A stretch of DNA of 64,000 nt from Petasospora fabianii (lineage: Eukaryota > Ascomycota > Saccharomycetes > Phaffomycetales > Wickerhamomycetaceae), in contig CP048716.1 of NCBI GenBank assembly GCA_022641835.1, positions 992,001 to 1,056,000 of the forward strand, written 5' to 3'. Below, in pieces: positions 1-64,000 of this stretch (position 1 is its first letter; each line of letters starts with the position of its first letter). The notes under the pieces were generated by a model. That model was given only the letters and a program-made list of their open reading frames with translations, did no database searches and was not told where the DNA came from. Position numbers and translations under genes: made by a program.

Positions 1-816
1 GTTGATATACCATACCCTGATCTATCAAGGACAAATCTTACACCAGAGTTTATTCATTATCATAAGGCTAATCTTCAAATGTCAAGATTCCTTAGTAAAG
101 TGGTTAAAGATCGTCGTTTTACACAACAACCACTTTCATTGCTTAACATTGAACGTACTTTATCACTTAAGGCACAACTTAACAAACTACATGAAGAACT
201 TCAGATTAAGCCACTTGCAAAAGTATTCAACATATATGACTTAAAGCTTTGTCTCACTTATCATAACTATTTGGCTTCGATAACATTACCGATCTTAGTG
301 TATGTCACTACGACAAATTTTAAGATCCGTGAAGATGAAACTATAATGTCTATTGTTCGTTTTGGTGTTCAAGCTGCAGTTACCATTGCCAAAGCCATGA
401 ACTTTGCCGTGGGGAAAGATCAATTCCATAATGGTGCCGTTGCTACAGATTGTTTAATGGGTTATAACTCTGCATTGTTCCTTTCATTGTTCTTTATTTA
501 CTTATGCAACACATCTAATGATCTATGGGAGATTGAGATTGAGTATGAAGGTGAAGGTGAAGTTGAAGTTGAGAGTGTTGATAAGACAAGAGCATTGGAA
601 TATATCTCACAGATTGCTGGATTCATGGAAAGATCTAAACTTGATCCTACAACAATGAGAATTGCAGAAGTTATAGAGGGACTTAGGAATGACTTGAACG
701 TTGTGGCATTACAAGAAGATGTTAAATTTGAGAGTCTTAATTTCGAAGGTCAAGATCAATTAGTCTATGATTCATTAGTCTTCAACAATGATATTTATCT
801 TGATAGTTGGTTTTAA
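1..816 (+). CDS. C-terminal part of a fungal zinc-cluster-type transcription factor (partial)
   Basis: The frame is open from base 1, so the start lies outside the window; 271 residues are visible. The sequence is mostly helical and hydrophobic in the middle, with an acidic run (EYEGEGEVEVE) near residue 185. It ends in NNDIYLDSWF, the kind of acidic-aromatic tail seen at the end of many fungal Zn(II)2Cys6 activators, whose middle-homology regions look similar. The DNA-binding part is not visible. The assignment is an inference from overall style rather than a motif; another large helical fungal protein is possible. Confidence 0.5.
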   Translation, partial: VDIPYPDLSRTNLTPEFIHYHKANLQMSRFLSKVVKDRRFTQQPLSLLNIERTLSLKAQLNKLHEELQIKPLAKVFNIYDLKLCLTYHNYLASITLPILVYVTTTNFKIREDETIMSIVRFGVQAAVTIAKAMNFAVGKDQFHNGAVATDCLMGYNSALFLSLFFIYLCNTSNDLWEIEIEYEGEGEVEVESVDKTRALEYISQIAGFMERSKLDPTTMRIAEVIEGLRNDLNVVALQEDVKFESLNFEGQDQLVYDSLVFNNDIYLDSWF

Positions 817-1045
817 TATATATAACATCTATATATAATATATATAACCTATATAGCATCTATATATACATAAAATATAACTTCTATGTGTAAGTATATC
901 TATAATATATAACTTCTATGTAACTCTTATATGTACAATATATAACTTCTATGTAACTCTTATATATACAATATATAACCTCTATACATATATCATATAA
1001 CTTCAATATAACTTATATATATAATATATATATATGTATATAGTT
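817..1045. repeat. AT-rich tandem repeats downstream of the first gene
   Basis: This stretch is almost pure A and T, built from variants of AATATATAACTTCTATGTAA. Two 33-bp units lie back to back at 904-936 and 937-969, differing at one base, followed by a decayed third unit. It follows directly after the stop codon and probably includes the 3' end signals of the upstream gene. Confidence 0.8.
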
Positions 1046-1546
1046 ATCTATAACAAAAATGTAAACAAAGCTATGGTCACGTGCATTATCACGTGCCCAC
1101 CCGCGTTTGTTATTTTTTTCTTTTGCTTTTTACGAAAAAAAAAAATCGTCCAAAATAACACACGTCAACGCCACCAAATAAAGGTCAATTTTCCAACTTT
1201 AAAGACACAAATTATAGGGGAATCCCAACATTTTAACTGTCTTTATTTTGGAATTTGTGTTCCCATATATTGGAATTGTCATCTCTAATCTTTTCAAACG
1301 CTCGCGAAACGATCGTTTGTTTAACCTAACCACCCCAAAGAGAAAACTTTTTCCATCTCTCCACACTCCACACGACTCGCGTGTCAAACCTTTCCCCATC
1401 AACACCAAGAAACACTCCACTGGTTGGTCTGTTAATCCATACTGCTTTGATTATCTTTATAACTCTTTGCACTCCTCATTCATCCGAACACAGTGACGTC
1501 TAACTTCATATAACTACATATAAACAATCACACACACACACACAAC
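1046..1546 (+). promoter_or_regulatory. PTC2/3 promoter region with two CACGTG elements
   Basis: No gene is seen. Two CACGTG boxes lie 12 bp apart at 1078-1083 and 1090-1095; the first sits in GTCACGTG, the form preferred by Cbf1, and either could be a Cbf1 or Pho4-type site. Pyrimidine-rich sequence and a CA-dinucleotide run lead up to the phosphatase start at 1547. Confidence 0.5.
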
Positions 1547-2845
1547 ATGGGTCAGATACTCTCGCAACCAGTCACGGACAAGGAGTCCCATCAAGGTCAG
1601 AATGCTAAATATGCCTTTGGTCTTTCAAGTATGCAAGGATGGAGAATCAATATGGAGGATGCTCATACTACTATTCTCAATTTGAATGATGATCTTGACA
1701 CTGATAATGATGAAGATAATGAGAAAGTTGGTGCTTCTTCTACAAGTCACTCTGATGATTCAGGTGTTGCCTTCTTTGGTGTTTATGATGGTCATGGAGG
1801 TGAAAAAATTGCTAAATTCACAGGTGAAACCCTTTATAAGATTGTTAAGAAGCAACCAGAGTTCCAAAAGGGTAATTATGGACAAGCTTTAAAAGATGCC
1901 TTCCTTGCTGCAGATGAAGCTATCTTGAAAGATGAAGTGTTGAAGAATGATCAAAGTGGTTGTACCGCAACTACTGTTATCATCTCCGATGATAAGATCA
2001 TTTGTGCTAATGCTGGTGACTCTCGTACCGTTCTCTCTGTTAAGGGTAACTCAAAGGCATTGTCATATGATCATAAACCAAACAATGAAGGTGAACATGC
2101 AAGAATCTGTGCTGCTGGTGGATTTGTTGATATTGGTAGAGTTAATGGTAACTTGGCATTATCTAGAGCCATTGGTGATTTTGATTTTAAGAAATCTTCA
2201 GATTTACCACCTGAAGAGCAAATTGTCACTGCTTTCCCAGATGTTATTGAACATCAAATCACTAATGATGATGAGTTTGTCGTATTGGCATGTGATGGTA
2301 TTTGGGATTGTCTTACTTCACAACAAGTTGTCGAGGTTGTTAGAAGAGGTATTCATGATGGATTAACACTTACTGAGATTAGTGAAGGTATCATTGATAT
2401 CTGTTTGGCACCAACTTCTCATGGTTCAGGTATTGGTTGTGATAACATGTCTATTGTCATTGTTGCCCTACTTCATGGTAAGACATTGGAAGAATGGTAT
2501 CAATACGTTAAGGATAATGGTGGTCCAGTGTCTGAAAGTTATTATGAAGTTGCAAAGAGTATTTATGATGATTATGAGCGTGAAGCTGGTTCTACACAGA
2601 ATTTGACCTCCCAGGATGAAGAAGCTGAGAATGAGCAATTGAAAACAAGCTTCTCTATTCAACAGTTGCTTGAACATAATGTACTTACAAGTCAAAATGG
2701 TGTCTTTTATCTTGACTCTGCTAACCTTCTTAATACACTTGGTTCCCAGGCTAAGAAAGAAGATGATAATGAAGAGCCAAAGCACACCATTACTGAACTT
2801 GAAGAGGATGAAGAGGATGAAGAACAAGAAGAATCTAAGAAGTAA
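1547..2845 (+). CDS. PTC2: Type 2C protein phosphatase (Ptc2/Ptc3-like)
   Basis: A Mg/Mn-dependent Ser/Thr phosphatase of 432 residues. The N-terminus MGQILSQPV fits an N-myristoylated start (Gly2). PP2C motifs are in order: MEDAH at 36-40, FFGVYDGHGG at 76-85, GSTA-type SGCTATTV near 138, ALSRAIGDF near 204, VVLACDGIWD at 245-254 and GCDNMS near 299; the metal-binding Asp residues are all present. The last ~60 residues are very acidic (LEEDEEDEEQEE). In S. cerevisiae Ptc2 and Ptc3 dampen the Hog1 and DNA-checkpoint kinases. Ptc2 and Ptc3 are paralogues of similar length, so the exact orthologue is not settled. Confidence 0.9.
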   Translation: MGQILSQPVTDKESHQGQNAKYAFGLSSMQGWRINMEDAHTTILNLNDDLDTDNDEDNEKVGASSTSHSDDSGVAFFGVYDGHGGEKIAKFTGETLYKIVKKQPEFQKGNYGQALKDAFLAADEAILKDEVLKNDQSGCTATTVIISDDKIICANAGDSRTVLSVKGNSKALSYDHKPNNEGEHARICAAGGFVDIGRVNGNLALSRAIGDFDFKKSSDLPPEEQIVTAFPDVIEHQITNDDEFVVLACDGIWDCLTSQQVVEVVRRGIHDGLTLTEISEGIIDICLAPTSHGSGIGCDNMSIVIVALLHGKTLEEWYQYVKDNGGPVSESYYEVAKSIYDDYEREAGSTQNLTSQDEEAENEQLKTSFSIQQLLEHNVLTSQNGVFYLDSANLLNTLGSQAKKEDDNEEPKHTITELEEDEEDEEQEESKK

Positions 2846-3501
2846 TTGTCTGCTTTGTGTCTTGTCAACCATGCTTTCTGCACACTTATCCTATGTTACT
2901 TTTCATTGGCATGCATATATAAATTCATTGATTTTATCCACTATTGCTAGAAGGCATTCCAACACTACACCTTACAAACCAAGCCTTTTCTTCTCTTTGA
3001 TGTTTCCAACGTTTGCATTTCTGGTCTGATGTTATTGATTTTTCACCCCATGCCTCTTTTCTCTTCCACTTCTTGCTCTTTTATATGTATCGTATCATCT
3101 TTGAAGAGCTCTATCAAGGTTGTTGATGAATTTATGATGTTTTGACTTCTTCCAAAACAACTTACTTTGATATCTCTATTCGTTGCTGCTTCACTTCGTG
3201 ATTATCATTGTGTTGAACATTCTCTTTGTTTGCTTTTGAATTCTATGTTATATCTTTATTAGTTGTAGTAGGGTGTATCGGGTGTATCGGGTGGAACGGA
3301 TAAACAGTTTGACTACACAAAACACAAAAAACACAACAAAATGATTAAATTATAAATAAGTTATGAATCAAATAACCTGGAACATAAACACTATTTCTTC
3401 TTTTTTTCTTCTTTTGTCTTCTTTTGTCTTCTTTTTTGTGGGTTTTGTATCAAGTTTTGCATCAAATTTTGCATCGAGTTTTGCTCCCTTGTATAGATTA
3501 T
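2846..3501. other. Convergent 3' intergenic region with short tandem repeats
   Basis: No gene. Three 9-bp units GGGTGTATC, GGGTGTATC, GGGTGGAAC lie at 3271-3297. A T-rich block at 3390-3435 has repeated CTTCTTTTGT. A 12-bp repeat around TTTTGCATCAA runs from about 3441 to 3486, just after the stop of the minus-strand ceramide synthase, and so lies in its 3' untranslated region. Confidence 0.7.
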
Positions 3502-4626
3502 TCAATCCTCATCATCACTTCTAACATCTTCAGCACCAGTCCCCGTGACAACTTTAATTGCAACTTTAGCAATTAAATACATCCAAATGCACATAATGAT
3601 TTGTAAACCACCTAATAATGATAAGAAGATGGTAATGATATTATCAGTCCAACAAGTTTTTTGAATCAATCCTTCAATACATTTTCCTGAAACCATCAGT
3701 GTCTTTGCACTTGTTGCAGCATGATAAAACATATAGTTATAAAGACCATGTCTTAACATGACCCAAGAGATCAAAAACACTCCAAACATAACATCACAAA
3801 AAGTTTGAACACCAGAATATTTCAAAAGTTTTGCAGTTGAAAGGAAGATATCGACAACGTCCATGATAACCATAATGACATTACCTATACGTGTAAAATA
3901 GTAATTGTATGAACCTGTCACGAGGAAACATGTGATAATATGATGAGAAAACATTTGCCAATGATCCTTTCTGCGTTCTTCAATGTTCAATGTAAAGATC
4001 TGTTGTAACCAACCTGCCAATTCAGCCAAGTAGTAAGCCTTAAATAACCAAGTCATCTTATCATGTGGCCAACCAATGTAAAAATTGTCAAAATTTAAGA
4101 AATATGGTGAATGGTAATAAATGTATGAACCAAAGATGAATGAAGTGCTATAATAAACGAGATACCAACCTTGTTCCATGAAACGTTGTATAGCCTTATG
4201 TGATGTGATATTAACGCAACTTGCGAGTGGTCTGAGGATGTAATTCATTGTGAATGCACGAATAAAAGTAGCGACAAAGATCCATGTAAAGACAAAAAAT
4301 GCATCATTGATATCGATATCATAAAAATCTGTACCTGGATACTTGTTTTGCAAATGAATGAACTTATCAACGTAAGGCGCTGTGATATCGAAACAGTTTG
4401 CCAATGCAAAAGACATGAGTATGATGATTGAGATCTCCATTTGATACTTATCAATGGCATTAACTTCACTTGAGGTTGACACTTGAGGTTTTACCTCTGT
4501 ATGTTTCTCTTTATCATCATATTGTGTTTTAACCTCACTGAGATCGTCATCAGAAGATGTGCTGGATGTGTCTGTACTCCTCTGAAAGACAATCGTCTCA
4601 TTCTTCTTGACAGATGTGGTGGTCAT
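3502..4626 (-). CDS. LAC1: Ceramide synthase catalytic subunit (Lac1/Lag1)
   Basis: Joins a fatty acyl-CoA (very long chain in the S. cerevisiae enzyme) to a sphingoid base in the endoplasmic reticulum membrane. The protein has 374 residues, several membrane segments (about 61-80, 108-132, 155-172, 193-211, 225-250, 280-300, 330-355) and a TLC domain. The Lag motif is intact: His228-His229 in FSHHIITCF, then SYNYYFTRIG and Asp256/Asp259 in VIMDVVDIFLSTAK. Both tails are acidic; the C-terminus ends VRSDDED. Lac1 and Lag1 are paralogues in S. cerevisiae, and this could be the single copy or either. Slightly shorter than the ~410-residue S. cerevisiae proteins. Confidence 0.92.
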   Translation of the reverse strand: MTTTSVKKNETIVFQRSTDTSSTSSDDDLSEVKTQYDDKEKHTEVKPQVSTSSEVNAIDKYQMEISIIILMSFALANCFDITAPYVDKFIHLQNKYPGTDFYDIDINDAFFVFTWIFVATFIRAFTMNYILRPLASCVNITSHKAIQRFMEQGWYLVYYSTSFIFGSYIYYHSPYFLNFDNFYIGWPHDKMTWLFKAYYLAELAGWLQQIFTLNIEERRKDHWQMFSHHIITCFLVTGSYNYYFTRIGNVIMVIMDVVDIFLSTAKLLKYSGVQTFCDVMFGVFLISWVMLRHGLYNYMFYHAATSAKTLMVSGKCIEGLIQKTCWTDNIITIFLSLLGGLQIIMCIWMYLIAKVAIKVVTGTGAEDVRSDDED

Positions 4627-5134
4627 GACTGTGATCTTATCTTCTTAGAAAAACAAAAGACACACCGCACACAACAAAGGTTATTGGACTGGAACACAAA
4701 GCGGTAGAGACCTAGCGAGCGGTTTCAAGATCCTTTGGTTAAAAGTGCTGACGGCAGCGGCAGCGACGGGAGAAGAAAGAAGGAGAGAAGAGGAGAAGAG
4801 ACAAGTGAGGAGATGGACTGGGTATAGAATCAAAAGCCGCAGTTAACGAGTGCAAGAGAGACCTAAGTTGGAGAACTTCCAGATGATTCCTATAAGTGTA
4901 AGAAACCTTTAAATCCTCGTGGTTTGCCCCGTGAAAGATCCTCGACTAATTAAACAACACATGTGTTTTGGATCTTTTCGTGTAGTTTTGTTTGAGATCC
5001 AGATTTTTTTTTTTTTTTTTTTGTTTGTAATGAGAATTGGAAACATCACGTGACTTAGCCGCTCATCATTAGCCGCCCATCAACATCATCATCAACATGA
5101 TCAACATGATCAACATCAACAACATCAACAGTAA
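4627..5134. other. LAC1 promoter and SSN8 3' region
   Basis: No gene. A run of 19 T lies at 5004-5022. A TCACGTGA palindrome (CACGTG 5047-5052) is a Cbf1-type site. From about 5085 to 5130 there is an imperfect ATCAAC/ATCAACATG microsatellite that ends just before the SSN8 stop codon. Confidence 0.7.
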
Positions 5135-6091
5135 TTAACGATTAAGCAACACAGATTCTAATGGTTTTTTGCAACTAGTCTCATGATAACTTTCCCATGC
5201 TTCATATAACGTAATCAATTCTTGAACCGCTTCAACGACTTGATCAATATCAATGTTTGAAAAACCTAAGAATTGAACAAATGTGTTTAATGGATCAGTC
5301 TTTGGTGGTGTTGGTGTTCCTTCTTTATGTAAATATTGTAAATGATTGTACTTGAGTACAATCGTTAGATAAACAGCCGCTGTGGCTATGATATGTGGTG
5401 GGAACAACAGCGGTAAATCACATACATATGAATCATTGATGATGGACCAACTAGATTGAAGTTCCTCTGGTGAAAGTGTTAATGGACCCGCTGGTGTCAT
5501 TCCATTAGATGTAGTAGTTGTAGTAGTAGATGTTGTAGTTGTAGTAGTTGTATGTATCTGTTGTGGCTTCTGGTTAAACTCTGCTAATGTTTCATTGATA
5601 AGTAATAGTGAGCGGTAAGGATGATGAACAACAAGATAAGTTTCTAATTCTTCAATGAGATAAAATTCAAATTCGGCAACTTTTGTAGCATCATGAGGAA
5701 TGTATTCTGGCCAAAGATTCCTTGCCTCGGAGACAACAGTTCTAATATGTTGTGGACACTCTTCAATCTTGCAAGCAAGATAAACAGCTGTTGTTATCAA
5801 GAGATACAGGTTAACCTCTTTAAGTGAGACACGAGTTAAGAATCTTAATAGATAAACTTCAGCGGTTGATAAAGCAAATTGTCTCACATTTAACCTTCTC
5901 CCAAGTTTATTAACCAAGGAATGAATATATATGCGCATATGCATATCATATGTAACTTCAACACGAGATACTAAACCTGTTTCCTCCATTGTATTCTCTA
6001 GTAACTTGAGTTCTTTCCTAGTCTCACGAAGTGAATCTCTAGTGAATTGCCAATGTTTGCGTTGAGTAGATGTCCAGTAGTCTGCAGACAT
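5135..6091 (-). CDS. SSN8: Cyclin C, Mediator kinase-module subunit (Ssn8/Srb11)
   Basis: 318 residues, matching the ~320 of S. cerevisiae Ssn8. It begins MSADYWTSTQRKHW, the conserved cyclin C start (human MAGNFWQSSHYLQW), so I use the ATG at 6091, not the in-frame ATG at 6142. The cyclin box follows, with IHSLVNKLGRRLNVRQFALSTA and VYLACKIEECP, then the family motif LVVHHPYRSLL. A low-complexity Thr/Ser tract near residues 180-200 is encoded by a TAG/TTG-type repeat at about 5509-5552. With Cdk8 it phosphorylates RNA polymerase II and transcription factors to repress or tune transcription. Confidence 0.9.
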   Translation of the reverse strand: MSADYWTSTQRKHWQFTRDSLRETRKELKLLENTMEETGLVSRVEVTYDMHMRIYIHSLVNKLGRRLNVRQFALSTAEVYLLRFLTRVSLKEVNLYLLITTAVYLACKIEECPQHIRTVVSEARNLWPEYIPHDATKVAEFEFYLIEELETYLVVHHPYRSLLLINETLAEFNQKPQQIHTTTTTTTSTTTTTTSNGMTPAGPLTLSPEELQSSWSIINDSYVCDLPLLFPPHIIATAAVYLTIVLKYNHLQYLHKEGTPTPPKTDPLNTFVQFLGFSNIDIDQVVEAVQELITLYEAWESYHETSCKKPLESVLLNR

Positions 6092-8367
6092 TGTGTTCCT
6101 TGTTGTTACTTGTATGGGTATGATCCTGGAGAGTTGATACAACCTTTTCTGTTGATGTCCTACCCACTGATAGGCGTGATCTCAATTGAGGAGCTTTAAT
6201 TACAGAACAATTTGTGGTATCAAAAAGTGATTCAAGACTTGATCAGAATAATCCTCTCACCAAACAAAGAAATAGCTCTTTAAGGTCTTATATCAATACA
6301 TCTAAGACTAAATCAACTACTAACCCATCTCTTTAGCCCTAAGTAAACTACAAAGGGAATAAGGGAAAAGGGAGAAAACACACCCGGACACCATGATATT
6401 TCGCGAAAAATCCTTTTTTAAAAAAAAAGTTTTCTTATACCTTTACTTCTCTACTTCTCTTCTTCTCTTCTTGTTACGGCCCCTGGACGAAGAATTGTTA
6501 CTCGAAGCCTACTCAAGGATCACCTCGTAACGAGGTGGTCTTATTAATGCTTTGGGGAAAGTCTCCCACCCAACACTCGCGGAAACGTAACGGGTCTCTC
6601 CAAGGAATCCACCCGTTGAGACATTGTCTGGCGTGTTCTTGGTATCTCTCATCTCTTGCTGGACCCAGTTAGATCGAGATCTGTTGTCCATCTCCTCGTT
6701 TGTGGCTGTCAATGTGTGTGTTGTCAAGGGCGTGTGCTAGTGGCGGGCCACTGTGGTGTTGAAAATATTGCCTATGGATAGTGTGGTTTCTCGTTTTTAT
6801 AGACGAGAGGATTAAGTGTTGACCCTTTGCAGCTTGGACCCTCGTGTATCCTTGGTTTGACACTTGCGTTGTGTTCCTCTTGAACCCTTTGTGATGCTTT
6901 CAAAAGTGTCAACAGCGTATATTCAGTGTCTTGTAAACTATGGAATGACGACTTTGTTGTGGTTCCCCCGGCTGAATTGAGCTGATCTCTCACATTATCA
7001 TTAATATGGGGTTTTTTTTTTTCATCTGCCACTGCTGGCTCTGTCCTCACCCCGTTATAAAGACCTCTCACGTTCAGTCCTGAGATGTGAATAGGCTGTT
7101 CTCGTATTCTTACAGGTGTTTATATAAAGGCTGGATTGAATACTGACACGTTTTCCTGTTCATGTCTCTGGTCTTCACCTTCCCTCCAATGGTTGGTTGA
7201 AATTTGTTCGGTATTCGGGGCTGCTTGCAGCCTAAACGATAGTTATAACAATTGGTCTCTCTTCTTGTCAACGGAGAGTTCAAACCCAATGGAGCTTACT
7301 CTCGTTTCTAATGGGGCCGTCCCTTTTTCAAGCCTTGTTCAACCATATGTTGGAACTAGCACAGTCATATGTGCGGGGCTTCAAAATAACCTCTTTCCTT
7401 CTACTTCATATTAACTACTATTGGACATCCATGATCCCTATTACTTTAAGATTCATTCTCAATTGGTTGTCTGTCTATCTGTATGTCGGAGAAATTGTCT
7501 GTTCTAACATGATGAAATATCAATGCAACATAGAGTCAAGCTCAGAGAGGACAAAAATGATCTTCAGGGACGAGACTTGCTTTCTTTTTTCTGATTGAAC
7601 ATTCAATGATTCTACATTACATTCATAAAGATCACCATTTTGAGATTTTGGATGTCTTGATGTACATAGGACCAGTGGTACAGGAGTACCACCTGGATAT
7701 CCATTACTAGTAGTCTTTTATGTAGAAAAAAGAAGCAGTAATAGTATAATTTGTATCTATATATGAAACATTAGTTGAACTTAATCAGAGATATGATATC
7801 AAATGATATCAAGTGCTTGACGATTTCATGATTTGTAGGCTATTTACTACCAATTTACTCTCTCTAAAGACGCACAAAGCAACTATCTCATATATTTAAT
7901 GGAAAAGTAACACCAACACACCTCCAAATACACATTATATCCACTTCAATACAACTCAAATGACTTTAAAGTCTATGTATAAGTCTCATTGAAACTCCGT
8001 ATACGTCGCGAAAATTTCCATAATGGGAAACGTTGGACAAAGAGTTAAAAAGTGGCTTTAACTAACGTCCAGTGACCAGTGATCTAGGTCTAAAAAGGAA
8101 GCAGTTGGCTCTGACAGAGAGATACATAGATCCATTTAGGGTCTACTGGGATATCCACATACATAACTATCTTCCCTCAACGAGACCGCTCCCTTGATCT
8201 GTCCCGAGAGTTGTTAGAATTTCACGCGTTACTGATAACTGTATCGAGAAGCAGCACAACAGAAAGGATATCACGGCTTCCACACAGACATAGAGAGACA
8301 GGAGATGAACTTACAAGAAGTACACTGGTTTCCGATCTATCGATATCAATACTGAAAAACACACACA
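6092..8367. other. Long gene-free region between SSN8 and the KTR gene
   Basis: 2.3 kb between divergent starts with no convincing gene; the open frames inside are short and mostly lack an ATG. Visible elements: a Rap1-like box ACACCCGGACACC at 6380-6392 and a 17-bp palindrome CACCTCGTAACGAGGTG at 6521-6537. An A-rich run lies at 6416-6428 and an MCB-like ACGCGT at 8223-8228. It probably holds both promoters plus unassigned sequence. Confidence 0.6.
6380..6392 (+). promoter_or_regulatory. Rap1-like site upstream of SSN8
   Basis: ACACCCGGACACC fits the Rap1 consensus RMACCCRNNCAYY except that a related box upstream of CAB2 (16776-16788, ACACCCGGACATC) differs from it at only one base. The match is to a consensus known from S. 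cerevisiae; binding is inferred. Confidence 0.35.
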
Positions 8368-10008
8368 ATGCAACCCATTCAACGTCCCCGAGTTATTCTA
8401 CGCAGTCTCCGACATGCCATCACATCTATCCTTAAGCATCGTGTGCGTATTGGTTCTTCATTCCTTGTACCGATCTACACCATTCTCTCACTGCTGACCC
8501 TTTTGATCCTCACGATAGTGTTCACTGTGCTTCACCAGAAGGAACTCATGCGACAATCGGAACTGCGAAGTCATCATCGATACGCATCTACAATCAATGA
8601 TATCTTTTATGAAGGTTGTAACGTTCCTGCACAAGAGACTACAAGAGCTAATGCCTCATTGGTCATGTTGGCACGTAATCAAGAAGTGGAGGATGTTGTG
8701 AAAAGTATGAAGTCTTTGGAGAGACACTTTAATCAATGGTATAAGTATCCATGGGTCTTCTTGAATGATGAAGAGTTCACACAAGAGTTTAAAGATGAAG
8801 TAAAGAGACATACACAGGCAGAATGTCTATTTGGTCATATTGAAGAGGAGAATTGGGATTTCCCCCAGGATGTGAAGAATACATGGGCGTTCAAAGAAGG
8901 GATTGAATCACAAGGAGATCGTGGTATCATGTATGGTTCCATGGAAAGTTATCATAAGATGTGTCGATTCTATTCTGGATTCTTTTATAAGCATCCATTA
9001 GTGAGGCAATTCGAATGGTATTGGCGTGTTGAACCCGATGTTGAATTCTTCTGTGATATAACCTATGACCCATTTGTTAAGATGGCTCAAAGTGGTAAGA
9101 AGTATGGATTCACCATCTTAATCAGAGAGTTATTTGAGACTGTTCCAAACTTGTTCCGTCATACAAAGGCCTTCCTCTCCAAGAACAACATTAAGCCAAA
9201 GTCATCATGGGAACTCTTTGTGGAAAACTATCGTAATCGTTGGAAAATGAGTAATTCCGAGAAGTTGAATACCGTGTACAAGAACATGAGATACACTTAT
9301 GAAGTTCTTGAACGTGCACGTGAAGTTATCCTTAGAGATACACTCGTTAAGAGAATCACATTTGAAAAGAACCTTCCAATATCTGATGATTCCAAAATCC
9401 CTGAGAAACAGTTAGATGCCCTTATAAATCTGGCTACACAGAGATCAAGACTTCCAACTCTTCAAGGTGAAACGATGGAGAACGAGGATTATAACCTTTA
9501 TCATTTCTGGTCCAATTTCGAAATCGCTCGTGTTGACCTTTGGGATAATCCAGTATATGAGGCTTATTTCCAATACTTGGAGAGTGTTGGTGGATTCTTC
9601 ACAGAGAGATGGGGTGATGCACCAGTTCATTCCCTTGCAGTTGGTTTCTTATTAGACTTCCAAGAAGTGCATTACTTCCGTGATATTGGATATCAACATA
9701 CAACAATCAGACATTGTCCTGCCAATTCACCAAATCAACTCAAGTATGAAGCTGCAAAGGACTATACACCTGTATTTGACCCAAAATTTGAAAAATTTTG
9801 GAGTAAGACAGATCCGATAAAGGACTACGGTGTTGGTTGTCGTTGTCGTTGTCCAACTTCTGGTGAAGATATAGAAGATACAGATGATGACTTCTTGAAG
9901 CGTTGGTTTGAGTTAGTTGATGATAATCGTAAAGAGAAGAAACAGTTGAATATTGTGAAACAGGAGAGGAAAGTTAAGGATAAGTTGAAGAAGGAAGGTA
10001 TCATTTGA
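8368..10008 (+). CDS. Alpha-1,2-mannosyltransferase of the KRE2/KTR family (Ktr5/Ktr7-like)
   Basis: A Golgi type II membrane glycosyltransferase that would add mannose from GDP-mannose to O- or N-linked glycans. A short cytoplasmic tail is followed by a membrane anchor at about 31-54. Family motifs are intact: ANASLVMLARNQE, FEWYWRVEPDVEFFCD, YNLYHFWSNFEIA with the catalytic Glu, and RWGDAPVHSLAVGFLL. The ~100 residues between the metal-binding motif and YHFWSNFEIA are longer than in Kre2. That insertion, the GVGCRCRCP motif and the basic C-tail resemble the Ktr4/5/7 subgroup. At 546 residues it is close to Ktr5 (522) and Ktr7 (517). The exact subgroup is uncertain. Confidence 0.85.
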   Translation: MQPIQRPRVILRSLRHAITSILKHRVRIGSSFLVPIYTILSLLTLLILTIVFTVLHQKELMRQSELRSHHRYASTINDIFYEGCNVPAQETTRANASLVMLARNQEVEDVVKSMKSLERHFNQWYKYPWVFLNDEEFTQEFKDEVKRHTQAECLFGHIEEENWDFPQDVKNTWAFKEGIESQGDRGIMYGSMESYHKMCRFYSGFFYKHPLVRQFEWYWRVEPDVEFFCDITYDPFVKMAQSGKKYGFTILIRELFETVPNLFRHTKAFLSKNNIKPKSSWELFVENYRNRWKMSNSEKLNTVYKNMRYTYEVLERAREVILRDTLVKRITFEKNLPISDDSKIPEKQLDALINLATQRSRLPTLQGETMENEDYNLYHFWSNFEIARVDLWDNPVYEAYFQYLESVGGFFTERWGDAPVHSLAVGFLLDFQEVHYFRDIGYQHTTIRHCPANSPNQLKYEAAKDYTPVFDPKFEKFWSKTDPIKDYGVGCRCRCPTSGEDIEDTDDDFLKRWFELVDDNRKEKKQLNIVKQERKVKDKLKKEGII

Positions 10009-10101
10009 CCCGACATATCATTATCATATGCTACTTTGTAGATTATCACATCTATCTATTTATACATGCTCATTACTTGCTTTAACTGCTTATGATGTCA
10101 A

Positions 10102-11725
10102 TCAACTCTCACCTCTAGAAAGCTTCTCAATCCAAATCTTTTCAGCTTCAACAATGGTATTGTTATTAGCCTTCATCTTGTTGACAGTCTCAATGTACTC
10201 ATCATATGGATCAGAATCAAACACAATACCACCACCAGCTTGTAAATAAGCAACACCGTCTTTACACACCATAGTTCTCAAAGCGATACAAGTGTCCATG
10301 GTACGACCATCATATGACCAAGACCCCACTGCACCAGCGTAGACACCTCTCTTTTCACCTTCAAACTCAGCAATGAGTTCCATAGCACGAACTTTTGGAG
10401 CACCAGAAACTGTACCAGCTGGGAAGATTGATCTAAAGGCATCGAATCTTGTCTTATCCTCTCTTAAGATACCTGAGACTTGTGATGTCAAATGCATAAC
10501 ATGGGAGAATCTCTCCACTGTCAATAATCTATCAACGTTTGTAGTTGTTGGATCACAAACACGATTGATATCATTACGGGCCAAATCAACAAGCATAACG
10601 TGTTCAGCTTGATCCTTTTTGGAAGATTTGAGTACATATGCAAGTTCATCATCTTCTTCGGTGGTCTTACCACGTCTGATGGTACCTGCAATTGGATGTG
10701 TAATGACCTTATTGTTAGCATCGGACTTGACGAGGAGCTCAGGTGAGGCTCCGACGATTTGGAAGTCAACATAGTCGATATAGAACATGTATGGTGATGG
10801 GTTGACGGTTCTTAGGTGTCTATAGATGTTGAATGGATGCAATGAGGTAGGTCTAGCGACTCTTTGAGATGGAACAGCTTGAATAATGTCACCTTTCATG
10901 ATGTGCTTCTTCAAGTTTTTAACATGGGTTTCATAACCTTCTTGACCAATGTTCGAGGTGAAAGTTTGATCTGGGACAATAGGACCCTGTTTTGGATATG
11001 GAACCGGCTTTGACTTGTCTGTGAGTGTGAATTCGATGTCGTTAATCTTCTTTTGAGCAGCAGAGTACTTTTCAGCAATAACTTCATCTGAGTCATTGCT
11101 TGAGATGTTAACGTTTTCAATGATTTGGAATCTTGAATAAACGTTATCGAGGGCAACGACTGTATCAAAGAGCATCAACGAGGCTTCTGGTAAATGCAAA
11201 ACATCCTTCATTGGTCTCTTTGTCTTTGGTTCAAAATATTGAACACAATCATAAGAGATGAAACCGATAGCACCACCACTAAGACGTGGGATACCTGGAA
11301 GTTGAGCTTGTCTATGTCCTTTCATTTCTTCTTCAAGTAACACAAGAGGATCCGTCTCAATACCGAAATCTGGACCGGTATTAATGACTTTCTTTGGTTT
11401 AACACCAATAAAGGAGTATCTATCGACGATTTCTCCATTCTTTGCAGACTCAAAGAGGAAAGACTGAGTTTTCTCATGCGTCTCGTCACCAATGCGTGAA
11501 AGTTTGAGGTAAGCAATATGAGCTGTGGTCTCATCATCAGTGACAAAGGAATACACAGGATACAAGTTTGGGACCTCATCACTAGATTTCTCTGCACGGT
11601 CTGTCTTGACAATCTTCAAGAGTGCCTCAAGAGATGGTTGAATTGGAGACTGTGGGACATATTAGTATACATGGAGCTTTGCGAGTATTCATTGAGTTTT
11701 CGATGGAGTACAAACATACTGGCAT
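10102..11725 (-). CDS. TRP2: Anthranilate synthase component I (Trp2), two exons
   Basis: First step of tryptophan synthesis: chorismate plus glutamine-derived ammonia gives anthranilate (with Trp3). Exon 1 is only ATG-CCA (11720-11725); exon 2 is 10102-11649. The spliced protein begins MPSPIQPSLEALLKIV, which aligns with the S. cerevisiae N-terminus (IKIQPDIDSLKQL). The product is 517 residues against 507. The regulatory region carries SFLFESAKN (the LLES feedback motif), and the chorismate-binding half has ITHPIAGTIRRG, DLARNDINR, FPAGTVSGAPKVRAME and LQAGGGIV. A Gcn4-like site lies about 100 bp upstream. Without splicing there is no in-frame ATG before the conserved N-terminus. Confidence 0.93.
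11650..11719 (-). other. TRP2: Spliceosomal intron of TRP2 (70 nt)
   Basis: On the minus strand the intron starts GTATGT (11714-11719), has the branch site TACTAAT (11661-11667) and ends CCCACAG (CAG at 11650-11652). The branch-to-acceptor distance is short. Removing it joins ATG CCA in phase to TCT CCA ATT CAA. The retained intron would end in TGA after about 30 codons, so splicing is needed for any full-length product. Confidence 0.9.
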
Positions 11726-12515
11726 GGTTATATTGCTAAACTGAGTGTCTCTTATAAGTAGATTCTAGTGTATTTTATGATCTATTTAAGTAAAGAGAAA
11801 GGCGAATCAACTTTTTCCAAACGAGTCATCGGACACCTGTGTGTTGCGCGTACCGATGGTCATGTGACTTACCATGTGACTTATCACGTGACAATTGAAG
11901 GTGTGATACTTTTCGTTCTTTGTAGTTTTGGTATTTCTTGTCATAAAATTACAGAAAAAAAGAGGTAATATAGATAATAGACTATGAAAGAACTCATATA
12001 ACACATTGTTTATAGATTATAAAGACAATCTATTGGTAAATAAGACACCTCCATCAAACCCATCAGATGCTCAAATTCGCGAAGTACTCGGAGTCGGAAC
12101 ATTATATTGAAGTCCAACAACCTCTTAGTTTACGTTAATATGAACTCAAGAGGCTTGAACAAACCCTTTCAACTATAACCTCTATACCTTCTGAGACTAA
12201 GAAGGAGACCTTCTTGGTAGACCAAAGTTTATTCATCTTGAAAAGGATATTTAAGTCCACAGATAACACGTCCCGTTCTTCCCATATCTCCAGAGACCCC
12301 ATACACTGGCAACGTTGGAATACCCACTAGATACACAGCAACAGAACTCAAGAACGATCCAAGAGATGTTCTAACCTATATCAATAACCTATACAACACA
12401 ACTTGATCATCATATCATATCTTGAACCTTGAAGATTCGATAAACATCCACTTTAGCTCAAACCAGCCACACGTGCTCCACCATAAGAGTACAACATATA
12501 CAACACAGTACAATC
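11726..12515. promoter_or_regulatory. Divergent TRP2 / SIW14 promoter region
   Basis: No gene. A Gcn4-type site GATGACTCGTTT (minus strand, 11819-11830) lies close to the TRP2 start. Three 12-bp-spaced units CATGTGACTTAC, CATGTGACTTAT, CACGTGAC run from 11861 to 11892. GAGTCGG occurs at 12091-12097, and a CACGTG at 12470-12475 sits just before SIW14. Confidence 0.5.
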
Positions 12516-13271
12516 ATGGAGTTTCAAATGGATCTCGATGACCCAGGAGCGTATAGTGACGATGATCGAGTTAACAAACATGATAATTACGTGAAATATG
12601 ATGGTTATGCTGATACGCAACTTGAATATGAGATGGAGAGAGGAAAATTACTACGATCACGACAAGATGATAGGCCCGAAGTGATCATTAAAGAGAAAAT
12701 CAATGATGAGAAGCAAACGATTGATGTGCATGTTGATGAAGAAGAAGAAGAAGGAACAATGCGAGAGGAAGATGATACACCACCAGAGAATTTTAGTCCA
12801 GTTGCTGGAGAGATTTATCGTTCAAGTTTCCCAAGACCTGAAAATTTCAAGTTTCTAGCAAAGTTGAAATTAAAGAGTATATTGGTTTTAATCCCAGAGG
12901 AATATCCAAGAGAGAACTTGGATTTTGTTCAAGAACAAGGAATTAATGTATTTCAAGTTGGTATGAGTGGTAATAAGGAACCATTTGTTAACATACCACC
13001 AGATGTCTTAACACGAGCACTTGAGATTGCCATCAATCCATCTAATCATCCTTTGTTAATCCATTGCAATAGAGGTAAACATCGTACAGGGTGTCTTGTT
13101 GGATGCATCAGACGATTACAAAATTGGTCATTAACAATGATATTTGATGAATATAGACGATTTGCTGCACCAAAAGCTCGTCCATTAGATCAACAGTTCA
13201 TTGAGATGTATAACGAGTCAGATATTGTCGATAAGGCAACAAAAGAAGGATGGCTACCGATACAATGGTGA
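12516..13271 (+). CDS. SIW14: Inositol pyrophosphate phosphatase of the Siw14/Oca family
   Basis: 251 residues. The N-terminal third is acidic and probably disordered (VDEEEEEGTMREEDD). The catalytic domain starts at PPENFSPVAGEIYRSSFPRPENF and contains the dual-specificity-type loop HCNRGKHRTGC with Cys184 and Arg190 (CX5R). This signature matches S. cerevisiae Siw14, which removes the beta-phosphate from 5-diphosphoinositol phosphates. Oca1 and Oca2 have similar folds, but this loop is closest to Siw14. It converges on AIM19 with only 37 bp between the stops. Confidence 0.85.
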   Translation: MEFQMDLDDPGAYSDDDRVNKHDNYVKYDGYADTQLEYEMERGKLLRSRQDDRPEVIIKEKINDEKQTIDVHVDEEEEEGTMREEDDTPPENFSPVAGEIYRSSFPRPENFKFLAKLKLKSILVLIPEEYPRENLDFVQEQGINVFQVGMSGNKEPFVNIPPDVLTRALEIAINPSNHPLLIHCNRGKHRTGCLVGCIRRLQNWSLTMIFDEYRRFAAPKARPLDQQFIEMYNESDIVDKATKEGWLPIQW

Positions 13272-13308
13272 AATAAACGTACAATATAATACCTATTACA
13301 AATAAAAT

Positions 13309-13797
13309 TTAAACAGTACCAGAAGTAAAGAAGAATCTCTTTCCATGGATGTATGCATTGGTACCTGCGGCAGTAGCCAACAAAACTGGCCACACCCTAC
13401 CATATCTGATACCATTGAACATGGAACGACCACTAACTACTAAGTACAAAGAGGACCAAGCAGTGATGAAACCGGTACCACTTTCAACATCACCTTCTTG
13501 AATGATCCAACCACCAAGGGCCAAAGCACCACCAAATAGCAATGATGACAAATTAGATGGACCAATTCTCTTCTTAGCAGCACCAAGGAAAGACATACCA
13601 CCTCTCTGAGCATTAGCAATCTGAATTGCCTGTGGTTGACTAGTGATGAATGGTGTAGCGAGAAGCATACCAGAGAGAATCCATGATGGATATGGTGTTT
13701 GTGAATATTGATACAGTTGCTCAGTGAATGAAGCAGATGAGTCCACTTTGGAAAGCTGCTGCTTAGCTTCGTCTTTCAATTCAGTGATTTCAACCAT
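13309..13797 (-). CDS. AIM19: Aim19-like mitochondrial membrane protein
   Basis: 162 residues, about the size of S. cerevisiae Aim19. Recognisable stretches are YSQTPYPSWILSGMLLATPFI and GTGFITAWSSLYLVVSGRSMFNGIRYGRVWP, which match the remembered Aim19 pattern (TPYP, GAGF..TWSALYL, LRYGR.WP). Four short hydrophobic segments (about 39-55, 85-100, 109-122, 135-148) suggest a multi-pass membrane protein. Aim19 is linked to mitochondrial inheritance in genetic screens; its molecular role is unknown to me. Divergent from SAM50, another mitochondrial membrane gene. Confidence 0.7.
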   Translation of the reverse strand: MVEITELKDEAKQQLSKVDSSASFTEQLYQYSQTPYPSWILSGMLLATPFITSQPQAIQIANAQRGGMSFLGAAKKRIGPSNLSSLLFGGALALGGWIIQEGDVESGTGFITAWSSLYLVVSGRSMFNGIRYGRVWPVLLATAAGTNAYIHGKRFFFTSGTV

Positions 13798-14064
13798 TGT
13801 ATACTAAGTCTCTAGACTATATCAAATCAAGCTAAGTAAAAGAGACGCGTATTAACCGAGGAATCCCCACCGATTTCGATTTAATCCTCTCCACTTGAAA
13901 CTTGCGGTCTTACCCTATAGTGCCCGTACCAGGCCGGGATTTTTTAGCATAAACATCCAAACACCAATTAAACCTCAAAGATCTCGAGTTTAAACAGAGA
14001 AGACTAAGAGTAAACATAAGTGGAAGAGGTGTTCTTAGCTTTGGTTTAGAGGTATAAGGAGGTC

Positions 14065-15564
14065 ATGTCACTTGATCTGAACGAGGAGGATAGTGTATGT
14101 TTTGATTTATGTCTTGCGGTCCGCTGGTGTGCTGACTACTAACAGTCTACGTTATAGGCCGTTGCCCGTGTTGGTACCACCTTCAAGGAAAAGGAGAAGC
14201 CCTCCAAGATGGAGGAGCTTTATAGAGCTCGTATTGAGATGATGCAGAAGCAAGGAATGGAACATTTGACAAAAGTGCTTCAGGCTAACTCTACACGAGC
14301 CGTTGAGATTCCAAATGTTGTTGTGGAGGGAACTGAACAACTTCGTGATTCTTTCCTAGCATCTCATCTCCAACCAATTATCAATGCACGTAACGTGACA
14401 CAGCTGTTACAAGGTATTGATGAGGTTCGTGAGACACTGTCTACATCAGGTGCATTAGCCAATGTTGGTATCTCACTTGATGCTCCCACATTCTCTTCAA
14501 ACTCTACAACAACATTACAAGTTGTTCCAAAGTTAAAACTTACACCAATTTCAAGATTCATGGCAAAAACAGGTACAAATGTCGGTAATGGTGAAGGTGA
14601 TGGATACATTACACTCCAATGGCGTAATATCCGTGGTGCAGGTGAGAGTTTAATCCTTGATGCTACAACAGGTACACGAACAAGATCAAGTTATTTGGCA
14701 CAATACACAGCGCCACTATTAGAGAGTACAAGATGGAAATTGGATACTGCTGCATATCAAACAAGTAGGAGAATCGATTGGGGATCACATGAACAAGTCT
14801 TGAGAGGACTAAGGAGTAAAATTGTCAAATCTGAAAATGACCTTTCACAAGAGTTCACCATCCAGGGTGTCTTCAGAAGCGTACGTCCATATGAAGGTGC
14901 AAGTGGAAGTGTTTTGGCACATGCTGGTGATGATTTGAAAATAAGTGTTGGATATGACGTTACTAAAGATGGTAGAGATGATAAAGTGCTGCCAACAATG
15001 GGGTCTCATGTCTCCTTGTCCAATGAGGTCACCACAGCTTACTCTACTACCCAGTTTTTAAAACAGGCATTCTCGGGATCATGGGCAACCAATTGGAGAG
15101 ATGGTAGAGATATCTTAAACTTATCTGTCCGTGGTGGTTGGTTGTATGCCCTTAATGGACCATCTCATCTCATGGATAGATTCTATCTCGGTGGTCCAAA
15201 TGACGTAAGAGGCTTCTTTTATAATGGACTCGGAGCTCGTGATCACGGTGATGCTCTTGGTGGTGATGCCTTCTTTAGTGGTGGTGCCTCATTATTCACA
15301 AAGTTCCCAGGTGTCTCTAAGGAAAGTGGACTTAAGTTACACACATTCTTAAACTTTGGATCATGTGTTCCATGGGATCATTCAGACAACACTGCTACTT
15401 TAGTCAAGGAACTTCTCCAACCATCTGTTGGTTGTGGGTTTGGTATTGTTTTCAAACATCCAGTTGCTAGATTTGAACTTAACTTTGTGCTCCCAGTAGT
15501 GGCACACGAGAATGATGCTCTGAGAAAAGGGCTTCAGTACGGTGTTGGAATACAATTCATGTGA
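14065..15564 (+). CDS. SAM50: Sam50, beta-barrel assembly protein of the mitochondrial outer membrane, two exons
   Basis: Core of the SAM/TOB complex, which inserts beta-barrel proteins such as porin and Tom40. Exon 1 is 14065-14094 (MSLDLNEEDS), exon 2 is 14158-15564; the product is 478 residues, as in S. cerevisiae (484). A single POTRA-like region (about 50-125) starts at VPNV..EGTEQLRDSF. The barrel follows with the conserved DVRGFFYNGLG (the (V/I)RGF loop motif), GGDAFFSGG and the end FELNFVLPVVAHENDALRKG...GVGIQFM, which ends like a beta-signal. The exon 1 sequence is acidic, and translation from the internal ATG at 14209 would lose 27 residues. Confidence 0.93.
14095..14157 (+). other. 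SAM50: Spliceosomal intron of SAM50 (63 nt)
   Basis: 5' splice site GTATGT (14095-14100), perfect branch site TACTAAC (14137-14143) and acceptor TATAG (14153-14157). The 17 codons from 14158 to the internal ATG at 14209 are open and in phase with exon 1. If retained, the intron stops translation at the TAA inside the branch site. Confidence 0.9.
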
Positions 15565-15628
15565 TGTGTGAGGGTATATATGGGTCTAAAACAGATATGT
15601 ACATAAAACAAATACTTGATCAAATATA

Positions 15629-16657
15629 TCAATTCTTTCTGTGAGACTCGATCCATAGCTTATGTTCTTCACAAACAGCAGGAACGATGATGCTTTCAAT
15701 TTCCACTGTCTTTTCCTCACCATCTTTCAACTTATACCAATTCAGTTTCTCCTTGGTCACAAAGACAACCTCCTTCTTTCTAGTTTGAAGTAAGTTACCA
15801 ATAACCAATTGATGGTTATATCTCTCTAAACTCTGTTTGGCCTTCTTGATAAGAATGCTCTCATCAGTCTCGAGCTTAAAACTGACAATCATAGCACCTG
15901 GTGCCCAACTATCAACTAAACGACGCAAGAACTTTGGCACCGGGTCCAAGTTCACAACAAGCTTCCCACCTTCGATATGGTCCTGTGCCTGGATCTTGTG
16001 TTCTGGCATTCTTGACTCTGGGAGGAAGAAATCACTAACTGCTGCAGCAAGATAGAATAGGGCATTGGTTCCAATGGCATCCATTTCACGGGCAAGAGCT
16101 CTAAGAGAGAACAAATACTGGTTAACTGTGGTAAATGGAAGTAGTAAAAGCTTGTTGTTCTTCTTGGCAGCACTGTATTTACGCCATAATTGATGCATCT
16201 CATCACGATATTCTGGCTTGATTACGAGTTCATCAGTTTCTGCATTCTCAGACATGTAATCCAAGAAACAGTTTGTAGTATGGGAAAAGTGTCGTGAGTA
16301 TGGGAGCAACGAAAACTCTCTATGCAAGAACACAACTGCATAACCTTGTTCAAGGAAGTACTCGGCACTAGTAGCACCACGCGTTCCAGCGGAGAAGTTG
16401 TCAATGAACCGCACAGTGTTGTTTTCGAGTGGAACTGTGGTTCCACCCGATGTGACCAGCACAACACGTTGATCCTCTTTCTTATGATACTCGATAAAAG
16501 TACGTGCCTCCTGGATGAGATCATCAAGGTAATCAGGAGACTCATTAGTGGAGAAGTAGTGATTTTCGTCGTCTGAGACTGCAACGGGGAAATCTGGGAC
16601 GGAGCGGTCAATAGCCGTCGAAGCTGGTGGTTGCGATGTGTGGATGTACGGAGTCAT
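15629..16657 (-). CDS. CAB2: Phosphopantothenoylcysteine synthetase (Cab2)
   Basis: Second step of coenzyme A synthesis from pantothenate: joins cysteine to 4'-phosphopantothenate. 342 residues (S. cerevisiae ~365). The PPCS motifs are present: VVLVTSGGTTVPLENNTVRFIDNFSAGTRGA split over residues ~65-95, AAAVSDFFLPESRMPEHKIQ, and LDPVPKFLRRLVDSWAPGAMIVSFKLETDE. The fungal/eukaryotic enzyme lacks the fused decarboxylase of bacterial CoaBC, as here. Its promoter has a Met31/32-type AAACTGTGG, which is of interest because cysteine is the substrate. Confidence 0.93.
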   Translation of the reverse strand: MTPYIHTSQPPASTAIDRSVPDFPVAVSDDENHYFSTNESPDYLDDLIQEARTFIEYHKKEDQRVVLVTSGGTTVPLENNTVRFIDNFSAGTRGATSAEYFLEQGYAVVFLHREFSLLPYSRHFSHTTNCFLDYMSENAETDELVIKPEYRDEMHQLWRKYSAAKKNNKLLLLPFTTVNQYLFSLRALAREMDAIGTNALFYLAAAVSDFFLPESRMPEHKIQAQDHIEGGKLVVNLDPVPKFLRRLVDSWAPGAMIVSFKLETDESILIKKAKQSLERYNHQLVIGNLLQTRKKEVVFVTKEKLNWYKLKDGEEKTVEIESIIVPAVCEEHKLWIESHRKN

Positions 16658-17016
16658 TGTAGAATGAACAGCAAGGATAGTCGTTGTCCAACTTAGCCGT
16701 CCAAGTTCATGTATTTCATCAATTCGTTGTTGCTACTCTCCTTCAATTTATATCGAAACCGAGTCGGATTTCAGAACACCCGGACATCAGAAAACTGTGG
16801 GGGTAAAGAAACCTCAATTCTACTTGACATTTTATATCAATGAGTCAGATCTGTCAAGTCTTATAGCAATATAAAAGGTATCATTCTCTACGATCAAGTC
16901 CATTCATCCAAACCCAGCTAATCACTTGTAAAGTTTTGTGAAAATATGTACAGTGGGGGATATAGTACGACGTGTAAGAATGTTCGTTAAAGACGTATGG
17001 TATCATCGCCTCAGAT
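16658..17016. promoter_or_regulatory. CAB2 promoter and TOM70 3' region
   Basis: No gene. Compact cluster at 16759-16800: CCGAGTCGG (16759-16767), Rap1-like ACACCCGGACATC (16776-16788) and Met31/32-like AAACTGTGG (16792-16800). A Gcn4 palindrome TGAGTCA lies at about 16843. All are consensus matches only. Confidence 0.5.
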
Positions 17017-18813
17017 TCAAAGACCTTGGGCACCGTACTGGGCCATAAGCTCCTGGATCTTAGAGTTCAAAACTGGATCGGCTCTAATTCTAAGCTGAAC
17101 CTTAGAAGCCTCAGCGAAAGAGGTTGCCTGAAGTTTCTCATCGACACTTCTAGACAACTCAGCAGCCTCTTCGAACAACTTAACAGCTTCTTCAGCCTTG
17201 TTATCCTGAAGCTTCAACTGGGCGAGAGTAATCTTGGCAAGGTCAGCCTTTGGATCAATGTCAATAGCCTTCTCCAAGAGTGCAGTGGCAGCGGAAATGT
17301 TCTCTGGAGTTGGTGTTCTTGACAACATAGCAGCTCTGTTGGTCAATGGGATGACACCGACAGAAATCTTGGACAAGGCCTCCTGAAGCTTATAAGAGAT
17401 CTCAAACTGTTTCAAGGCACCAGCCTGATCACCACTGTCACCCAAAATCTCACCGTAGTAGTTTGGAATCTCTGGAGATGTTGGGAACTTCTTCTTAGCA
17501 TCCTGGAACTGTTCCTCGGCAGATGGGAAGTTACCAGCTCTGTAAGCAATACAGGCCAGCTGAATGTAAGCATAAACGTTGTCTGGGTTCAATTCCTTGG
17601 CCTTGGTGAAGTTCTCCTTAGCCTTCTCGAGTTCGTTAGTCAAATAGTACATCTGAGCCTTGTGGTAGTAAGCTTCACCAGACTCTGGTGCGGCAGCAAT
17701 GGCCTTGTCAAAGGACTCAGCGGCCTTCTCAAAGTCCTGCTTGTCAGCCAAGATCAAAGCTTGGAAGACATAGGCTCTAGATCTAGCGTTGAGCTCAAGG
17801 GCACTTTCAATGTCTTTCAATGCCTCCAATGGTTCAGCCTTCAAGAATTTGAAAGAACCAGAGTATTCATAGGCAATGGCCAACTTGCGTTTCAGAGAAT
17901 CATCTTCAGGTTTAGACTCGAACTCCTTCTTGTAAGCGGAAACAGCTTGTTGAATGAAGACATCAGCCTTTTCGTAACTCTCATAGGATCTGCGGGAGAG
18001 CTCCTTCAAGGCAGAGATCAAGAAGAAGTCACCAGTTTGTGGTTCCAACTGTTCTGGGTCTTCTGGGAGACCTTCAACAGTTGGTTCATCATCAAAGGCA
18101 CCAAAGAAGGAGGAAGTTGAAGAGGCAGATGGCAATTCTGGAACTCTAGATTTCATACGAGACTCAACAACCTTGAAGGACAATTTTTTCAAAACACGAT
18201 CCAAAGCGGCTTCAGTAGACTTGTTGTTGAAACCGCCAAAGACAGTGACAGCGGTCAAATCAAACATAGCATCTTCGTATCTCTCAACTTGTTCATATGC
18301 TGCAGCTCTACGGATCAAACACTTGGTGTAATCTGGTTGGATCTTCAAGGCAGCGGTAGTGTCCTCAATAACCTTCTCATACTCTTGCAAGCCAACGTAG
18401 CATGCAGATCTGTTGGAATAGAAGACCTGATCCTCCTTGAGTTCAAGGGCAGCAGAGTAGAACTTGATAGCATCTTCAAACTTCTTCTCTTTGAAAAGTT
18501 CGTTACCATCCTCTTTCAAAGCAAGAGCGTACTTCTCCTTATCCTCATCAGAGAGGGCGGCAATGATTTCAGCGGTCAAGGCTGGGAAGCCCTCAGCGTC
18601 AGCTGGGTAAACTCTCTTCTTGGTCTTGTTAACAGATTGAGACTTGCCCTTAGACTTCTTCTTCTTCTTGGAACTGCTAGTGTCAGTGGTGGCACCCGGC
18701 TGTTGGGAAAGCACGTAGTATGCGGCGGCGGCAGAAGCCACGACACCAACGGTGGCGGCAATGGCGACCTTGTTCTTGGCAATGAACGAGGAAACGTTCG
18801 ATGGCTCAGACAT
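17017..18813 (-). CDS. TOM70: Mitochondrial import receptor Tom70
   Basis: Outer-membrane receptor for carrier-type precursors delivered by Hsp70/Hsp90. From the ATG at 18813 the protein is 598 residues: MSEPSNVSSFIAKNK, a signal-anchor at about 16-35 (VAIAATVGVVASAAAAYYVL), a Lys/Ser linker, then an array of TPR repeats beginning EKYALALKEDGNELFKEKKFEDAIKFYSAALEL. The end EASKVQLRIRADPVLNSKIQELMAQYGAQGL matches the S. cerevisiae end. An in-frame ATG at 18897 would add 28 acidic residues ahead of the anchor; I prefer the downstream start because the family places the anchor at the very N-terminus. Confidence 0.95.
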   Translation of the reverse strand: MSEPSNVSSFIAKNKVAIAATVGVVASAAAAYYVLSQQPGATTDTSSSKKKKKSKGKSQSVNKTKKRVYPADAEGFPALTAEIIAALSDEDKEKYALALKEDGNELFKEKKFEDAIKFYSAALELKEDQVFYSNRSACYVGLQEYEKVIEDTTAALKIQPDYTKCLIRRAAAYEQVERYEDAMFDLTAVTVFGGFNNKSTEAALDRVLKKLSFKVVESRMKSRVPELPSASSTSSFFGAFDDEPTVEGLPEDPEQLEPQTGDFFLISALKELSRRSYESYEKADVFIQQAVSAYKKEFESKPEDDSLKRKLAIAYEYSGSFKFLKAEPLEALKDIESALELNARSRAYVFQALILADKQDFEKAAESFDKAIAAAPESGEAYYHKAQMYYLTNELEKAKENFTKAKELNPDNVYAYIQLACIAYRAGNFPSAEEQFQDAKKKFPTSPEIPNYYGEILGDSGDQAGALKQFEISYKLQEALSKISVGVIPLTNRAAMLSRTPTPENISAATALLEKAIDIDPKADLAKITLAQLKLQDNKAEEAVKLFEEAAELSRSVDEKLQATSFAEASKVQLRIRADPVLNSKIQELMAQYGAQGL

Positions 18814-19484
18814 GGTCAAATCGGTTAAAATTTGTAGATTCGTAGAGAGCAACTTGTGTGTTCCTTCGTTCACTGTTAAATCATCGCCGATTTCCATTTG
18901 GCGACTTTTTCGCGAATTTCTTTACCGGAGAGAGGGTAACCCCCTTACTCTCAACTTGATTATGTCATCAAAGTGTGGGGGTTTATTGCTTACGTAATGG
19001 GCAACCTATCACTCTAACGACATCAATTAATGTCTACAAAATCTAATTTAAAGCAATGGTTTATTAAGTTTTTGGGCCAAAGTTGGAGTTGACCCTATGT
19101 TGTGCCTGTGCATGTTGGAATGTCATTGGCTTTTTTTATAAAGCTAGTCGTATAAGGCCGTCAATGTTGGAATTGACGAGCCTGGATGGTCGTATCATCA
19201 GAATGAGTAAGCACAATGTTGGAATAGTGCACTCAGGTATATCATAAATCGAAGTAGAAAGTTGTTGGAAACTTAATAATGCAGTGTTAGGAGAAACGCA
19301 TAGCGTGATGATCACAGATGAATGTTTGTATATGGGGGTCAAACAGAGATTTCATCAGGGTGCTGGTGTGTTGAAACCGAGACACCGTCAATGATCGGTG
19401 AAGAAGTGAATGCTTTTTTTTTGTGTGATTGAAAGTTTGAAGTGAAATGAAAGGAAACAGTTTGCTCTATAAATGCCATATGTC
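18814..19484. other. TOM70 upstream / STR3 downstream region with hairpin array
   Basis: No gene. Contains the inverted-repeat array described separately (19074-19274), flanked by further small palindromes: GACAT-CAATTA-ATGTC (19019-19034), ACGC-ATA-GCGT (19296-19306) and GTGATGATCAC (19305-19315). Confidence 0.7.
19074..19274. repeat. Array of inverted repeats sharing the loop GTTGGA
   Basis: The hexamer GTTGGA occurs five times (19082, 19114, 19166, 19218, 19264; spacing 32, 52, 52, 46 bp). Four copies lie in the loop of an inverted repeat with different arms. They are GGGCCAA/TTGACCC (19074-19095), CGTCAAT/ATTGACG extended by AGGC/GCCT (19155-19183), GCACAAT/ATAGTGC extended by GAGT/ACTC (19205-19234), and AAGTT/AACTT (19259-19274). 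The copy at 19114 has only weak arms (CAT/ATG). Read on the minus strand the loop is TCCAAC and would fall in the 3' UTR of STR3. Function unknown. Confidence 0.75.
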
Positions 19485-20681
19485 TTAGAGTTTGGCTGCA
19501 AACTGTCTCTGCAACTTACCACCAACTTCCTTGAGGGCACCACTCTTGAGCAATGCCTGTTTTAAGTCAGCAATGAGATCATCACTGTTTTCAATACCGA
19601 TACAGAGTCTAATGAGGTCCTCTGGGAATTGTCTCTCCTTCCTTGTCTTAGCGTCGATAGTAGCGTGCGACATCAAACATGGCATAGAGATCAATGAGTT
19701 AACGGCACCGAAACTGACAGTGACACCAAAGATCTCTGTATTTTCAGTGATGATAGTAGATTGTTTGATGGATCCAGTCTCAAATGAGAGAACAGCACCG
19801 AAACCTCTATTGTAAGACTTATGCAATTCATGTTGTGGATGTGATTTTAAACCTGGGAATCTAACTTTGAAACCAACTTGTTCGAGCCAATTAGCAATCT
19901 TAATTGCATTTTCCTGTTGTCTCTCGAATCTAACTGAGAGAGTTTTAAGACCTCTAAGAAGTAACCAACAGTCAAATGGAGCAAGACCACAACCTGTCGA
20001 GTTAATGACGAAGTAGAGATCATCAGCAAGCTTTTGATCTCTAACAGCAATGACACCTGCCATAATGTCATGATGACCGTTAAGGTATTTTGTGGCTGAC
20101 TCGTATTGAATGTCACAATAATCGAGAGGAGAGATGAGTAATGGAGTCATCATGGTGTTATCAAAGACGATAATACAATCTGGGTAATTTTGTCTAATGT
20201 ATTTTGAGATAGTTGGGAGGTCAACAACTTTAATGAGTGGGTTAGTTGGAGATTCAAGGAAGATCATCTTAGTGTTCTTATTAAGAGTCTTCTTAACAAC
20301 TTCGGTGTTTGTAGTATCGATATGAGAGAGTTTGATTGAACCCTTCTTGTTCAAGAATGTGAGAAGTCTATGAGTTCCTCCATAAAGGTCATCACCAGCG
20401 ATAACTTCGTCTCCAGGACCAAGAAGCCTAGTGATAACATCAAGACAACCCATACCACTAGTGATAGCATAAGCCTTCTCAGCCTTCATGATACGGGCAA
20501 GATGATCCTGTGCAAGAGTTCTAGTCGGATTACCTGATCTTGTGTAATCGTATTCTCCCATATCTGACAAATCTTTCTGTTTGAAAGTTGTTGTTTGGTA
20601 GAGAGGGGCCACTGAGGCATTATACTGGTCTTTGTTAACAGAGGACACCACCAGGGTATCCAAAGAGATATCTTTAACCAT
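19485..20681 (-). CDS. STR3: Cystathionine beta-lyase (Str3), peroxisomal
   Basis: PLP enzyme of the Cys/Met-metabolism family: splits cystathionine into homocysteine, pyruvate and ammonia on the way from cysteine to methionine. 398 residues. The PLP lysine is Lys198 in ESATKYLNGHHD; other family motifs are YDYTRSGNPTR, SGMGCLDVITRL, ESPTNPLIKVVD and SFGAVNSLISMP. The C-terminus AKL is a peroxisomal PTS1-type signal, as expected for Str3, which is peroxisomal in S. cerevisiae. Irc7 is an alternative relative, but the PTS1 and length favour Str3. The promoter carries GCCACA repeats and a Gcn4 site. Confidence 0.87.
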   Translation of the reverse strand: MVKDISLDTLVVSSVNKDQYNASVAPLYQTTTFKQKDLSDMGEYDYTRSGNPTRTLAQDHLARIMKAEKAYAITSGMGCLDVITRLLGPGDEVIAGDDLYGGTHRLLTFLNKKGSIKLSHIDTTNTEVVKKTLNKNTKMIFLESPTNPLIKVVDLPTISKYIRQNYPDCIIVFDNTMMTPLLISPLDYCDIQYESATKYLNGHHDIMAGVIAVRDQKLADDLYFVINSTGCGLAPFDCWLLLRGLKTLSVRFERQQENAIKIANWLEQVGFKVRFPGLKSHPQHELHKSYNRGFGAVLSFETGSIKQSTIITENTEIFGVTVSFGAVNSLISMPCLMSHATIDAKTRKERQFPEDLIRLCIGIENSDDLIADLKQALLKSGALKEVGGKLQRQFAAKL

Positions 20682-21389
20682 TATGTGGTGATTAGTTAGT
20701 TAATCTGATTGTGTTTATCTGTGAGTGGGAAAGAGTTAACTGAAAAGTTGTTGGATTAAAGGAGTTTTGAAAAATCAGACAGAAAAAAGTGGCCCCTCCG
20801 GTTGTTTCGCCGGCTTCGGCGAACCTTTGACTCACACCGATAAGCAAAAACATACGCATTAGCCACAGTCACCGCCACACTTTAGCCACACTAGCCACAT
20901 CAGCCACATCAGCCACAGTTCGCGACATTTATTATGTATATTTATTATTTATACCAAATTCCGACATATAATTCCGACATATAATTCCGATTAGAAATTC
21001 CGAAACAATAACAATAACAATAACATATGAGGGGGTTTACCCCAGGCTTGAGCATATACTTCTATTCTATAAGCACTACCAAGAGTCTTTCAGCGGGCGC
21101 TTAATAAAATCAACTAGTCTATTTGGATATTGGACAGATGACTGGATTACTATGTTATTATCATCAGGCCATATGATAGCTCTTTGCTGACAGTTGGCTC
21201 CTCCAATATGCGGTAGGTCAACTCCGTCTTTGACACCTCTCTCACAACCCTCAGTGAAGCATTGTCGTCTTTGTACCACAATGTCATCGTCTCTAATATA
21301 AATATTTACCTGTATCACCACTCCCACATTACCACTCACTTCAACAACCCTTTTATACACCCTCCCCTAGACGAACTATACCGAACCAA
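20682..21389. promoter_or_regulatory. Divergent promoter region STR3 / GPI protein
   Basis: No gene. A perfect Gcn4 site TGACTCA lies at 20828-20834. Six GCCACA units lie within 59 bp (20862, 20874, 20885, 20894, 20903, 20912); the first and last extend to GCCACAGT and GCCACAGTT, the Met31/Met32 core. From about 20960 to 21020 there are repeated ATTCCGACATATA and AACAAT units. Confidence 0.6.
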
Positions 21390-21731
21390 ATGTACTCCAA
21401 GACATTGATCATAGCCGCCACCATTGCCGCTTACGCATTCGCCCAGAGCGCTTACGATACTGATACTGAGCTTTCAACTCCATCTGAAGAGTATGCTGAA
21501 GATGTTGTTGATGAAGCCCCAGCCGCTATTGAAGATGATACAACTTCACTGAATGAAACAGTTTCCAAGGTTGAAAGTCCTGCCAATGAGACATTAGCCT
21601 CTAATCAAACCGGTAGTGCTAACTCAACTGGTTCAGATGATAGTGAAGAGGAAAACTCTGGTGTTAAGATGACTAGTGGTGTTCTTGCTGCGTCTGCCGC
21701 CATGGCTGCTGTTGCCGCCTTGTTGATCTAA
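21390..21731 (+). CDS. Small secreted, probably GPI-anchored cell-wall protein
   Basis: 113 residues. N-terminal signal peptide MYSKTLIIAATIAAYAFA with likely cleavage before QSAY. The middle is rich in Ser, Thr, Glu and Asp with four N-glycosylation sequons (NET, NET, NQT, NST). The C-terminus is a small-residue spacer followed by the hydrophobic tail TSGVLAASAAMAAVAALLI, a typical GPI-attachment signal with the omega site probably near the ENSG stretch. No enzymatic domain is seen. No orthologue recognised; this architecture is common among fast-evolving yeast wall proteins. Confidence 0.75.
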   Translation: MYSKTLIIAATIAAYAFAQSAYDTDTELSTPSEEYAEDVVDEAPAAIEDDTTSLNETVSKVESPANETLASNQTGSANSTGSDDSEEENSGVKMTSGVLAASAAMAAVAALLI

Positions 21732-22407
21732 GAGGTTGACCCTCTTTCTTTTATCATATACACTTTGTCCAAAAAGCCCACTACAACCAGAACTTGACAT
21801 TGAACTATTCATAAGCTGATCAGGTCTTGCACTTCTCGAGTCCCTTACTTCTACTTCCTTTTTATTCCCTTTTCTATCCTTTTATTCTTTATTGTACCTA
21901 CTGTCCTACTATTTGATCTTTCTTCTTTACGACCATACATATTTCTCCAGGTCACTTTCTCTCTTTCACTTTCATTCACTCATTCATTTAACCATTAACA
22001 CTCTACCCTCTTTTTGTATCTATGTATCTTTCTCCTTCTTTTTTTCTGTTTCTATTCTCTCTATCTCTCTCTATCTCTATCTCTATCTCTACTTTATGAT
22101 CATCTTTTCTTATCCTTTCTTGAACTGTTACTCCAACTTATGACTTTATGACTCATGTATTCAGATGATGAAGACTTGTGGTGATTTTTGAGTGCTGTGT
22201 TTTGTTTATGATGTTTTGTCTTAAACTATAAGATCTGACCTTATTCTTGCCTGTTTTCGACAAGTTTCGTCATGTCGGCTTTTCCTTTTAACCTCTTTTC
22301 TTATTCCTTTGATATGATATATGGACAAAGTTATTCATTAACATTATATTGACTTGTAGATCTACATTATGTTTTAGATATCGTAAATTTCATAAAACAA
22401 GAGTCTT
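21732..22407. other. Convergent 3' region with CT-rich microsatellite
   Basis: No convincing gene. The plus strand is strongly pyrimidine-rich from about 21840 to 22095, ending in CTCTAT repeats at 22055-22090. The rest is AT-rich 3' sequence between the GPI protein gene and EAF3. Confidence 0.7.
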
Positions 22408-23355
22408 TCAAGCCTTTGCAAGAGATTCATAAGCAGGAGAGACGCTTTCATAATGTTTAACAAAGAGTTCTTTCTTGTTATCATTTAAGAATTGAAGGAA
22501 TTGTTCAAGATGATCTTTCAAGACACCAATACTTTGTTGTTCCATTGTTGTCTGAGCCACTAGTGCTGGAAGCGACACTAGTAATCTCAAAAGGTGTTCA
22601 GCACCATAAATTTGACTTAATTGACGATCTTTAAGTTTATAATTGTTATCAAGGTCCAAGAATTGTTTGCGTTCGAATCTGTAGAGAAGGATATTACCGA
22701 GACATCTGTTGAAATAGATCTTGAGACCTGAGAGGAATTCTTGTTCAATATCACTCTCTGTACTTGTTGCATGTTTCTTTACGTTGGCTCTTCTGTACAT
22801 GTTTAAGATTTCATCAACTGTTGGCTTTGCAGGGAGATGAAGTAATTGATGATCTTTAGTAACCATTTCCCAATCATCAACTAGTAAAGACTTGAGTGGA
22901 TCAGGTATAACAAGATTGATCTCGGGTCTCTTTAGATATTCATCTTCTGATTGCATATCCATTTCATCTTTCTTTCTTGAAGTCTTTGAATTGATTCCAC
23001 CACTATGAGAAGATTTGGAGACATCAATTGTTCTTTTACCAGTAGCTGAAACACTTGATGTAGCACTTAAGGCAGCTTTCTTAAGTTCTTTCTGTAAACG
23101 AAGATTTTCCACTGTAAAATCTCTTAAACGAGTTGAATCTACCCATTCATCCCATGAAGATTTCCAACCACGATAATGAATAAAATATAACTTCTTATCC
23201 TGGATCTCCTCTGGAATCTCTTCAAGCTTTATTGGTTCATTACCTTCTTTAGTCTGTGCCATGGCAGCTCCTGGCTCTCGTACTTTAAGCACTTTAGCTT
23301 CATATAGTAATGGACCATGGTAGGCAAGACACTTGCTATTGACTGCAAGTGGCAT
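22408..23355 (-). CDS. EAF3: Eaf3, chromodomain/MRG-domain subunit of NuA4 and Rpd3S
   Basis: Reads H3K36 methylation and links it to Rpd3S deacetylase and NuA4 acetyltransferase. The N-terminal chromo-barrel domain covers about 1-85 (KCLAYHGPLLYEAKVLKV ... YFIHYRGWKSSWDEWVDSTRL). A charged Ser-rich linker with a KTSRKK-type basic stretch follows, then the MRG domain from about 145 (INLVIPDPLKSLLVDDWEMVTK ... IYGAEHLLRLLVSLPALV). At 315 residues it is shorter than the S. cerevisiae protein (401); the difference lies in the linker. Start ATG fits the conserved first strand. Confidence 0.93.
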   Translation of the reverse strand: MPLAVNSKCLAYHGPLLYEAKVLKVREPGAAMAQTKEGNEPIKLEEIPEEIQDKKLYFIHYRGWKSSWDEWVDSTRLRDFTVENLRLQKELKKAALSATSSVSATGKRTIDVSKSSHSGGINSKTSRKKDEMDMQSEDEYLKRPEINLVIPDPLKSLLVDDWEMVTKDHQLLHLPAKPTVDEILNMYRRANVKKHATSTESDIEQEFLSGLKIYFNRCLGNILLYRFERKQFLDLDNNYKLKDRQLSQIYGAEHLLRLLVSLPALVAQTTMEQQSIGVLKDHLEQFLQFLNDNKKELFVKHYESVSPAYESLAKA

Positions 23356-24011
23356 ATTGGCAGAATAACAGAGATAAACCCAACTAAAGACGCGTCTCTT
23401 AAGTACTAAGTATAGTCCTTAGCTCCTTTGCTTAAGTAAAACGATTTCGCGAAATAAATATATATATGTGACGCCCGGGTAACACTGTTAATGCGGTGAT
23501 GTGTCCCAATTAGGCAATATTCATAAAATCCCAAGGCAGCCCTTGGGAAAATAAAACTCTCCTCACAAAACTAAACAACAACAAAGGGTAAAGTCTTTAA
23601 GAGAGAGAGACAAGACAGGGATCTTTTCAAGTGATTTCCTTCTTGAGTTCAAGGTTAACACATACTCAATCCACTTCATCCGATTTATTGTACTTCAAAA
23701 GTCGACCTGGTTGCCTTTTGGTCTCTTCTTAAGTCTTTTGCGGTGCTTGTGTCCAATTACCCCTCGAACTGGGTTTTCATTCCATAACGTGAGCTTTATA
23801 ACAGGTTGACGTAATATTGACCGGTATATCTGTTTTCTAAGTTACACAGGTATACACAGGTATACACATTGAGTCTTGATACACGTTCTGGATTGGTACA
23901 AGGTGTCCATTCTTACATTCTTATCACATTCCCTTAGTGAAACTGTCTCAAGATACACAACATAATATAACATAACATAACATAACATAACAACAACAAG
24001 AACACACAGAC
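23356..24011. promoter_or_regulatory. Divergent EAF3 / YCK promoter region
   Basis: No gene. A palindromic GACGCGTC (MCB core) lies about 35 bp upstream of EAF3 and a Reb1-type CCGGGTAA at 23475-23482. An ACATA run (five units of CATAA) precedes the kinase start at about 23966-23990. Confidence 0.45.
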
Positions 24012-25229
24012 ATGTCATCAAACGCAGAGAATGCAAACGTGATTGGAATCCACTATAGAGTTGGTAAAAAGATTGGTGAAGGTTCCTTTGGTATCATCTT
24101 TGAAGGTGTTAACCTTCTCAACAGTCAACAAGTTGCTATCAAATTTGAACCAAGACGTACAGAGACACCACAACTTAGAGATGAATACAGAGCTTATAGG
24201 ATCTTATCTGGATCATTTGGTATCCCGAGAGCTTATTATTTTGGTCAAGAAGGTTTGCATAACATCTTGGTTATTGATCTATTGGGTCCCTCATTAGAAG
24301 ATCTCTTTGATTGGTGTGGACGTAAATTCTCTGTTAAGACAGTGGCACAAGTTGCAAAGCAAATGATCTCTAGAGTACAGACTATTCATGAGAAAGATAT
24401 GATCTTTAGAGATATCAAACCAGATAATTTCCTTATTGGAAGACCAAACACATCAAATGCTAATACGGTTCACATTGTTGATTTCGGAATGGCTAAATAT
24501 TATAGAGATCCAAAGACAAAGCAACATATCCCATATAGAGAACGCAAATCATTAAGTGGAACGGCAAGATATATGTCTATTAACACACATTTGGGAAGAG
24601 AACAATCAAGAAGAGATGATTTGGAGAGTTTGGGGCATGTCTTTATGTATTTCCTTAGAGGATCTTTACCTTGGCAAGGTCTTAAGGCACCATCAAATAA
24701 GCAAAAATATGAAAAGATTGGTGAAAAGAAACAATCAACTCCAATCCCTGAATTATGTCAAAGTTTACCATCACAATTTGGTGATTATTTATCATATGTC
24801 AGAAATTTGAAATTTGATGAAGAACCAGATTATGATTATATGAGATCCTTGATGGATTTGGCAATTGAATCAATTGAAGAAACAGATGATGGTTATTATG
24901 ATTGGATGTCATTGAATGGTGGAAGAGGCTGGGACTCTCAAATCAACAAGAAACCATATCTTCATGGTTATGGAACTCAAACTCCAAGAAACACACAAGC
25001 TCCTCAAGGAACAGCTGCACAATTGAAACAAAATGTTCATTCTTTAAACAATTCGAGAACAAAGACTCCAAAGACTCATCAGGGTAATTATATGATGAAT
25101 CCATCTCAATATGCCTTGAATTCTCATAAGATGAATGATCCTCAACAGAATCTGATTGCTAATCAACATGATTTAAGATCTGAAGAATCAGAAGAAGGTT
25201 TCTGGAGTAAAATTTGTTGTTGTGGGTGA
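24012..25229 (+). CDS. YCK2: Membrane-anchored casein kinase I (Yck1/Yck2)
   Basis: Plasma-membrane CK1 that acts in glucose sensing, endocytosis and morphogenesis. 405 residues. Kinase motifs: GEGSFG 22-27, Lys44 in VAIKFEP, RDIKPDNF 133-140, DFG 157-159, and the CK1-specific SLSGTARYMSINTHLG. ILVIDLLGPSLEDLFDWCGRKFS is nearly identical to Yck1/2. After a Gln/Asn/Thr-rich linker the protein ends SKICCCG; Cys402-404 are likely palmitoylated, replacing the CC ending of Yck1/2. The long Gln-rich N-terminal extension of the S. cerevisiae proteins is absent. Confidence 0.92.
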   Translation: MSSNAENANVIGIHYRVGKKIGEGSFGIIFEGVNLLNSQQVAIKFEPRRTETPQLRDEYRAYRILSGSFGIPRAYYFGQEGLHNILVIDLLGPSLEDLFDWCGRKFSVKTVAQVAKQMISRVQTIHEKDMIFRDIKPDNFLIGRPNTSNANTVHIVDFGMAKYYRDPKTKQHIPYRERKSLSGTARYMSINTHLGREQSRRDDLESLGHVFMYFLRGSLPWQGLKAPSNKQKYEKIGEKKQSTPIPELCQSLPSQFGDYLSYVRNLKFDEEPDYDYMRSLMDLAIESIEETDDGYYDWMSLNGGRGWDSQINKKPYLHGYGTQTPRNTQAPQGTAAQLKQNVHSLNNSRTKTPKTHQGNYMMNPSQYALNSHKMNDPQQNLIANQHDLRSEESEEGFWSKICCCG

Positions 25230-25781
25230 GCTATTCTTCTTAGACATGTACATTCATCATCATTGCATTCTGGTTTCGTCTTAATCTTCATGTTCATCTT
25301 CATCTCCATGTTCATCTCCATTTCCATCTTCATGTGCTCTACCATCAACGATTGTTGTCATATGTTGTTTATCTGCTTTACATCACATATCCCATATGAT
25401 CTCTTGTTCATTATCATGCCAGTATATACGTGCTTGGTCTGTCTCTTATAATCGCTTCACTTACTCAATCTTGTTCCTTTCGTTTCCTTTCAGTTCCTTG
25501 ACTTTCCAAGTCCTAACCACGGTCTTGATTACATAAAGACCGTGGGATATAGTTTTTAATGATCCATGTCACATTGCGCGGGACTTTAGTGTAGACATAA
25601 TGCTTAGCTTTGCTTTGCTTTGCTTAGCTTAGCTTAGCTCATGAGATAAAAGACTATACAGTGGCCATACCATGTCGTAGTTTATGCGGAGTATAGTTAA
25701 AGTGGTCAGATGAAGTTGAAAGAGATGCAGAGATGCAGAGATGCAGATATTCAGAAGGAAGAAAGAGAGAATAGAGAGAAT

Positions 25782-25812
<31 letters not shown>

Positions 25813-25856
25813 CAGAGAATAGAGAGAGAATAGAGAGAGAACAGAAAGAGATATAG

Positions 25857-25942
25857 AATGGTTAGGGCCACGAAATAGAGTTGGGTAAGAATGGTTAGGG
25901 CCACACCATAGCTACCCGGGCAACGGCGCGGCGGCCGGGTAA
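25857..25942. promoter_or_regulatory. Cluster of Tbf1-like and Reb1-like sites
   Basis: The 15-mer AATGGTTAGGGCCAC is present twice, at 25857-25871 and 25890-25904; its minus strand carries GCCCTAA, matching the Tbf1 core RCCCTAA. Two Reb1-type elements follow: TACCCGG at 25913-25919 and CCGGGTAA at 25935-25942. Consensus matches only; about 500 bp upstream of the DSE1-like start. Confidence 0.45.
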
Positions 25943-26095
25943 TATTTATTACTTGATATTCATTTATATTAGTTTAGTTAGTTCAATTAGTGATATATTT
26001 GTTTATTATCTATTCAAGTGATGTTTAACAGTATACTAAGTGCAGTAGACACCCCTTTCTTCCCCTTCAAGCAAGTGACTAGCGCAAGTTGGGTG

Positions 26096-26267
26096 GCTGG
26101 TGTTTTGATGTTTAGGTGGCTGGCTCAATGGTATGCGGGTTATGGTGCATTAATGCATCTTTGTTTTGACTTAAACACCAGCAAACTCGTCCCAAATGAA
26201 GGGATTTTATTGTTCAGATCCCTTGTTTGGATTGCATATGCATTAACGTCATCAGTTGCCAACCAGC
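26096..26267. promoter_or_regulatory. Four CCAGC (Ace2/Swi5-type) elements upstream of the DSE1-like gene
   Basis: GCTGGT at 26096-26101, GCTGGC at 26119-26124, ACCAGC at 26177-26182 and ACCAGC at 26262-26267, within 350 bp of the start codon. Ace2 binds ACCAGC and drives daughter-specific genes including DSE1 in S. cerevisiae, so the motif set supports the gene assignment. Confidence 0.5.
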
Positions 26268-26443
26268 CCACTTGTGGGCACCTGGCAGACCATTATAAGC
26301 TCAGGGTCTGCCGATTTGTTCTCTGTTGTCTACTCTTCACTATCCATATACACAGTCATACGGTCATACACAGTCATACACACTCATTTGTACATCCATT
26401 CACTCACACTCACTCTCTTTAACATAGTCATTCATTACACATC

Positions 26444-28186
26444 ATGGAACACTACTCTCCAACGGTCCTCTTCCGTCAAAATGCAGTGAAGAAAGTCAGA
26501 TCTAACCCAGAGTTCTATTCCTCATCCACTCGTAAGTTCTCTAATGAGAGTTGGCTCTTTAAGGATGATAAGAACACAACAGTACTTGATAAGACATGTT
26601 CCAATGATACAATCAAGATCGCTTCAAATTATTGGAAAGTCCCCGATGATGAACTTTACTTAACATCAGTCGCTGTTAACAAGGAGAATAACGAACAAAT
26701 AGCTGTTGCTAGTGGTAAACGTGAAAATAACCTCTACATCTATGATATTAACACCGAATCAACTTCACTGACTCATCAACAAACAATCACTTTGCCATAT
26801 ATCCAAAGTATGCAATGGCTTGGGTATGATGAATGTGAGAGTACACTCATGACTGGTCATAAGAATGGTACCGTTCACATGGTTTCAGTTCCAGACTCTA
26901 ACTCTGATGAAAGTGCTAGAATCATTAAGAGATTCAATCACAAGAAACACTTTAGCACTTCCCGTTATAAGAATCTCTCTATAAAGAGAATCGTCACGCC
27001 AAACTGGATCTCCAATTCTCAAAACTTCCTAACTCAGTGTAACCAAAACATCTTCCTTTGGGACATGAATCACAGATCTGACTTACCAATCCTTAAGAAT
27101 CAAAACCTTGGTCTACTTAACTTTGATGCTTCACCTTCCAAAAACGGCATTCTTGCCCTTGCTGGTGAATTTGGTATTGCCCTCAATGATCTCAGAGCAC
27201 CAGTTAACCATCCATCAATCTTCACTCCAAAGGATTCCAAAAGTCTTAGTGGTGCTAATGCAATCAAATGGGCACCATATGATGATAACGTTCTTGCTGC
27301 TACACATCTCGATGGTACAATCCGTCTTTGGGACATTAGAGCTCAAGGTGCCTTTGGTAATCTATCGGGTCATAACGATCTCGTTACATGTATCGAATGG
27401 TCTGAAGAAAGTTCTGGTGATTTATACAGTGGTGGTAATGATGGAAGTATCATCCATTGGGATTTAAACTTCTCCGAAGACCTTAGTGATTGTTGTTTAA
27501 GTGAAGGATTGGAATCAATCAAGTACATGGGTAACACTTTCCTTACAGATGAGACTGAGATCTATGCCAAAGTGAGTAAAAGACAATGTGGTACTTTGAT
27601 TCCAGCTGCTAAGGCAGCTATCGTTGATATGACAAGTGTCGGTAACAAGATCATGTCTATCGATGGAGATTCGTTCCTTGGTGTTCATGGTAAGAGAGGT
27701 CTTGACTCCTTCGTTGTTGAAGAAGGGACATCCGCAAAGATCATGGATGAACTTCTTCATTCAATTCCATCTACCCATCATGACTCAGAGTCTGCTTTCA
27801 CATACAACACTGAATCTGGGTCCGATTCTGAAGAATCACTCTTTGAACAGTGTATCACTTCAACTGCAACATCATCCGCACCAACAACACCAAACAGTTC
27901 TCCAACTCACACACGTGAGAAATCTATCACAAACTTGCAAAACACAAGTGAGAACAGTATTAATACCCTCGTGGATTTGCAACCACGATACAAGACAGTA
28001 GAGAGACGTACATCCGGTTCTACTCTCAATAGCATTGAAAATGATGACTTAGAACACGACGTCAGAGCCAGCTTCACTTATGAAAAGATCATGCCATTGA
28101 TGCGTAAGTCTTCAGTGATGAAGCAGGTTCCTGAAGTACAACAGATGACTTCGAGTACTTATACTGTTCGCAGTATGATCATATGA
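26444..28186 (+). CDS. DSE1: WD40 protein similar to Dse1 (daughter-cell-specific)
   Basis: 580 residues, against 573 for S. cerevisiae Dse1. The start MEHYSPTVLFRQNAV...NPEFYSSSTRKFSNESWLF resembles what I recall of the Dse1 N-terminus. WD-type repeats fill about 70-400, the clearest being AIKWAPYDDNVLAATHLDGTIRLWDIRA and CIEWSEESSGDLYSGGNDGSIIHWDL. The last ~130 residues are Ser/Thr-rich, probably disordered. Dse1 acts in cell separation and cell-wall metabolism at the bud neck. The assignment rests on length, N-terminus and Ace2-type promoter elements. It stays moderate because WD40 proteins are hard to place by eye. Confidence 0.6.
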   Translation: MEHYSPTVLFRQNAVKKVRSNPEFYSSSTRKFSNESWLFKDDKNTTVLDKTCSNDTIKIASNYWKVPDDELYLTSVAVNKENNEQIAVASGKRENNLYIYDINTESTSLTHQQTITLPYIQSMQWLGYDECESTLMTGHKNGTVHMVSVPDSNSDESARIIKRFNHKKHFSTSRYKNLSIKRIVTPNWISNSQNFLTQCNQNIFLWDMNHRSDLPILKNQNLGLLNFDASPSKNGILALAGEFGIALNDLRAPVNHPSIFTPKDSKSLSGANAIKWAPYDDNVLAATHLDGTIRLWDIRAQGAFGNLSGHNDLVTCIEWSEESSGDLYSGGNDGSIIHWDLNFSEDLSDCCLSEGLESIKYMGNTFLTDETEIYAKVSKRQCGTLIPAAKAAIVDMTSVGNKIMSIDGDSFLGVHGKRGLDSFVVEEGTSAKIMDELLHSIPSTHHDSESAFTYNTESGSDSEESLFEQCITSTATSSAPTTPNSSPTHTREKSITNLQNTSENSINTLVDLQPRYKTVERRTSGSTLNSIENDDLEHDVRASFTYEKIMPLMRKSSVMKQVPEVQQMTSSTYTVRSMII

Positions 28187-28261
28187 ACATGCTTGTCTTT
28201 ATTAGTCAATGAATTTATGAAATGGTTTTATCTATAGTGTTGTAGCATGACTGACAGAGCA

Positions 28262-30064
28262 CTACAGATATGACCCCCTAGGTATATATACACCAGTGCT
28301 TCTGAAAAGATTGTCAAATGCACTCAGACTCCCCAAATCCAACATTCCTTCAAGTCTATTGTAACTCTCAGTAGTCAAACCAAGTTTCCCCCGCAAAGAG
28401 TCTTTAATGGAAGTATCAAGCACATCGAGACAATTCTGTGCAATCTCCTTATCCTCTTCACAAACCATATATCTCACCTCTTTATGAAACGAAGTGATCA
28501 ATGTATAAGATCTAATACCTTTCATCTCAAACAACTCCGGTGCACCAACAAGCATATGTGATCGATACAAAGTCTGGAACTTTTCAAATGCATTCTTTAG
28601 TAAAAATGGTGATATCTTAGAAACACCAGGTTTATCAAACCATGCATTTTTGATCCATTCAAACTCTAATGGAACAGAAACTGTGGTATATCCCTCTGGA
28701 TACTCGAATGTCTTCTCGTATCCATTACCAATCACCCCTTCAGGGAAAGTTTCGAGCCAGACCGGGTGGTGTGGATGTGTAGTTTCATCCTTTAGCGGAC
28801 GAACAAAAGGTGCAGTACATGAAACTCTGGGTGTCTGCTCAAGTAATAACACTCGGTGATGTAGTTCTGGATAAATACTCTTCCATTTTTGTGGGGATAA
28901 ATGTGCATAGACGATATTTGAAGTGAGTTCATCGCCAGGTGTGAGTCTTTGATCTTCCCAAAGTGGTGAGAATGGTGCTTTGAGAAGCGTGTATGTATGT
29001 GTATATGGTGCAGGGAACCTTGTATTTGGGTCAGATTCAAGGACTAGTTCTTTAATCTCTTTACTCTTAACGATTCTTTCACCTTTGTACAGAATGTTAA
29101 GTCTTTCAGATACTGCAATGGATGTGATGGAAGATTTGGTATTCTTCATAAGCTCATAAAGTGATTTCTTGAGGGTTTCATCACACTCAATGACCGCTTT
29201 ATTGTTATCTAACACGAACTGGTTCCATTTTTCTGTGTTAACATAAACTTTAGAACCCAACATATGTGTCTGTGCAATAAGATTGACCTTGGGGATTCTC
29301 ATGAGTGCCCTATTGCGTAAAAGTTTGATCAATGACCAAGTTGCCTCAACATCAGACGCACAATATGACATACACATGTCAAACGAATCAATGATAACAT
29401 CTTTAGATGTACCTCCAAACAAATCTCGAACATCTTTCCTTAAAGTATCACCTTTGAATCTGAGGTAAAGAGCAGCAAGAGATCTCTGTCTAGGTACAGC
29501 TGGACGCATTGGATACTTCAAAGAGTTATTACCCTTGGTGACAAAGAAGTCATTCATGAAATTCATAAATTCAGTTACCCTTTGATCCTTTTTTGGTAAT
29601 TGGAATGCATGAGATGCCGTATACCAGGCAAGAAGGTCAATCCATGCAGTCTGTGGAGTCTCACCGTATGTGTACTCATCTAGGACTGATTCACGATCAT
29701 ATCCAACGTTAAACCCGACTATAGCCTTCTTCTCTTTCTTAGGATTCAAGAGAATCATGTCATTGGGTGTGCCATTGTCTTCAAACAAAGAGCCAGAGAC
29801 CCATCCATACCATGCCTTATTACTAGCAGCGGTGGCGAGTGTCGGTCTGTTGGAGATCTTGTAAAGCTTTTCGATATCGTACACGAGAGCGTTCTCAAGT
29901 GGATACTCCACAGGCTCTGGTGGACCATCAGATGTGTAACGGGTCCATCCTGGTTGGAAAACCCATTTTGTAGGAGCTTTGGGTAGTCTGTATGTGATGA
30001 GATGCGAGATGAGTTTATCATATGGCTTCCAAAATCGTTTCTCTGCTGCTCCAAAGAGCGTCAT
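28262..30064 (-). CDS. Polymerase-gamma-like protein with intact exonuclease and degenerate polymerase part
   Basis: 600 residues; the N-terminal half matches mitochondrial DNA polymerase Mip1: PGWTRY, then ALVYDIEKLY..PTLATAASNKAWYGW against VVFDVETLY..PTLATALSSTAWYLW. All DEDDy exonuclease residues are present: Asp63/Glu65 (ExoI), Asp123 in GFNVGYDR (ExoII), Tyr234/Asp238 in YCASDV (ExoIII). The polymerase half is much shorter than in Mip1 (1254 residues): motifs A and B are not recognisable, and motif C reads SFHKEVRYMV (527-529) where Mip1 has SIHDEIRFLV. Presumably a paralogue of Mip1 kept as a nuclease or structural protein. No clear mitochondrial presequence is visible, and there is no upstream ATG in frame. 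Confidence 0.75.
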   Translation of the reverse strand: MTLFGAAEKRFWKPYDKLISHLITYRLPKAPTKWVFQPGWTRYTSDGPPEPVEYPLENALVYDIEKLYKISNRPTLATAASNKAWYGWVSGSLFEDNGTPNDMILLNPKKEKKAIVGFNVGYDRESVLDEYTYGETPQTAWIDLLAWYTASHAFQLPKKDQRVTEFMNFMNDFFVTKGNNSLKYPMRPAVPRQRSLAALYLRFKGDTLRKDVRDLFGGTSKDVIIDSFDMCMSYCASDVEATWSLIKLLRNRALMRIPKVNLIAQTHMLGSKVYVNTEKWNQFVLDNNKAVIECDETLKKSLYELMKNTKSSITSIAVSERLNILYKGERIVKSKEIKELVLESDPNTRFPAPYTHTYTLLKAPFSPLWEDQRLTPGDELTSNIVYAHLSPQKWKSIYPELHHRVLLLEQTPRVSCTAPFVRPLKDETTHPHHPVWLETFPEGVIGNGYEKTFEYPEGYTTVSVPLEFEWIKNAWFDKPGVSKISPFLLKNAFEKFQTLYRSHMLVGAPELFEMKGIRSYTLITSFHKEVRYMVCEEDKEIAQNCLDVLDTSIKDSLRGKLGLTTESYNRLEGMLDLGSLSAFDNLFRSTGVYIPRGSYL

Positions 30065-30828
30065 AGGTGAACGTGAGATGATCCTTGGGGAGAATGATGT
30101 GATTGATAGAGGAGATATCTATCAGAGATCTCTATTGAAGGTCATTGACGCGCTTGGTTGTGGTCATATGCAGAGATGGGGTTTTTTCTTGATTAGCTTC
30201 TTCTGTATATGACGCGTCAGCTGGACCGCAAGTTCATTACAGCACCCATATGATAGCATATAATCCGTTGAAAGAGATCATATCAACACATTCGGCCGTA
30301 TCTAACTCCTAATTACCTCATTTGTACTATTGTATATCAAAAAGTTGAGTCATATACTTATGGCTTACATAATTGATATGCTTACATAACAGATACCGAT
30401 GTGCTTACATAATAGATCTAATATGCGTATCATAGATACACACAAGTCAAGTGGAAAAGACTACGATCTACACAGATCTCTTGGATCAACTAGTGGTATG
30501 ATCATGAAACGACACACTAATCAACCAGAGTAACATTATCTGTCTTAACTACAACAATGAGCCAAGTATCCCAAGACTAAGAGACCATTTGCAGTGGACA
30601 GAAAAAGGGTTGTGTTTAATGCCCCTTGACCAGAAAGTGCATAAAATGGACTTACAAAGTGCTATGGAAGTCTTCAAATCAATGTCCAAGACAGAAACCA
30701 CTTAGCAGAAATCAGTGTCACTGGTGGAACACTTAAAGACCATCCACAGACCTTTGCAATCATCCCCATTCTATGCCTCTCTTCTATATCACTTCCAAAC
30801 AAACAATCAAAAGAAACAATCTATCGCA
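30065..30828. other. Divergent intergenic region upstream of the orphan gene
   Basis: No gene. GCTTACATAA occurs three times (30363, 30380, 30403). A GACGCGTC palindrome (MCB core) lies near 30211. A frame open towards 30829 contains no ATG upstream of it. Confidence 0.65.
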
Positions 30829-31908
30829 ATGCTTAACGTTACCGAATGTATCTTCAACTCACAAGGTAATGCTACCGATGCTCTCTCTTATATCTCCTCT
30901 CAGGGCATCACTGACAGCACTGTTTTCAAGTCTGTCTCCTCGTTCGCCTTTGGAGATGAGCTTCTTTCCTTCTGGGGAATAACTCGTATGGGAACCATTT
31001 ATGCCTGTTACCAAGGATTCCTCGGTTGGGTTGAGTTAATATCTGCTTTCTATGCAGAGAAAATGGATACCACTTTGGTTAGTACCATTGGTTGTGTTTC
31101 CGGATTGGTCTATCTCAACACTGACTTGATCTCTGCTGTTGTCAATGGTGGAACCTTCCCTGTCAAGAAGATTGGATACACCAACGTTGCAGGAGTCGGA
31201 GAGGTCTTTGATACCGTTCAACTTGAGACATCTGGGATCAAGTTTGGTCGCCTTGGATCCAACAGCCCAATCTCTGTGTCAGAGTCCGTCTTAGAACCAA
31301 AGGGATTTACTTCTACAAAGACTGTGGTGGTGTTTAACGATCACAAACGTCGTGTTCCTAACTTGTACGGTATTGAAGCAACACACAATGATGGTTATGA
31401 GATGTACTGTTTGGGAACTGACACGAGACCTGAAGACATTGTCGAGGCTATCCTGAGCACTGATCCAGGTGAAAAGATGACTCTCAAGAATGGCCGTACC
31501 ATCTTATGTTCTTCTGTTTCTCCAGAATCTACTGTCGATGGTGTGATTATTCCAGATAATAAAGAAAAGGGAAAGGGAGAACATGACCCTTGGTCACACA
31601 AGAGAGCACTCATCAAGAAGGTCACTTCTCAGAGTGTCGACGTTGACAGTGATGTTGAGGAGAATACATTCCTTAGAAGCCTTATCAGTAACGCTGCCCT
31701 CAGCCTTGAATCTGACACTGAGATTGATGAGGAAGAAGAGATTATCAACTCGCAAGGTCTGATCTCTAAAGTTAGAAAGCCATGGGGATCATCTCGTGTC
31801 TTTGCTGATGAGGAAGGTGCTTTCAAGACCACATTCCAGACCAACTGGTTCAACAGTTGGGGGTCATCTGTGTATGACAATGTCACTATCGGCAGAGCTT
31901 TGCTTTGA
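30829..31908 (+). CDS. Orphan protein of unknown function
   Basis: 359 residues from the ATG at 30829 (MLNVTECIFNSQGNATDAL); the frame is open further upstream but without an ATG. I recognise no family. A hydrophobic, possibly membrane-associated stretch covers about residues 55-105 (ISAFYAEKMDTTLVSTIGC then VSGLVYLNTDLISAVV). The middle is soluble-looking with GIEATHNDGYEMYCLG. An acidic, Ser-rich part (DSDVEEN, EIDEEEEII) precedes an aromatic C-terminal segment KPWGSSRVF...NWFNSWGSSVYDN in which WGSS occurs twice. No signal peptide is evident. The frame is long and continuous, so I regard it as a real gene. Confidence 0.65.
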   Translation: MLNVTECIFNSQGNATDALSYISSQGITDSTVFKSVSSFAFGDELLSFWGITRMGTIYACYQGFLGWVELISAFYAEKMDTTLVSTIGCVSGLVYLNTDLISAVVNGGTFPVKKIGYTNVAGVGEVFDTVQLETSGIKFGRLGSNSPISVSESVLEPKGFTSTKTVVVFNDHKRRVPNLYGIEATHNDGYEMYCLGTDTRPEDIVEAILSTDPGEKMTLKNGRTILCSSVSPESTVDGVIIPDNKEKGKGEHDPWSHKRALIKKVTSQSVDVDSDVEENTFLRSLISNAALSLESDTEIDEEEEIINSQGLISKVRKPWGSSRVFADEEGAFKTTFQTNWFNSWGSSVYDNVTIGRALL

Positions 31909-32142
31909 GCATACACCCTTTCTTTCACACATGGGTCGTTGGGTGTAACAACCTGGTGACTAGCGTGCTATTTTCAATGATATGGTTGGTCAAATCTTTA
32001 TTTTAGACATTATTTTCATCATTCTTCTTGACCACCTGGCCTTATTAGTACATACTTCTTTTTCTTTAACCCATAGCGATCCCAACTTATATGATGTAGA
32101 CTTGATTAGGATATGAGCGTTGGTTTTGAGTGTATATGAAAC

Positions 32143-32931
32143 TCAAGAAATCAGTTTATGGACTTGAGCAGCAGTCAAACGACGTTTCGGATCCCTTTCA
32201 AGTAGACCAATAACGCATTGATGCAATTGAGAATCACATTCTTCCAGCACAATCTCATCTCCAATGATGGAAGTATAACAGCTTTGAAGATCATCATTCT
32301 CCCCACAATCAAATGGCATCCTTCCAAACACCATCGAGTATAACGTAACACCCAGAGCCCACATATCAAGAGGTTTGGCAGAAGCCATGGTTGAAACTGC
32401 TGTAGCGTTGAGTGACATGAGACAGAGTTCTGGTGAAGAGAATGCCGGTGTTGTTTGGGGAAACTTTGGAAGCTTCCCATGTGGCTGTATCTTGAGAGCA
32501 CTACCAAAGTCACAGATTTTGGCCCTTTCTCCACCAAAGACAATGTTCTCCGGTTTGATGTCCATGTGAACAATGTTGTTTGCATGAAGTGCAGATAGAG
32601 CAGATGATACATCAGCAAGGCAACGTTTTGTAAACTCAGTAGAGTACGTACGTCTTGAGACTAGCGCATCGCCACCATCCTCCATGATCAGCTCAATGGC
32701 AGTGGGTGTCTCTATGATGCCGAGGCCAGAAACAATTGATGGGTGTGTGACAGTATTCATCATATCTAGTTCACGTCGTACAATTTCTGTATCGGTAAGA
32801 CCGGTCTTCATGGCTTGACGTCGTAAAGCCTTACGAAAGTACTTCTTAACGGCAACGGTACGTTCGACTCCATCAATGACTCTAGTAGTGCGACTCACTA
32901 TACACCTTTGACTAACATGAAGTGGTATCAT
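32143..32931 (-). CDS. Small atypical Ser/Thr protein kinase
   Basis: 262 residues from the ATG at 32931. The kinase core is there: VAVKK with Lys29, Glu54 in the C-helix, HMDIKPEN 112-119 with catalytic Asp114 and Asn119, DFG 131-133, SPE in place of APE, and DMWALGVTLYSMVFGRMPF. Two features are odd. No glycine-rich loop precedes VAVKK (IPLHVSQRCIVSRTTRVID), and the catalytic loop reads HMD rather than HRD. The frame upstream of the ATG adds ~30 codons without restoring a glycine loop. I cannot place it in a subfamily; CaMK-related or Npr/Hal-type fungal kinases are candidates. Confidence 0.75.
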   Translation of the reverse strand: MIPLHVSQRCIVSRTTRVIDGVERTVAVKKYFRKALRRQAMKTGLTDTEIVRRELDMMNTVTHPSIVSGLGIIETPTAIELIMEDGGDALVSRRTYSTEFTKRCLADVSSALSALHANNIVHMDIKPENIVFGGERAKICDFGSALKIQPHGKLPKFPQTTPAFSSPELCLMSLNATAVSTMASAKPLDMWALGVTLYSMVFGRMPFDCGENDDLQSCYTSIIGDEIVLEECDSQLHQCVIGLLERDPKRRLTAAQVHKLIS

Positions 32932-33071
32932 ATCCACGGAAGGGAAGAAGGTGTGTGTGTCCTGCTGAAAGAAAGTTGACTCAATTTGTGGGGATGAGGT
33001 CTCGGTTTTAATCTAATAATGATAGAGTGCCCCTACCATATATAATCGATAAACCGGTACGCACACACAAA

Positions 33072-33120
33072 CGCGAAAACGCGAAAATCGAAAATGAGAC
33101 GCGTCAGATCTCACACGCGT
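33072..33120 (+). promoter_or_regulatory. SCB/MCB cluster upstream of SMC1
   Basis: Two CGCGAAA elements (33072-33078, 33080-33086) and two ACGCGT elements (33099-33104, 33115-33120) lie 90-140 bp before the SMC1 ATG. These are the binding motifs of SBF and MBF, the G1/S regulators that control cohesin genes in S. cerevisiae. The divergent kinase gene shares this region. Confidence 0.65.
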
Positions 33121-33211
33121 ATGTACGCGCACACTACTAAAGTTTGCCTCCCGAGAGCTTCATTAACTCATCAAATACTCTTAAGAACTCGTACACAGGG
33201 CCAAAAGCACA

Positions 33212-36200
33212 ATGGGAAGACTTGTGGGACTCGAACTCCACAACTTCAAGTCGTACCGCGGTACTGTGTCCGTCGGTTTCGGAACTGCCAACTTCACATC
33301 CATCATTGGTCCGAATGGTTCAGGTAAATCCAATATGATGGACGCTATATCGTTCGTCCTTGGTGTTCAATCAACTCATTTGCGTTCCAACAAGCTCAAG
33401 GATTTGATCTATAGGGGAAGAGTCGTGGAAAGTAAGCAAGATGATCAGGATGAAGGGCGTCATGGAGCTGACCCCGTGAAGGCGTACGTCATGGCTGTTT
33501 ATGAGAAGACTAATGGAGAGATTCTTCAGTTGAAACGTACAATCACAGCTGCTGGACAAAGCACGTACCGAATCAACGATCGTGACATATCTGCTAAGGA
33601 GTTTTCCAAGATCCTAAAGGAAGAGAACATCTTGATCAAAGCCAGAAACTTTCTTGTCTTCCAAGGTGATGTCGAACAGATCGCCTCCCAATCTGCCACA
33701 GATTTAAGCAGATTAATCGAGATGGTCAGCGGCTCAGCTGATCTCAAGGCTGAGTATGATGCCCTAAGGGAAGAGCAAGATAAAGTTAAGGAGCAAACAG
33801 CTGCTATTCTATCCAAGAGAAGAACTCTTACTGGTGAGGTCAAACAGTACAAGGAACAGAGTGATGAGGCTGAACTCTTCAAAGAGAAGTTGGCTGAGAA
33901 GAACGATTGCTTGTTGATGCTGAATCTTTGGAAGCTCTACCATATTGATCAAAAGAAGAACTCTTTACTTGAATCCATCAAAGAGACCAAGAACAAATTC
34001 AAGTCGTTGAAGAATGAGATCTCTAAGGAGGATTCTCATTTCCAAGAGATAAAAGCGCAGTTTGCTAAGGAATCTTTGAAGTTAACGAAATTCCAGAAGC
34101 TAATTGATGCTAAGAAGGCTGAGATCAAGACAAAGAATCAAAAGCTCGTGCCATATGAAACTGAGATTGAACATTTGCATAAGAAGATTTCACAGATGAC
34201 CAAGAACAACGATAGCCTTACAGACGACATTGCATCACAGGAAGCTAAGATTAAGCAAGTTGAGAACAACATTGCGACTATCAAGAAGTCACAAAAGAAA
34301 GCTACCGCTGAGATCTTGGCACAGAGTGGTGACATCACAGAGGAGGACCATGAAGAGTACTTGCTCTTGAAGCAAACGTTCTTATCTCAAGGAGGTGCTG
34401 CCGAAGATGAGAAGCTTTCTCTATTGCTCAACAGGAAGAAGGAAATCGAACACATCCTTGAGAACCTCGAGAAACAGAAATCGGTTACATCAGACAGAGT
34501 TGATGACTTGAGGGCTCAACAAGCTGAACTCAAGACTCAATTGACTTCTGTATCTCGTGATCTGAACGATATCAACAGTCAGGTCGCACAGAAACAAAAA
34601 TACATTCAACAACTTCAGTTGAGTGCACAAGATTATGACTCCAAGCAATACGAGTTGCAGTCTAAAATGAAAGAGGTTTTATCTTCTATTGATGAGATGA
34701 GTGCTAATGAAAGAGAGACAAAGAGAGAGCGCAAGTTAAGAGAGAACGTGTCTGTCCTCAAACGTGCATTCCCAGGAGTCATTGGTCTTCTTGTTGACTT
34801 AGTCTCTCCATCTGATCATCAGTACTCTGTTGCCTTGAATGTGATTTTGGGGAAGCATCTCGACGCCATTGTCGTGGAGAGTTCTGCTACTGCTCATCAG
34901 TGCATTCAGTACTTGAAGAAGCAACGTGCTGGTACCGCTTCTTTCATTCCTTTGGATATCATTGAGGCCAAGCCAATAGATAATAGATACCGTCATTTGG
35001 ATCATCGTGCAAGACCTACGATTGATATTGTTGAGTACGAGCCACGCTTGGAACGTGCTGTTCAGTTTGCCTGTGGCGACTCTATGGTGTGTGACAGTTT
35101 GGACGTTGCAAGAAATATCAAATTCACCAAGCAGGTGCCTATTAAGGCTGTCTGTTTGGATGGTACTCTTATCTCCAAGTCAAACACTATGACGGCCGGT
35201 TACTCTGCAAACCAGGAGAGAAGATGGAACCGTGGTGAGGTCACGAAGCTCAACGACTTGCTGGAAAAACTCAAGCATGAGATGGACGTTCTCTCTCATA
35301 ATAAGCCAGATCACATGTACATCAACAGCCAAGAACTCGACCTGAGAGATCTCCAAACCAAAGCCAATGACTTGAGAAGACAGAGAGTTGAGTTGGATAG
35401 AGCTTTGACCGATGTTGATGCTGAAATCAAATACTACTCCCAAAACTCTGAAACCGCACAGAAGAAAGAACAGTACACCAATACTCTTTATGAGATTGAG
35501 TCAGATATCGCCAAGCAAGACGCTAGAGTTGAGAGTCTACAATCAGAAATCTTTAAATCGTTCTGCCAGAAGCACAACTTCAAATCCATTAAGGAATACG
35601 AGCTATCTACTGGATCTGAGCTTCGTCAGCAATCTATGGAACTCAAACACTACGAACTTGAAATCATCAAGCAAGAGAAGAAGTTGAAGTTTGAGCAGGA
35701 CCGTCACGCTGACACTACTGCTAGACTGCAGACAGTAAAGAGTACGCTGAAGAAGCTTGAGCAGTCGCTTAAGAAGCTTTTGAAGGAGAAGGAGGATCTT
35801 AATGAATCTATTGATCACTCTGAGGCTGAGTTGGCGATTACACAGGAGGATATGGCTGCCTTTGAGAAGTCCAACAGTGAGAAGATGTCACAAATACGTG
35901 ACGTTGAGGAGCGTTTGAACGACGCTATTGCTAAGCAGGAAGGATTGAAGAAGGAAGCTGAGATTCGCATGGAGGATGTGGAAAAGTATAACTCTGAGAG
36001 ACTCGCCATTTTCACAACATGCAACATTGAGAACATCCGCATTCCATCTAAGAATCAAGATTTCCCAATCGATACCACTCAAAACGTTGATGTTGATTAC
36101 TCAGGTCTCCCATCACAGTACAAGCAGGCTGGTGCTGATGGTTCTGACTTGGAAGAAAAGATCAGTGAGTTAACCAAGAAGCTTGAACAGTTAACTCCGA

Positions 36201-36829
36201 ATGTGAAGGCAATTGAAAGACTTCAGGAGGTTAAGGAGAAACTTGATCAGATTGAGGATGAACTTGGAAGTCATCGTCAACATGAGATGAAGGTTGTCAA
36301 CAAGTTCCAGAAGGTTAAAGATCAGCGCTACGATCTGTTCATGAATGCATTTACACACATTTCTGAAAAGATTGACACCATTTACAAAGAGCTCACAAAG
36401 AAGGAACAGACAACTCAGCTTCTTGGTGGTTCTGCTTACTTGACATTAGAAGATGAGGATGAGCCGTATCTGGCTGGTATCAGATACCATGCAATGCCTC
36501 CTAACAAGAGATTCAAAGATATGGATCTCCTCTCTGGTGGTGAGAAAACCATTGCTGCCTTGGCATTGTTGTTTGCCATTCATTCCTTCCATCCATCGCC
36601 ATTCTTTGTGTTGGATGAAGTTGATGCGGCTTTGGATCACAACAATGTGAACCAAATTGCAAGATATATTATGAGGAACTCCGGTCCAGATTTCCAGTTC
36701 ATTGTTATCAGTTTGAAGAATGCGTTATTTGAAAAGTCAGATGCACTTGTTGGTATCTACAGGGAGCAAAAGGAGAACTCTTCTAGAACTTTGACGCTTG
36801 ACTTGAGATCTTATCCGGAGGTGGCTTGA
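33212..36829 (+). CDS. SMC1: Cohesin subunit Smc1
   Basis: ATPase of the cohesin ring with Smc3. 1205 residues (S. cerevisiae 1225). N-terminal head: MGRLVGLELHNFKSYRG and Walker A GPNGSGKSN at 33-41. Long coiled coils cover about 170-500 and 690-1040, split by the hinge around 515-690 (GVIGLLVDLVSPSDHQYSVALNV). C-terminal head: signature LLSGGEKT near 1106 and Walker B FFVLDEVDAALDH near 1130. The length and the N-terminal LHNFKSYRG separate it from Smc2-4. Confidence 0.97.
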   Translation: MGRLVGLELHNFKSYRGTVSVGFGTANFTSIIGPNGSGKSNMMDAISFVLGVQSTHLRSNKLKDLIYRGRVVESKQDDQDEGRHGADPVKAYVMAVYEKTNGEILQLKRTITAAGQSTYRINDRDISAKEFSKILKEENILIKARNFLVFQGDVEQIASQSATDLSRLIEMVSGSADLKAEYDALREEQDKVKEQTAAILSKRRTLTGEVKQYKEQSDEAELFKEKLAEKNDCLLMLNLWKLYHIDQKKNSLLESIKETKNKFKSLKNEISKEDSHFQEIKAQFAKESLKLTKFQKLIDAKKAEIKTKNQKLVPYETEIEHLHKKISQMTKNNDSLTDDIASQEAKIKQVENNIATIKKSQKKATAEILAQSGDITEEDHEEYLLLKQTFLSQGGAAEDEKLSLLLNRKKEIEHILENLEKQKSVTSDRVDDLRAQQAELKTQLTSVSRDLNDINSQVAQKQKYIQQLQLSAQDYDSKQYELQSKMKEVLSSIDEMSANERETKRERKLRENVSVLKRAFPGVIGLLVDLVSPSDHQYSVALNVILGKHLDAIVVESSATAHQCIQYLKKQRAGTASFIPLDIIEAKPIDNRYRHLDHRARPTIDIVEYEPRLERAVQFACGDSMVCDSLDVARNIKFTKQVPIKAVCLDGTLISKSNTMTAGYSANQERRWNRGEVTKLNDLLEKLKHEMDVLSHNKPDHMYINSQELDLRDLQTKANDLRRQRVELDRALTDVDAEIKYYSQNSETAQKKEQYTNTLYEIESDIAKQDARVESLQSEIFKSFCQKHNFKSIKEYELSTGSELRQQSMELKHYELEIIKQEKKLKFEQDRHADTTARLQTVKSTLKKLEQSLKKLLKEKEDLNESIDHSEAELAITQEDMAAFEKSNSEKMSQIRDVEERLNDAIAKQEGLKKEAEIRMEDVEKYNSERLAIFTTCNIENIRIPSKNQDFPIDTTQNVDVDYSGLPSQYKQAGADGSDLEEKISELTKKLEQLTPNVKAIERLQEVKEKLDQIEDELGSHRQHEMKVVNKFQKVKDQRYDLFMNAFTHISEKIDTIYKELTKKEQTTQLLGGSAYLTLEDEDEPYLAGIRYHAMPPNKRFKDMDLLSGGEKTIAALALLFAIHSFHPSPFFVLDEVDAALDHNNVNQIARYIMRNSGPDFQFIVISLKNALFEKSDALVGIYREQKENSSRTLTLDLRSYPEVA

Positions 36830-36949
36830 TATCTTAACTGCTTATGATTTTGGTTTCTTTCTTTTTCTCTAATTTAATAGTTGGTGTATGTACTACGGGA
36901 TTTGTTTAAGCTATGTTTGTCATGTATTAGCATGTTCGTAATGAATCGT

Positions 36950-38077
36950 TCATAGGTTGTAGCTCTCCTTGTAATGACGCAAGTCTTCCATGGTTGTTGC
37001 GGATCCACCGCAGACAATGACAACAATAATGTCATCTTTTCCAAGGCCATTGAAGAACTCAGCATTCTGTTGTAACAGGCCATCGTACACAGAACAAAGA
37101 GCAACACCACAAGCTGGTTCAACAATTGCATTATAGTCCCTTGCAAACTCTAAGCATGCATGAGCAGCATCTGAATCCTTAACTAGAATGTGTTTGGTCT
37201 TATGAGACTTGTAGTTCTCAACACTCTTCTCGGTAACGTATGGACAAGCCAATGTAGTAGCTATAGTGTTGAAACTCTTCAAAATCACAGACTTACCAGA
37301 ATCAATGGCAGATTGGAATGTTGGACAAGAGGATGTCTCTAAAGTCATTATAGGCACATGGCTTAACCCATTACGGTTCAATCCACTAACGAGACCATTG
37401 TACAATCCACCTCCACCAATAGAGCATACAACACCTTTGAGTCTGTGCAAGTCACCTATTCTTTCCAAGTCTTGGACAACCTCATCAACGATACTGGAGT
37501 GTCCCTCCCATACAGCAGGGGCTTCGTATGGGTGGCAGTAGATTGGTAAAACATCATCTGGGAGCTGTGGAATCAAGACCTGACGCAAGTATTCATCGGC
37601 TTGTCCAATGTTATCACCTGCAACGACAACGGTAGCACCATTATCTTGGATCTTTGTACGCATGTTCATGTTTGCGACACTTGGGACTACAATTGTAGCC
37701 GGGATACCATAGTGAGCAGCAGCGTAGGAAACAGCATTACCGGCATTACCTCCAGATGCGGCCACGACCAAGATCTTTCTATCCTGGAGACTTGGGTCTT
37801 TCTCAATGGCAGCAATCTCTGTTTTGATATGGTGAGATAGACCTCTTAGCTTGTAAGAACCAGAAGGTTGAGCGAACTCCTGCTTAAGCATCAATTTGCA
37901 ACCTGCGACGCTAGAGAGTCTCGCAGAATCGACTAAAGGAGTATGGAGGTATGGTGGTAATGACAATTCTATGCCAGAGGTGTTTGTGCTCTTGACAATT
38001 GGGTCTGAGGTCTCAAAATGTGGCATTGTGAGTGAATTAGAAGTGTTTTTGTGTAGTAGTACCTCTAAGGAGGGCAT
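36950..38077 (-). CDS. CHA1: PLP-dependent L-serine/L-threonine dehydratase (Cha1-like)
   Basis: Deaminates serine and threonine to pyruvate or 2-oxobutyrate so they can serve as nitrogen source. 375 residues from the ATG at 38077, or 358 from the ATG at 38026 (MPHFETSD). The fold-type II signature QPSGSYKLRG carries the PLP lysine Lys76. SGGNAGNAVSYAA and the phosphate-binding SIGGGGLYNGL follow. YCHPYEAPAVWEGHSS and EPACGVALCSVYDG match Cha1 closely. The N-terminal first 17 residues may be an organelle presequence (Cha1 is mitochondrial in S. cerevisiae). Promoter carries five TGAC(T/C)CG repeats. Confidence 0.85.
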   Translation of the reverse strand: MPSLEVLLHKNTSNSLTMPHFETSDPIVKSTNTSGIELSLPPYLHTPLVDSARLSSVAGCKLMLKQEFAQPSGSYKLRGLSHHIKTEIAAIEKDPSLQDRKILVVAASGGNAGNAVSYAAAHYGIPATIVVPSVANMNMRTKIQDNGATVVVAGDNIGQADEYLRQVLIPQLPDDVLPIYCHPYEAPAVWEGHSSIVDEVVQDLERIGDLHRLKGVVCSIGGGGLYNGLVSGLNRNGLSHVPIMTLETSSCPTFQSAIDSGKSVILKSFNTIATTLACPYVTEKSVENYKSHKTKHILVKDSDAAHACLEFARDYNAIVEPACGVALCSVYDGLLQQNAEFFNGLGKDDIIVVIVCGGSATTMEDLRHYKESYNL

Positions 38078-38380
38078 GGATAGGGACCACTAGTATCCCT
38101 CTCCTCTTATAGTCGCTAATGCATCCCGGTTTTTACCATCACCAAGTGGCACCAAACGGCTCCACCTGTTTCAAAGGCACACTGACTCGGTTTTCTGTGG
38201 ATACTTGCCTCTTTTCTTATCTTTGTTGTATCTCTAGCGTAGTCAGAGTCTGCCGCTTGCGCTCTTTTTGACCCGGTTACTGACCCGACCAGTGACTCGG
38301 CCCATCCATCATTGACTCGCCCAACCATTTTAGGGGATTATACTTAACATTGCTTTAGATTAACATTTGTTGGGGTTCTT
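38078..38380. promoter_or_regulatory. CHA1 promoter with five TGAC(T/C)CG elements
   Basis: TGACTCGG at 38183, TGACCCGG at 38269, TGACCCGA at 38281, TGACTCGG at 38293 and TGACTCGC at 38313. The middle three are spaced exactly 12 bp apart. TGACTC is the core of the Gcn4 site; the CG(G) extension suggests a different or additional factor, for example a zinc-cluster protein. Confidence 0.55.
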
Positions 38381-39481
38381 TTATATAGGACAGATACCAT
38401 CTCCACCATTTAGTAGAATATTCTTGATGTTATCCATCGTTCTTACCGCAACGTAGTGATAGTTGTCTCTTGTGAATGGGCCAACGTGTGGGGCAATGGT
38501 AACATCATGTCTGGTGAGGTATCTCTTGTCAATGTGAGGCTCGTGTTGGAACACATCAAGTCCAACAGAGTTCACTGTACCGTCATCAAGTGCCTTAAAG
38601 AGCACATCTTCGTCAATGGCCGTGCCTCTACCGATGTTGACGATGCGAATGCCCTTCTTGCACAGTTGGATCGTACGTTCATTGATGAGGTTGACAGTCT
38701 GTGGAGTGTGAGGCACAGCAAGCACTAATAGATCTGTGTTTGGTAGCATCTCATCAAGAGTAGGGTAATACACAGGAGCAAAGGGAAGCTGAGCCAGCTC
38801 AGCATTTGTCAATTCCGATCTCTTGGTATAGACAATTTTCATTCCAATTGCCCAAAGTCTTATAGCGATCTCTTTACCAATGGAACCAAACCCAACAAGT
38901 GCTGCAACTTTACCTTTTGGTGAATCCATAAACTTCCCACCAAGTGTAGCATGCTTTGACCAGAATCTTCGATCTTCGGGGGCCTCTAAGGGCATCCCTG
39001 TTTTTGAATCGACATCCGTACTACCCATAAGACTCTTCATCTTTGTTATATCACCATCACTTTCCCTGAGTGCATGATCCCAAAAAGTGGTAAATCTAAA
39101 TGTCGATAGGGCTAAAGATAGAGCCACATCTGCCACATCAGAAGATGGTGCATCGCCAATATTACACATCTTGATACCCCTGGATTTAATCTTTTCGACA
39201 TCGTACCTGTCTGAACCAACGTGGGGCAGTGCAACAACTTTAACCGTTGGTGGTAGATACTCGATGAACTCATTGAACTTGTGTTTGAAGAAAGCTTTGG
39301 TGATATATACAGCGGCAATATCACTCAGATCAGTCTGAAGAGCCTTACGGAACTGCTCAACATCAATAAGTGGATACACAATAACTTCGAATAGTTCTGA
39401 GAACTCGGCAAACTCTGGTACTTCGTCTGGAACTTCACGACGTGGTGGGATCGTAGCGAACAAGACCTTCTGCTTGGTCAT
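38381..39481 (-). CDS. NAD(P)-dependent 2-hydroxyacid dehydrogenase (YGL185C-like)
   Basis: 366 residues from the ATG at 39481 (MTKQKVLFATIPPRREV). Rossmann motif LVGFGSIGKEIA, catalytic Arg in NIGRGTAID, Glu in HEPHID and His in APHVGP are all intact, so it should reduce 2-oxo acids to 2-hydroxyacids. SPKGKVAALVGFGSIGK and LGLDVF..EP-type segments resemble S. cerevisiae YGL185C, whose substrate is not established. An in-frame ATG at 39589 would add 36 residues including RFKTRAFSSLDD, which looks like a mitochondrial presequence with a processing site. The gene could therefore have two forms. Confidence 0.8.
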   Translation of the reverse strand: MTKQKVLFATIPPRREVPDEVPEFAEFSELFEVIVYPLIDVEQFRKALQTDLSDIAAVYITKAFFKHKFNEFIEYLPPTVKVVALPHVGSDRYDVEKIKSRGIKMCNIGDAPSSDVADVALSLALSTFRFTTFWDHALRESDGDITKMKSLMGSTDVDSKTGMPLEAPEDRRFWSKHATLGGKFMDSPKGKVAALVGFGSIGKEIAIRLWAIGMKIVYTKRSELTNAELAQLPFAPVYYPTLDEMLPNTDLLVLAVPHTPQTVNLINERTIQLCKKGIRIVNIGRGTAIDEDVLFKALDDGTVNSVGLDVFQHEPHIDKRYLTRHDVTIAPHVGPFTRDNYHYVAVRTMDNIKNILLNGGDGICPI

Positions 39482-39967
39482 TATTTCTGTATTTGTGCTT
39501 ATACCTATTTGACTAATCAATCTATGAGGCAAGGGATAATCATCTAGAGAGCTAAATGCTCTCGTTTTAAATCTCTTATCATGGAGCATCGGCACTTTCC
39601 CGATTTGGCAAGATGCCCGGGTTGACGCCACACTTCATGTAATAACCGGGAAACTTAGCAGAGAAGAAGTTATAAATGTCTCTCAGTCTTATCTGTATAC
39701 CACAACTCTTTTCAACTAGTGAATCTCAACTCAATGGATGCTTCATTGATACCAATTGAACTCTCTGTTCTAAGGAGGCACTTTGATTTACCCGGCATTT
39801 TCGTTTGTTTACATTTCGCGCGGAGAAGAAGAAAAAAAACGCGTAAACATAACATGTTTCACATCAACTTCATCGTTGTTGACGCTATTGGTGTTCGAAT
39901 TGTGTGGGGTAGTAGGAAGCATCAGGTCCTCCAGAACATATAAAATCAAGATATACAATCAATCACG
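39482..39967. promoter_or_regulatory. Divergent promoter with cell-cycle motifs upstream of BIM1
   Basis: Within 39788-39849 lie a Reb1 site TTACCCGG (39788-39795), Fkh-type TGTTTAC (39806-39812) and GTAAACA (39843-39849), an SCB-like TTTCGCG (39814-39820) and an MCB ACGCGT (39839-39844). This combination fits a G1/S- and M-phase-controlled gene. The open frames here are short and overlap the N-terminal extension of the neighbouring dehydrogenase. Confidence 0.55.
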
Positions 39968-40861
39968 ATGGCAGAGTCACGTATGGAGCTATTGAACTGG
40001 GTCAACACGACCCTTGATCTCAACTACACTAAGGTTGAACAGCTCGGAACCGGAGCCGCCTATTGTCAGCTTATGGATTCCATCTTTCTCGATGTTGCTA
40101 TGAAAAAGGTCAAGTTTGATGCTACCAAGGAGTACGAATACCTCAACAACTACAAAGTTCTTCAAGCATGTTTCCTTAAGCACAAAATTAACAAGACGAT
40201 ACCTGTTGAGAGACTCGTCAAGTGCAGATTCCAAGATAATCTCGAGTTCTTCCAGTGGATCAGAAAGTTTTGGAAGGACAATAAAGACGAATCAGAGTAT
40301 GATCCTAAAGCTAGAAGAAAATACCTACCACCACCAGTTTCTTCAACGCCTGCTCCAAGATCAACAAAGAACATAGCATCGACACCCAACGTTGCATCAT
40401 CAACTCGTCGTTCCACTTCAGCATCATCAACATCTTCAAACGCACTCCCACGCTCTAGAACAGCCAGTTTGAATTCTGTTCCATCTAAGCCGACATCACG
40501 TGTATCCTCCATCAATAATACAGTTAACAAAGAGCTCGAACAAGAGCTTCATGCAACAAAAGAACAACTCACAATTGCCGATACAGAACTAGAGGAGTAT
40601 CGTGTGGCAGTGGAGGCACTTGAAACTGAGCGTAATTTCTATTTTAACAAGCTGAGAGAGATTGAGATTCTAACGGAGACCACTAGTGAACTTTTAAAGG
40701 AAGCACCGGCTAAGAATGAAGAGCAGCCAACACTCAAGGAGATCTTGTTGAAGATCCAGGAGGTGCTTTACTCTACAGAAGAAGGTTTCCAGGTTCCTGA
40801 TGAGACTATGGAGATGGATGAACCTGAAGCGAAGGAGATCATCATGGAGGAGACGTTCTGA
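39968..40861 (+). CDS. BIM1: Microtubule plus-end protein Bim1 (EB1)
   Basis: 297 residues (S. cerevisiae 344). An N-terminal calponin-homology domain covers about 1-115: ELLNWVNTTLDLNYTKVEQLGTGAAYCQLMDSI split over two stretches, and RFQDNLEFFQWIRKFW. A Ser/Thr/Arg-rich linker follows, then a coiled coil with the EB1 motif ETERNFYFNKLREIEIL near 220-236. It ends MEETF, the EEY/F-type tail bound by CAP-Gly proteins. The leucine of FNKLR is encoded by CTG (40652-40654), which is evidence for standard CTG decoding. Promoter has MCB, SCB and Fkh motifs. Confidence 0.95.
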   Translation: MAESRMELLNWVNTTLDLNYTKVEQLGTGAAYCQLMDSIFLDVAMKKVKFDATKEYEYLNNYKVLQACFLKHKINKTIPVERLVKCRFQDNLEFFQWIRKFWKDNKDESEYDPKARRKYLPPPVSSTPAPRSTKNIASTPNVASSTRRSTSASSTSSNALPRSRTASLNSVPSKPTSRVSSINNTVNKELEQELHATKEQLTIADTELEEYRVAVEALETERNFYFNKLREIEILTETTSELLKEAPAKNEEQPTLKEILLKIQEVLYSTEEGFQVPDETMEMDEPEAKEIIMEETF

Positions 40862-40975
40862 AGCATCAATTCATTAAGTTCATAACATTAGTCTTGCTAA
40901 TAGAAGCTTTGCTAATAATATAACGAAGTCAGGCATGTAGTGATTGGTCATTATATGTACAGGTATAAATCGTAT

Positions 40976-43228
40976 TTATACAATCGGAGCCTCTGTAGGT
41001 GGAGGTGGTGGTGCACTCTTACCACCAGTACCCAAATACTTTTCAAAGTCATCATTCTCTTTCCAAGCTCTTGGTCCGAGCAATTCAATCATGTCATCTC
41101 TTGTAAGCACCTCTTTCTTCAAAAGGAGCTGTGCAACCTTCTCAACATCGGCCTCCTTCTCAACAAGAAGGTTTCTGCAACGTTCATAACATTCTTCAAT
41201 GATACGCTTGACTTCGGTATCAATGATACGAGAAGTCTTCTCACTGAATGGCTTCTGAACCTGGAATCCACCTGAACTGTCACTATCGAAAGAAACATAA
41301 CCAATCTTTGGAGACATACCAAGCTTGGTAACCATAGACTCAGCAATGTTACTTACTTTCTTGAAGTCATCATGAGCACCAGAAGTGACAGAAGAGAAAT
41401 GAAGTTCCTCAGAGACACGACCACCAAGGGCCATAGTCATACGATCCATAAATTGATCAGTAGAGAGCAAATATTGGTCTGGTGGCAAGTATTGAGCGTA
41501 ACCAAGGGCACCTTGGCCTCTTGGAATGATGGATACTTTCAACAGTGGATCAGCCCAGCGCAGATACCAACCACAAATGGCATGTCCAGCCTCGTGGTAG
41601 GCAACAACTTTCTTCTCATCTGGAGACAAGACACGAGATTTCTTCTCCAAACCGGCAATGACACGCTCAATGGCCTGTTCAAAGTGCTTCAACTCAACGT
41701 ATTCATCACCATGTCTAGCTGCGATCAAAGCAGCTTCATTACAGGCGTTAGCAATGTCGGCACCAGAGAAGCCTGGGGTGAGTGCAGCAAGACGACCACT
41801 GAGTTCATCATTCTTCTCGGCAACGACAGCATCGGAGTTAATCTTGAGCTTAAGCTTTTGCAAATGGACTTTATAAATGGCTTTTCTTCCTTCAATGTCT
41901 GGTCTATCAATGGAAACATGTCTATCGAAACGACCAGGTCTCATAAGTGCAGGATCAAGAACATCAGGTCTGTTGGTACCAGCAAGCACAACAATGTGAT
42001 CTGATGATTCGAAACCATCCATCTCAACAAGAAGTTGGTTCAACGTTGCCTCACGCTCATCGTTACCACCGGACATACCACCTTTACCCCTCTCTTTACC
42101 AATGGCATCAATTTCATCAACAAAGATGATAGCTGGAGCCATTGTTCTAGCAGTTTTGAACAAATCACGAACTCTGGAGGCACCAACACCGACAAACATC
42201 TCGACAAACTCTGAACCAGACACTGAAAGGAAAGGAACACCAGCCTCACCGGCGGTAGCCTTAGCAAGAAGGGTCTTACCTGTACCTGGGGGACCAGACA
42301 AGATGGCACCACGAGGAATCTTTGCACCAAGTTTTTCATATTTCTGTGGGTTCTTCAAAAACTCAACAAATTCCATGATTTCCTCCTTAGCTTCATCACA
42401 ACCGGCAACATCGGCAAACTTAACCTTGATGTCAGTTTCCTGGTTGAATAACTTGGCCTTGGACTTACCAACTGAGAAGATGTTAGACATACCACCACTG
42501 GCTCCACCTGGACCACCCTGTTGCATACGCTTGGTCATGTAGAACAAACCACCAAGCAGGAGGAATGTTGGAAGGAAAGGAGCAATCAAGGAGAACATGG
42601 ATGCACGATCAGAGTATGTAACTGGGATACGTTCCTGTGGAGGGATGTTGAGTTTGTCCTGAACACCATCGAGTTGTTCTTCAAACACATCAACGGAACC
42701 AATTGTGAATGCAACTACTGGTGGTCTGTTACCAAAGACACCTGGTACACCTGGAACAGAAGCCTCTGGACGAAGTTCAGCTTCAACGAGATACTTATTC
42801 ACAACAACAAGACGTTGGACGAGGCCCTTCTCAAGGTACTTAGTCTTGAACTCTTGGAAAGTCAACACGTTCGAGTTGGCAGCATCACCCGGTGTGATCA
42901 GGTAGAAAAGAAGAGTGAAACCAACGGTCATGTAAACGGAACGAAGAAACTCTGGTGATTTGAAGTAGTCAGATGGAGACATGTCCTTATTATCCTTATT
43001 CTTTTTATCTTTGTCATTCTTCTTGTCGTCATCGTCGTTCTTGTTTTCTTTCTTTGCAAAACGGGAGGAGTGGAAGTTACGTCTCTGTGGAAGTGATGAT
43101 AGTGTTCTTGGCTGTGGCAGGGTTCGTGTACGAAGAGATTGGAGGTTTATGAGTTGATGGTTGGATCTAGCCGCCCTGATGGCGAGATTTGCGGGAAGCC
43201 GCGGGAACCTCGTTCTCAGTACGTTCAT
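40976..43228 (-). CDS. YTA12: m-AAA protease subunit Yta12
   Basis: ATP-dependent zinc protease of the mitochondrial inner membrane, partner of Afg3, for quality control and maturation of Mrpl32. 750 residues. Arg-rich presequence (about 1-56, ending [12 protein letters not shown]), Lys/Asp linker, membrane segments near 96-112 and 211-231, Walker A GPPGTGKT 312-319, Walker [12 protein letters not shown], second region of homology with [19 protein letters not shown], and the zinc site HEAGH 545-549. [30 protein letters not shown] and [20 protein letters not shown] match Yta12 better than Afg3. Confidence 0.9.
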
Positions 43229-43565
43229 TGCCCAAGCTTTTTCTTGTAAGTGTTCGTTGGAAAGAAGTCACAGGTATTAGCGAGAGACCTGGAACACTAA
43301 CAGAAAACCTGCCTCGTTAACGAGCTGAATGGTAAGCCTAGGCTCGGTGGCGGTAACTAAAAGACCCCCCGCTTCTCTTTTTGTCGAGCGCGCGAGTATT
43401 ACCCGGCTCGGACTCAAATCCCGACCTTACATTTATGATGAAGATGTATTTAATTGAACAACTACAATAGTTTCTTGTTTAACATGTGATGCAATGGATA
43501 TTTTGATACTGCTCTATTCTGGTTCTCTTCTTCAACAGTTGTGGTCATTCCTAGAGAGATGGGGG
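43229..43565. promoter_or_regulatory. YTA12 promoter and ERG8 3' region
   Basis: No gene. A Reb1-type TTACCCGG lies at 43399-43406, about 170 bp upstream of the YTA12 start, followed by CTCGGACTC. Confidence 0.45.
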
Positions 43566-44939
43566 TTACAAGAAAGATGCATAATCCTTAATGTGTTCTT
43601 CACGAACACCAAATGCCTCTTCTCTGAGATCCATCCAAGTGACCTTCTCAAATTGTTCCTTACTCGAGGTCTCGTCATTGATGATCTTTTCTGAATCTTC
43701 AGTCACAAATAATGATATAGCATCGTAACCACCAGCTCCCGGGACAACACCTGCGATGACACCTGGGATCTTTTGACATTCGTCAAGTAGTTCAGTCTGT
43801 TGTGGTGGCTCAATTTCTGCACCAGAGCGTTCTGTAATGATTCGGAAGTTCTTTCTGATAGTTTCCACAGCATTAATCAGTTCTTTGAAAACGATGAGTT
43901 GAGGAGATGAAGATTTTAAAACCTCTGCCGAAGTATTCTCAGAGACGAACTTCAACACTTGATCATATTTCTCTGGATCTTCAGATGCCATGACATTCAT
44001 CTTACTCAAGCACTCAACAAGCTTTGTATTCGATGCATCTAGTTCATTGTAAACAGATCCGCTCTCTGGGTCAGATTGTCTCCATGCAAGAACCTTAGCG
44101 ACTAACTTTGGAGTATTAGAACCACCTTTCACATCACCCATGAGTAGCTTAACACCCCTTGGGAGCGCCACACGGTCACTCTTAATATCCCAGTCACTCT
44201 CAACAAGATCCTTTATCTGTTTGTGATATTCTTCTCTTGTGCATTCGGTCACAGCCTTGAGAGAGTTAATGAGAGATGGATCGAAACGACGATAAACAAC
44301 TGAACCAAACACTGCGGCGGCAACATCAAATCCTGAGCCAACTTTGCCCTGTGCCTGACAGTGTGCAGTCTGTGCGAGATTGTGTACAATTCGAAGACCT
44401 GGATCGGTGTTTATGTCGATCGAAGGCACGAGGAAGGAAAGTAAGGCCGTGGTCAGCACCGTGACCAGCCCCGCTGAGGAACCAAGACCTGTCTTGGCCA
44501 CATCTGTGATCTTATCGTTATGGTAATGGAAAGCCAAATTGGTATTATTAGATGTCTTGAGCACAGAATTGTCTTGAGAATGGTATCCGGCGTCTGAAAA
44601 AACCGTAATGATGATGTTATTGTGTGAAACCTCGTCGCCAACGTACGCGAGGACTGCTGAAACAGTAGCAGCGGCGAATGGATTTGTTCTGCCGTTAATT
44701 TCCTCGACTTTGTATGATCCACTATCACTAAGACGATACGTCCACTCACCTTCGGCGAATTGTGGACTCTTGACCGTGACTGACGTGGTTGAGTTTTCTG
44801 GTGATGGTGAGCCTTCGACAACGGCGTGCATCCGGGCACTGAGTGCCACAGCGTATGAATCAAATTGTCTATCAAGCACGAGGTATCCACCAGCGATGAG
44901 AGCCTTTCCAGGCGCCGAGAATACGCGTTGTGGCGCCAT
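43566..44939 (-). CDS. ERG8: Phosphomevalonate kinase (Erg8)
   Basis: Makes 5-diphosphomevalonate from 5-phosphomevalonate in the isoprenoid/ergosterol pathway. 457 residues (S. cerevisiae 451). GHMP-kinase features: FSAPGKALIAGGYLVLDRQF at the N-terminus, ATP loop TGLGSSAGLVTVLTTA at 150-165, HNLAQTAHCQAQGKVGSGFD and the C-terminal PGAGGYDAIS. No interruption and a typical start MAPQRVFSAPGK. Confidence 0.96.
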   Translation of the reverse strand: MAPQRVFSAPGKALIAGGYLVLDRQFDSYAVALSARMHAVVEGSPSPENSTTSVTVKSPQFAEGEWTYRLSDSGSYKVEEINGRTNPFAAATVSAVLAYVGDEVSHNNIIITVFSDAGYHSQDNSVLKTSNNTNLAFHYHNDKITDVAKTGLGSSAGLVTVLTTALLSFLVPSIDINTDPGLRIVHNLAQTAHCQAQGKVGSGFDVAAAVFGSVVYRRFDPSLINSLKAVTECTREEYHKQIKDLVESDWDIKSDRVALPRGVKLLMGDVKGGSNTPKLVAKVLAWRQSDPESGSVYNELDASNTKLVECLSKMNVMASEDPEKYDQVLKFVSENTSAEVLKSSSPQLIVFKELINAVETIRKNFRIITERSGAEIEPPQQTELLDECQKIPGVIAGVVPGAGGYDAISLFVTEDSEKIINDETSSKEQFEKVTWMDLREEAFGVREEHIKDYASFL

Positions 44940-45328
44940 TGTAGTGGGTATTACTTGACAAACTGATTGTATTGGAATAACGATGATGAGTTAGATCAGC
45001 AAGAGATGAAGGAAAAAAAAAGTCGCGTTATCTAAACGAACACTTCTGCTTCATCATTACACTACGAGGCGTATTATGGTCTACACCATACAGAAGTCCT
45101 CATACATTCAATTGACTGTATAAGATATTGAATTCACACATACCATGTCGTATCTTAGTCTTCTCAGCTTCATAATGGCGAATTTAGAAGCGACACGATC
45201 AACTGATATACCAGACATCACTTCATAAACATATCCTTTAAGAAGATCAGGTCCTTTTATGGATAGCAAGAACTTGGTTGAACCAAGAAATCATAACCTT
45301 GTTTGTATGATGAAAAGTTTCAATCAAT
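44940..45328. other. ERG8 upstream region
   Basis: No gene and no clear motif cluster. A short A run (45011-45021) lies near the ERG8 start; TCGTATC near 45148 only weakly resembles a sterol-response element. Confidence 0.6.
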
Positions 45329-46531
45329 TCAAAAGCCTCTGATGAAGAACTCACCAATCTTTGAACCTCTGAAACGACTAAAAGCTCTCTTATCGATGCC
45401 ATGGGTCTTAACAAAATGACCCGAGATGGCTTTCAAATCTTTATACCGAACAAAAAGAACTCTTGTCTCTCTTGACACCACAAAGGAGCTCAATATGACT
45501 CTGGCCAAATCTGCCGGCTTTGCTGTATTTGGAAGAAATGGCCCTAAAAATCGAGACACAAGTGTATGAGCGACGGTGGGACGCTCAAACTCTATCAAAT
45601 TGTTACCTCCTGACACTCGTTTCGGTCCAGTGATTGTTCCACATTCAATAATGATAACAGTTTCAACTTTGTTACGCAATACTGCGTCATTCACAACGTC
45701 CAAAGTTTGATGGTGCTCATGGTAGTCATTGGCGTGGGCCATCGTAGGAAGAATGTGTCGATTGAGACCATATCGGATGACTCCTGATTTGTACGTACTC
45801 ACAATTGCAACAATTAATGACCAATTTCCAATAACTAAGAGTTCAGAAAGCATGTTATTTGAGGTTGTAACCGCATTAGGTGTGTTTACACACCAGATAA
45901 GACTGTATTTGGCCATGGTGGAGATACCCATGGTGACTTTGATGATGTCAGCCCAATGTTGATCAAGTGCCTTGACGTGTTTGATGTTCTCAGATAACCT
46001 TGGGGAGCTTACTATACTGTAATGACGTGCCATGAGGATAATGAGGGTGTTTGAACTTGAACCAATTTCCGCCAAACCAGGAATGTATTGGCCTAAGGAT
46101 TCACCTACTCTCCCAGTCGATCCACACACAAATACAATCTCTTCAATGTTACCCTTATGCTTGGCTAAGTGCTCATAAAGACTTTCGGCGGTTGGATCTT
46201 CTGGAAGAGCCTGTAAACTCTCTGGAGCAGCTATGCTTCCACCTTCAGTGGAACTACTTGAAATCAACTGAATGGTTTTGAGGGAATAGTTGTTGACAAG
46301 AGTAGCATGCTCATTTGGGGAGAGAGCAAAGGACATCACCGTGGCGGAACTATCTGTGTTTGGGACCTCTATGGCGGCTATCACTTTGTCGACATTGGCC
46401 TGCTCGGCGGCAGTGAGCTCAAAGGTGTTGGATGAAGCAAAGGGTTGTTCTGTGGGAGTTGAGACGAGAAGAGCGTCTGAAGAGTTCATAACTGCAATAG
46501 TGGTAGCTATGGTGGTGGTGTGTTTGTACAT
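45329..46531 (-). CDS. Putative NAD(P)-binding Rossmann-like protein, function unknown
   Basis: 400 residues from ATG 46531, or 386 from ATG 46489 (MNSSDALLVS). The second half begins with a Rossmann-type strand and turn, EEIVFVCGSTGRVGESLGQYI, whose GSTGRVGESLG (137-147) fits the GxxGxxG of atypical short-chain dehydrogenases. Later segments (LIILMARHYSIVSSP, NWSLIVAIVSTYKSG, VETVIIIECGTITGP, KPADLARVILSSFV) fit the alternating strand/helix order of an NmrA/RfbD-like fold. No catalytic YxxxK is evident. The N-terminal ~120 residues look disordered. I do not recognise an S. cerevisiae orthologue. Confidence 0.6.
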   Translation of the reverse strand: MYKHTTTIATTIAVMNSSDALLVSTPTEQPFASSNTFELTAAEQANVDKVIAAIEVPNTDSSATVMSFALSPNEHATLVNNYSLKTIQLISSSSTEGGSIAAPESLQALPEDPTAESLYEHLAKHKGNIEEIVFVCGSTGRVGESLGQYIPGLAEIGSSSNTLIILMARHYSIVSSPRLSENIKHVKALDQHWADIIKVTMGISTMAKYSLIWCVNTPNAVTTSNNMLSELLVIGNWSLIVAIVSTYKSGVIRYGLNRHILPTMAHANDYHEHHQTLDVVNDAVLRNKVETVIIIECGTITGPKRVSGGNNLIEFERPTVAHTLVSRFLGPFLPNTAKPADLARVILSSFVVSRETRVLFVRYKDLKAISGHFVKTHGIDKRAFSRFRGSKIGEFFIRGF

Positions 46532-47333
46532 TGTTGTGTGGTGAGGGAGAGGGATGGAGAGAGCTTCAAGAAGGTGTCTGTGTCACAAGGGTCAAGGGGT
46601 AACGGCCAAGGGCTAACCACTTTCCTATATTTAAGCGCGCTGTTTTAGGGGCTTTTATCCTAGAGATGCTCTCTACTAATATCACATAATATTCGATACT
46701 AAACCTTTAGGATAAGACACCTGAAGTCTGTCAATGTATTACCCTCCACTCCTCAGACTCTCCAATATCCTAGACTACTCCATTTACTCGACGCAATATC
46801 GACTCATTAATGATACATTTTTGCTAAGTAATAGTTTGTAGCCACGGTACAGTTGCTACCCACTCTGAAACCATAAATTCAAGGGTAGAAGCTATGCCCA
46901 TCATTGATGATTGATTCAGATCACAAGGAAGACGCTAGAGATCGATGCGGGGTGAAGCCGGTACCACAATACACCACTTTCCTCTTGGAAAAGTCTTGGC
47001 TTGTCAATTTTGGTTCACTGGATGCCACCTATATCTTGTATACCCCTGTTATCTCTAATTCCTTTAGAAAAGACCCCATATCATTAGCTGACCAAGTAAA
47101 TATAAAGAAACAATAGATAAAGATAAAGATGACTATTTACATTATGTTGCCCCATACCATATTCTCCGCGAACATGTCCTGTGTCCCAAAGGGGATCTGA
47201 CTCGGTCCGCGCGATTGGGAAATTTGCTTAACTTTTGTCACAATCACTCATTGTACTTTGCTCAACGATATTGGTACTATCCACTAAAGTATTCAGCTTT
47301 AAAGCTCTTTAATACCACACATTTTCATTAAGA
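46532..47333. promoter_or_regulatory. Divergent region upstream of ADE2
   Basis: No gene. A TGACTC element (47198-47203, in CTGACTCGGTCCGCGCG) lies 131 bp before the ADE2 ATG. In S. cerevisiae Bas1 and Gcn4 use TGACTC in adenine-biosynthesis promoters. A short open frame at 46904-47116 has no family resemblance. Confidence 0.5.
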
Positions 47334-49007
47334 ATGGACTCTAAAGTTGTTGGAATCCTTGGTGGTGGCCAGCTTGGCCGTATGATTGTGGAGGCTGCTC
47401 ACCGTCTCAACGTTAAGACAATTGTCTTAGATGCTCCAAACTCCCCAGCAAAGCAGATTAATGCCCTTGACGATCACGTTGATGGTTCATTCAGTGATGC
47501 CGATTCCATTGCTAAGCTTGCAGCCAAATGTGATGTTCTCACAGTGGAAATTGAGCATGTTGATGCCGATGCCATTGCTAACATTGAGAAAGCTACTGGT
47601 ATCAAGTGCTATCCAACCCCAGATACAATTAAGCTCATCCAGGATAAGTATCGTCAGAAATTGCACCTCATTGATCACGGAATCCAGGTTGCAGAATCTG
47701 TTGATGTCGATAACACTCAGGAGTCCCTGAAGGCCATTGGTCAAAGATTCGGCTTCCCATTCGTTCTCAAGTCTAGAACTAATGCCTACGATGGTCGTGG
47801 TAACTTTGTCGTTAAGACCGAAGATGACATCCCAGAGGCACTTGAAACATTGCACAACAGACCACTGTATGCTGAAAAGTTTGCTCCATTTGTTAAAGAG
47901 CTTGCTGTTATGGTTGTGCGCTCCCTCGATGGCGAAGTTTACTCTTACCCAACCGTTGAAACCATTCATGAGAACAACATCTGTCATTTGGTATACGCCC
48001 CAGCTAGAGTTCCAGATTCTGTACAGCTCAAGGCTAAGCTTCTTGCTCAGAATGCAGTCAAGTCATTCCCGGGAGCTGGTATCTTTGGTGTTGAAATGTT
48101 CTACCTTGCTAATGGCGAACTCCTTGTCAACGAGATTGCCCCAAGACCTCACAACTCGGGTCACTACACAATTGATGCATGTGTCACATCACAATTTGAG
48201 GCTCACGTGAGAGCTGTCACGGGCCTCCCAATGCCAAAGGACTTTACATCTTTAACAACATCTAACACTAATGCTATTATGCTTAACGTGTTGGGTGCCA
48301 AGGAGCCAAATGGCGAACTGGAAACATGCAGACGTGCTCTCGAAACTCCTGGTGCCTCAGTTTATCTCTATGGTAAGACTACTAGACCTGCAAGAAAGAT
48401 GGGTCATATTAATGTTGTCACAAGCTCAATGGGTGAGTCTGAGCGTCGTCTCTCATACATCATGGGTGAGACCTCGAAACTCTCTATTGAGACAGAAACA
48501 CCAAAGAAACCTCTTGTCGGAATCATCATGGGATCTGATTCCGATCTTCCAGTTATGGCTAAAGGTGCTGACATTTTGAAAAAATTCAACGTTCCATTCG
48601 AAGTGACTATCGTTTCAGCTCACAGAACACCACACAGAATGTCCAAATACGCAATTGAAGCTCCACAACGTGGTATCAAGGCCATTATCGCTGGTGCTGG
48701 TGGTGCTGCTCATTTACCAGGTATGGTTGCTGCTATGACTCCACTCCCAGTCATTGGTGTCCCAGTCAAAGGATCCGTCTTAGATGGTGTTGACTCTTTG
48801 CACTCTATCGTTCAGATGCCAAGAGGTGTTCCAGTCGCCACTGTCGCTATTAACAATGCTACCAATGCTGCACTCCTTGCTATTAGAATCTTGGGTACAA
48901 GTATCCCTGAGTACATGACTGAGATGCAGAACTTCTTGCTTAAGCAGGAAGAAGAGGTTTTAGGTAAGGCTGAGAGATTGGAGTCTGTTGGTTACGAAGC
49001 TTACTGA
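47334..49007 (+). CDS. ADE2: Phosphoribosylaminoimidazole carboxylase (Ade2)
   Basis: Sixth step of purine synthesis; loss gives the red-pigment phenotype in yeasts. 557 residues (S. cerevisiae 571) with two fused domains. The PurK-like ATP-grasp part covers about 1-380: [53 protein letters not shown]. The PurE-like part covers about 394-555: [42 protein letters not shown]. All catalytic motifs are intact. Confidence 0.97.
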
Positions 49008-49331
49008 TCAGTGATTGCTGCAAAGTTGAAGTTTTGGTTTTATAGAAGAAAGCATATGCTGGTTGAAATATATATTTCGACATGGGGTCGACGCGGTTTT
49101 AAATCTTCTAATGTATATATGCTACAACATCATGACACAAGATCATGACACGATAACGGTGTTCCTTAACGTTTAATGATAAGAGAGAATCCTGTTAAGT
49201 CTAAAACGGGAAAATGGTGTATACAGATGCACATGTGAAAAGCCTGATCATAAAAAAAACAGAGGTAGTAACAATAAGCAACGAAGAGAAGAAGAAAAAA
49301 ACGCAGAGAACAGGTGAGAGCTAAACAGCGT
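49008..49331. other. Convergent 3' region of ADE2 and the SKG6/TOS2-like gene
   Basis: No gene; AT-rich 3' flanks, with CATGACAC repeated at 49130-49151. Confidence 0.6.
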
Positions 49332-51413
49332 TCACATGAAATTATAGTTTTCCGAAGCACCCAACTGTTGTCTCAAGTCTGCCTTAGACCCAGATCTTGG
49401 TAAAAGTTCAGCGTCAGATGTAGATGCCGCTATTGATGGCTGTGGGTATTGAGGTTGCGACGTCAAACTTCCAGCTCTTGAACTGTTGGCACTGTTCATC
49501 TGTGAGAAGGAACCAGCTGGTCTATAGATCTTTTGCTTGCCAATACCAACTGGGTCCACCATCACAACACTCTGTCTAGTAAGATGGTGTGGAGAAGGTG
49601 GGGCAGCGTCTTTAAATTGATCTGGGGCTTGGAATTGAGAAAATGTTGGAGATGATGGAGATGTTGGGGAGAAGATTTGATCAGAATAATGCAATGGGTT
49701 AAATGGTTTAACGGTGAGATTTTCTCTGGTACCTCCCGTGAGGGATTTGGTTGGGGCGTACTCGGTACTTGAGACAACGGAACCGTAATCGATCTTACTT
49801 GGAGTTGGAACCGTTTGAAGTGGTGGAAGCTTAACTGGTGGTTGGCGATTACCAGAGTACTGTGGATGCAATCTTGGTGAGCCTCTTGATGGTGGCTGGT
49901 TGTATTGCTGTGGTGGATATTGCTGCTGGTATGGCTGCTGATATTGCTGTCGTGGTTGCTGATACTGGTTGTACTGCTGTGGTGGATACTGCTGGTATTG
50001 CTGATGTGGCTGCGACTGTTGCTGATACTGGTCAAACTGAAGTGGGACGGTAGAGTACACAGACGATACTGCCCTTGGTTTTTTGACCTCTGATGATGAC
50101 TGGTCATCACCTAGATGGCCAACTGGTTGTTCGAGCTCACCGACTTTATCTTCAGACTCAAGCTGTTGAATGGTAGAGTCGATATCAACGTCTGGTAATG
50201 GTGGAACATCAATAGATGGAGCCTTGATGGTGTTTCCAGGCTTCTTGACAGAGTTTTCTCTGTCAAAGTAAACCTTGTAGACACTCTTCATTCTCTTGAT
50301 GTCCTCGTCTTCCTCTTCGTCTTCGTCATCAGCCTTGGCATCGAAATTAACACCCTTGGAGGTAGTAGCAGCAGTTTCAACATCATCACCATCATCAGTT
50401 TGGTCACGTGTAGCTTCCTCCTGGGACCTGAGAACGCTATCATGTGTAGTGTTCAAATGCTCTGGTTCATCCTCAAGATATGACATGTCACTATTACGTT
50501 TATCAGTGTGTTGTTGTTGAGTAGATCTCTCTGGATCAGCAAACACATCACGGGTGACGACTGATTGTTCATCATCTAAGATATTATCAGTATTGACCTT
50601 TGTTTCGTTGTATGAATATGGGGAATCAGTTGTTTCACCTTCACAAGAATTTGTTGATTTCTCGGTCAAGTGTCTCATTTTTGGATCGTTATGGGCAAGG
50701 TTCAAAGCAGATGAGTTTGTAGATCTGTATGGAGATTGTGGTCTTGATCCTGGTCTTGAACTGATCTGGTATGCTTGATATTCTGAACCCAAATTTTTGG
50801 CAAATTCGTCAAGAGATTGTTTAGATCCCAAATTATGAGAGTAAGGCAATGTAAAGGATTCATAGTATGGATCAGCTTGCACGGTATTCATGGATGGAGA
50901 TCCACGAGACATGGAACGGGATTGACTTGGGTTGTTATATTTTGCTAGTGCAGCAGATGGGTAACGAGCATTATCTAAAGCGAAAGGATTTTGACCATGT
51001 GAATAGAGCGAATCATCATTTGGACCAGTTGGTCTTGTAGATGGATAATCTGGTAAGATGGTAGTTTCACCGTAGAAATCAGGATCATTATCATCCTTAG
51101 ACTCTGCTCTACCCTTCTTGTAAGATCTGAACATGAAGAATCCAATGATGGAGAGGAAGACAACAGTAGGAATCGTTACCGCTAGGGCGATGGTGAGAGG
51201 CGTAGTAGAACTTCCTGTTTCACATCTTTGAGCATCATTACAACGTGATTTTGTATGCTTTCTTGTTGTGGAAGAGGAACTGCTCTCATCGTCACTAGAT
51301 GTGGCACGGATCTGGAGGTTGACGAAGCTGGTTGTGAGTGATGTTGGCGACGCGTAAATTTGCGAAGGAGTAGGGAAGACAAACTCTGTCTCCGTGGGTA
51401 AATAGTTGTCCAT
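49332..51413 (-). CDS. SKG6: Polarity-site membrane protein of the Skg6/Tos2 family
   Basis: 693 residues; one membrane segment at about 71-95 (TPLTIALAVTIPTVVFLSIIGFF) with a short Ser/Thr-rich outer part and a long cytoplasmic tail. Family-type tail motifs: DDNDPDFYGETTILPDYPS just after the membrane, NPFALDNARYPSAAL, and DEDIKRMKSVYKVYFDREN followed by VPPLPDVD. A Gln/Pro/Tyr-rich low-complexity block (QQYPPQQYNQYQQ type) lies at about 455-510. Skg6 and Tos2 localise to growth sites and the bud neck. The two are paralogues, so orthology is not settled. The promoter carries two MCB elements, as expected for Tos2 (Target of SBF). Confidence 0.72.
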   Translation of the reverse strand: MDNYLPTETEFVFPTPSQIYASPTSLTTSFVNLQIRATSSDDESSSSSTTRKHTKSRCNDAQRCETGSSTTPLTIALAVTIPTVVFLSIIGFFMFRSYKKGRAESKDDNDPDFYGETTILPDYPSTRPTGPNDDSLYSHGQNPFALDNARYPSAALAKYNNPSQSRSMSRGSPSMNTVQADPYYESFTLPYSHNLGSKQSLDEFAKNLGSEYQAYQISSRPGSRPQSPYRSTNSSALNLAHNDPKMRHLTEKSTNSCEGETTDSPYSYNETKVNTDNILDDEQSVVTRDVFADPERSTQQQHTDKRNSDMSYLEDEPEHLNTTHDSVLRSQEEATRDQTDDGDDVETAATTSKGVNFDAKADDEDEEEDEDIKRMKSVYKVYFDRENSVKKPGNTIKAPSIDVPPLPDVDIDSTIQQLESEDKVGELEQPVGHLGDDQSSSEVKKPRAVSSVYSTVPLQFDQYQQQSQPHQQYQQYPPQQYNQYQQPRQQYQQPYQQQYPPQQYNQPPSRGSPRLHPQYSGNRQPPVKLPPLQTVPTPSKIDYGSVVSSTEYAPTKSLTGGTRENLTVKPFNPLHYSDQIFSPTSPSSPTFSQFQAPDQFKDAAPPSPHHLTRQSVVMVDPVGIGKQKIYRPAGSFSQMNSANSSRAGSLTSQPQYPQPSIAASTSDAELLPRSGSKADLRQQLGASENYNFM

Positions 51414-53649
51414 AGTGGATATTGCGTAGCAGATGTATTAGCTGATGCTTAGTGCTTTAGAAGTTTATGATAAGCAGTGTCAAAGCCGTAGCCGCTGTTT
51501 ACCAATCTCGGTTGAAATTAAGATCGTGGTAGACGCGTCCTTGTGAGATCAAAATCAAAATACAGCCTTGGCGGGGGTTTGGATGGATAGACAAATGAAC
51601 TCTGCGAAATGAGAGAAGAGTGAAGGTGAAGTTGAAGAGTAAAGAGTAAAAGATGAGTGAAAGTGGCGGCGGTAGAAGCGAATAGAGTAGTGACCGTGAG
51701 ACAGTTGATTAGCCGCTGAAGGGAAGTGGTCCTGGCGGTAAATTGAGTTTGATCCACCAACTCAGTTCTTTTTTTTTTTCTCCTAAAATTTGTTTATTTT
51801 CGGTGACAGGCGAGATCCACACAGGCGCAGTTTTTTTTTTTCTGTGTTTTTTTTTAATTCAGATTCCTTCAACGCGTCGTCGGGTCGATAGTCGGGTCGA
51901 GAGTCGGACCGAGTCGGCCCCCTTTAATTCATAAGCATTTACACCGGGTATGTGGTTGTGCAGCTACCCGATCTACCGCTAGTGTGTGTGTGAGGTCTTT
52001 ATCTCTATGTTTTGTATGTCCCCCCACAAGTGTTGGCCAAGTACAATCTATATTGTCTGTAGGCCAAGAAGTAGCCAAGTACTAGGCCCAGTTTTAGTGT
52101 ACGCAAGAGGTGTCATACCCAACTAGGAATATTCATCGATATCAAGTCAGCTGTATACAACATAATCATCATTAGCAAATAGATTCCGCAAAAAGACAGT
52201 CTACCAGACTATAATTCAATAGATCATGAAGATCAAATGCAAAGGGATAAACTCAATTAATGACATGCCATGAACTCATGACAGGAATTTAAAAGAGAAC
52301 GGGCTTGACTGAACTAGTCAAAGTCCGCTTAATAAGTCTATCTTCCTACACCACTACACTGGATCACTGGTAAAACCAGTCAGCCAGTCATAGTGGCAAG
52401 AAAATAAAAGAGAAGGGGATTCCAAAAAATGCACGAGACGGCCATTAGCAGAGACAGCACCCGGATGGCTCTGGTAAAAGGCAAGAACCATGTACGATGT
52501 GAGTTTTAACTTGATGCTGATCTCCTGGCCGCTGAAGTAAGAAAAGAAAGAGAACCAGCGGTTGTCTAGTGGGAAGAACTGTGGGAAAACTTGTCCTATT
52601 TATACTCGCGAAAAGAAAAAAAAAAAAATCGCGAACTTACTTAATGGGCCGGGTTACCTCCACCTTCTTTTTTTATTGTTTATGGCTACGGCGTCAGCTT
52701 CAGTAGGCAGCAGCGGAATGATTCGTGGGCTGTGGTATTCTGGAGTGGAACACACCGGTAATAACATCATGCTTGTAATGGTTCCTTCCAGTTTTAAAGA
52801 ACTTGTAAGCGCATAGCACAATCTTAAACAACAACTAGATGATGCACTAGCCGTCGTATTCATGTGATCTTCAAAGCATAACCTTTTAAAAATAAGGTGT
52901 CGCACTCCCCGGCAACTGTACAATTTCATGCATCTTCAGCCCCTTACGGCAACGGACCAAACATTACGAATATGAAAGCTTTTCAAAAGATGAGGTTGAA
53001 AGAAGAGTCACATTCAACGGAAAAGTGTATGATCTTTGCATGAGCTACTATTTTATTGCCCCAAGCATTTGTAAATACTGGTTTACCCCTACTCCACCTC
53101 TTCCAACAGGTACTTGCAGACTCGGGCGACTATCCCCGTCCCCATTGCCGCTCCGGCTTTTGACCCCCCCTTTCCCGTACCACTGCGTGGCCGTTCTGCA
53201 CGCTCTTCAAGTCTTCGCAACACACCAAAAACTTAAAAAGTGGACACAAACCTTAACCATGGCTCAAGATATGTAGATCACACCCTTTTACATATTAATA
53301 AAGATGAAGACCCATCACAGCGATTGTTGAGTCAACTGCGTCCATGCGCGCGCTGCGGCAACCCATATTTTTCTAGTTTTAAATTTAAATCCCGTGGCTG
53401 TCGGGCCGTATCGTCAGACCGCTCACACCAAATCCCGCGCCGGCATCCAACAAACCTTTCTTTCCTTCTCCCTTTATTTCTCTTACCTATTTACCTTTAC
53501 TTTCACAGCATTATTCGGCAGAAACACTGGCAACGGTAGTTGCAAAACACATCTTCAATAGAGGTCCTACCATCTACAATACCACCCCAGCCACAGTGAC
53601 AGTCACTAGTAGCCAGTTGCACGCTTTAGCGCCGAAGCCACCCACAGTC
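51414..53649. other. Long divergent intergenic region SKG6 / zinc-cluster gene
   Basis: 2.2 kb without a convincing gene. Near SKG6 there are ACGCGT boxes at 51533-51538 and 51872-51877, a T run at 51767-51779, T runs at 51831-51855 and the GTCGG tandem array. Two overlapping frames on opposite strands at 52562-52929 look accidental. A pyrimidine-rich stretch ending TTTCACAG (about 53460-53510) precedes an open frame leading to the zinc-cluster gene. No TACTAAC is seen, so an upstream exon is not supported. Confidence 0.6.
51879..51920 (+). repeat. GTCGG tandem array upstream of SKG6
   Basis: Four units in a row: GTCGGGTCGATA (51879-51890), GTCGGGTCGAGA (51891-51902), GTCGGACCGA (51903-51912) and GTCGGCCC (51913-51920). 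CCGAGTCGG at 51909-51917 is identical to the box upstream of CAB2. Probably a set of binding sites for one factor. Confidence 0.6.
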
Positions 53650-56478
53650 ATGTCGGGTCTTCCTCCAATTGCACAGGGACCGCCCCATCAGCGTGGATCC
53701 AATACCTCCCAAACAGCTACGCCACTCAATAATAACACAAGAAGTAGTACGAACATTACAAATAATCATAAGCGCCCTGTTGCAAGACACGCTTGTCTCG
53801 CTTGTCGTGAGAAGAAGGTGAAGTGCGATGGAGAAGTCATTTCAACTCCAAACGACAAAAGTGAACTACGACATCAACAATGCACTAACTGCAAGCTTCT
53901 TGGGATTGAATGTGTCTTTGTCAAGTCTCAGAGAGGTGGTAGACGCAAAAAAGAGAACAATTCCGATCAGAATTCAGATGCCGCCAACAATAATAACGTA
54001 TCCACCGCGGCATCTACACCAACAACAACTACAAGATTAAACAAAGTCACTTCAGCAAATACATCAGCATCGAGTTCACAGTTTGCCCATACAATCCGAA
54101 ACAGTTTCGATCCACCGCCATCAATAACATCTACCGCTACATCTCCCTTTTACCATGGTGTACACTCGCCAACAATGGCCCCTTCAGAGAAGGGATCCTC
54201 TGGATCCAATAACTCGCTACAAGAGAAAGTCCAACAATTACAGAGAGAAGCTGCAAATTTACAATCACAACTACTTGACCGTTCGGGCTCAGTGATCTCA
54301 TCAAATAACTCGGACTACTTCAGTGATGATCACGGTTCAAGACGTGGTGACTCAAGATACTTTGATAGGGGCCCACCACAAGGACCATGGGGTCGTCATC
54401 ATCACCGTCATCCTCGCCATCATGGACATCACCATCCGCGTTCATACGGTCCTCCACCTCCGCCTCCATGGGCTGATGGCTCTGGTGGCCCACCGCCGCT
54501 TCCATCTTTCGGTCCACCACCACCTTTTTGTCCACCAACTCCACATCATCAGCATCCAATGTCGATGCCAATGCCAATGCCAATACATCCAGGATCAGGT
54601 GCACAACTTCCACCTCCACCACAGGGATTCCCCTTCTCCAATTTTGAAGAAGACTCTCGTCGCAAAAGACCACATCCATCCCAAGATTCAGAATTCAGCT
54701 TACCAAAGTTATCTGGCGCATTATCATACATTTTTCTTTCAAATGAGGAGCTTGAGATGTTTGATTTGCCCAACTGGAACACAACTTGTACTCTTATTGA
54801 CTTGTACTACCGCTACATCCATCCATCTCGTCCATTCCTCCCACCAAAGCACCGTCTCATTTATCAACTTCAAGTTCGTCAGGATGCATCTCTCATCCAT
54901 GCCATGTTTTCCTCCTCTTGTCGCTTCGCCTCAAGTATAATGATCCCAACACCAAACTTGAGAGATCCACAACACTGGTATTTCCTTGCAGAGAAATACT
55001 GGGATTACATGGATGCAGAGACTGCATTACAGGCACATGTATTATTGATGGGTGCGCTGGGACCGGGCGGTTACATCCAGCAGTCCATTGATGGATCAGA
55101 GCGTACTTATCAGGTGATGAAAACTTCCTATATCTTGGAGGCTCAAAAAATTGGTGATTGGCAAGAGTTTGCATCTATTGCTACCAAGAAACAGGTATTG
55201 AGACATGAGGATATGCTAAGAACCATTTGGGGAGCTTGGAAGCTCAACGTGTTTGTCAGACTCAACAGGGGTATTCCTTACAACAAGACGAGTGATAAGC
55301 TATTGCCATTCCCCTCCGATCTGCCAATGCCGCAAAGTGATACTTCATACAACGTCAATTTGGGAATATTTGATACTACAGATAACCATTGTTTGGAGAG
55401 ATTAAAGTACAAGTCGTGGGATGAAGTTGACAGACAATTGAACAATGCTGCTGTCATATCTACTGAGTATAAGAGCTTTAGTGATTCCGACTTGATTATT
55501 GCTGCAATTAAGAACATGGAAGATATCATGGACATAATCTCGTCGGGTTTCTTGACTTCTAACGTTGTTGAACAGTTCAACGCTAAGATGAAGGTCATTG
55601 AGGATATTGCCAACTCCTCTTTGTACCATATCTCTCATATTAAGAAGAAGACTGTTGTTCTCAACATTTCAAATTTGTTCACACTCTTGATGCTTACTGT
55701 TGCCAAGCTTGCATCTAATGCTACTCAGTGTTCACCAATCCTTTTCATCAAACCGCATGAGACTCAGGCTAACACCAATCCAGATAATGTTCTCAACTCC
55801 TTGTACGAGTCCAGATTGGAAGACATTCAAGCCGCCTGTTTGAACTTGACTCCAACCCAGCTGTCTCACTACGTTAATACTTTCATGGCCGCATTGGAAG
55901 CTGTCAGACTTGTTGAAATCGGTATGGGTAAGATCCCGGAGGCTGCTTCTTCCAATACGCCACTTACTGTCGTTGGTGGCCCATTGAACTTTACACCTGC
56001 GTCTGAGATCACATCAATGAAGACTACAGAGACTTGGTGGACTGATGCCCTTCCAGAGAATGGTAAGAATATGAGCGCTCAGGTCCAAACATACAACGAG
56101 TTCCCAGATGTCTGGTTGCAGTATCCAATCTTCTCTGTTGTCGTTATTGCTAACACACTGACGGTATTAGCGTCTTCGATTGTTTTGACTAAGCAATTGT
56201 TTGTGAGGGAGTTGGCACAGACTCCCGACTTGCCACATAATTCGAGAAGAGTTGAGTTTGTTGTTGGAAAAAATCAACGTACACTCTCTGTTGTTGTTGA
56301 CAAGGAAACATCTGATGCATTTGTCAAAAACTTCAACGGTATTGATTTGCATGAAAAGATTAACTTGTGTTCCAGGTATGTTAAGGCCCACGGTCGCTTT
56401 TGGCCATACGTTGAGTCAACTTCATATCAGATTGAAGCTATGATTAATTACATTGACGACATAATCTCAAGATTATAA
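53650..56478 (+). CDS. Zn(II)2Cys6 transcription factor
   Basis: 942 residues from the first ATG (MSGLPPIAQG). The binuclear zinc cluster has Cys49, 52, 59, 78, 81 and 88 (ACLACREKKVKCD ... CTNCKLLGIECVF) followed by the basic tail SQRGGRRKKE. The loop between the third and fourth Cys is 18 residues, longer than the usual 5-12. A His/Pro-rich stretch (HHHRHPRHHGHHHP and PPPPPP, near 240-330) precedes a fungal middle-homology region from about 355. That region contains LSNEELEMFDLPNWNTTCTL, then LIDLYYRYIHPSRPFLPPKH, and the later helical part. I cannot assign a regulon. Confidence 0.85.
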   Translation: MSGLPPIAQGPPHQRGSNTSQTATPLNNNTRSSTNITNNHKRPVARHACLACREKKVKCDGEVISTPNDKSELRHQQCTNCKLLGIECVFVKSQRGGRRKKENNSDQNSDAANNNNVSTAASTPTTTTRLNKVTSANTSASSSQFAHTIRNSFDPPPSITSTATSPFYHGVHSPTMAPSEKGSSGSNNSLQEKVQQLQREAANLQSQLLDRSGSVISSNNSDYFSDDHGSRRGDSRYFDRGPPQGPWGRHHHRHPRHHGHHHPRSYGPPPPPPWADGSGGPPPLPSFGPPPPFCPPTPHHQHPMSMPMPMPIHPGSGAQLPPPPQGFPFSNFEEDSRRKRPHPSQDSEFSLPKLSGALSYIFLSNEELEMFDLPNWNTTCTLIDLYYRYIHPSRPFLPPKHRLIYQLQVRQDASLIHAMFSSSCRFASSIMIPTPNLRDPQHWYFLAEKYWDYMDAETALQAHVLLMGALGPGGYIQQSIDGSERTYQVMKTSYILEAQKIGDWQEFASIATKKQVLRHEDMLRTIWGAWKLNVFVRLNRGIPYNKTSDKLLPFPSDLPMPQSDTSYNVNLGIFDTTDNHCLERLKYKSWDEVDRQLNNAAVISTEYKSFSDSDLIIAAIKNMEDIMDIISSGFLTSNVVEQFNAKMKVIEDIANSSLYHISHIKKKTVVLNISNLFTLLMLTVAKLASNATQCSPILFIKPHETQANTNPDNVLNSLYESRLEDIQAACLNLTPTQLSHYVNTFMAALEAVRLVEIGMGKIPEAASSNTPLTVVGGPLNFTPASEITSMKTTETWWTDALPENGKNMSAQVQTYNEFPDVWLQYPIFSVVVIANTLTVLASSIVLTKQLFVRELAQTPDLPHNSRRVEFVVGKNQRTLSVVVDKETSDAFVKNFNGIDLHEKINLCSRYVKAHGRFWPYVESTSYQIEAMINYIDDIISRL

Positions 56479-56654
56479 GACTACAGAAAACTAATAACTG
56501 ATGATGCTTACGACTTGTTCCCCTCCGTATTCGTAGTGTTAACATATCTCAGCTCTACATCTTTCTACAAACCCAGTTCTGTGTAAACAAATGTGCATAG
56601 TCATTAAGCCGTAACAATAAAAGAGGAAAATCCCCTTGATATGATTCTAAAAGA

Positions 56655-57206
56655 TCAAGCGAACTCGAAGTCATCAATCTGGTTTCTGAATTTGAGCAAG
56701 TTCTGCTTGATCTTACTCGTGTCAACCCAGGTCAAGTAGTCCTCCATGCTTCTAGTGACAAGGTAAGCTGGATCTGTGACGACATTTGGTCCAACTCTGA
56801 CATGACCTTGTTCAACGAAAGTGATAGCATCCTTCAAATTCTCAGCCATCTTGAGACGACACATAACAACACCTATACGGCGACGACACATAGCGGAGAC
56901 TGTGACCTTATTCTCGAGGTCCGAAATCTTAGACTTTGTAGGAAGAATACCCATTGAGTAAAGCTTCTCGAGAAGTAATTGCTCGTGTTTGATACGCACA
57001 GGATTTGTAGCTTGTAATAGCGAGAGCTTGTGCGCCAGTTTACGAATATCACCACAGATCTTGTTGTACTTATGATAGTCTTCACGTTTCTGGATGTGAT
57101 ATTTTCTCATGACCTCGGCATCTCTGTGGCCGTTGTCTTGCTTCCAGTCAAGGAAGTCAACTTTCTTTAACAGCTTCTGCTCATGATGTTTAAGTTTTCT
57201 GACCAT
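56655..57206 (-). CDS. IMP3: U3 snoRNP protein Imp3
   Basis: 183 residues, exactly the S. cerevisiae length, starting [22 protein letters not shown]. Binds U3 snoRNA in the small-subunit processome for early 18S rRNA cleavages. It is related to ribosomal protein uS4 and carries an S4-type RNA-binding domain around 105-165 ([40 protein letters not shown]). It ends [13 protein letters not shown] and RRPE elements lie just upstream. Confidence 0.96.
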
Positions 57207-57276
57207 CTTCGCCACTTCACTGTGCTATACTTAGTTAAAAGTTGTAAAGAGTAAGAAGAGGTTTCTACTTTGAAGA

Positions 57277-57302
57277 GATGAGCTTAAGAGATGTAAAAAA
57301 AT
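57277..57302 (+). promoter_or_regulatory. PAC and RRPE-like elements of the IMP3 promoter
   Basis: GATGAGCT at 57277-57284 matches the PAC box and AAAAAAATT at 57294-57302 resembles RRPE. Both mark ribosome-biogenesis genes in yeasts and lie 70-100 bp upstream of the IMP3 ATG. Confidence 0.5.
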
Positions 57303-57436
57303 TGATGCGGTAGGGCCACTCATTTCGCGATTTTTTACTCGAGATCTTTTAGGCTGGAAAAGTGGAAAAAACCATTGATTTTGGGATATGTTTCTTCTTT
57401 AAAAGGTTTAATTTGGTTGTCATCTTCTTAGATCTT

Positions 57437-58105
57437 ATGTTTGTCATGTTCCTCAGATCTAGTACGGTCTCTTCGAAGAGATTCTTCTCCGCCACGGCGC
57501 TCCGGGCCTCCAATATCGGTCAGACTCCAATCATCGTACCAGCCGAAGTGAAGCTCAGCTTCACTCAGATGGACCAACCAATTCTCAAGAGAAAAGGTAG
57601 AACACAATTGAAACTCTCACAGCTTGCCACAATCGATGGTCCTAAGGGATCTCTTCAACTTGAGATGCCAAGTTTCCTTAAGCTCGATCACACCGAAGAC
57701 AAACTTACAGTGTCTGTGCCGAACCCAGAAGACAAACAGCAGAGAGCTCTTTGGGGAACAATGAGATCACTTCTGAGTAACCACATCGTTGGTGTCACTG
57801 AAGGTCATTTGTCTATTCTCAAGCTCGTTGGTACCGGTTACAGAGCCCAAGTTGAAGAGAAGGACGGTAAGCCATTCTGTTCCCTTAAAGTCGGAGCTTC
57901 TATCCAACAGGGTCTCTTCATCCCAGAAAACCTCACAGTTACATCACCAGCTCCTACAAGAATCATCATTGAAGGTACAGACAAGCAACAGGTAAAGCTC
58001 TTCGCTGCAAGACTTCGTGAGTTCCATCCACCAGAGCCATACAAGGGTAAAGGTATCTATGTTGACGACGAGACCATCGCCCTCAAGACCAAGAAGATCA
58101 AATGA
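57437..58105 (+). CDS. MRPL6: Mitochondrial large-subunit ribosomal protein uL6m (Mrpl6)
   Basis: 222 residues from the ATG at 57437 ([17 protein letters not shown]), or 219 from the ATG at 57446. N-terminal presequence is Arg/Ser-rich and ends near [11 protein letters not shown]. The uL6 fold follows: [55 protein letters not shown] and the C-terminal [16 protein letters not shown]. cerevisiae Mrpl6 is 214 residues. Confidence 0.92.
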
Positions 58106-58562
58106 TTTGAAAGACTTCCATATCCCATCAGCAATATCCTTTCGGACTTTGCTCGTGTCACTTACCCTTCCATTTCTTGTGTCTTCGATATGATTCACCG
58201 GGCTTTTTGGCCAATACGTCCCATCATCTCCACGATACTTCCCTGTACATAACGCGCATCTGATATGAGTTAACATGTCATTACTCGACAGCCACATGTA
58301 GTTACATGTAGTCGACTCTAAAATTGGCTAAAATGATTATATATAACTTAACTCTGGTAAATCTTTCACAATTTATTAGGGACTTCATGGCACGTGATTG
58401 AAAAAACCACCACCCAAGGAAGGGGTTACCCTGTCGCACTTTTTCACTACCGCGAACTGTGAAAAATCGGTTCGAGTTCAATATTGTATTAATGGGCATC
58501 TCAGATATTTAATCAAAAAGTGCTGCTTAATACACTCATCCGTGGACTTGCACATCATAGCC
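58106..58562 (+). promoter_or_regulatory. Intergenic region upstream of MRPL9
   Basis: No gene. CACGTG at 58391-58396 (GGCACGTGATTG) is a Cbf1-type site 170 bp before the MRPL9 start. An open frame runs through from 58398 into MRPL9, but its sequence is not conserved in the family. Confidence 0.45.
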
Positions 58563-59393
58563 ATGAACAGTCTTCTCGGATTATCAATGCTCCGTGTGCG
58601 AGCCACGCCTCTGGCCTCGCAGTTCCCACGCCTGGTGCGCACGGGCGCTTCCCTCACAGCACCATCCACCATTCAACAAAAGATCATCACTGAGGCACCA
58701 AATCACACTCAGGAGAAAGCTGTAGAAAGAAGAAGAGTGCCTTTCAGAACCGGTCTCATTGCAATCAAGCGTGGTATGGGCCCATGGTTCGATGAGGCTA
58801 CTGGTGAAACATATCCAGTCACAATCCTCGAAGTGGATCAAGTTGAGGTTGTCTACAACAAGACTAAAGAAAACGAAGGTTACTACGCCGTGCAGGTTGG
58901 TTACGGTGTTAAGAACCCAAAGAGAGAGACAAGACAGATGCTTGGTCATTTTGAGAAGGCTCAAGTGAATCCAAAGATTAAACTCTCAGAGTTTATGGTG
59001 AAGAACGAAGAGGGTCTTCTCCCAGTTGGTACGATCTTGAACGCTGACTTCTTCAAACCAGGTCAGTTTGTCGATATCAAAGGTGTTTCTAAGGGTAAGG
59101 GCTTTGCCGGTGTTATGAAGAGATATGGTATGAAAGGTCAGAAGGCCTCGCATGGTGCTTCTCTCTCGCACAGATCTGGTGGTTCTTATGGTGCCAACAC
59201 CTCCCCAGGTCGTGTCTTGCCAGGTAAGAGAATGCCAGGTAGAATGGGTGGTCAAAGTAGCACAAAGCAGAACTCACTGGTTGTGAACGTGGAGAAGATT
59301 GACGAGTACAGAGGTATGATCCTCGTTAAGGGCCACGTCCCAGGTCCAACAAATGCATTTGTCAACGTCTCTGATGCTATCAAAAAGCTCTGA
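58563..59393 (+). CDS. MRPL9: Mitochondrial large-subunit ribosomal protein uL3m (Mrpl9)
   Basis: 276 residues from the ATG at 58563 (S. cerevisiae 269). Presequence MNSLLGLSMLRVRATPLASQ. The uL3 core begins RTGLIAIKRGMGPWFDEATG and includes FFKPGQFVDIKGVSKGKGFAG, GMKGQKASHGASLSHRSGGS and PGRVLPGKRMPGRMGGQ, the loop that reaches the peptidyl-transferase region. The upstream in-frame ATG at 58398 would add 55 residues that do not resemble the family. Confidence 0.94.
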   Translation: MNSLLGLSMLRVRATPLASQFPRLVRTGASLTAPSTIQQKIITEAPNHTQEKAVERRRVPFRTGLIAIKRGMGPWFDEATGETYPVTILEVDQVEVVYNKTKENEGYYAVQVGYGVKNPKRETRQMLGHFEKAQVNPKIKLSEFMVKNEEGLLPVGTILNADFFKPGQFVDIKGVSKGKGFAGVMKRYGMKGQKASHGASLSHRSGGSYGANTSPGRVLPGKRMPGRMGGQSSTKQNSLVVNVEKIDEYRGMILVKGHVPGPTNAFVNVSDAIKKL

Positions 59394-59541
59394 GAAGTTT
59401 CTGTTATGTCCATATGCTTTCATGATCCTGTAAATATAACGTTCATTTAAAAGATTACGTCGTAAGAGGAGAATTATCCTCAATGAGTGAACTCATATCC
59501 TATAAACAGCAGCTAAAATTTATCAGAGTCTCTCCCCATCT

Positions 59542-62500
59542 TCAGTCATCATCCAACTCAGAAGGCTTCAACAAACCACCAACCTTCGAAGCAGCTTCTC
59601 TCTCCAAACGCTGCTTTTCAACCAGCTCGTTCTCACGGTCCTCAGCGAACAAGTAATCAGTAGCATCACCACCGTACTGCTTGATCTGGACAAGGAAGTC
59701 ACGAAGAGTACCCTTGAACTTGTTAGTGTCACGGTGTTGAGCAATCAAAGCCTTGATAAAGTTCTCAACCTGCTCTTGCTGCAAATGAGGGAATGCATTA
59801 ACAAGCATGTTACCCAGGTACTCTCTCAAGAACAATGTGTTAGCTGTACCTGGAGCGGCCTGACCCTCTGAGTACAATGGTTCAGTAATGTGACCAGTCT
59901 CAACAAGGTCAATCATCTTAGCCAACAAAGTCGACTGAGCCTTGAAACCAGCCTTGTGGTCGGAGTCAGTAAGAACGTAGAATGTGTCACTGAGAATTGG
60001 GAAGAAGAAGTTCTGGTAGAATGCTGTTGTGAATGGTGTGGTACCAAGCTTCTCAACATTTCGAAGGAGCTCATTGGCAAGGGCCAAGCCTGTGTTCTCA
60101 ACATCTCTGTTGTTGTGCTTGAATGCCCAAAGGATGGCACTGATAAGCATCTGGAAGGCTTCACCAGAAAGCTGAAGCAATGCATTGAATGATTTCAAAT
60201 TAATCTCCCTCAAGAGCTTGTAAAATTCGACTCTGTGCTCTGGGTACTCGGTAAAGTCCTTGTTGATCATGTCCAAAGTAGGTTCAAAGACGTTCTGTAG
60301 GATAACAACAACGCCCTCTGGGATCATATGACCAACCTTAGCAACGACAGTGGTCAAACAGTTCAAAACCTCAGCATCACGAGCATCTGGGACATTGGAC
60401 TTGTAGTCTTCCAAGATAGTTCCCAACAATGGCTGAACGAGAACTTCAACAACCTGCTCCGAATTGTCAGCCTTGGAGATATAGGCCTCAACAAGATGCA
60501 AAATCTCCTTCTTGATTGTACGAAGACCTCTAACCTTTGGTGTCTTGGTGGCGATCAAACCCTCGTTGGCGACAGCTTCCGAAATCATACCAGAGACGGC
60601 CTTGTAGAGTGAAAGCATATCGTTGTAAATCAAACCAAGCTGGTTGTAGAAGCCAGAACCCAATGAAGAGCAAACAGCAACGTTAGTCTTGATGATGTTG
60701 GCGATAATCTTGACTGACTCTGGATTTGTGAGCAAAGTTGGGTCATCCATAGATTTCTTGACAATAGCATCCCAAGCGGTGTTTGGTAAGAACATCAGGT
60801 CCGACAAGAGACGCTCTCTAATGGAGGCGTTTCCTTGAGCGCCAACAATGTAACCACATGCCTCGTAGAAAGTATGCACCTGCTGTGGCTGCAAGTCCTC
60901 TGTGATCTTTTGAATATTTCTGATGATTTCATCAATGAATGGCTCAGTCTCATTCTGCTGCTGGACAACAAAGTGACGACGACACTTCAAAGTAATCTTC
61001 ATAAATGTGTCACAAGCCATATCCTGAACACCCTCATGTGTTTCATGCATAAACTCAAAGAGCTTGTTGATGACGGTCTTGAGGAACTTCCAATGAGCTT
61101 TCAAGAATCTTGGGTACTGACCAACAATGTACATGATGTTGGAGGCAACGACGGCCTTGTTATCCTTACCACGTTTCATCTCAGTGAGGGCAAGCAAGTC
61201 CTTGATAACTGCAACCAAGAATCTTTTTTCCATCTCCTCGTTCATGGAACCAGAAATGGAACCAATGGCCCAACAGAGGGTGTTAATGTTGTGCCATGAC
61301 CATTCAGAACCATCAATCTGTCTAGCCAGCTTGTCACTCATAATCTGTTCGGTATCAACGACGTCCAAGTGTGTAAGGAACACCAAAACCTCTCTCATAG
61401 TCTTATAGAGGATGATGGTATCGGACTCCTTGACAAATTCACGAACAATTTCACCTTCATCGTTCTGAACAACCAAGACTTCTTCAGGTTTGGCCATTGT
61501 TTCAATGACAACTAATCTCAACTGTGACAAAATCTCGCTATAGATGTGCTTTCTCAGTGGGAACTTCGCGAGCAACTCTGGATTTGGGGCACCACCAGCA
61601 CTTGTGGATGACAATGCATTACCATACCCCAATTGCATAAGTGGAGACAGTTCATGAGCTGGCAATTGTTGAACCTCTTGGAACAAAGAGCTCACAAGCT
61701 TACTCCAGTAGTCCAAACACGTCTTGAACAATTCTCTCTCTTCAATCTTCGAAAGTTGAATGAGGTACTCATGGGCGGTCAATAACAAAGGTCTAAATTC
61801 CTCTTTACTCTCCAATGCAAGATTGTGATTAGCCAAGAATGTACAAATGAACATGGCAAGGTCCTGAAGGAATGCTTGATCATTGGAGTTGGCAACTTCG
61901 TAAGATTTTTTCAACTCAACGTTTGGTGGGATGACTTGTGTAATTTGGGACATTGCACTTTGGAACATCATGACAAACTTTTCATCGTACTCAGAAGCGG
62001 TTAGAGAGGCAGCCTCTGTCAAACATTTCAAAGTAACAGCCCTTGTGTCCTGTGGTACGACGAATTTGGTTGTTAAGAGCTCCAACAAGTTTGTCTGGAA
62101 GATGTAGCCCAATGGAATCCATTGTAGGTACTTAAGCACAGTGTTTAAAGTAGCCACAATCAATGATGGTTTGTCAGCCTTGTCAAGGACCTCAAAACAG
62201 AGTTTGAATATCTCAGCAACTTCTTCTTGCATCTTAGAACGCAAGTTTTTGGTCTTTGCCTGTGTCATTTGGTCGGTGGAGAAATCATACACTTCCTCTG
62301 ACAACAACTTAAGGATCACCATATTGTTTTCACAAACGTTAAAGCCGGCTCTAGAAGACTGAACAAGTTCTGGAATGAAGTTTGGCCAGTTTTCAGGCCA
62401 ATCCTGCTTAGCAATTTGGACCAATGTCAAATCACACTTATTGATTAGGGCCCTTTGACTGCTGAACAAAGTATCATCATCGTCACACATTGAAATGATC

Positions 62501-62790
62501 ATATTGACAATGAAATTTCTGATACCTTGTCTCTGTTCATCTGGTAGAAGCTTCCATTTTGTCTGGATGAGCTTGTCCAAGATGGAAAGACCAATGTATT
62601 TAGCCTGAGGGTTTTGAGATGCTTGAAGAATCTGATCAGCTCTTTGCCAGGCATCTGGGTGCTCCTGGAATTTAGTCACGGCATCCTGAGCAATCTTACG
62701 ATCTGGACCAGAACCCGTGTAGAAGGTCTCAACGACTTTATCGAAGAGACCGATGTCCAGCGGTTGGGAGAAGTCAAGAATTGACTCCAT
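59542..62790 (-). CDS. CRM1: Exportin Crm1/Xpo1
   Basis: Karyopherin that exports NES cargoes with Ran-GTP. 1082 residues (S. cerevisiae 1084), HEAT repeats throughout. The CRIME region lies at the N-terminus ([26 protein letters not shown]). The NES groove holds [39 protein letters not shown], here split as positions 529-550 and on. Thr536 sits where human Crm1 has Cys528, as in S. cerevisiae (Thr539). DVPDAR-type [13 protein letters not shown] and the end [12 protein letters not shown] match yeast Crm1. Essential gene. Confidence 0.97.
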
Positions 62791-63167
62791 TGCGGCGGTT
62801 AATTGATATCTCTTCTGAATAGGGGAGGGGGGAAAATTGAACTGTTGGGTGGCGCAAAGGAAGAGGCTAATGTGTCAACGTGACGCGGTATTGCGGTTAT
62901 ACAAGATAATTGGAATGGGACAAACAGATTTTGTAGACTCTAAGCTGTTCTGCGACTTGTGTAGCGTTGCCGCCGTAGAAAAGAATTGATTTGATTCTCT
63001 CAGAAACCCTCTTCGGAGAAACGTGTAAACAGTAAACAACCCGTGGATTTCTCAAATTTTCCCTAGCGCGAAAATGGTCACGTGAACACACGGCCAGGAT
63101 AACATTAAGATGCCGACTTTTTCTCCGTTTTTTTCGCGCATGGTTGGGGCACTTAAAAAATAATTGA

Positions 63168-63229
63168 CCATCGCTCATAACGCTCATAACCACTTTACCA
63201 TCAATCTAAAAAGTGGTTATGAGCGATGG
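63168..63229. repeat. Inverted repeat with 9-bp duplication upstream of CTR1
   Basis: Right arm AAAGTGGTTATGAGCGATGG (63210-63229) is the exact reverse complement of the left arm (63168-63196) once a 9-bp tandem duplication of GCTCATAAC in the left arm (63173-63181 and 63182-63190) is discounted. The loop is about 13 nt. GCTCA, the core of the Mac1 site, occurs three times in the arms. Confidence 0.8.
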
Positions 63230-63311
63230 CGCTCGCCTCGAGATCTCTCGTTCTCGAGAAGTCGATGAGCACTTATTTCCATATCGGGACAACATGCAGA
63301 ACTGGGTGAGT

Positions 63312-63329
63312 TGAGCAAATTGGAGCAAA
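63312..63329 (-). promoter_or_regulatory. Tandem Mac1-type copper-response elements of CTR1
   Basis: On the minus strand TTTGCTCA (63312-63319) and TTTGCTCC (63322-63329), spaced 10 bp. Mac1 binds TTTGC(T/G)CA and needs paired sites to activate CTR1 under copper starvation in S. cerevisiae. They lie about 280 bp upstream of the CTR1 ATG. Confidence 0.6.
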
Positions 63330-63605
63330 TTAAAGACCCAGTAAGAGATCTCTTAATATTATCCGTGAGCTTGGAAGAGATTAAAAGATAACAATCATTC
63401 GATTTTGTCAAAAACGATATAAAGCACCCCGCTGCTACCTACACTCGTTTTCCTATCCTTACCTTTCATCTCATCATATCCCATTCCATAACCGACTAAA
63501 CGGCCCGAGTTCCGATCGTTGATCTACCCACTTCGAGCCTTATTCACACACTACACATTCTCTCTCTCCCTTTCACAAGATTACTCAATAAAACATTCGC
63601 CCAAA

Positions 63606-64000
63606 ATGATGATGGGATCCGGTTCTATGGAGACAATGACAACTCCAACATCGTCCATGGCTCACCATTCGGGTATGGCCTCAATGACCATGTCCTCTAT
63701 GGACATGGCGTCTTCTTCTGCAACTGCATCTATGGACATGAGCTCTTCACAGTCTACAGACTCTTCAATGGGGATGGGCATGGATATGGGTATGAGCATG
63801 AACTCTCACCTTACTACAAAATACGCTGGTTACCCAGTGGTGTTTGAGACGCTTCAAGCTGCTAGTGGTGGTGCTGCATTTGGTATCTTTTGCGTTCTAT
63901 TCTTCTCTGCATTCTTCTTCAGAGGTCTTTCATTCCTTGGTGCCTACATTGAACAAAGAGTATTCGTTCCAACAAAGCTTACAGAAGATGCAGGATCATC
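63606..64000 (+). CDS. CTR1: High-affinity copper transporter Ctr1 (partial, N-terminal part)
   Basis: 131 codons are visible; the gene runs off the window. The outer N-terminal region is built of Met-rich Mets motifs (MASMTMSSMDMAS, MDMSSS, MGMGMDMGMSM), which bind Cu(I). Then comes TTKYAGYPVVFETLQAASGGAAFGIF, aligned to TPTYKNYPVLFHHLHANNSGKAFGIF of S. cerevisiae Ctr1, and the first membrane helix ending in FFFRGLSFLGAYIEQRVF. Ctr1 works as a trimer in the plasma membrane. Confidence 0.9.
   Translation, partial: MMMGSGSMETMTTPTSSMAHHSGMASMTMSSMDMASSSATASMDMSSSQSTDSSMGMGMDMGMSMNSHLTTKYAGYPVVFETLQAASGGAAFGIFCVLFFSAFFFRGLSFLGAYIEQRVFVPTKLTEDAGS

Follow-up and report, generated by a model that had tools for sequence, protein, structure and literature searches.

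A 600-residue protein encoded in Petasospora fabianii is, judged by its sequence, a polymerase-dead derivative of the mitochondrial DNA polymerase Pol gamma and not itself a Pol gamma. With a probability of about one half, we consider it to be a nuclear-encoded paralogue of the yeast Pol gamma Mip1 that has lost synthesis and would act as a polymerase-free 3′–5′ exonuclease. The gene lies in a 64,000-nucleotide stretch of contig CP048716.1, which was analysed as a whole and is called the window below.

A single open frame in a gene-dense segment

The gene is one uninterrupted reading frame with an ATG start, 600 codons and no internal stop, and an open stretch precedes it in the same frame:

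28262..30064, − strand: gene for the Pol gamma-derived 600-residue protein (single open frame; Pfam DNApol_Exo; closest solved relative, yeast Mip1)
30065..30118, − strand: open stretch ahead of the ATG in the same frame (18 codons with no acidic residue and no ATG, behind a TAG)

The extension may possibly mark a non-AUG start or the end of an exon; five phage tblastn alignments begin within it, at 30103. The idea that a targeting peptide is encoded in an exon further upstream was rejected after an intron scan with a few fixed motifs: upstream of this gene, a TACTAAC with a matching 5′ site occurs just once, at 31084, in the antisense of the neighbouring gene, and the alternative, which pairs GTAAGT at 30655 with a GCTGAC at 30221, would come in on the upstream side of the in-frame TAG.

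The window comes from a budding-yeast chromosome and is densely packed with genes (G+C 41.6%); their Pfam families point to SMC3, CRM1, ADE2, TRP2, SAM50, a YME1-like protease and others. When the seven CTG codons of the window's CRM1 gene were compared with Exportin-1 (4gmx), five aligned with Leu, one with Met, and one fell outside the displayed alignment. Since these codons align mostly with Leu, the standard genetic code applies, and decoding of CUG as Ser was ruled out.

Several other features of the window were recorded. A 51-base candidate intron with the consensus GTATGT...TACTAAC...AG lies at 14095-14145 (+), roughly 60 bases ahead of the SAM50-like frame. The divergently transcribed neighbour of the gene, at 30715-31908 (+) and about 360-397 residues long, and a 400-residue frame at 45329-46531 (−) have no Pfam match at E ≤ 0.001. 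Three closely spaced copies of the repeat TATGTAAGC are found at 30363-30411 (−), in the intergenic DNA upstream of the gene for the 600-residue protein. A tRNA scan of the window in its bacterial setting returned none.

A second Pol gamma piece elsewhere in the window was not evident among 49 tblastn matches at E < 1. Seventeen matches were flagged as lying outside the gene; the 15 listed comprise five that overlap the gene and ten elsewhere (E 0.28-0.80), and the bit scores of the remaining two are no higher than those of the listed 15.

The exonuclease domain and its catalytic residues

The N-terminal part of the protein contains the following features, all on the − strand:

29324..30037, − strand: exonuclease domain, residues 10-247 (PF18136, E = 1.1e-51; AlphaFold2 model of residues 1-312)
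29855..29893, − strand: ExoI, residues 58-70 (Asp63 and Glu65 kept, Lys66 in place of the Thr after Glu; alignment of Mip1 and 36 phage sequences)
29672..29725, − strand: ExoII, residues 114-131 (Asp123 kept, Phe118 in place of the family-conserved His before Asn119; alignment)
29585..29638, − strand: degenerate helix after ExoII together with the orienter, residues 143-160 (of 9 conserved positions, 1 is kept, and the alignment shows a gap; orienter position from PMC3314619)
29327..29449, − strand: ExoIII block, residues 206-246 (Tyr234 and Asp238 kept; alignment)

DNApol_Exo (PF18136) is the sole Pfam family found in the protein at E up to 10. The best match in a sequence search of the PDB was 9c51 (E = 7.9e-29), which carries the title yeast MIP1, followed by mammalian POLG at 8.1e-27 and weaker, and all 14 distinct sequences matched at E ≤ 0.001 are mitochondrial Pol gammas. 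From the alignment with Mip1, it is clear that the DEDDy set is complete, as an earlier note on this DNA had claimed: Asp63, Glu65, Asp123, Tyr234 and Asp238 align with Asp171, Glu173, Asp230, Tyr343 and Asp347 of Mip1, respectively. Position 347 is what we take to be the ExoIII Asp of Mip1 once 27 is added to the chain number to obtain the literature numbering. With the same conversion, the orienter Cys falls at 261, in agreement with PMC3314619.

The sequence around the catalytic residues, which had likewise been described as conserved, deserves that description in the core and not across the whole domain. Of 36 positions that are invariant in a reference set of 14 Pol gammas (Mip1, human POLG and 12 from phages), 22 are kept and 14 are lost, seven of the losses falling in the orienter and in the helix that follows ExoII. 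Because these lost positions include the His before Asn119, and because the near-invariant Thr after Glu65 is Lys, the exonuclease activity could be weak or absent.

The orienter (Mip1 249-265 in literature numbering) is lost as well; in Mip1, it is needed mainly for polymerisation. This element is described as highly conserved within eukaryotes (PMC4419789). The human Pol gamma orienter variant S305R was reported to have a k_exo of 0.11 versus 0.34 per s and a tenfold lower DNA affinity (PMC4391263), so the loss of the orienter may slow excision too.

In addition to the sequence searches, we have used an AlphaFold2 model of residues 1-312, built from 16 sequences (mean pLDDT 64.9, pTM 0.64), in a fold search against the PDB. 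All 35 chains found at E ≤ 0.001 were Pol gamma, with Mip1 at E = 7.0e-14. Both its residues and its predicted fold place the protein in the DEDDy 3′–5′ exonuclease superfamily.

A degenerate polymerase half

The C-terminal part retains three blocks in the order seen in Mip1:

28700..29029, − strand: remnant of the thumb end and of the palm ahead of motif A, spanning residues 346-455 (placed by collinear alignment; of 31 conserved positions up to residue 458, 12 are kept)
28631..28699, − strand: probable degenerate motif A, residues 456-478 (collinear position; pairwise blastp E = 0.74)
28340..28600, − strand: degenerate motif C block, residues 489-575 (blastp E = 0.004; hhalign score above 30 of 30 shuffles; alignment near gap-free)

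Motifs A and B had been called unrecognisable in the earlier note. This is correct for motif B, which is absent together with the fingers, and goes too far for motif A, since a probable degenerate version can be placed by its collinear position alone, the pairwise blastp piece not being significant. In this alignment, GYTTVSVPLEFEWI of the present protein stands opposite GYCFVGADVDSEELWI of Mip1, with P465 in place of Mip1 D693, E467 in place of D695, and no counterpart of E698. Only 10 residues separate the motif A and motif C blocks, against 141 in Mip1, a figure that depends on the block borders we set, and the missing stretch includes yeast Gly807, a part of the partitioning loop.

The motif C block reached an hhalign score of 33.3 against 23.5 for the best shuffle (n = 30), at an HHsuite probability of just 14.9%; because its score exceeds those of all 30 shuffles, the block is not explained by chance. 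The replacement of HDE by HKE in this motif, already remarked upon from the letters, is borne out and maps to residues 527-529 (28478-28486, − strand). Most of the spacer, the yeast C-terminal extension and the N-terminal domain have no counterpart in the 600-residue protein, and 54 further conserved positions (25 in the spacer and 29 in the fingers, as counted by chain numbering) fall in regions without a counterpart.

A full-length AlphaFold2 model (24 sequences) had a mean pLDDT of 45.9. The comparison of a predicted structure with Pol gamma, which the earlier note had suggested, is therefore clear for residues 1-312, where all matches are Pol gamma, and not for the palm, since the C-terminal half of the full-length model is too poor to judge its fold. 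A phmmer search with the C-terminal half also matched YktB (2a8e, E = 0.0075) over residues 431-508, which overlap the motif A remnant; although this value is better than the pairwise 0.74 of motif A, the match was taken as chance because the region is collinear with Pol gamma.

These losses also bear on whether the gene could be an assembly or annotation artefact, or the sole and highly derived MIP1 of this yeast. Either is highly improbable: the deletions preserve the frame, the window shows no evident second fragment of a Pol gamma, and a protein without the fingers and the metal aspartates would not be expected to replicate mtDNA.

Probable descent from a Mip1-like polymerase

In a tree of the exonuclease domain, the protein and Mip1 are split from human POLG and the phages with an ultrafast bootstrap of 83, Mip1 and human POLG being the only two eukaryotic references. 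The branch of the present protein is long, at 2.0 substitutions per site against 0.9 for Mip1. Over the exonuclease part, its identity to S. cerevisiae Mip1 is 33.3% (198 positions), compared with 44.0% (193 positions) for human POLG. It had been proposed earlier that a paralogue without polymerase activity has kept an open frame and its nuclease site. At the level of sequence, the lost chemistry, the site and the frame agree with this proposal, and the paralogy itself we infer: since the protein is less Mip1-like than human POLG is, which is unexpected for an ordinary yeast Mip1, the gene would be a fast-evolving Mip1 paralogue.

The phage relatives amount to 11 records with 21.8-29.4% identity, each over 45-49% of the query. 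A search of viral contigs, bacterial genome contigs and plasmids gave no relatives (2 and 7 pattern stretches, none confirmed). The cyanophage Pol gamma homologues (Mic1, A-HIS1, S-CBWM1 and S-TIM5) have a homologous exonuclease domain, but the three that were aligned are complete polymerases of 894-993 residues. The annotation of the Microcystis phage Mic1 (L001:2761-5737) divides Pol gamma into two genes with about 400 bases between them; either the polymerase is split or its gene is interrupted.

Signs of selection on the two halves

Family-conserved positions have been lost unequally. The exonuclease core keeps 23 of 30, versus 18 of 60 in the aligned orienter, thumb and palm, as counted against Mip1 and 36 phage proteins, many of them alike and at least one phage being present twice. 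The corresponding Fisher value (p = 3.9e-5) is descriptive, because the reference set is redundant and the borders were drawn after viewing the alignment.

We have also simulated neutral drift of codons 251-600, with substitutions only and with the present sequence as the starting point. At 60, 45 and 30% identity, the mean numbers of stops were 7.5, 9.8 and 12.6, respectively, and none of the 100 runs at each level was free of stops. Since simulated drift never leaves the frame open, this points to selection on the whole protein. The codon score of the true frame is higher than those of both other frames in all three parts of the protein (0.325, 0.284 and 0.127 bits per codon); the values for the linker (0.284) and the pseudo-palm (0.127) lie below those of all 15 compared window genes (0.32-0.84), which would fit relaxed selection. 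Taken together, the contrast in kept positions, the drift simulation and the codon scores suggest that the full-length protein is probably made and under selection, with the nuclease part held most strictly.

The low scores of the linker and pseudo-palm, along with the long branch, the lost conserved positions and the large deletions, could also be read as the marks of a dying duplicate, that is, a truncated copy of MIP1 that is turning into a pseudogene. This is quite improbable, given that not one stop occurs in 600 codons and that the losses are unequal and spare the nuclease core.

An open frame that includes the pseudo-palm is likewise what one would see if the protein were a structural or regulatory partner of a true Mip1. 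As a pseudo-polymerase, it would then bind Mip1 or mtDNA, and it would keep the nuclease site by descent or for DNA binding only. Precedents exist among inactivated B-family polymerases (an archaeal group, a Pol epsilon module and chordopoxvirus F12), which have lost polymerase catalysis, were kept as derivatives and have a proposed structural role (PMC2527604, PMC2669801, PMC4304020), although they belong to another polymerase family. We regard such a partner role as unlikely, since the nuclease core is far better kept than the palm, the reverse of what a purely structural palm partner would show, and since S. cerevisiae Mip1 has been reported to be monomeric (PMC4362329).

Proposed function and location

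If the protein is a polymerase-free exonuclease, two-metal catalysis at the kept DEDDy site would remove nucleotides from the 3′ ends of DNA, and possibly of RNA. Resynthesis would not follow, as there is no polymerase site to which the 3′ end could be returned. No longer tied to the parts that deliver the primer to the polymerase site, the enzyme would degrade in place of proofreading, and the pseudo-palm and thumb remnant may serve as a platform for holding DNA or for dimerising. A stand-alone proofreading role, which the earlier note had offered as one option, is weakened by the loss of the orienter and of the stretch with Gly807, because it is these elements that move DNA from one active site to the other. 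One observation speaks against the preferred reading: were the exonuclease all that mattered, there would have been no need for the C-terminal half to remain open.

The likeliest place and job would be mitochondria and the clearance of linear or damaged mtDNA. Degradation of linear mtDNA fragments was found to require the POLG exonuclease (PMC6021392). In S. cerevisiae, the copying and the destroying of mtDNA are reported to reside in one protein, Mip1; there, the polymerase-deficient Mip1-CΔ263 supplied in trans restores damage-induced mtDNA loss in mip1-exo- cells, and its exonuclease mutant fails to do so (PMC11894172). Full removal of the C-terminal extension of S. cerevisiae Mip1 is likewise described as abolishing the polymerase and not the exonuclease, and in Mip1Δ279 the polymerase is absent and exonuclease activity is retained (PMC3303844).

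The first 40 residues of the ATG-started protein have a net charge of +5 with two acidic residues, and the best 18-residue hydrophobic moment is 0.55; the amphipathicity is moderate and the sequence suggests no clear targeting peptide. With the N-terminal domain also missing, the protein could be an active exonuclease that works on RNA or in a place other than mitochondria, such as the nucleus or cytosol. This is distinctly unlikely: the PDB matches by sequence (14) and by the fold of residues 1-312 (35 chains) are all mitochondrial Pol gammas, the N-terminal charge and moderate amphipathicity point the other way, and so does the 18-codon extension without acidic residues upstream of the ATG.

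Relation to known proteins and implications

With the family A enzymes Mip1 and POLG, the Pol gamma catalytic subunits, the present protein shares ExoI-III, the DEDDy residues and collinear remnants of the thumb end, motif A and motif C. It differs from them in size (600 residues versus 1240 in the yeast chain), in the absence of the fingers and motif B, the orienter, most of the spacer, the N-terminal domain and the yeast C-terminal extension, and in the replacement of two aspartates, one in motif C and the other, judged by its position, in motif A. It resembles the laboratory variants Mip1-CΔ263 and Mip1Δ279 of S. cerevisiae, which are reported to be polymerase-negative and exonuclease-positive (PMC11894172, PMC3303844). 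However, these are engineered C-terminal deletions that retain the fingers and polymerase motifs, whereas the present gene is a natural one and has lost much more. The fungal Dis3/RNase II pseudonucleases are yeast paralogues that have likewise been kept after losing a catalytic activity, although in an unrelated family in which, according to PMC8097288, it is the nuclease that was lost, in contrast to the nuclease site kept here. In our searches of the open-licence literature, we found no described Pol gamma paralogue with synthesis lost and the nuclease site kept, in line with the earlier remark that no yeast protein of this kind was known.

The protein bears on how mitochondria choose between the copying and the destruction of mtDNA. 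If our reading is true, it would be the natural counterpart of the engineered Mip1-CΔ263, with the two functions separated, and it would offer a clean tool for testing whether mtDNA is cleared through Pol gamma excision alone. We suggest, tentatively, that some budding yeasts may split the jobs of Pol gamma between paralogues, one copying mtDNA and the other serving as a dedicated mtDNA-clearing exonuclease. A natural protein with the destroying half alone would show that copying and destroying can be separated by evolution.
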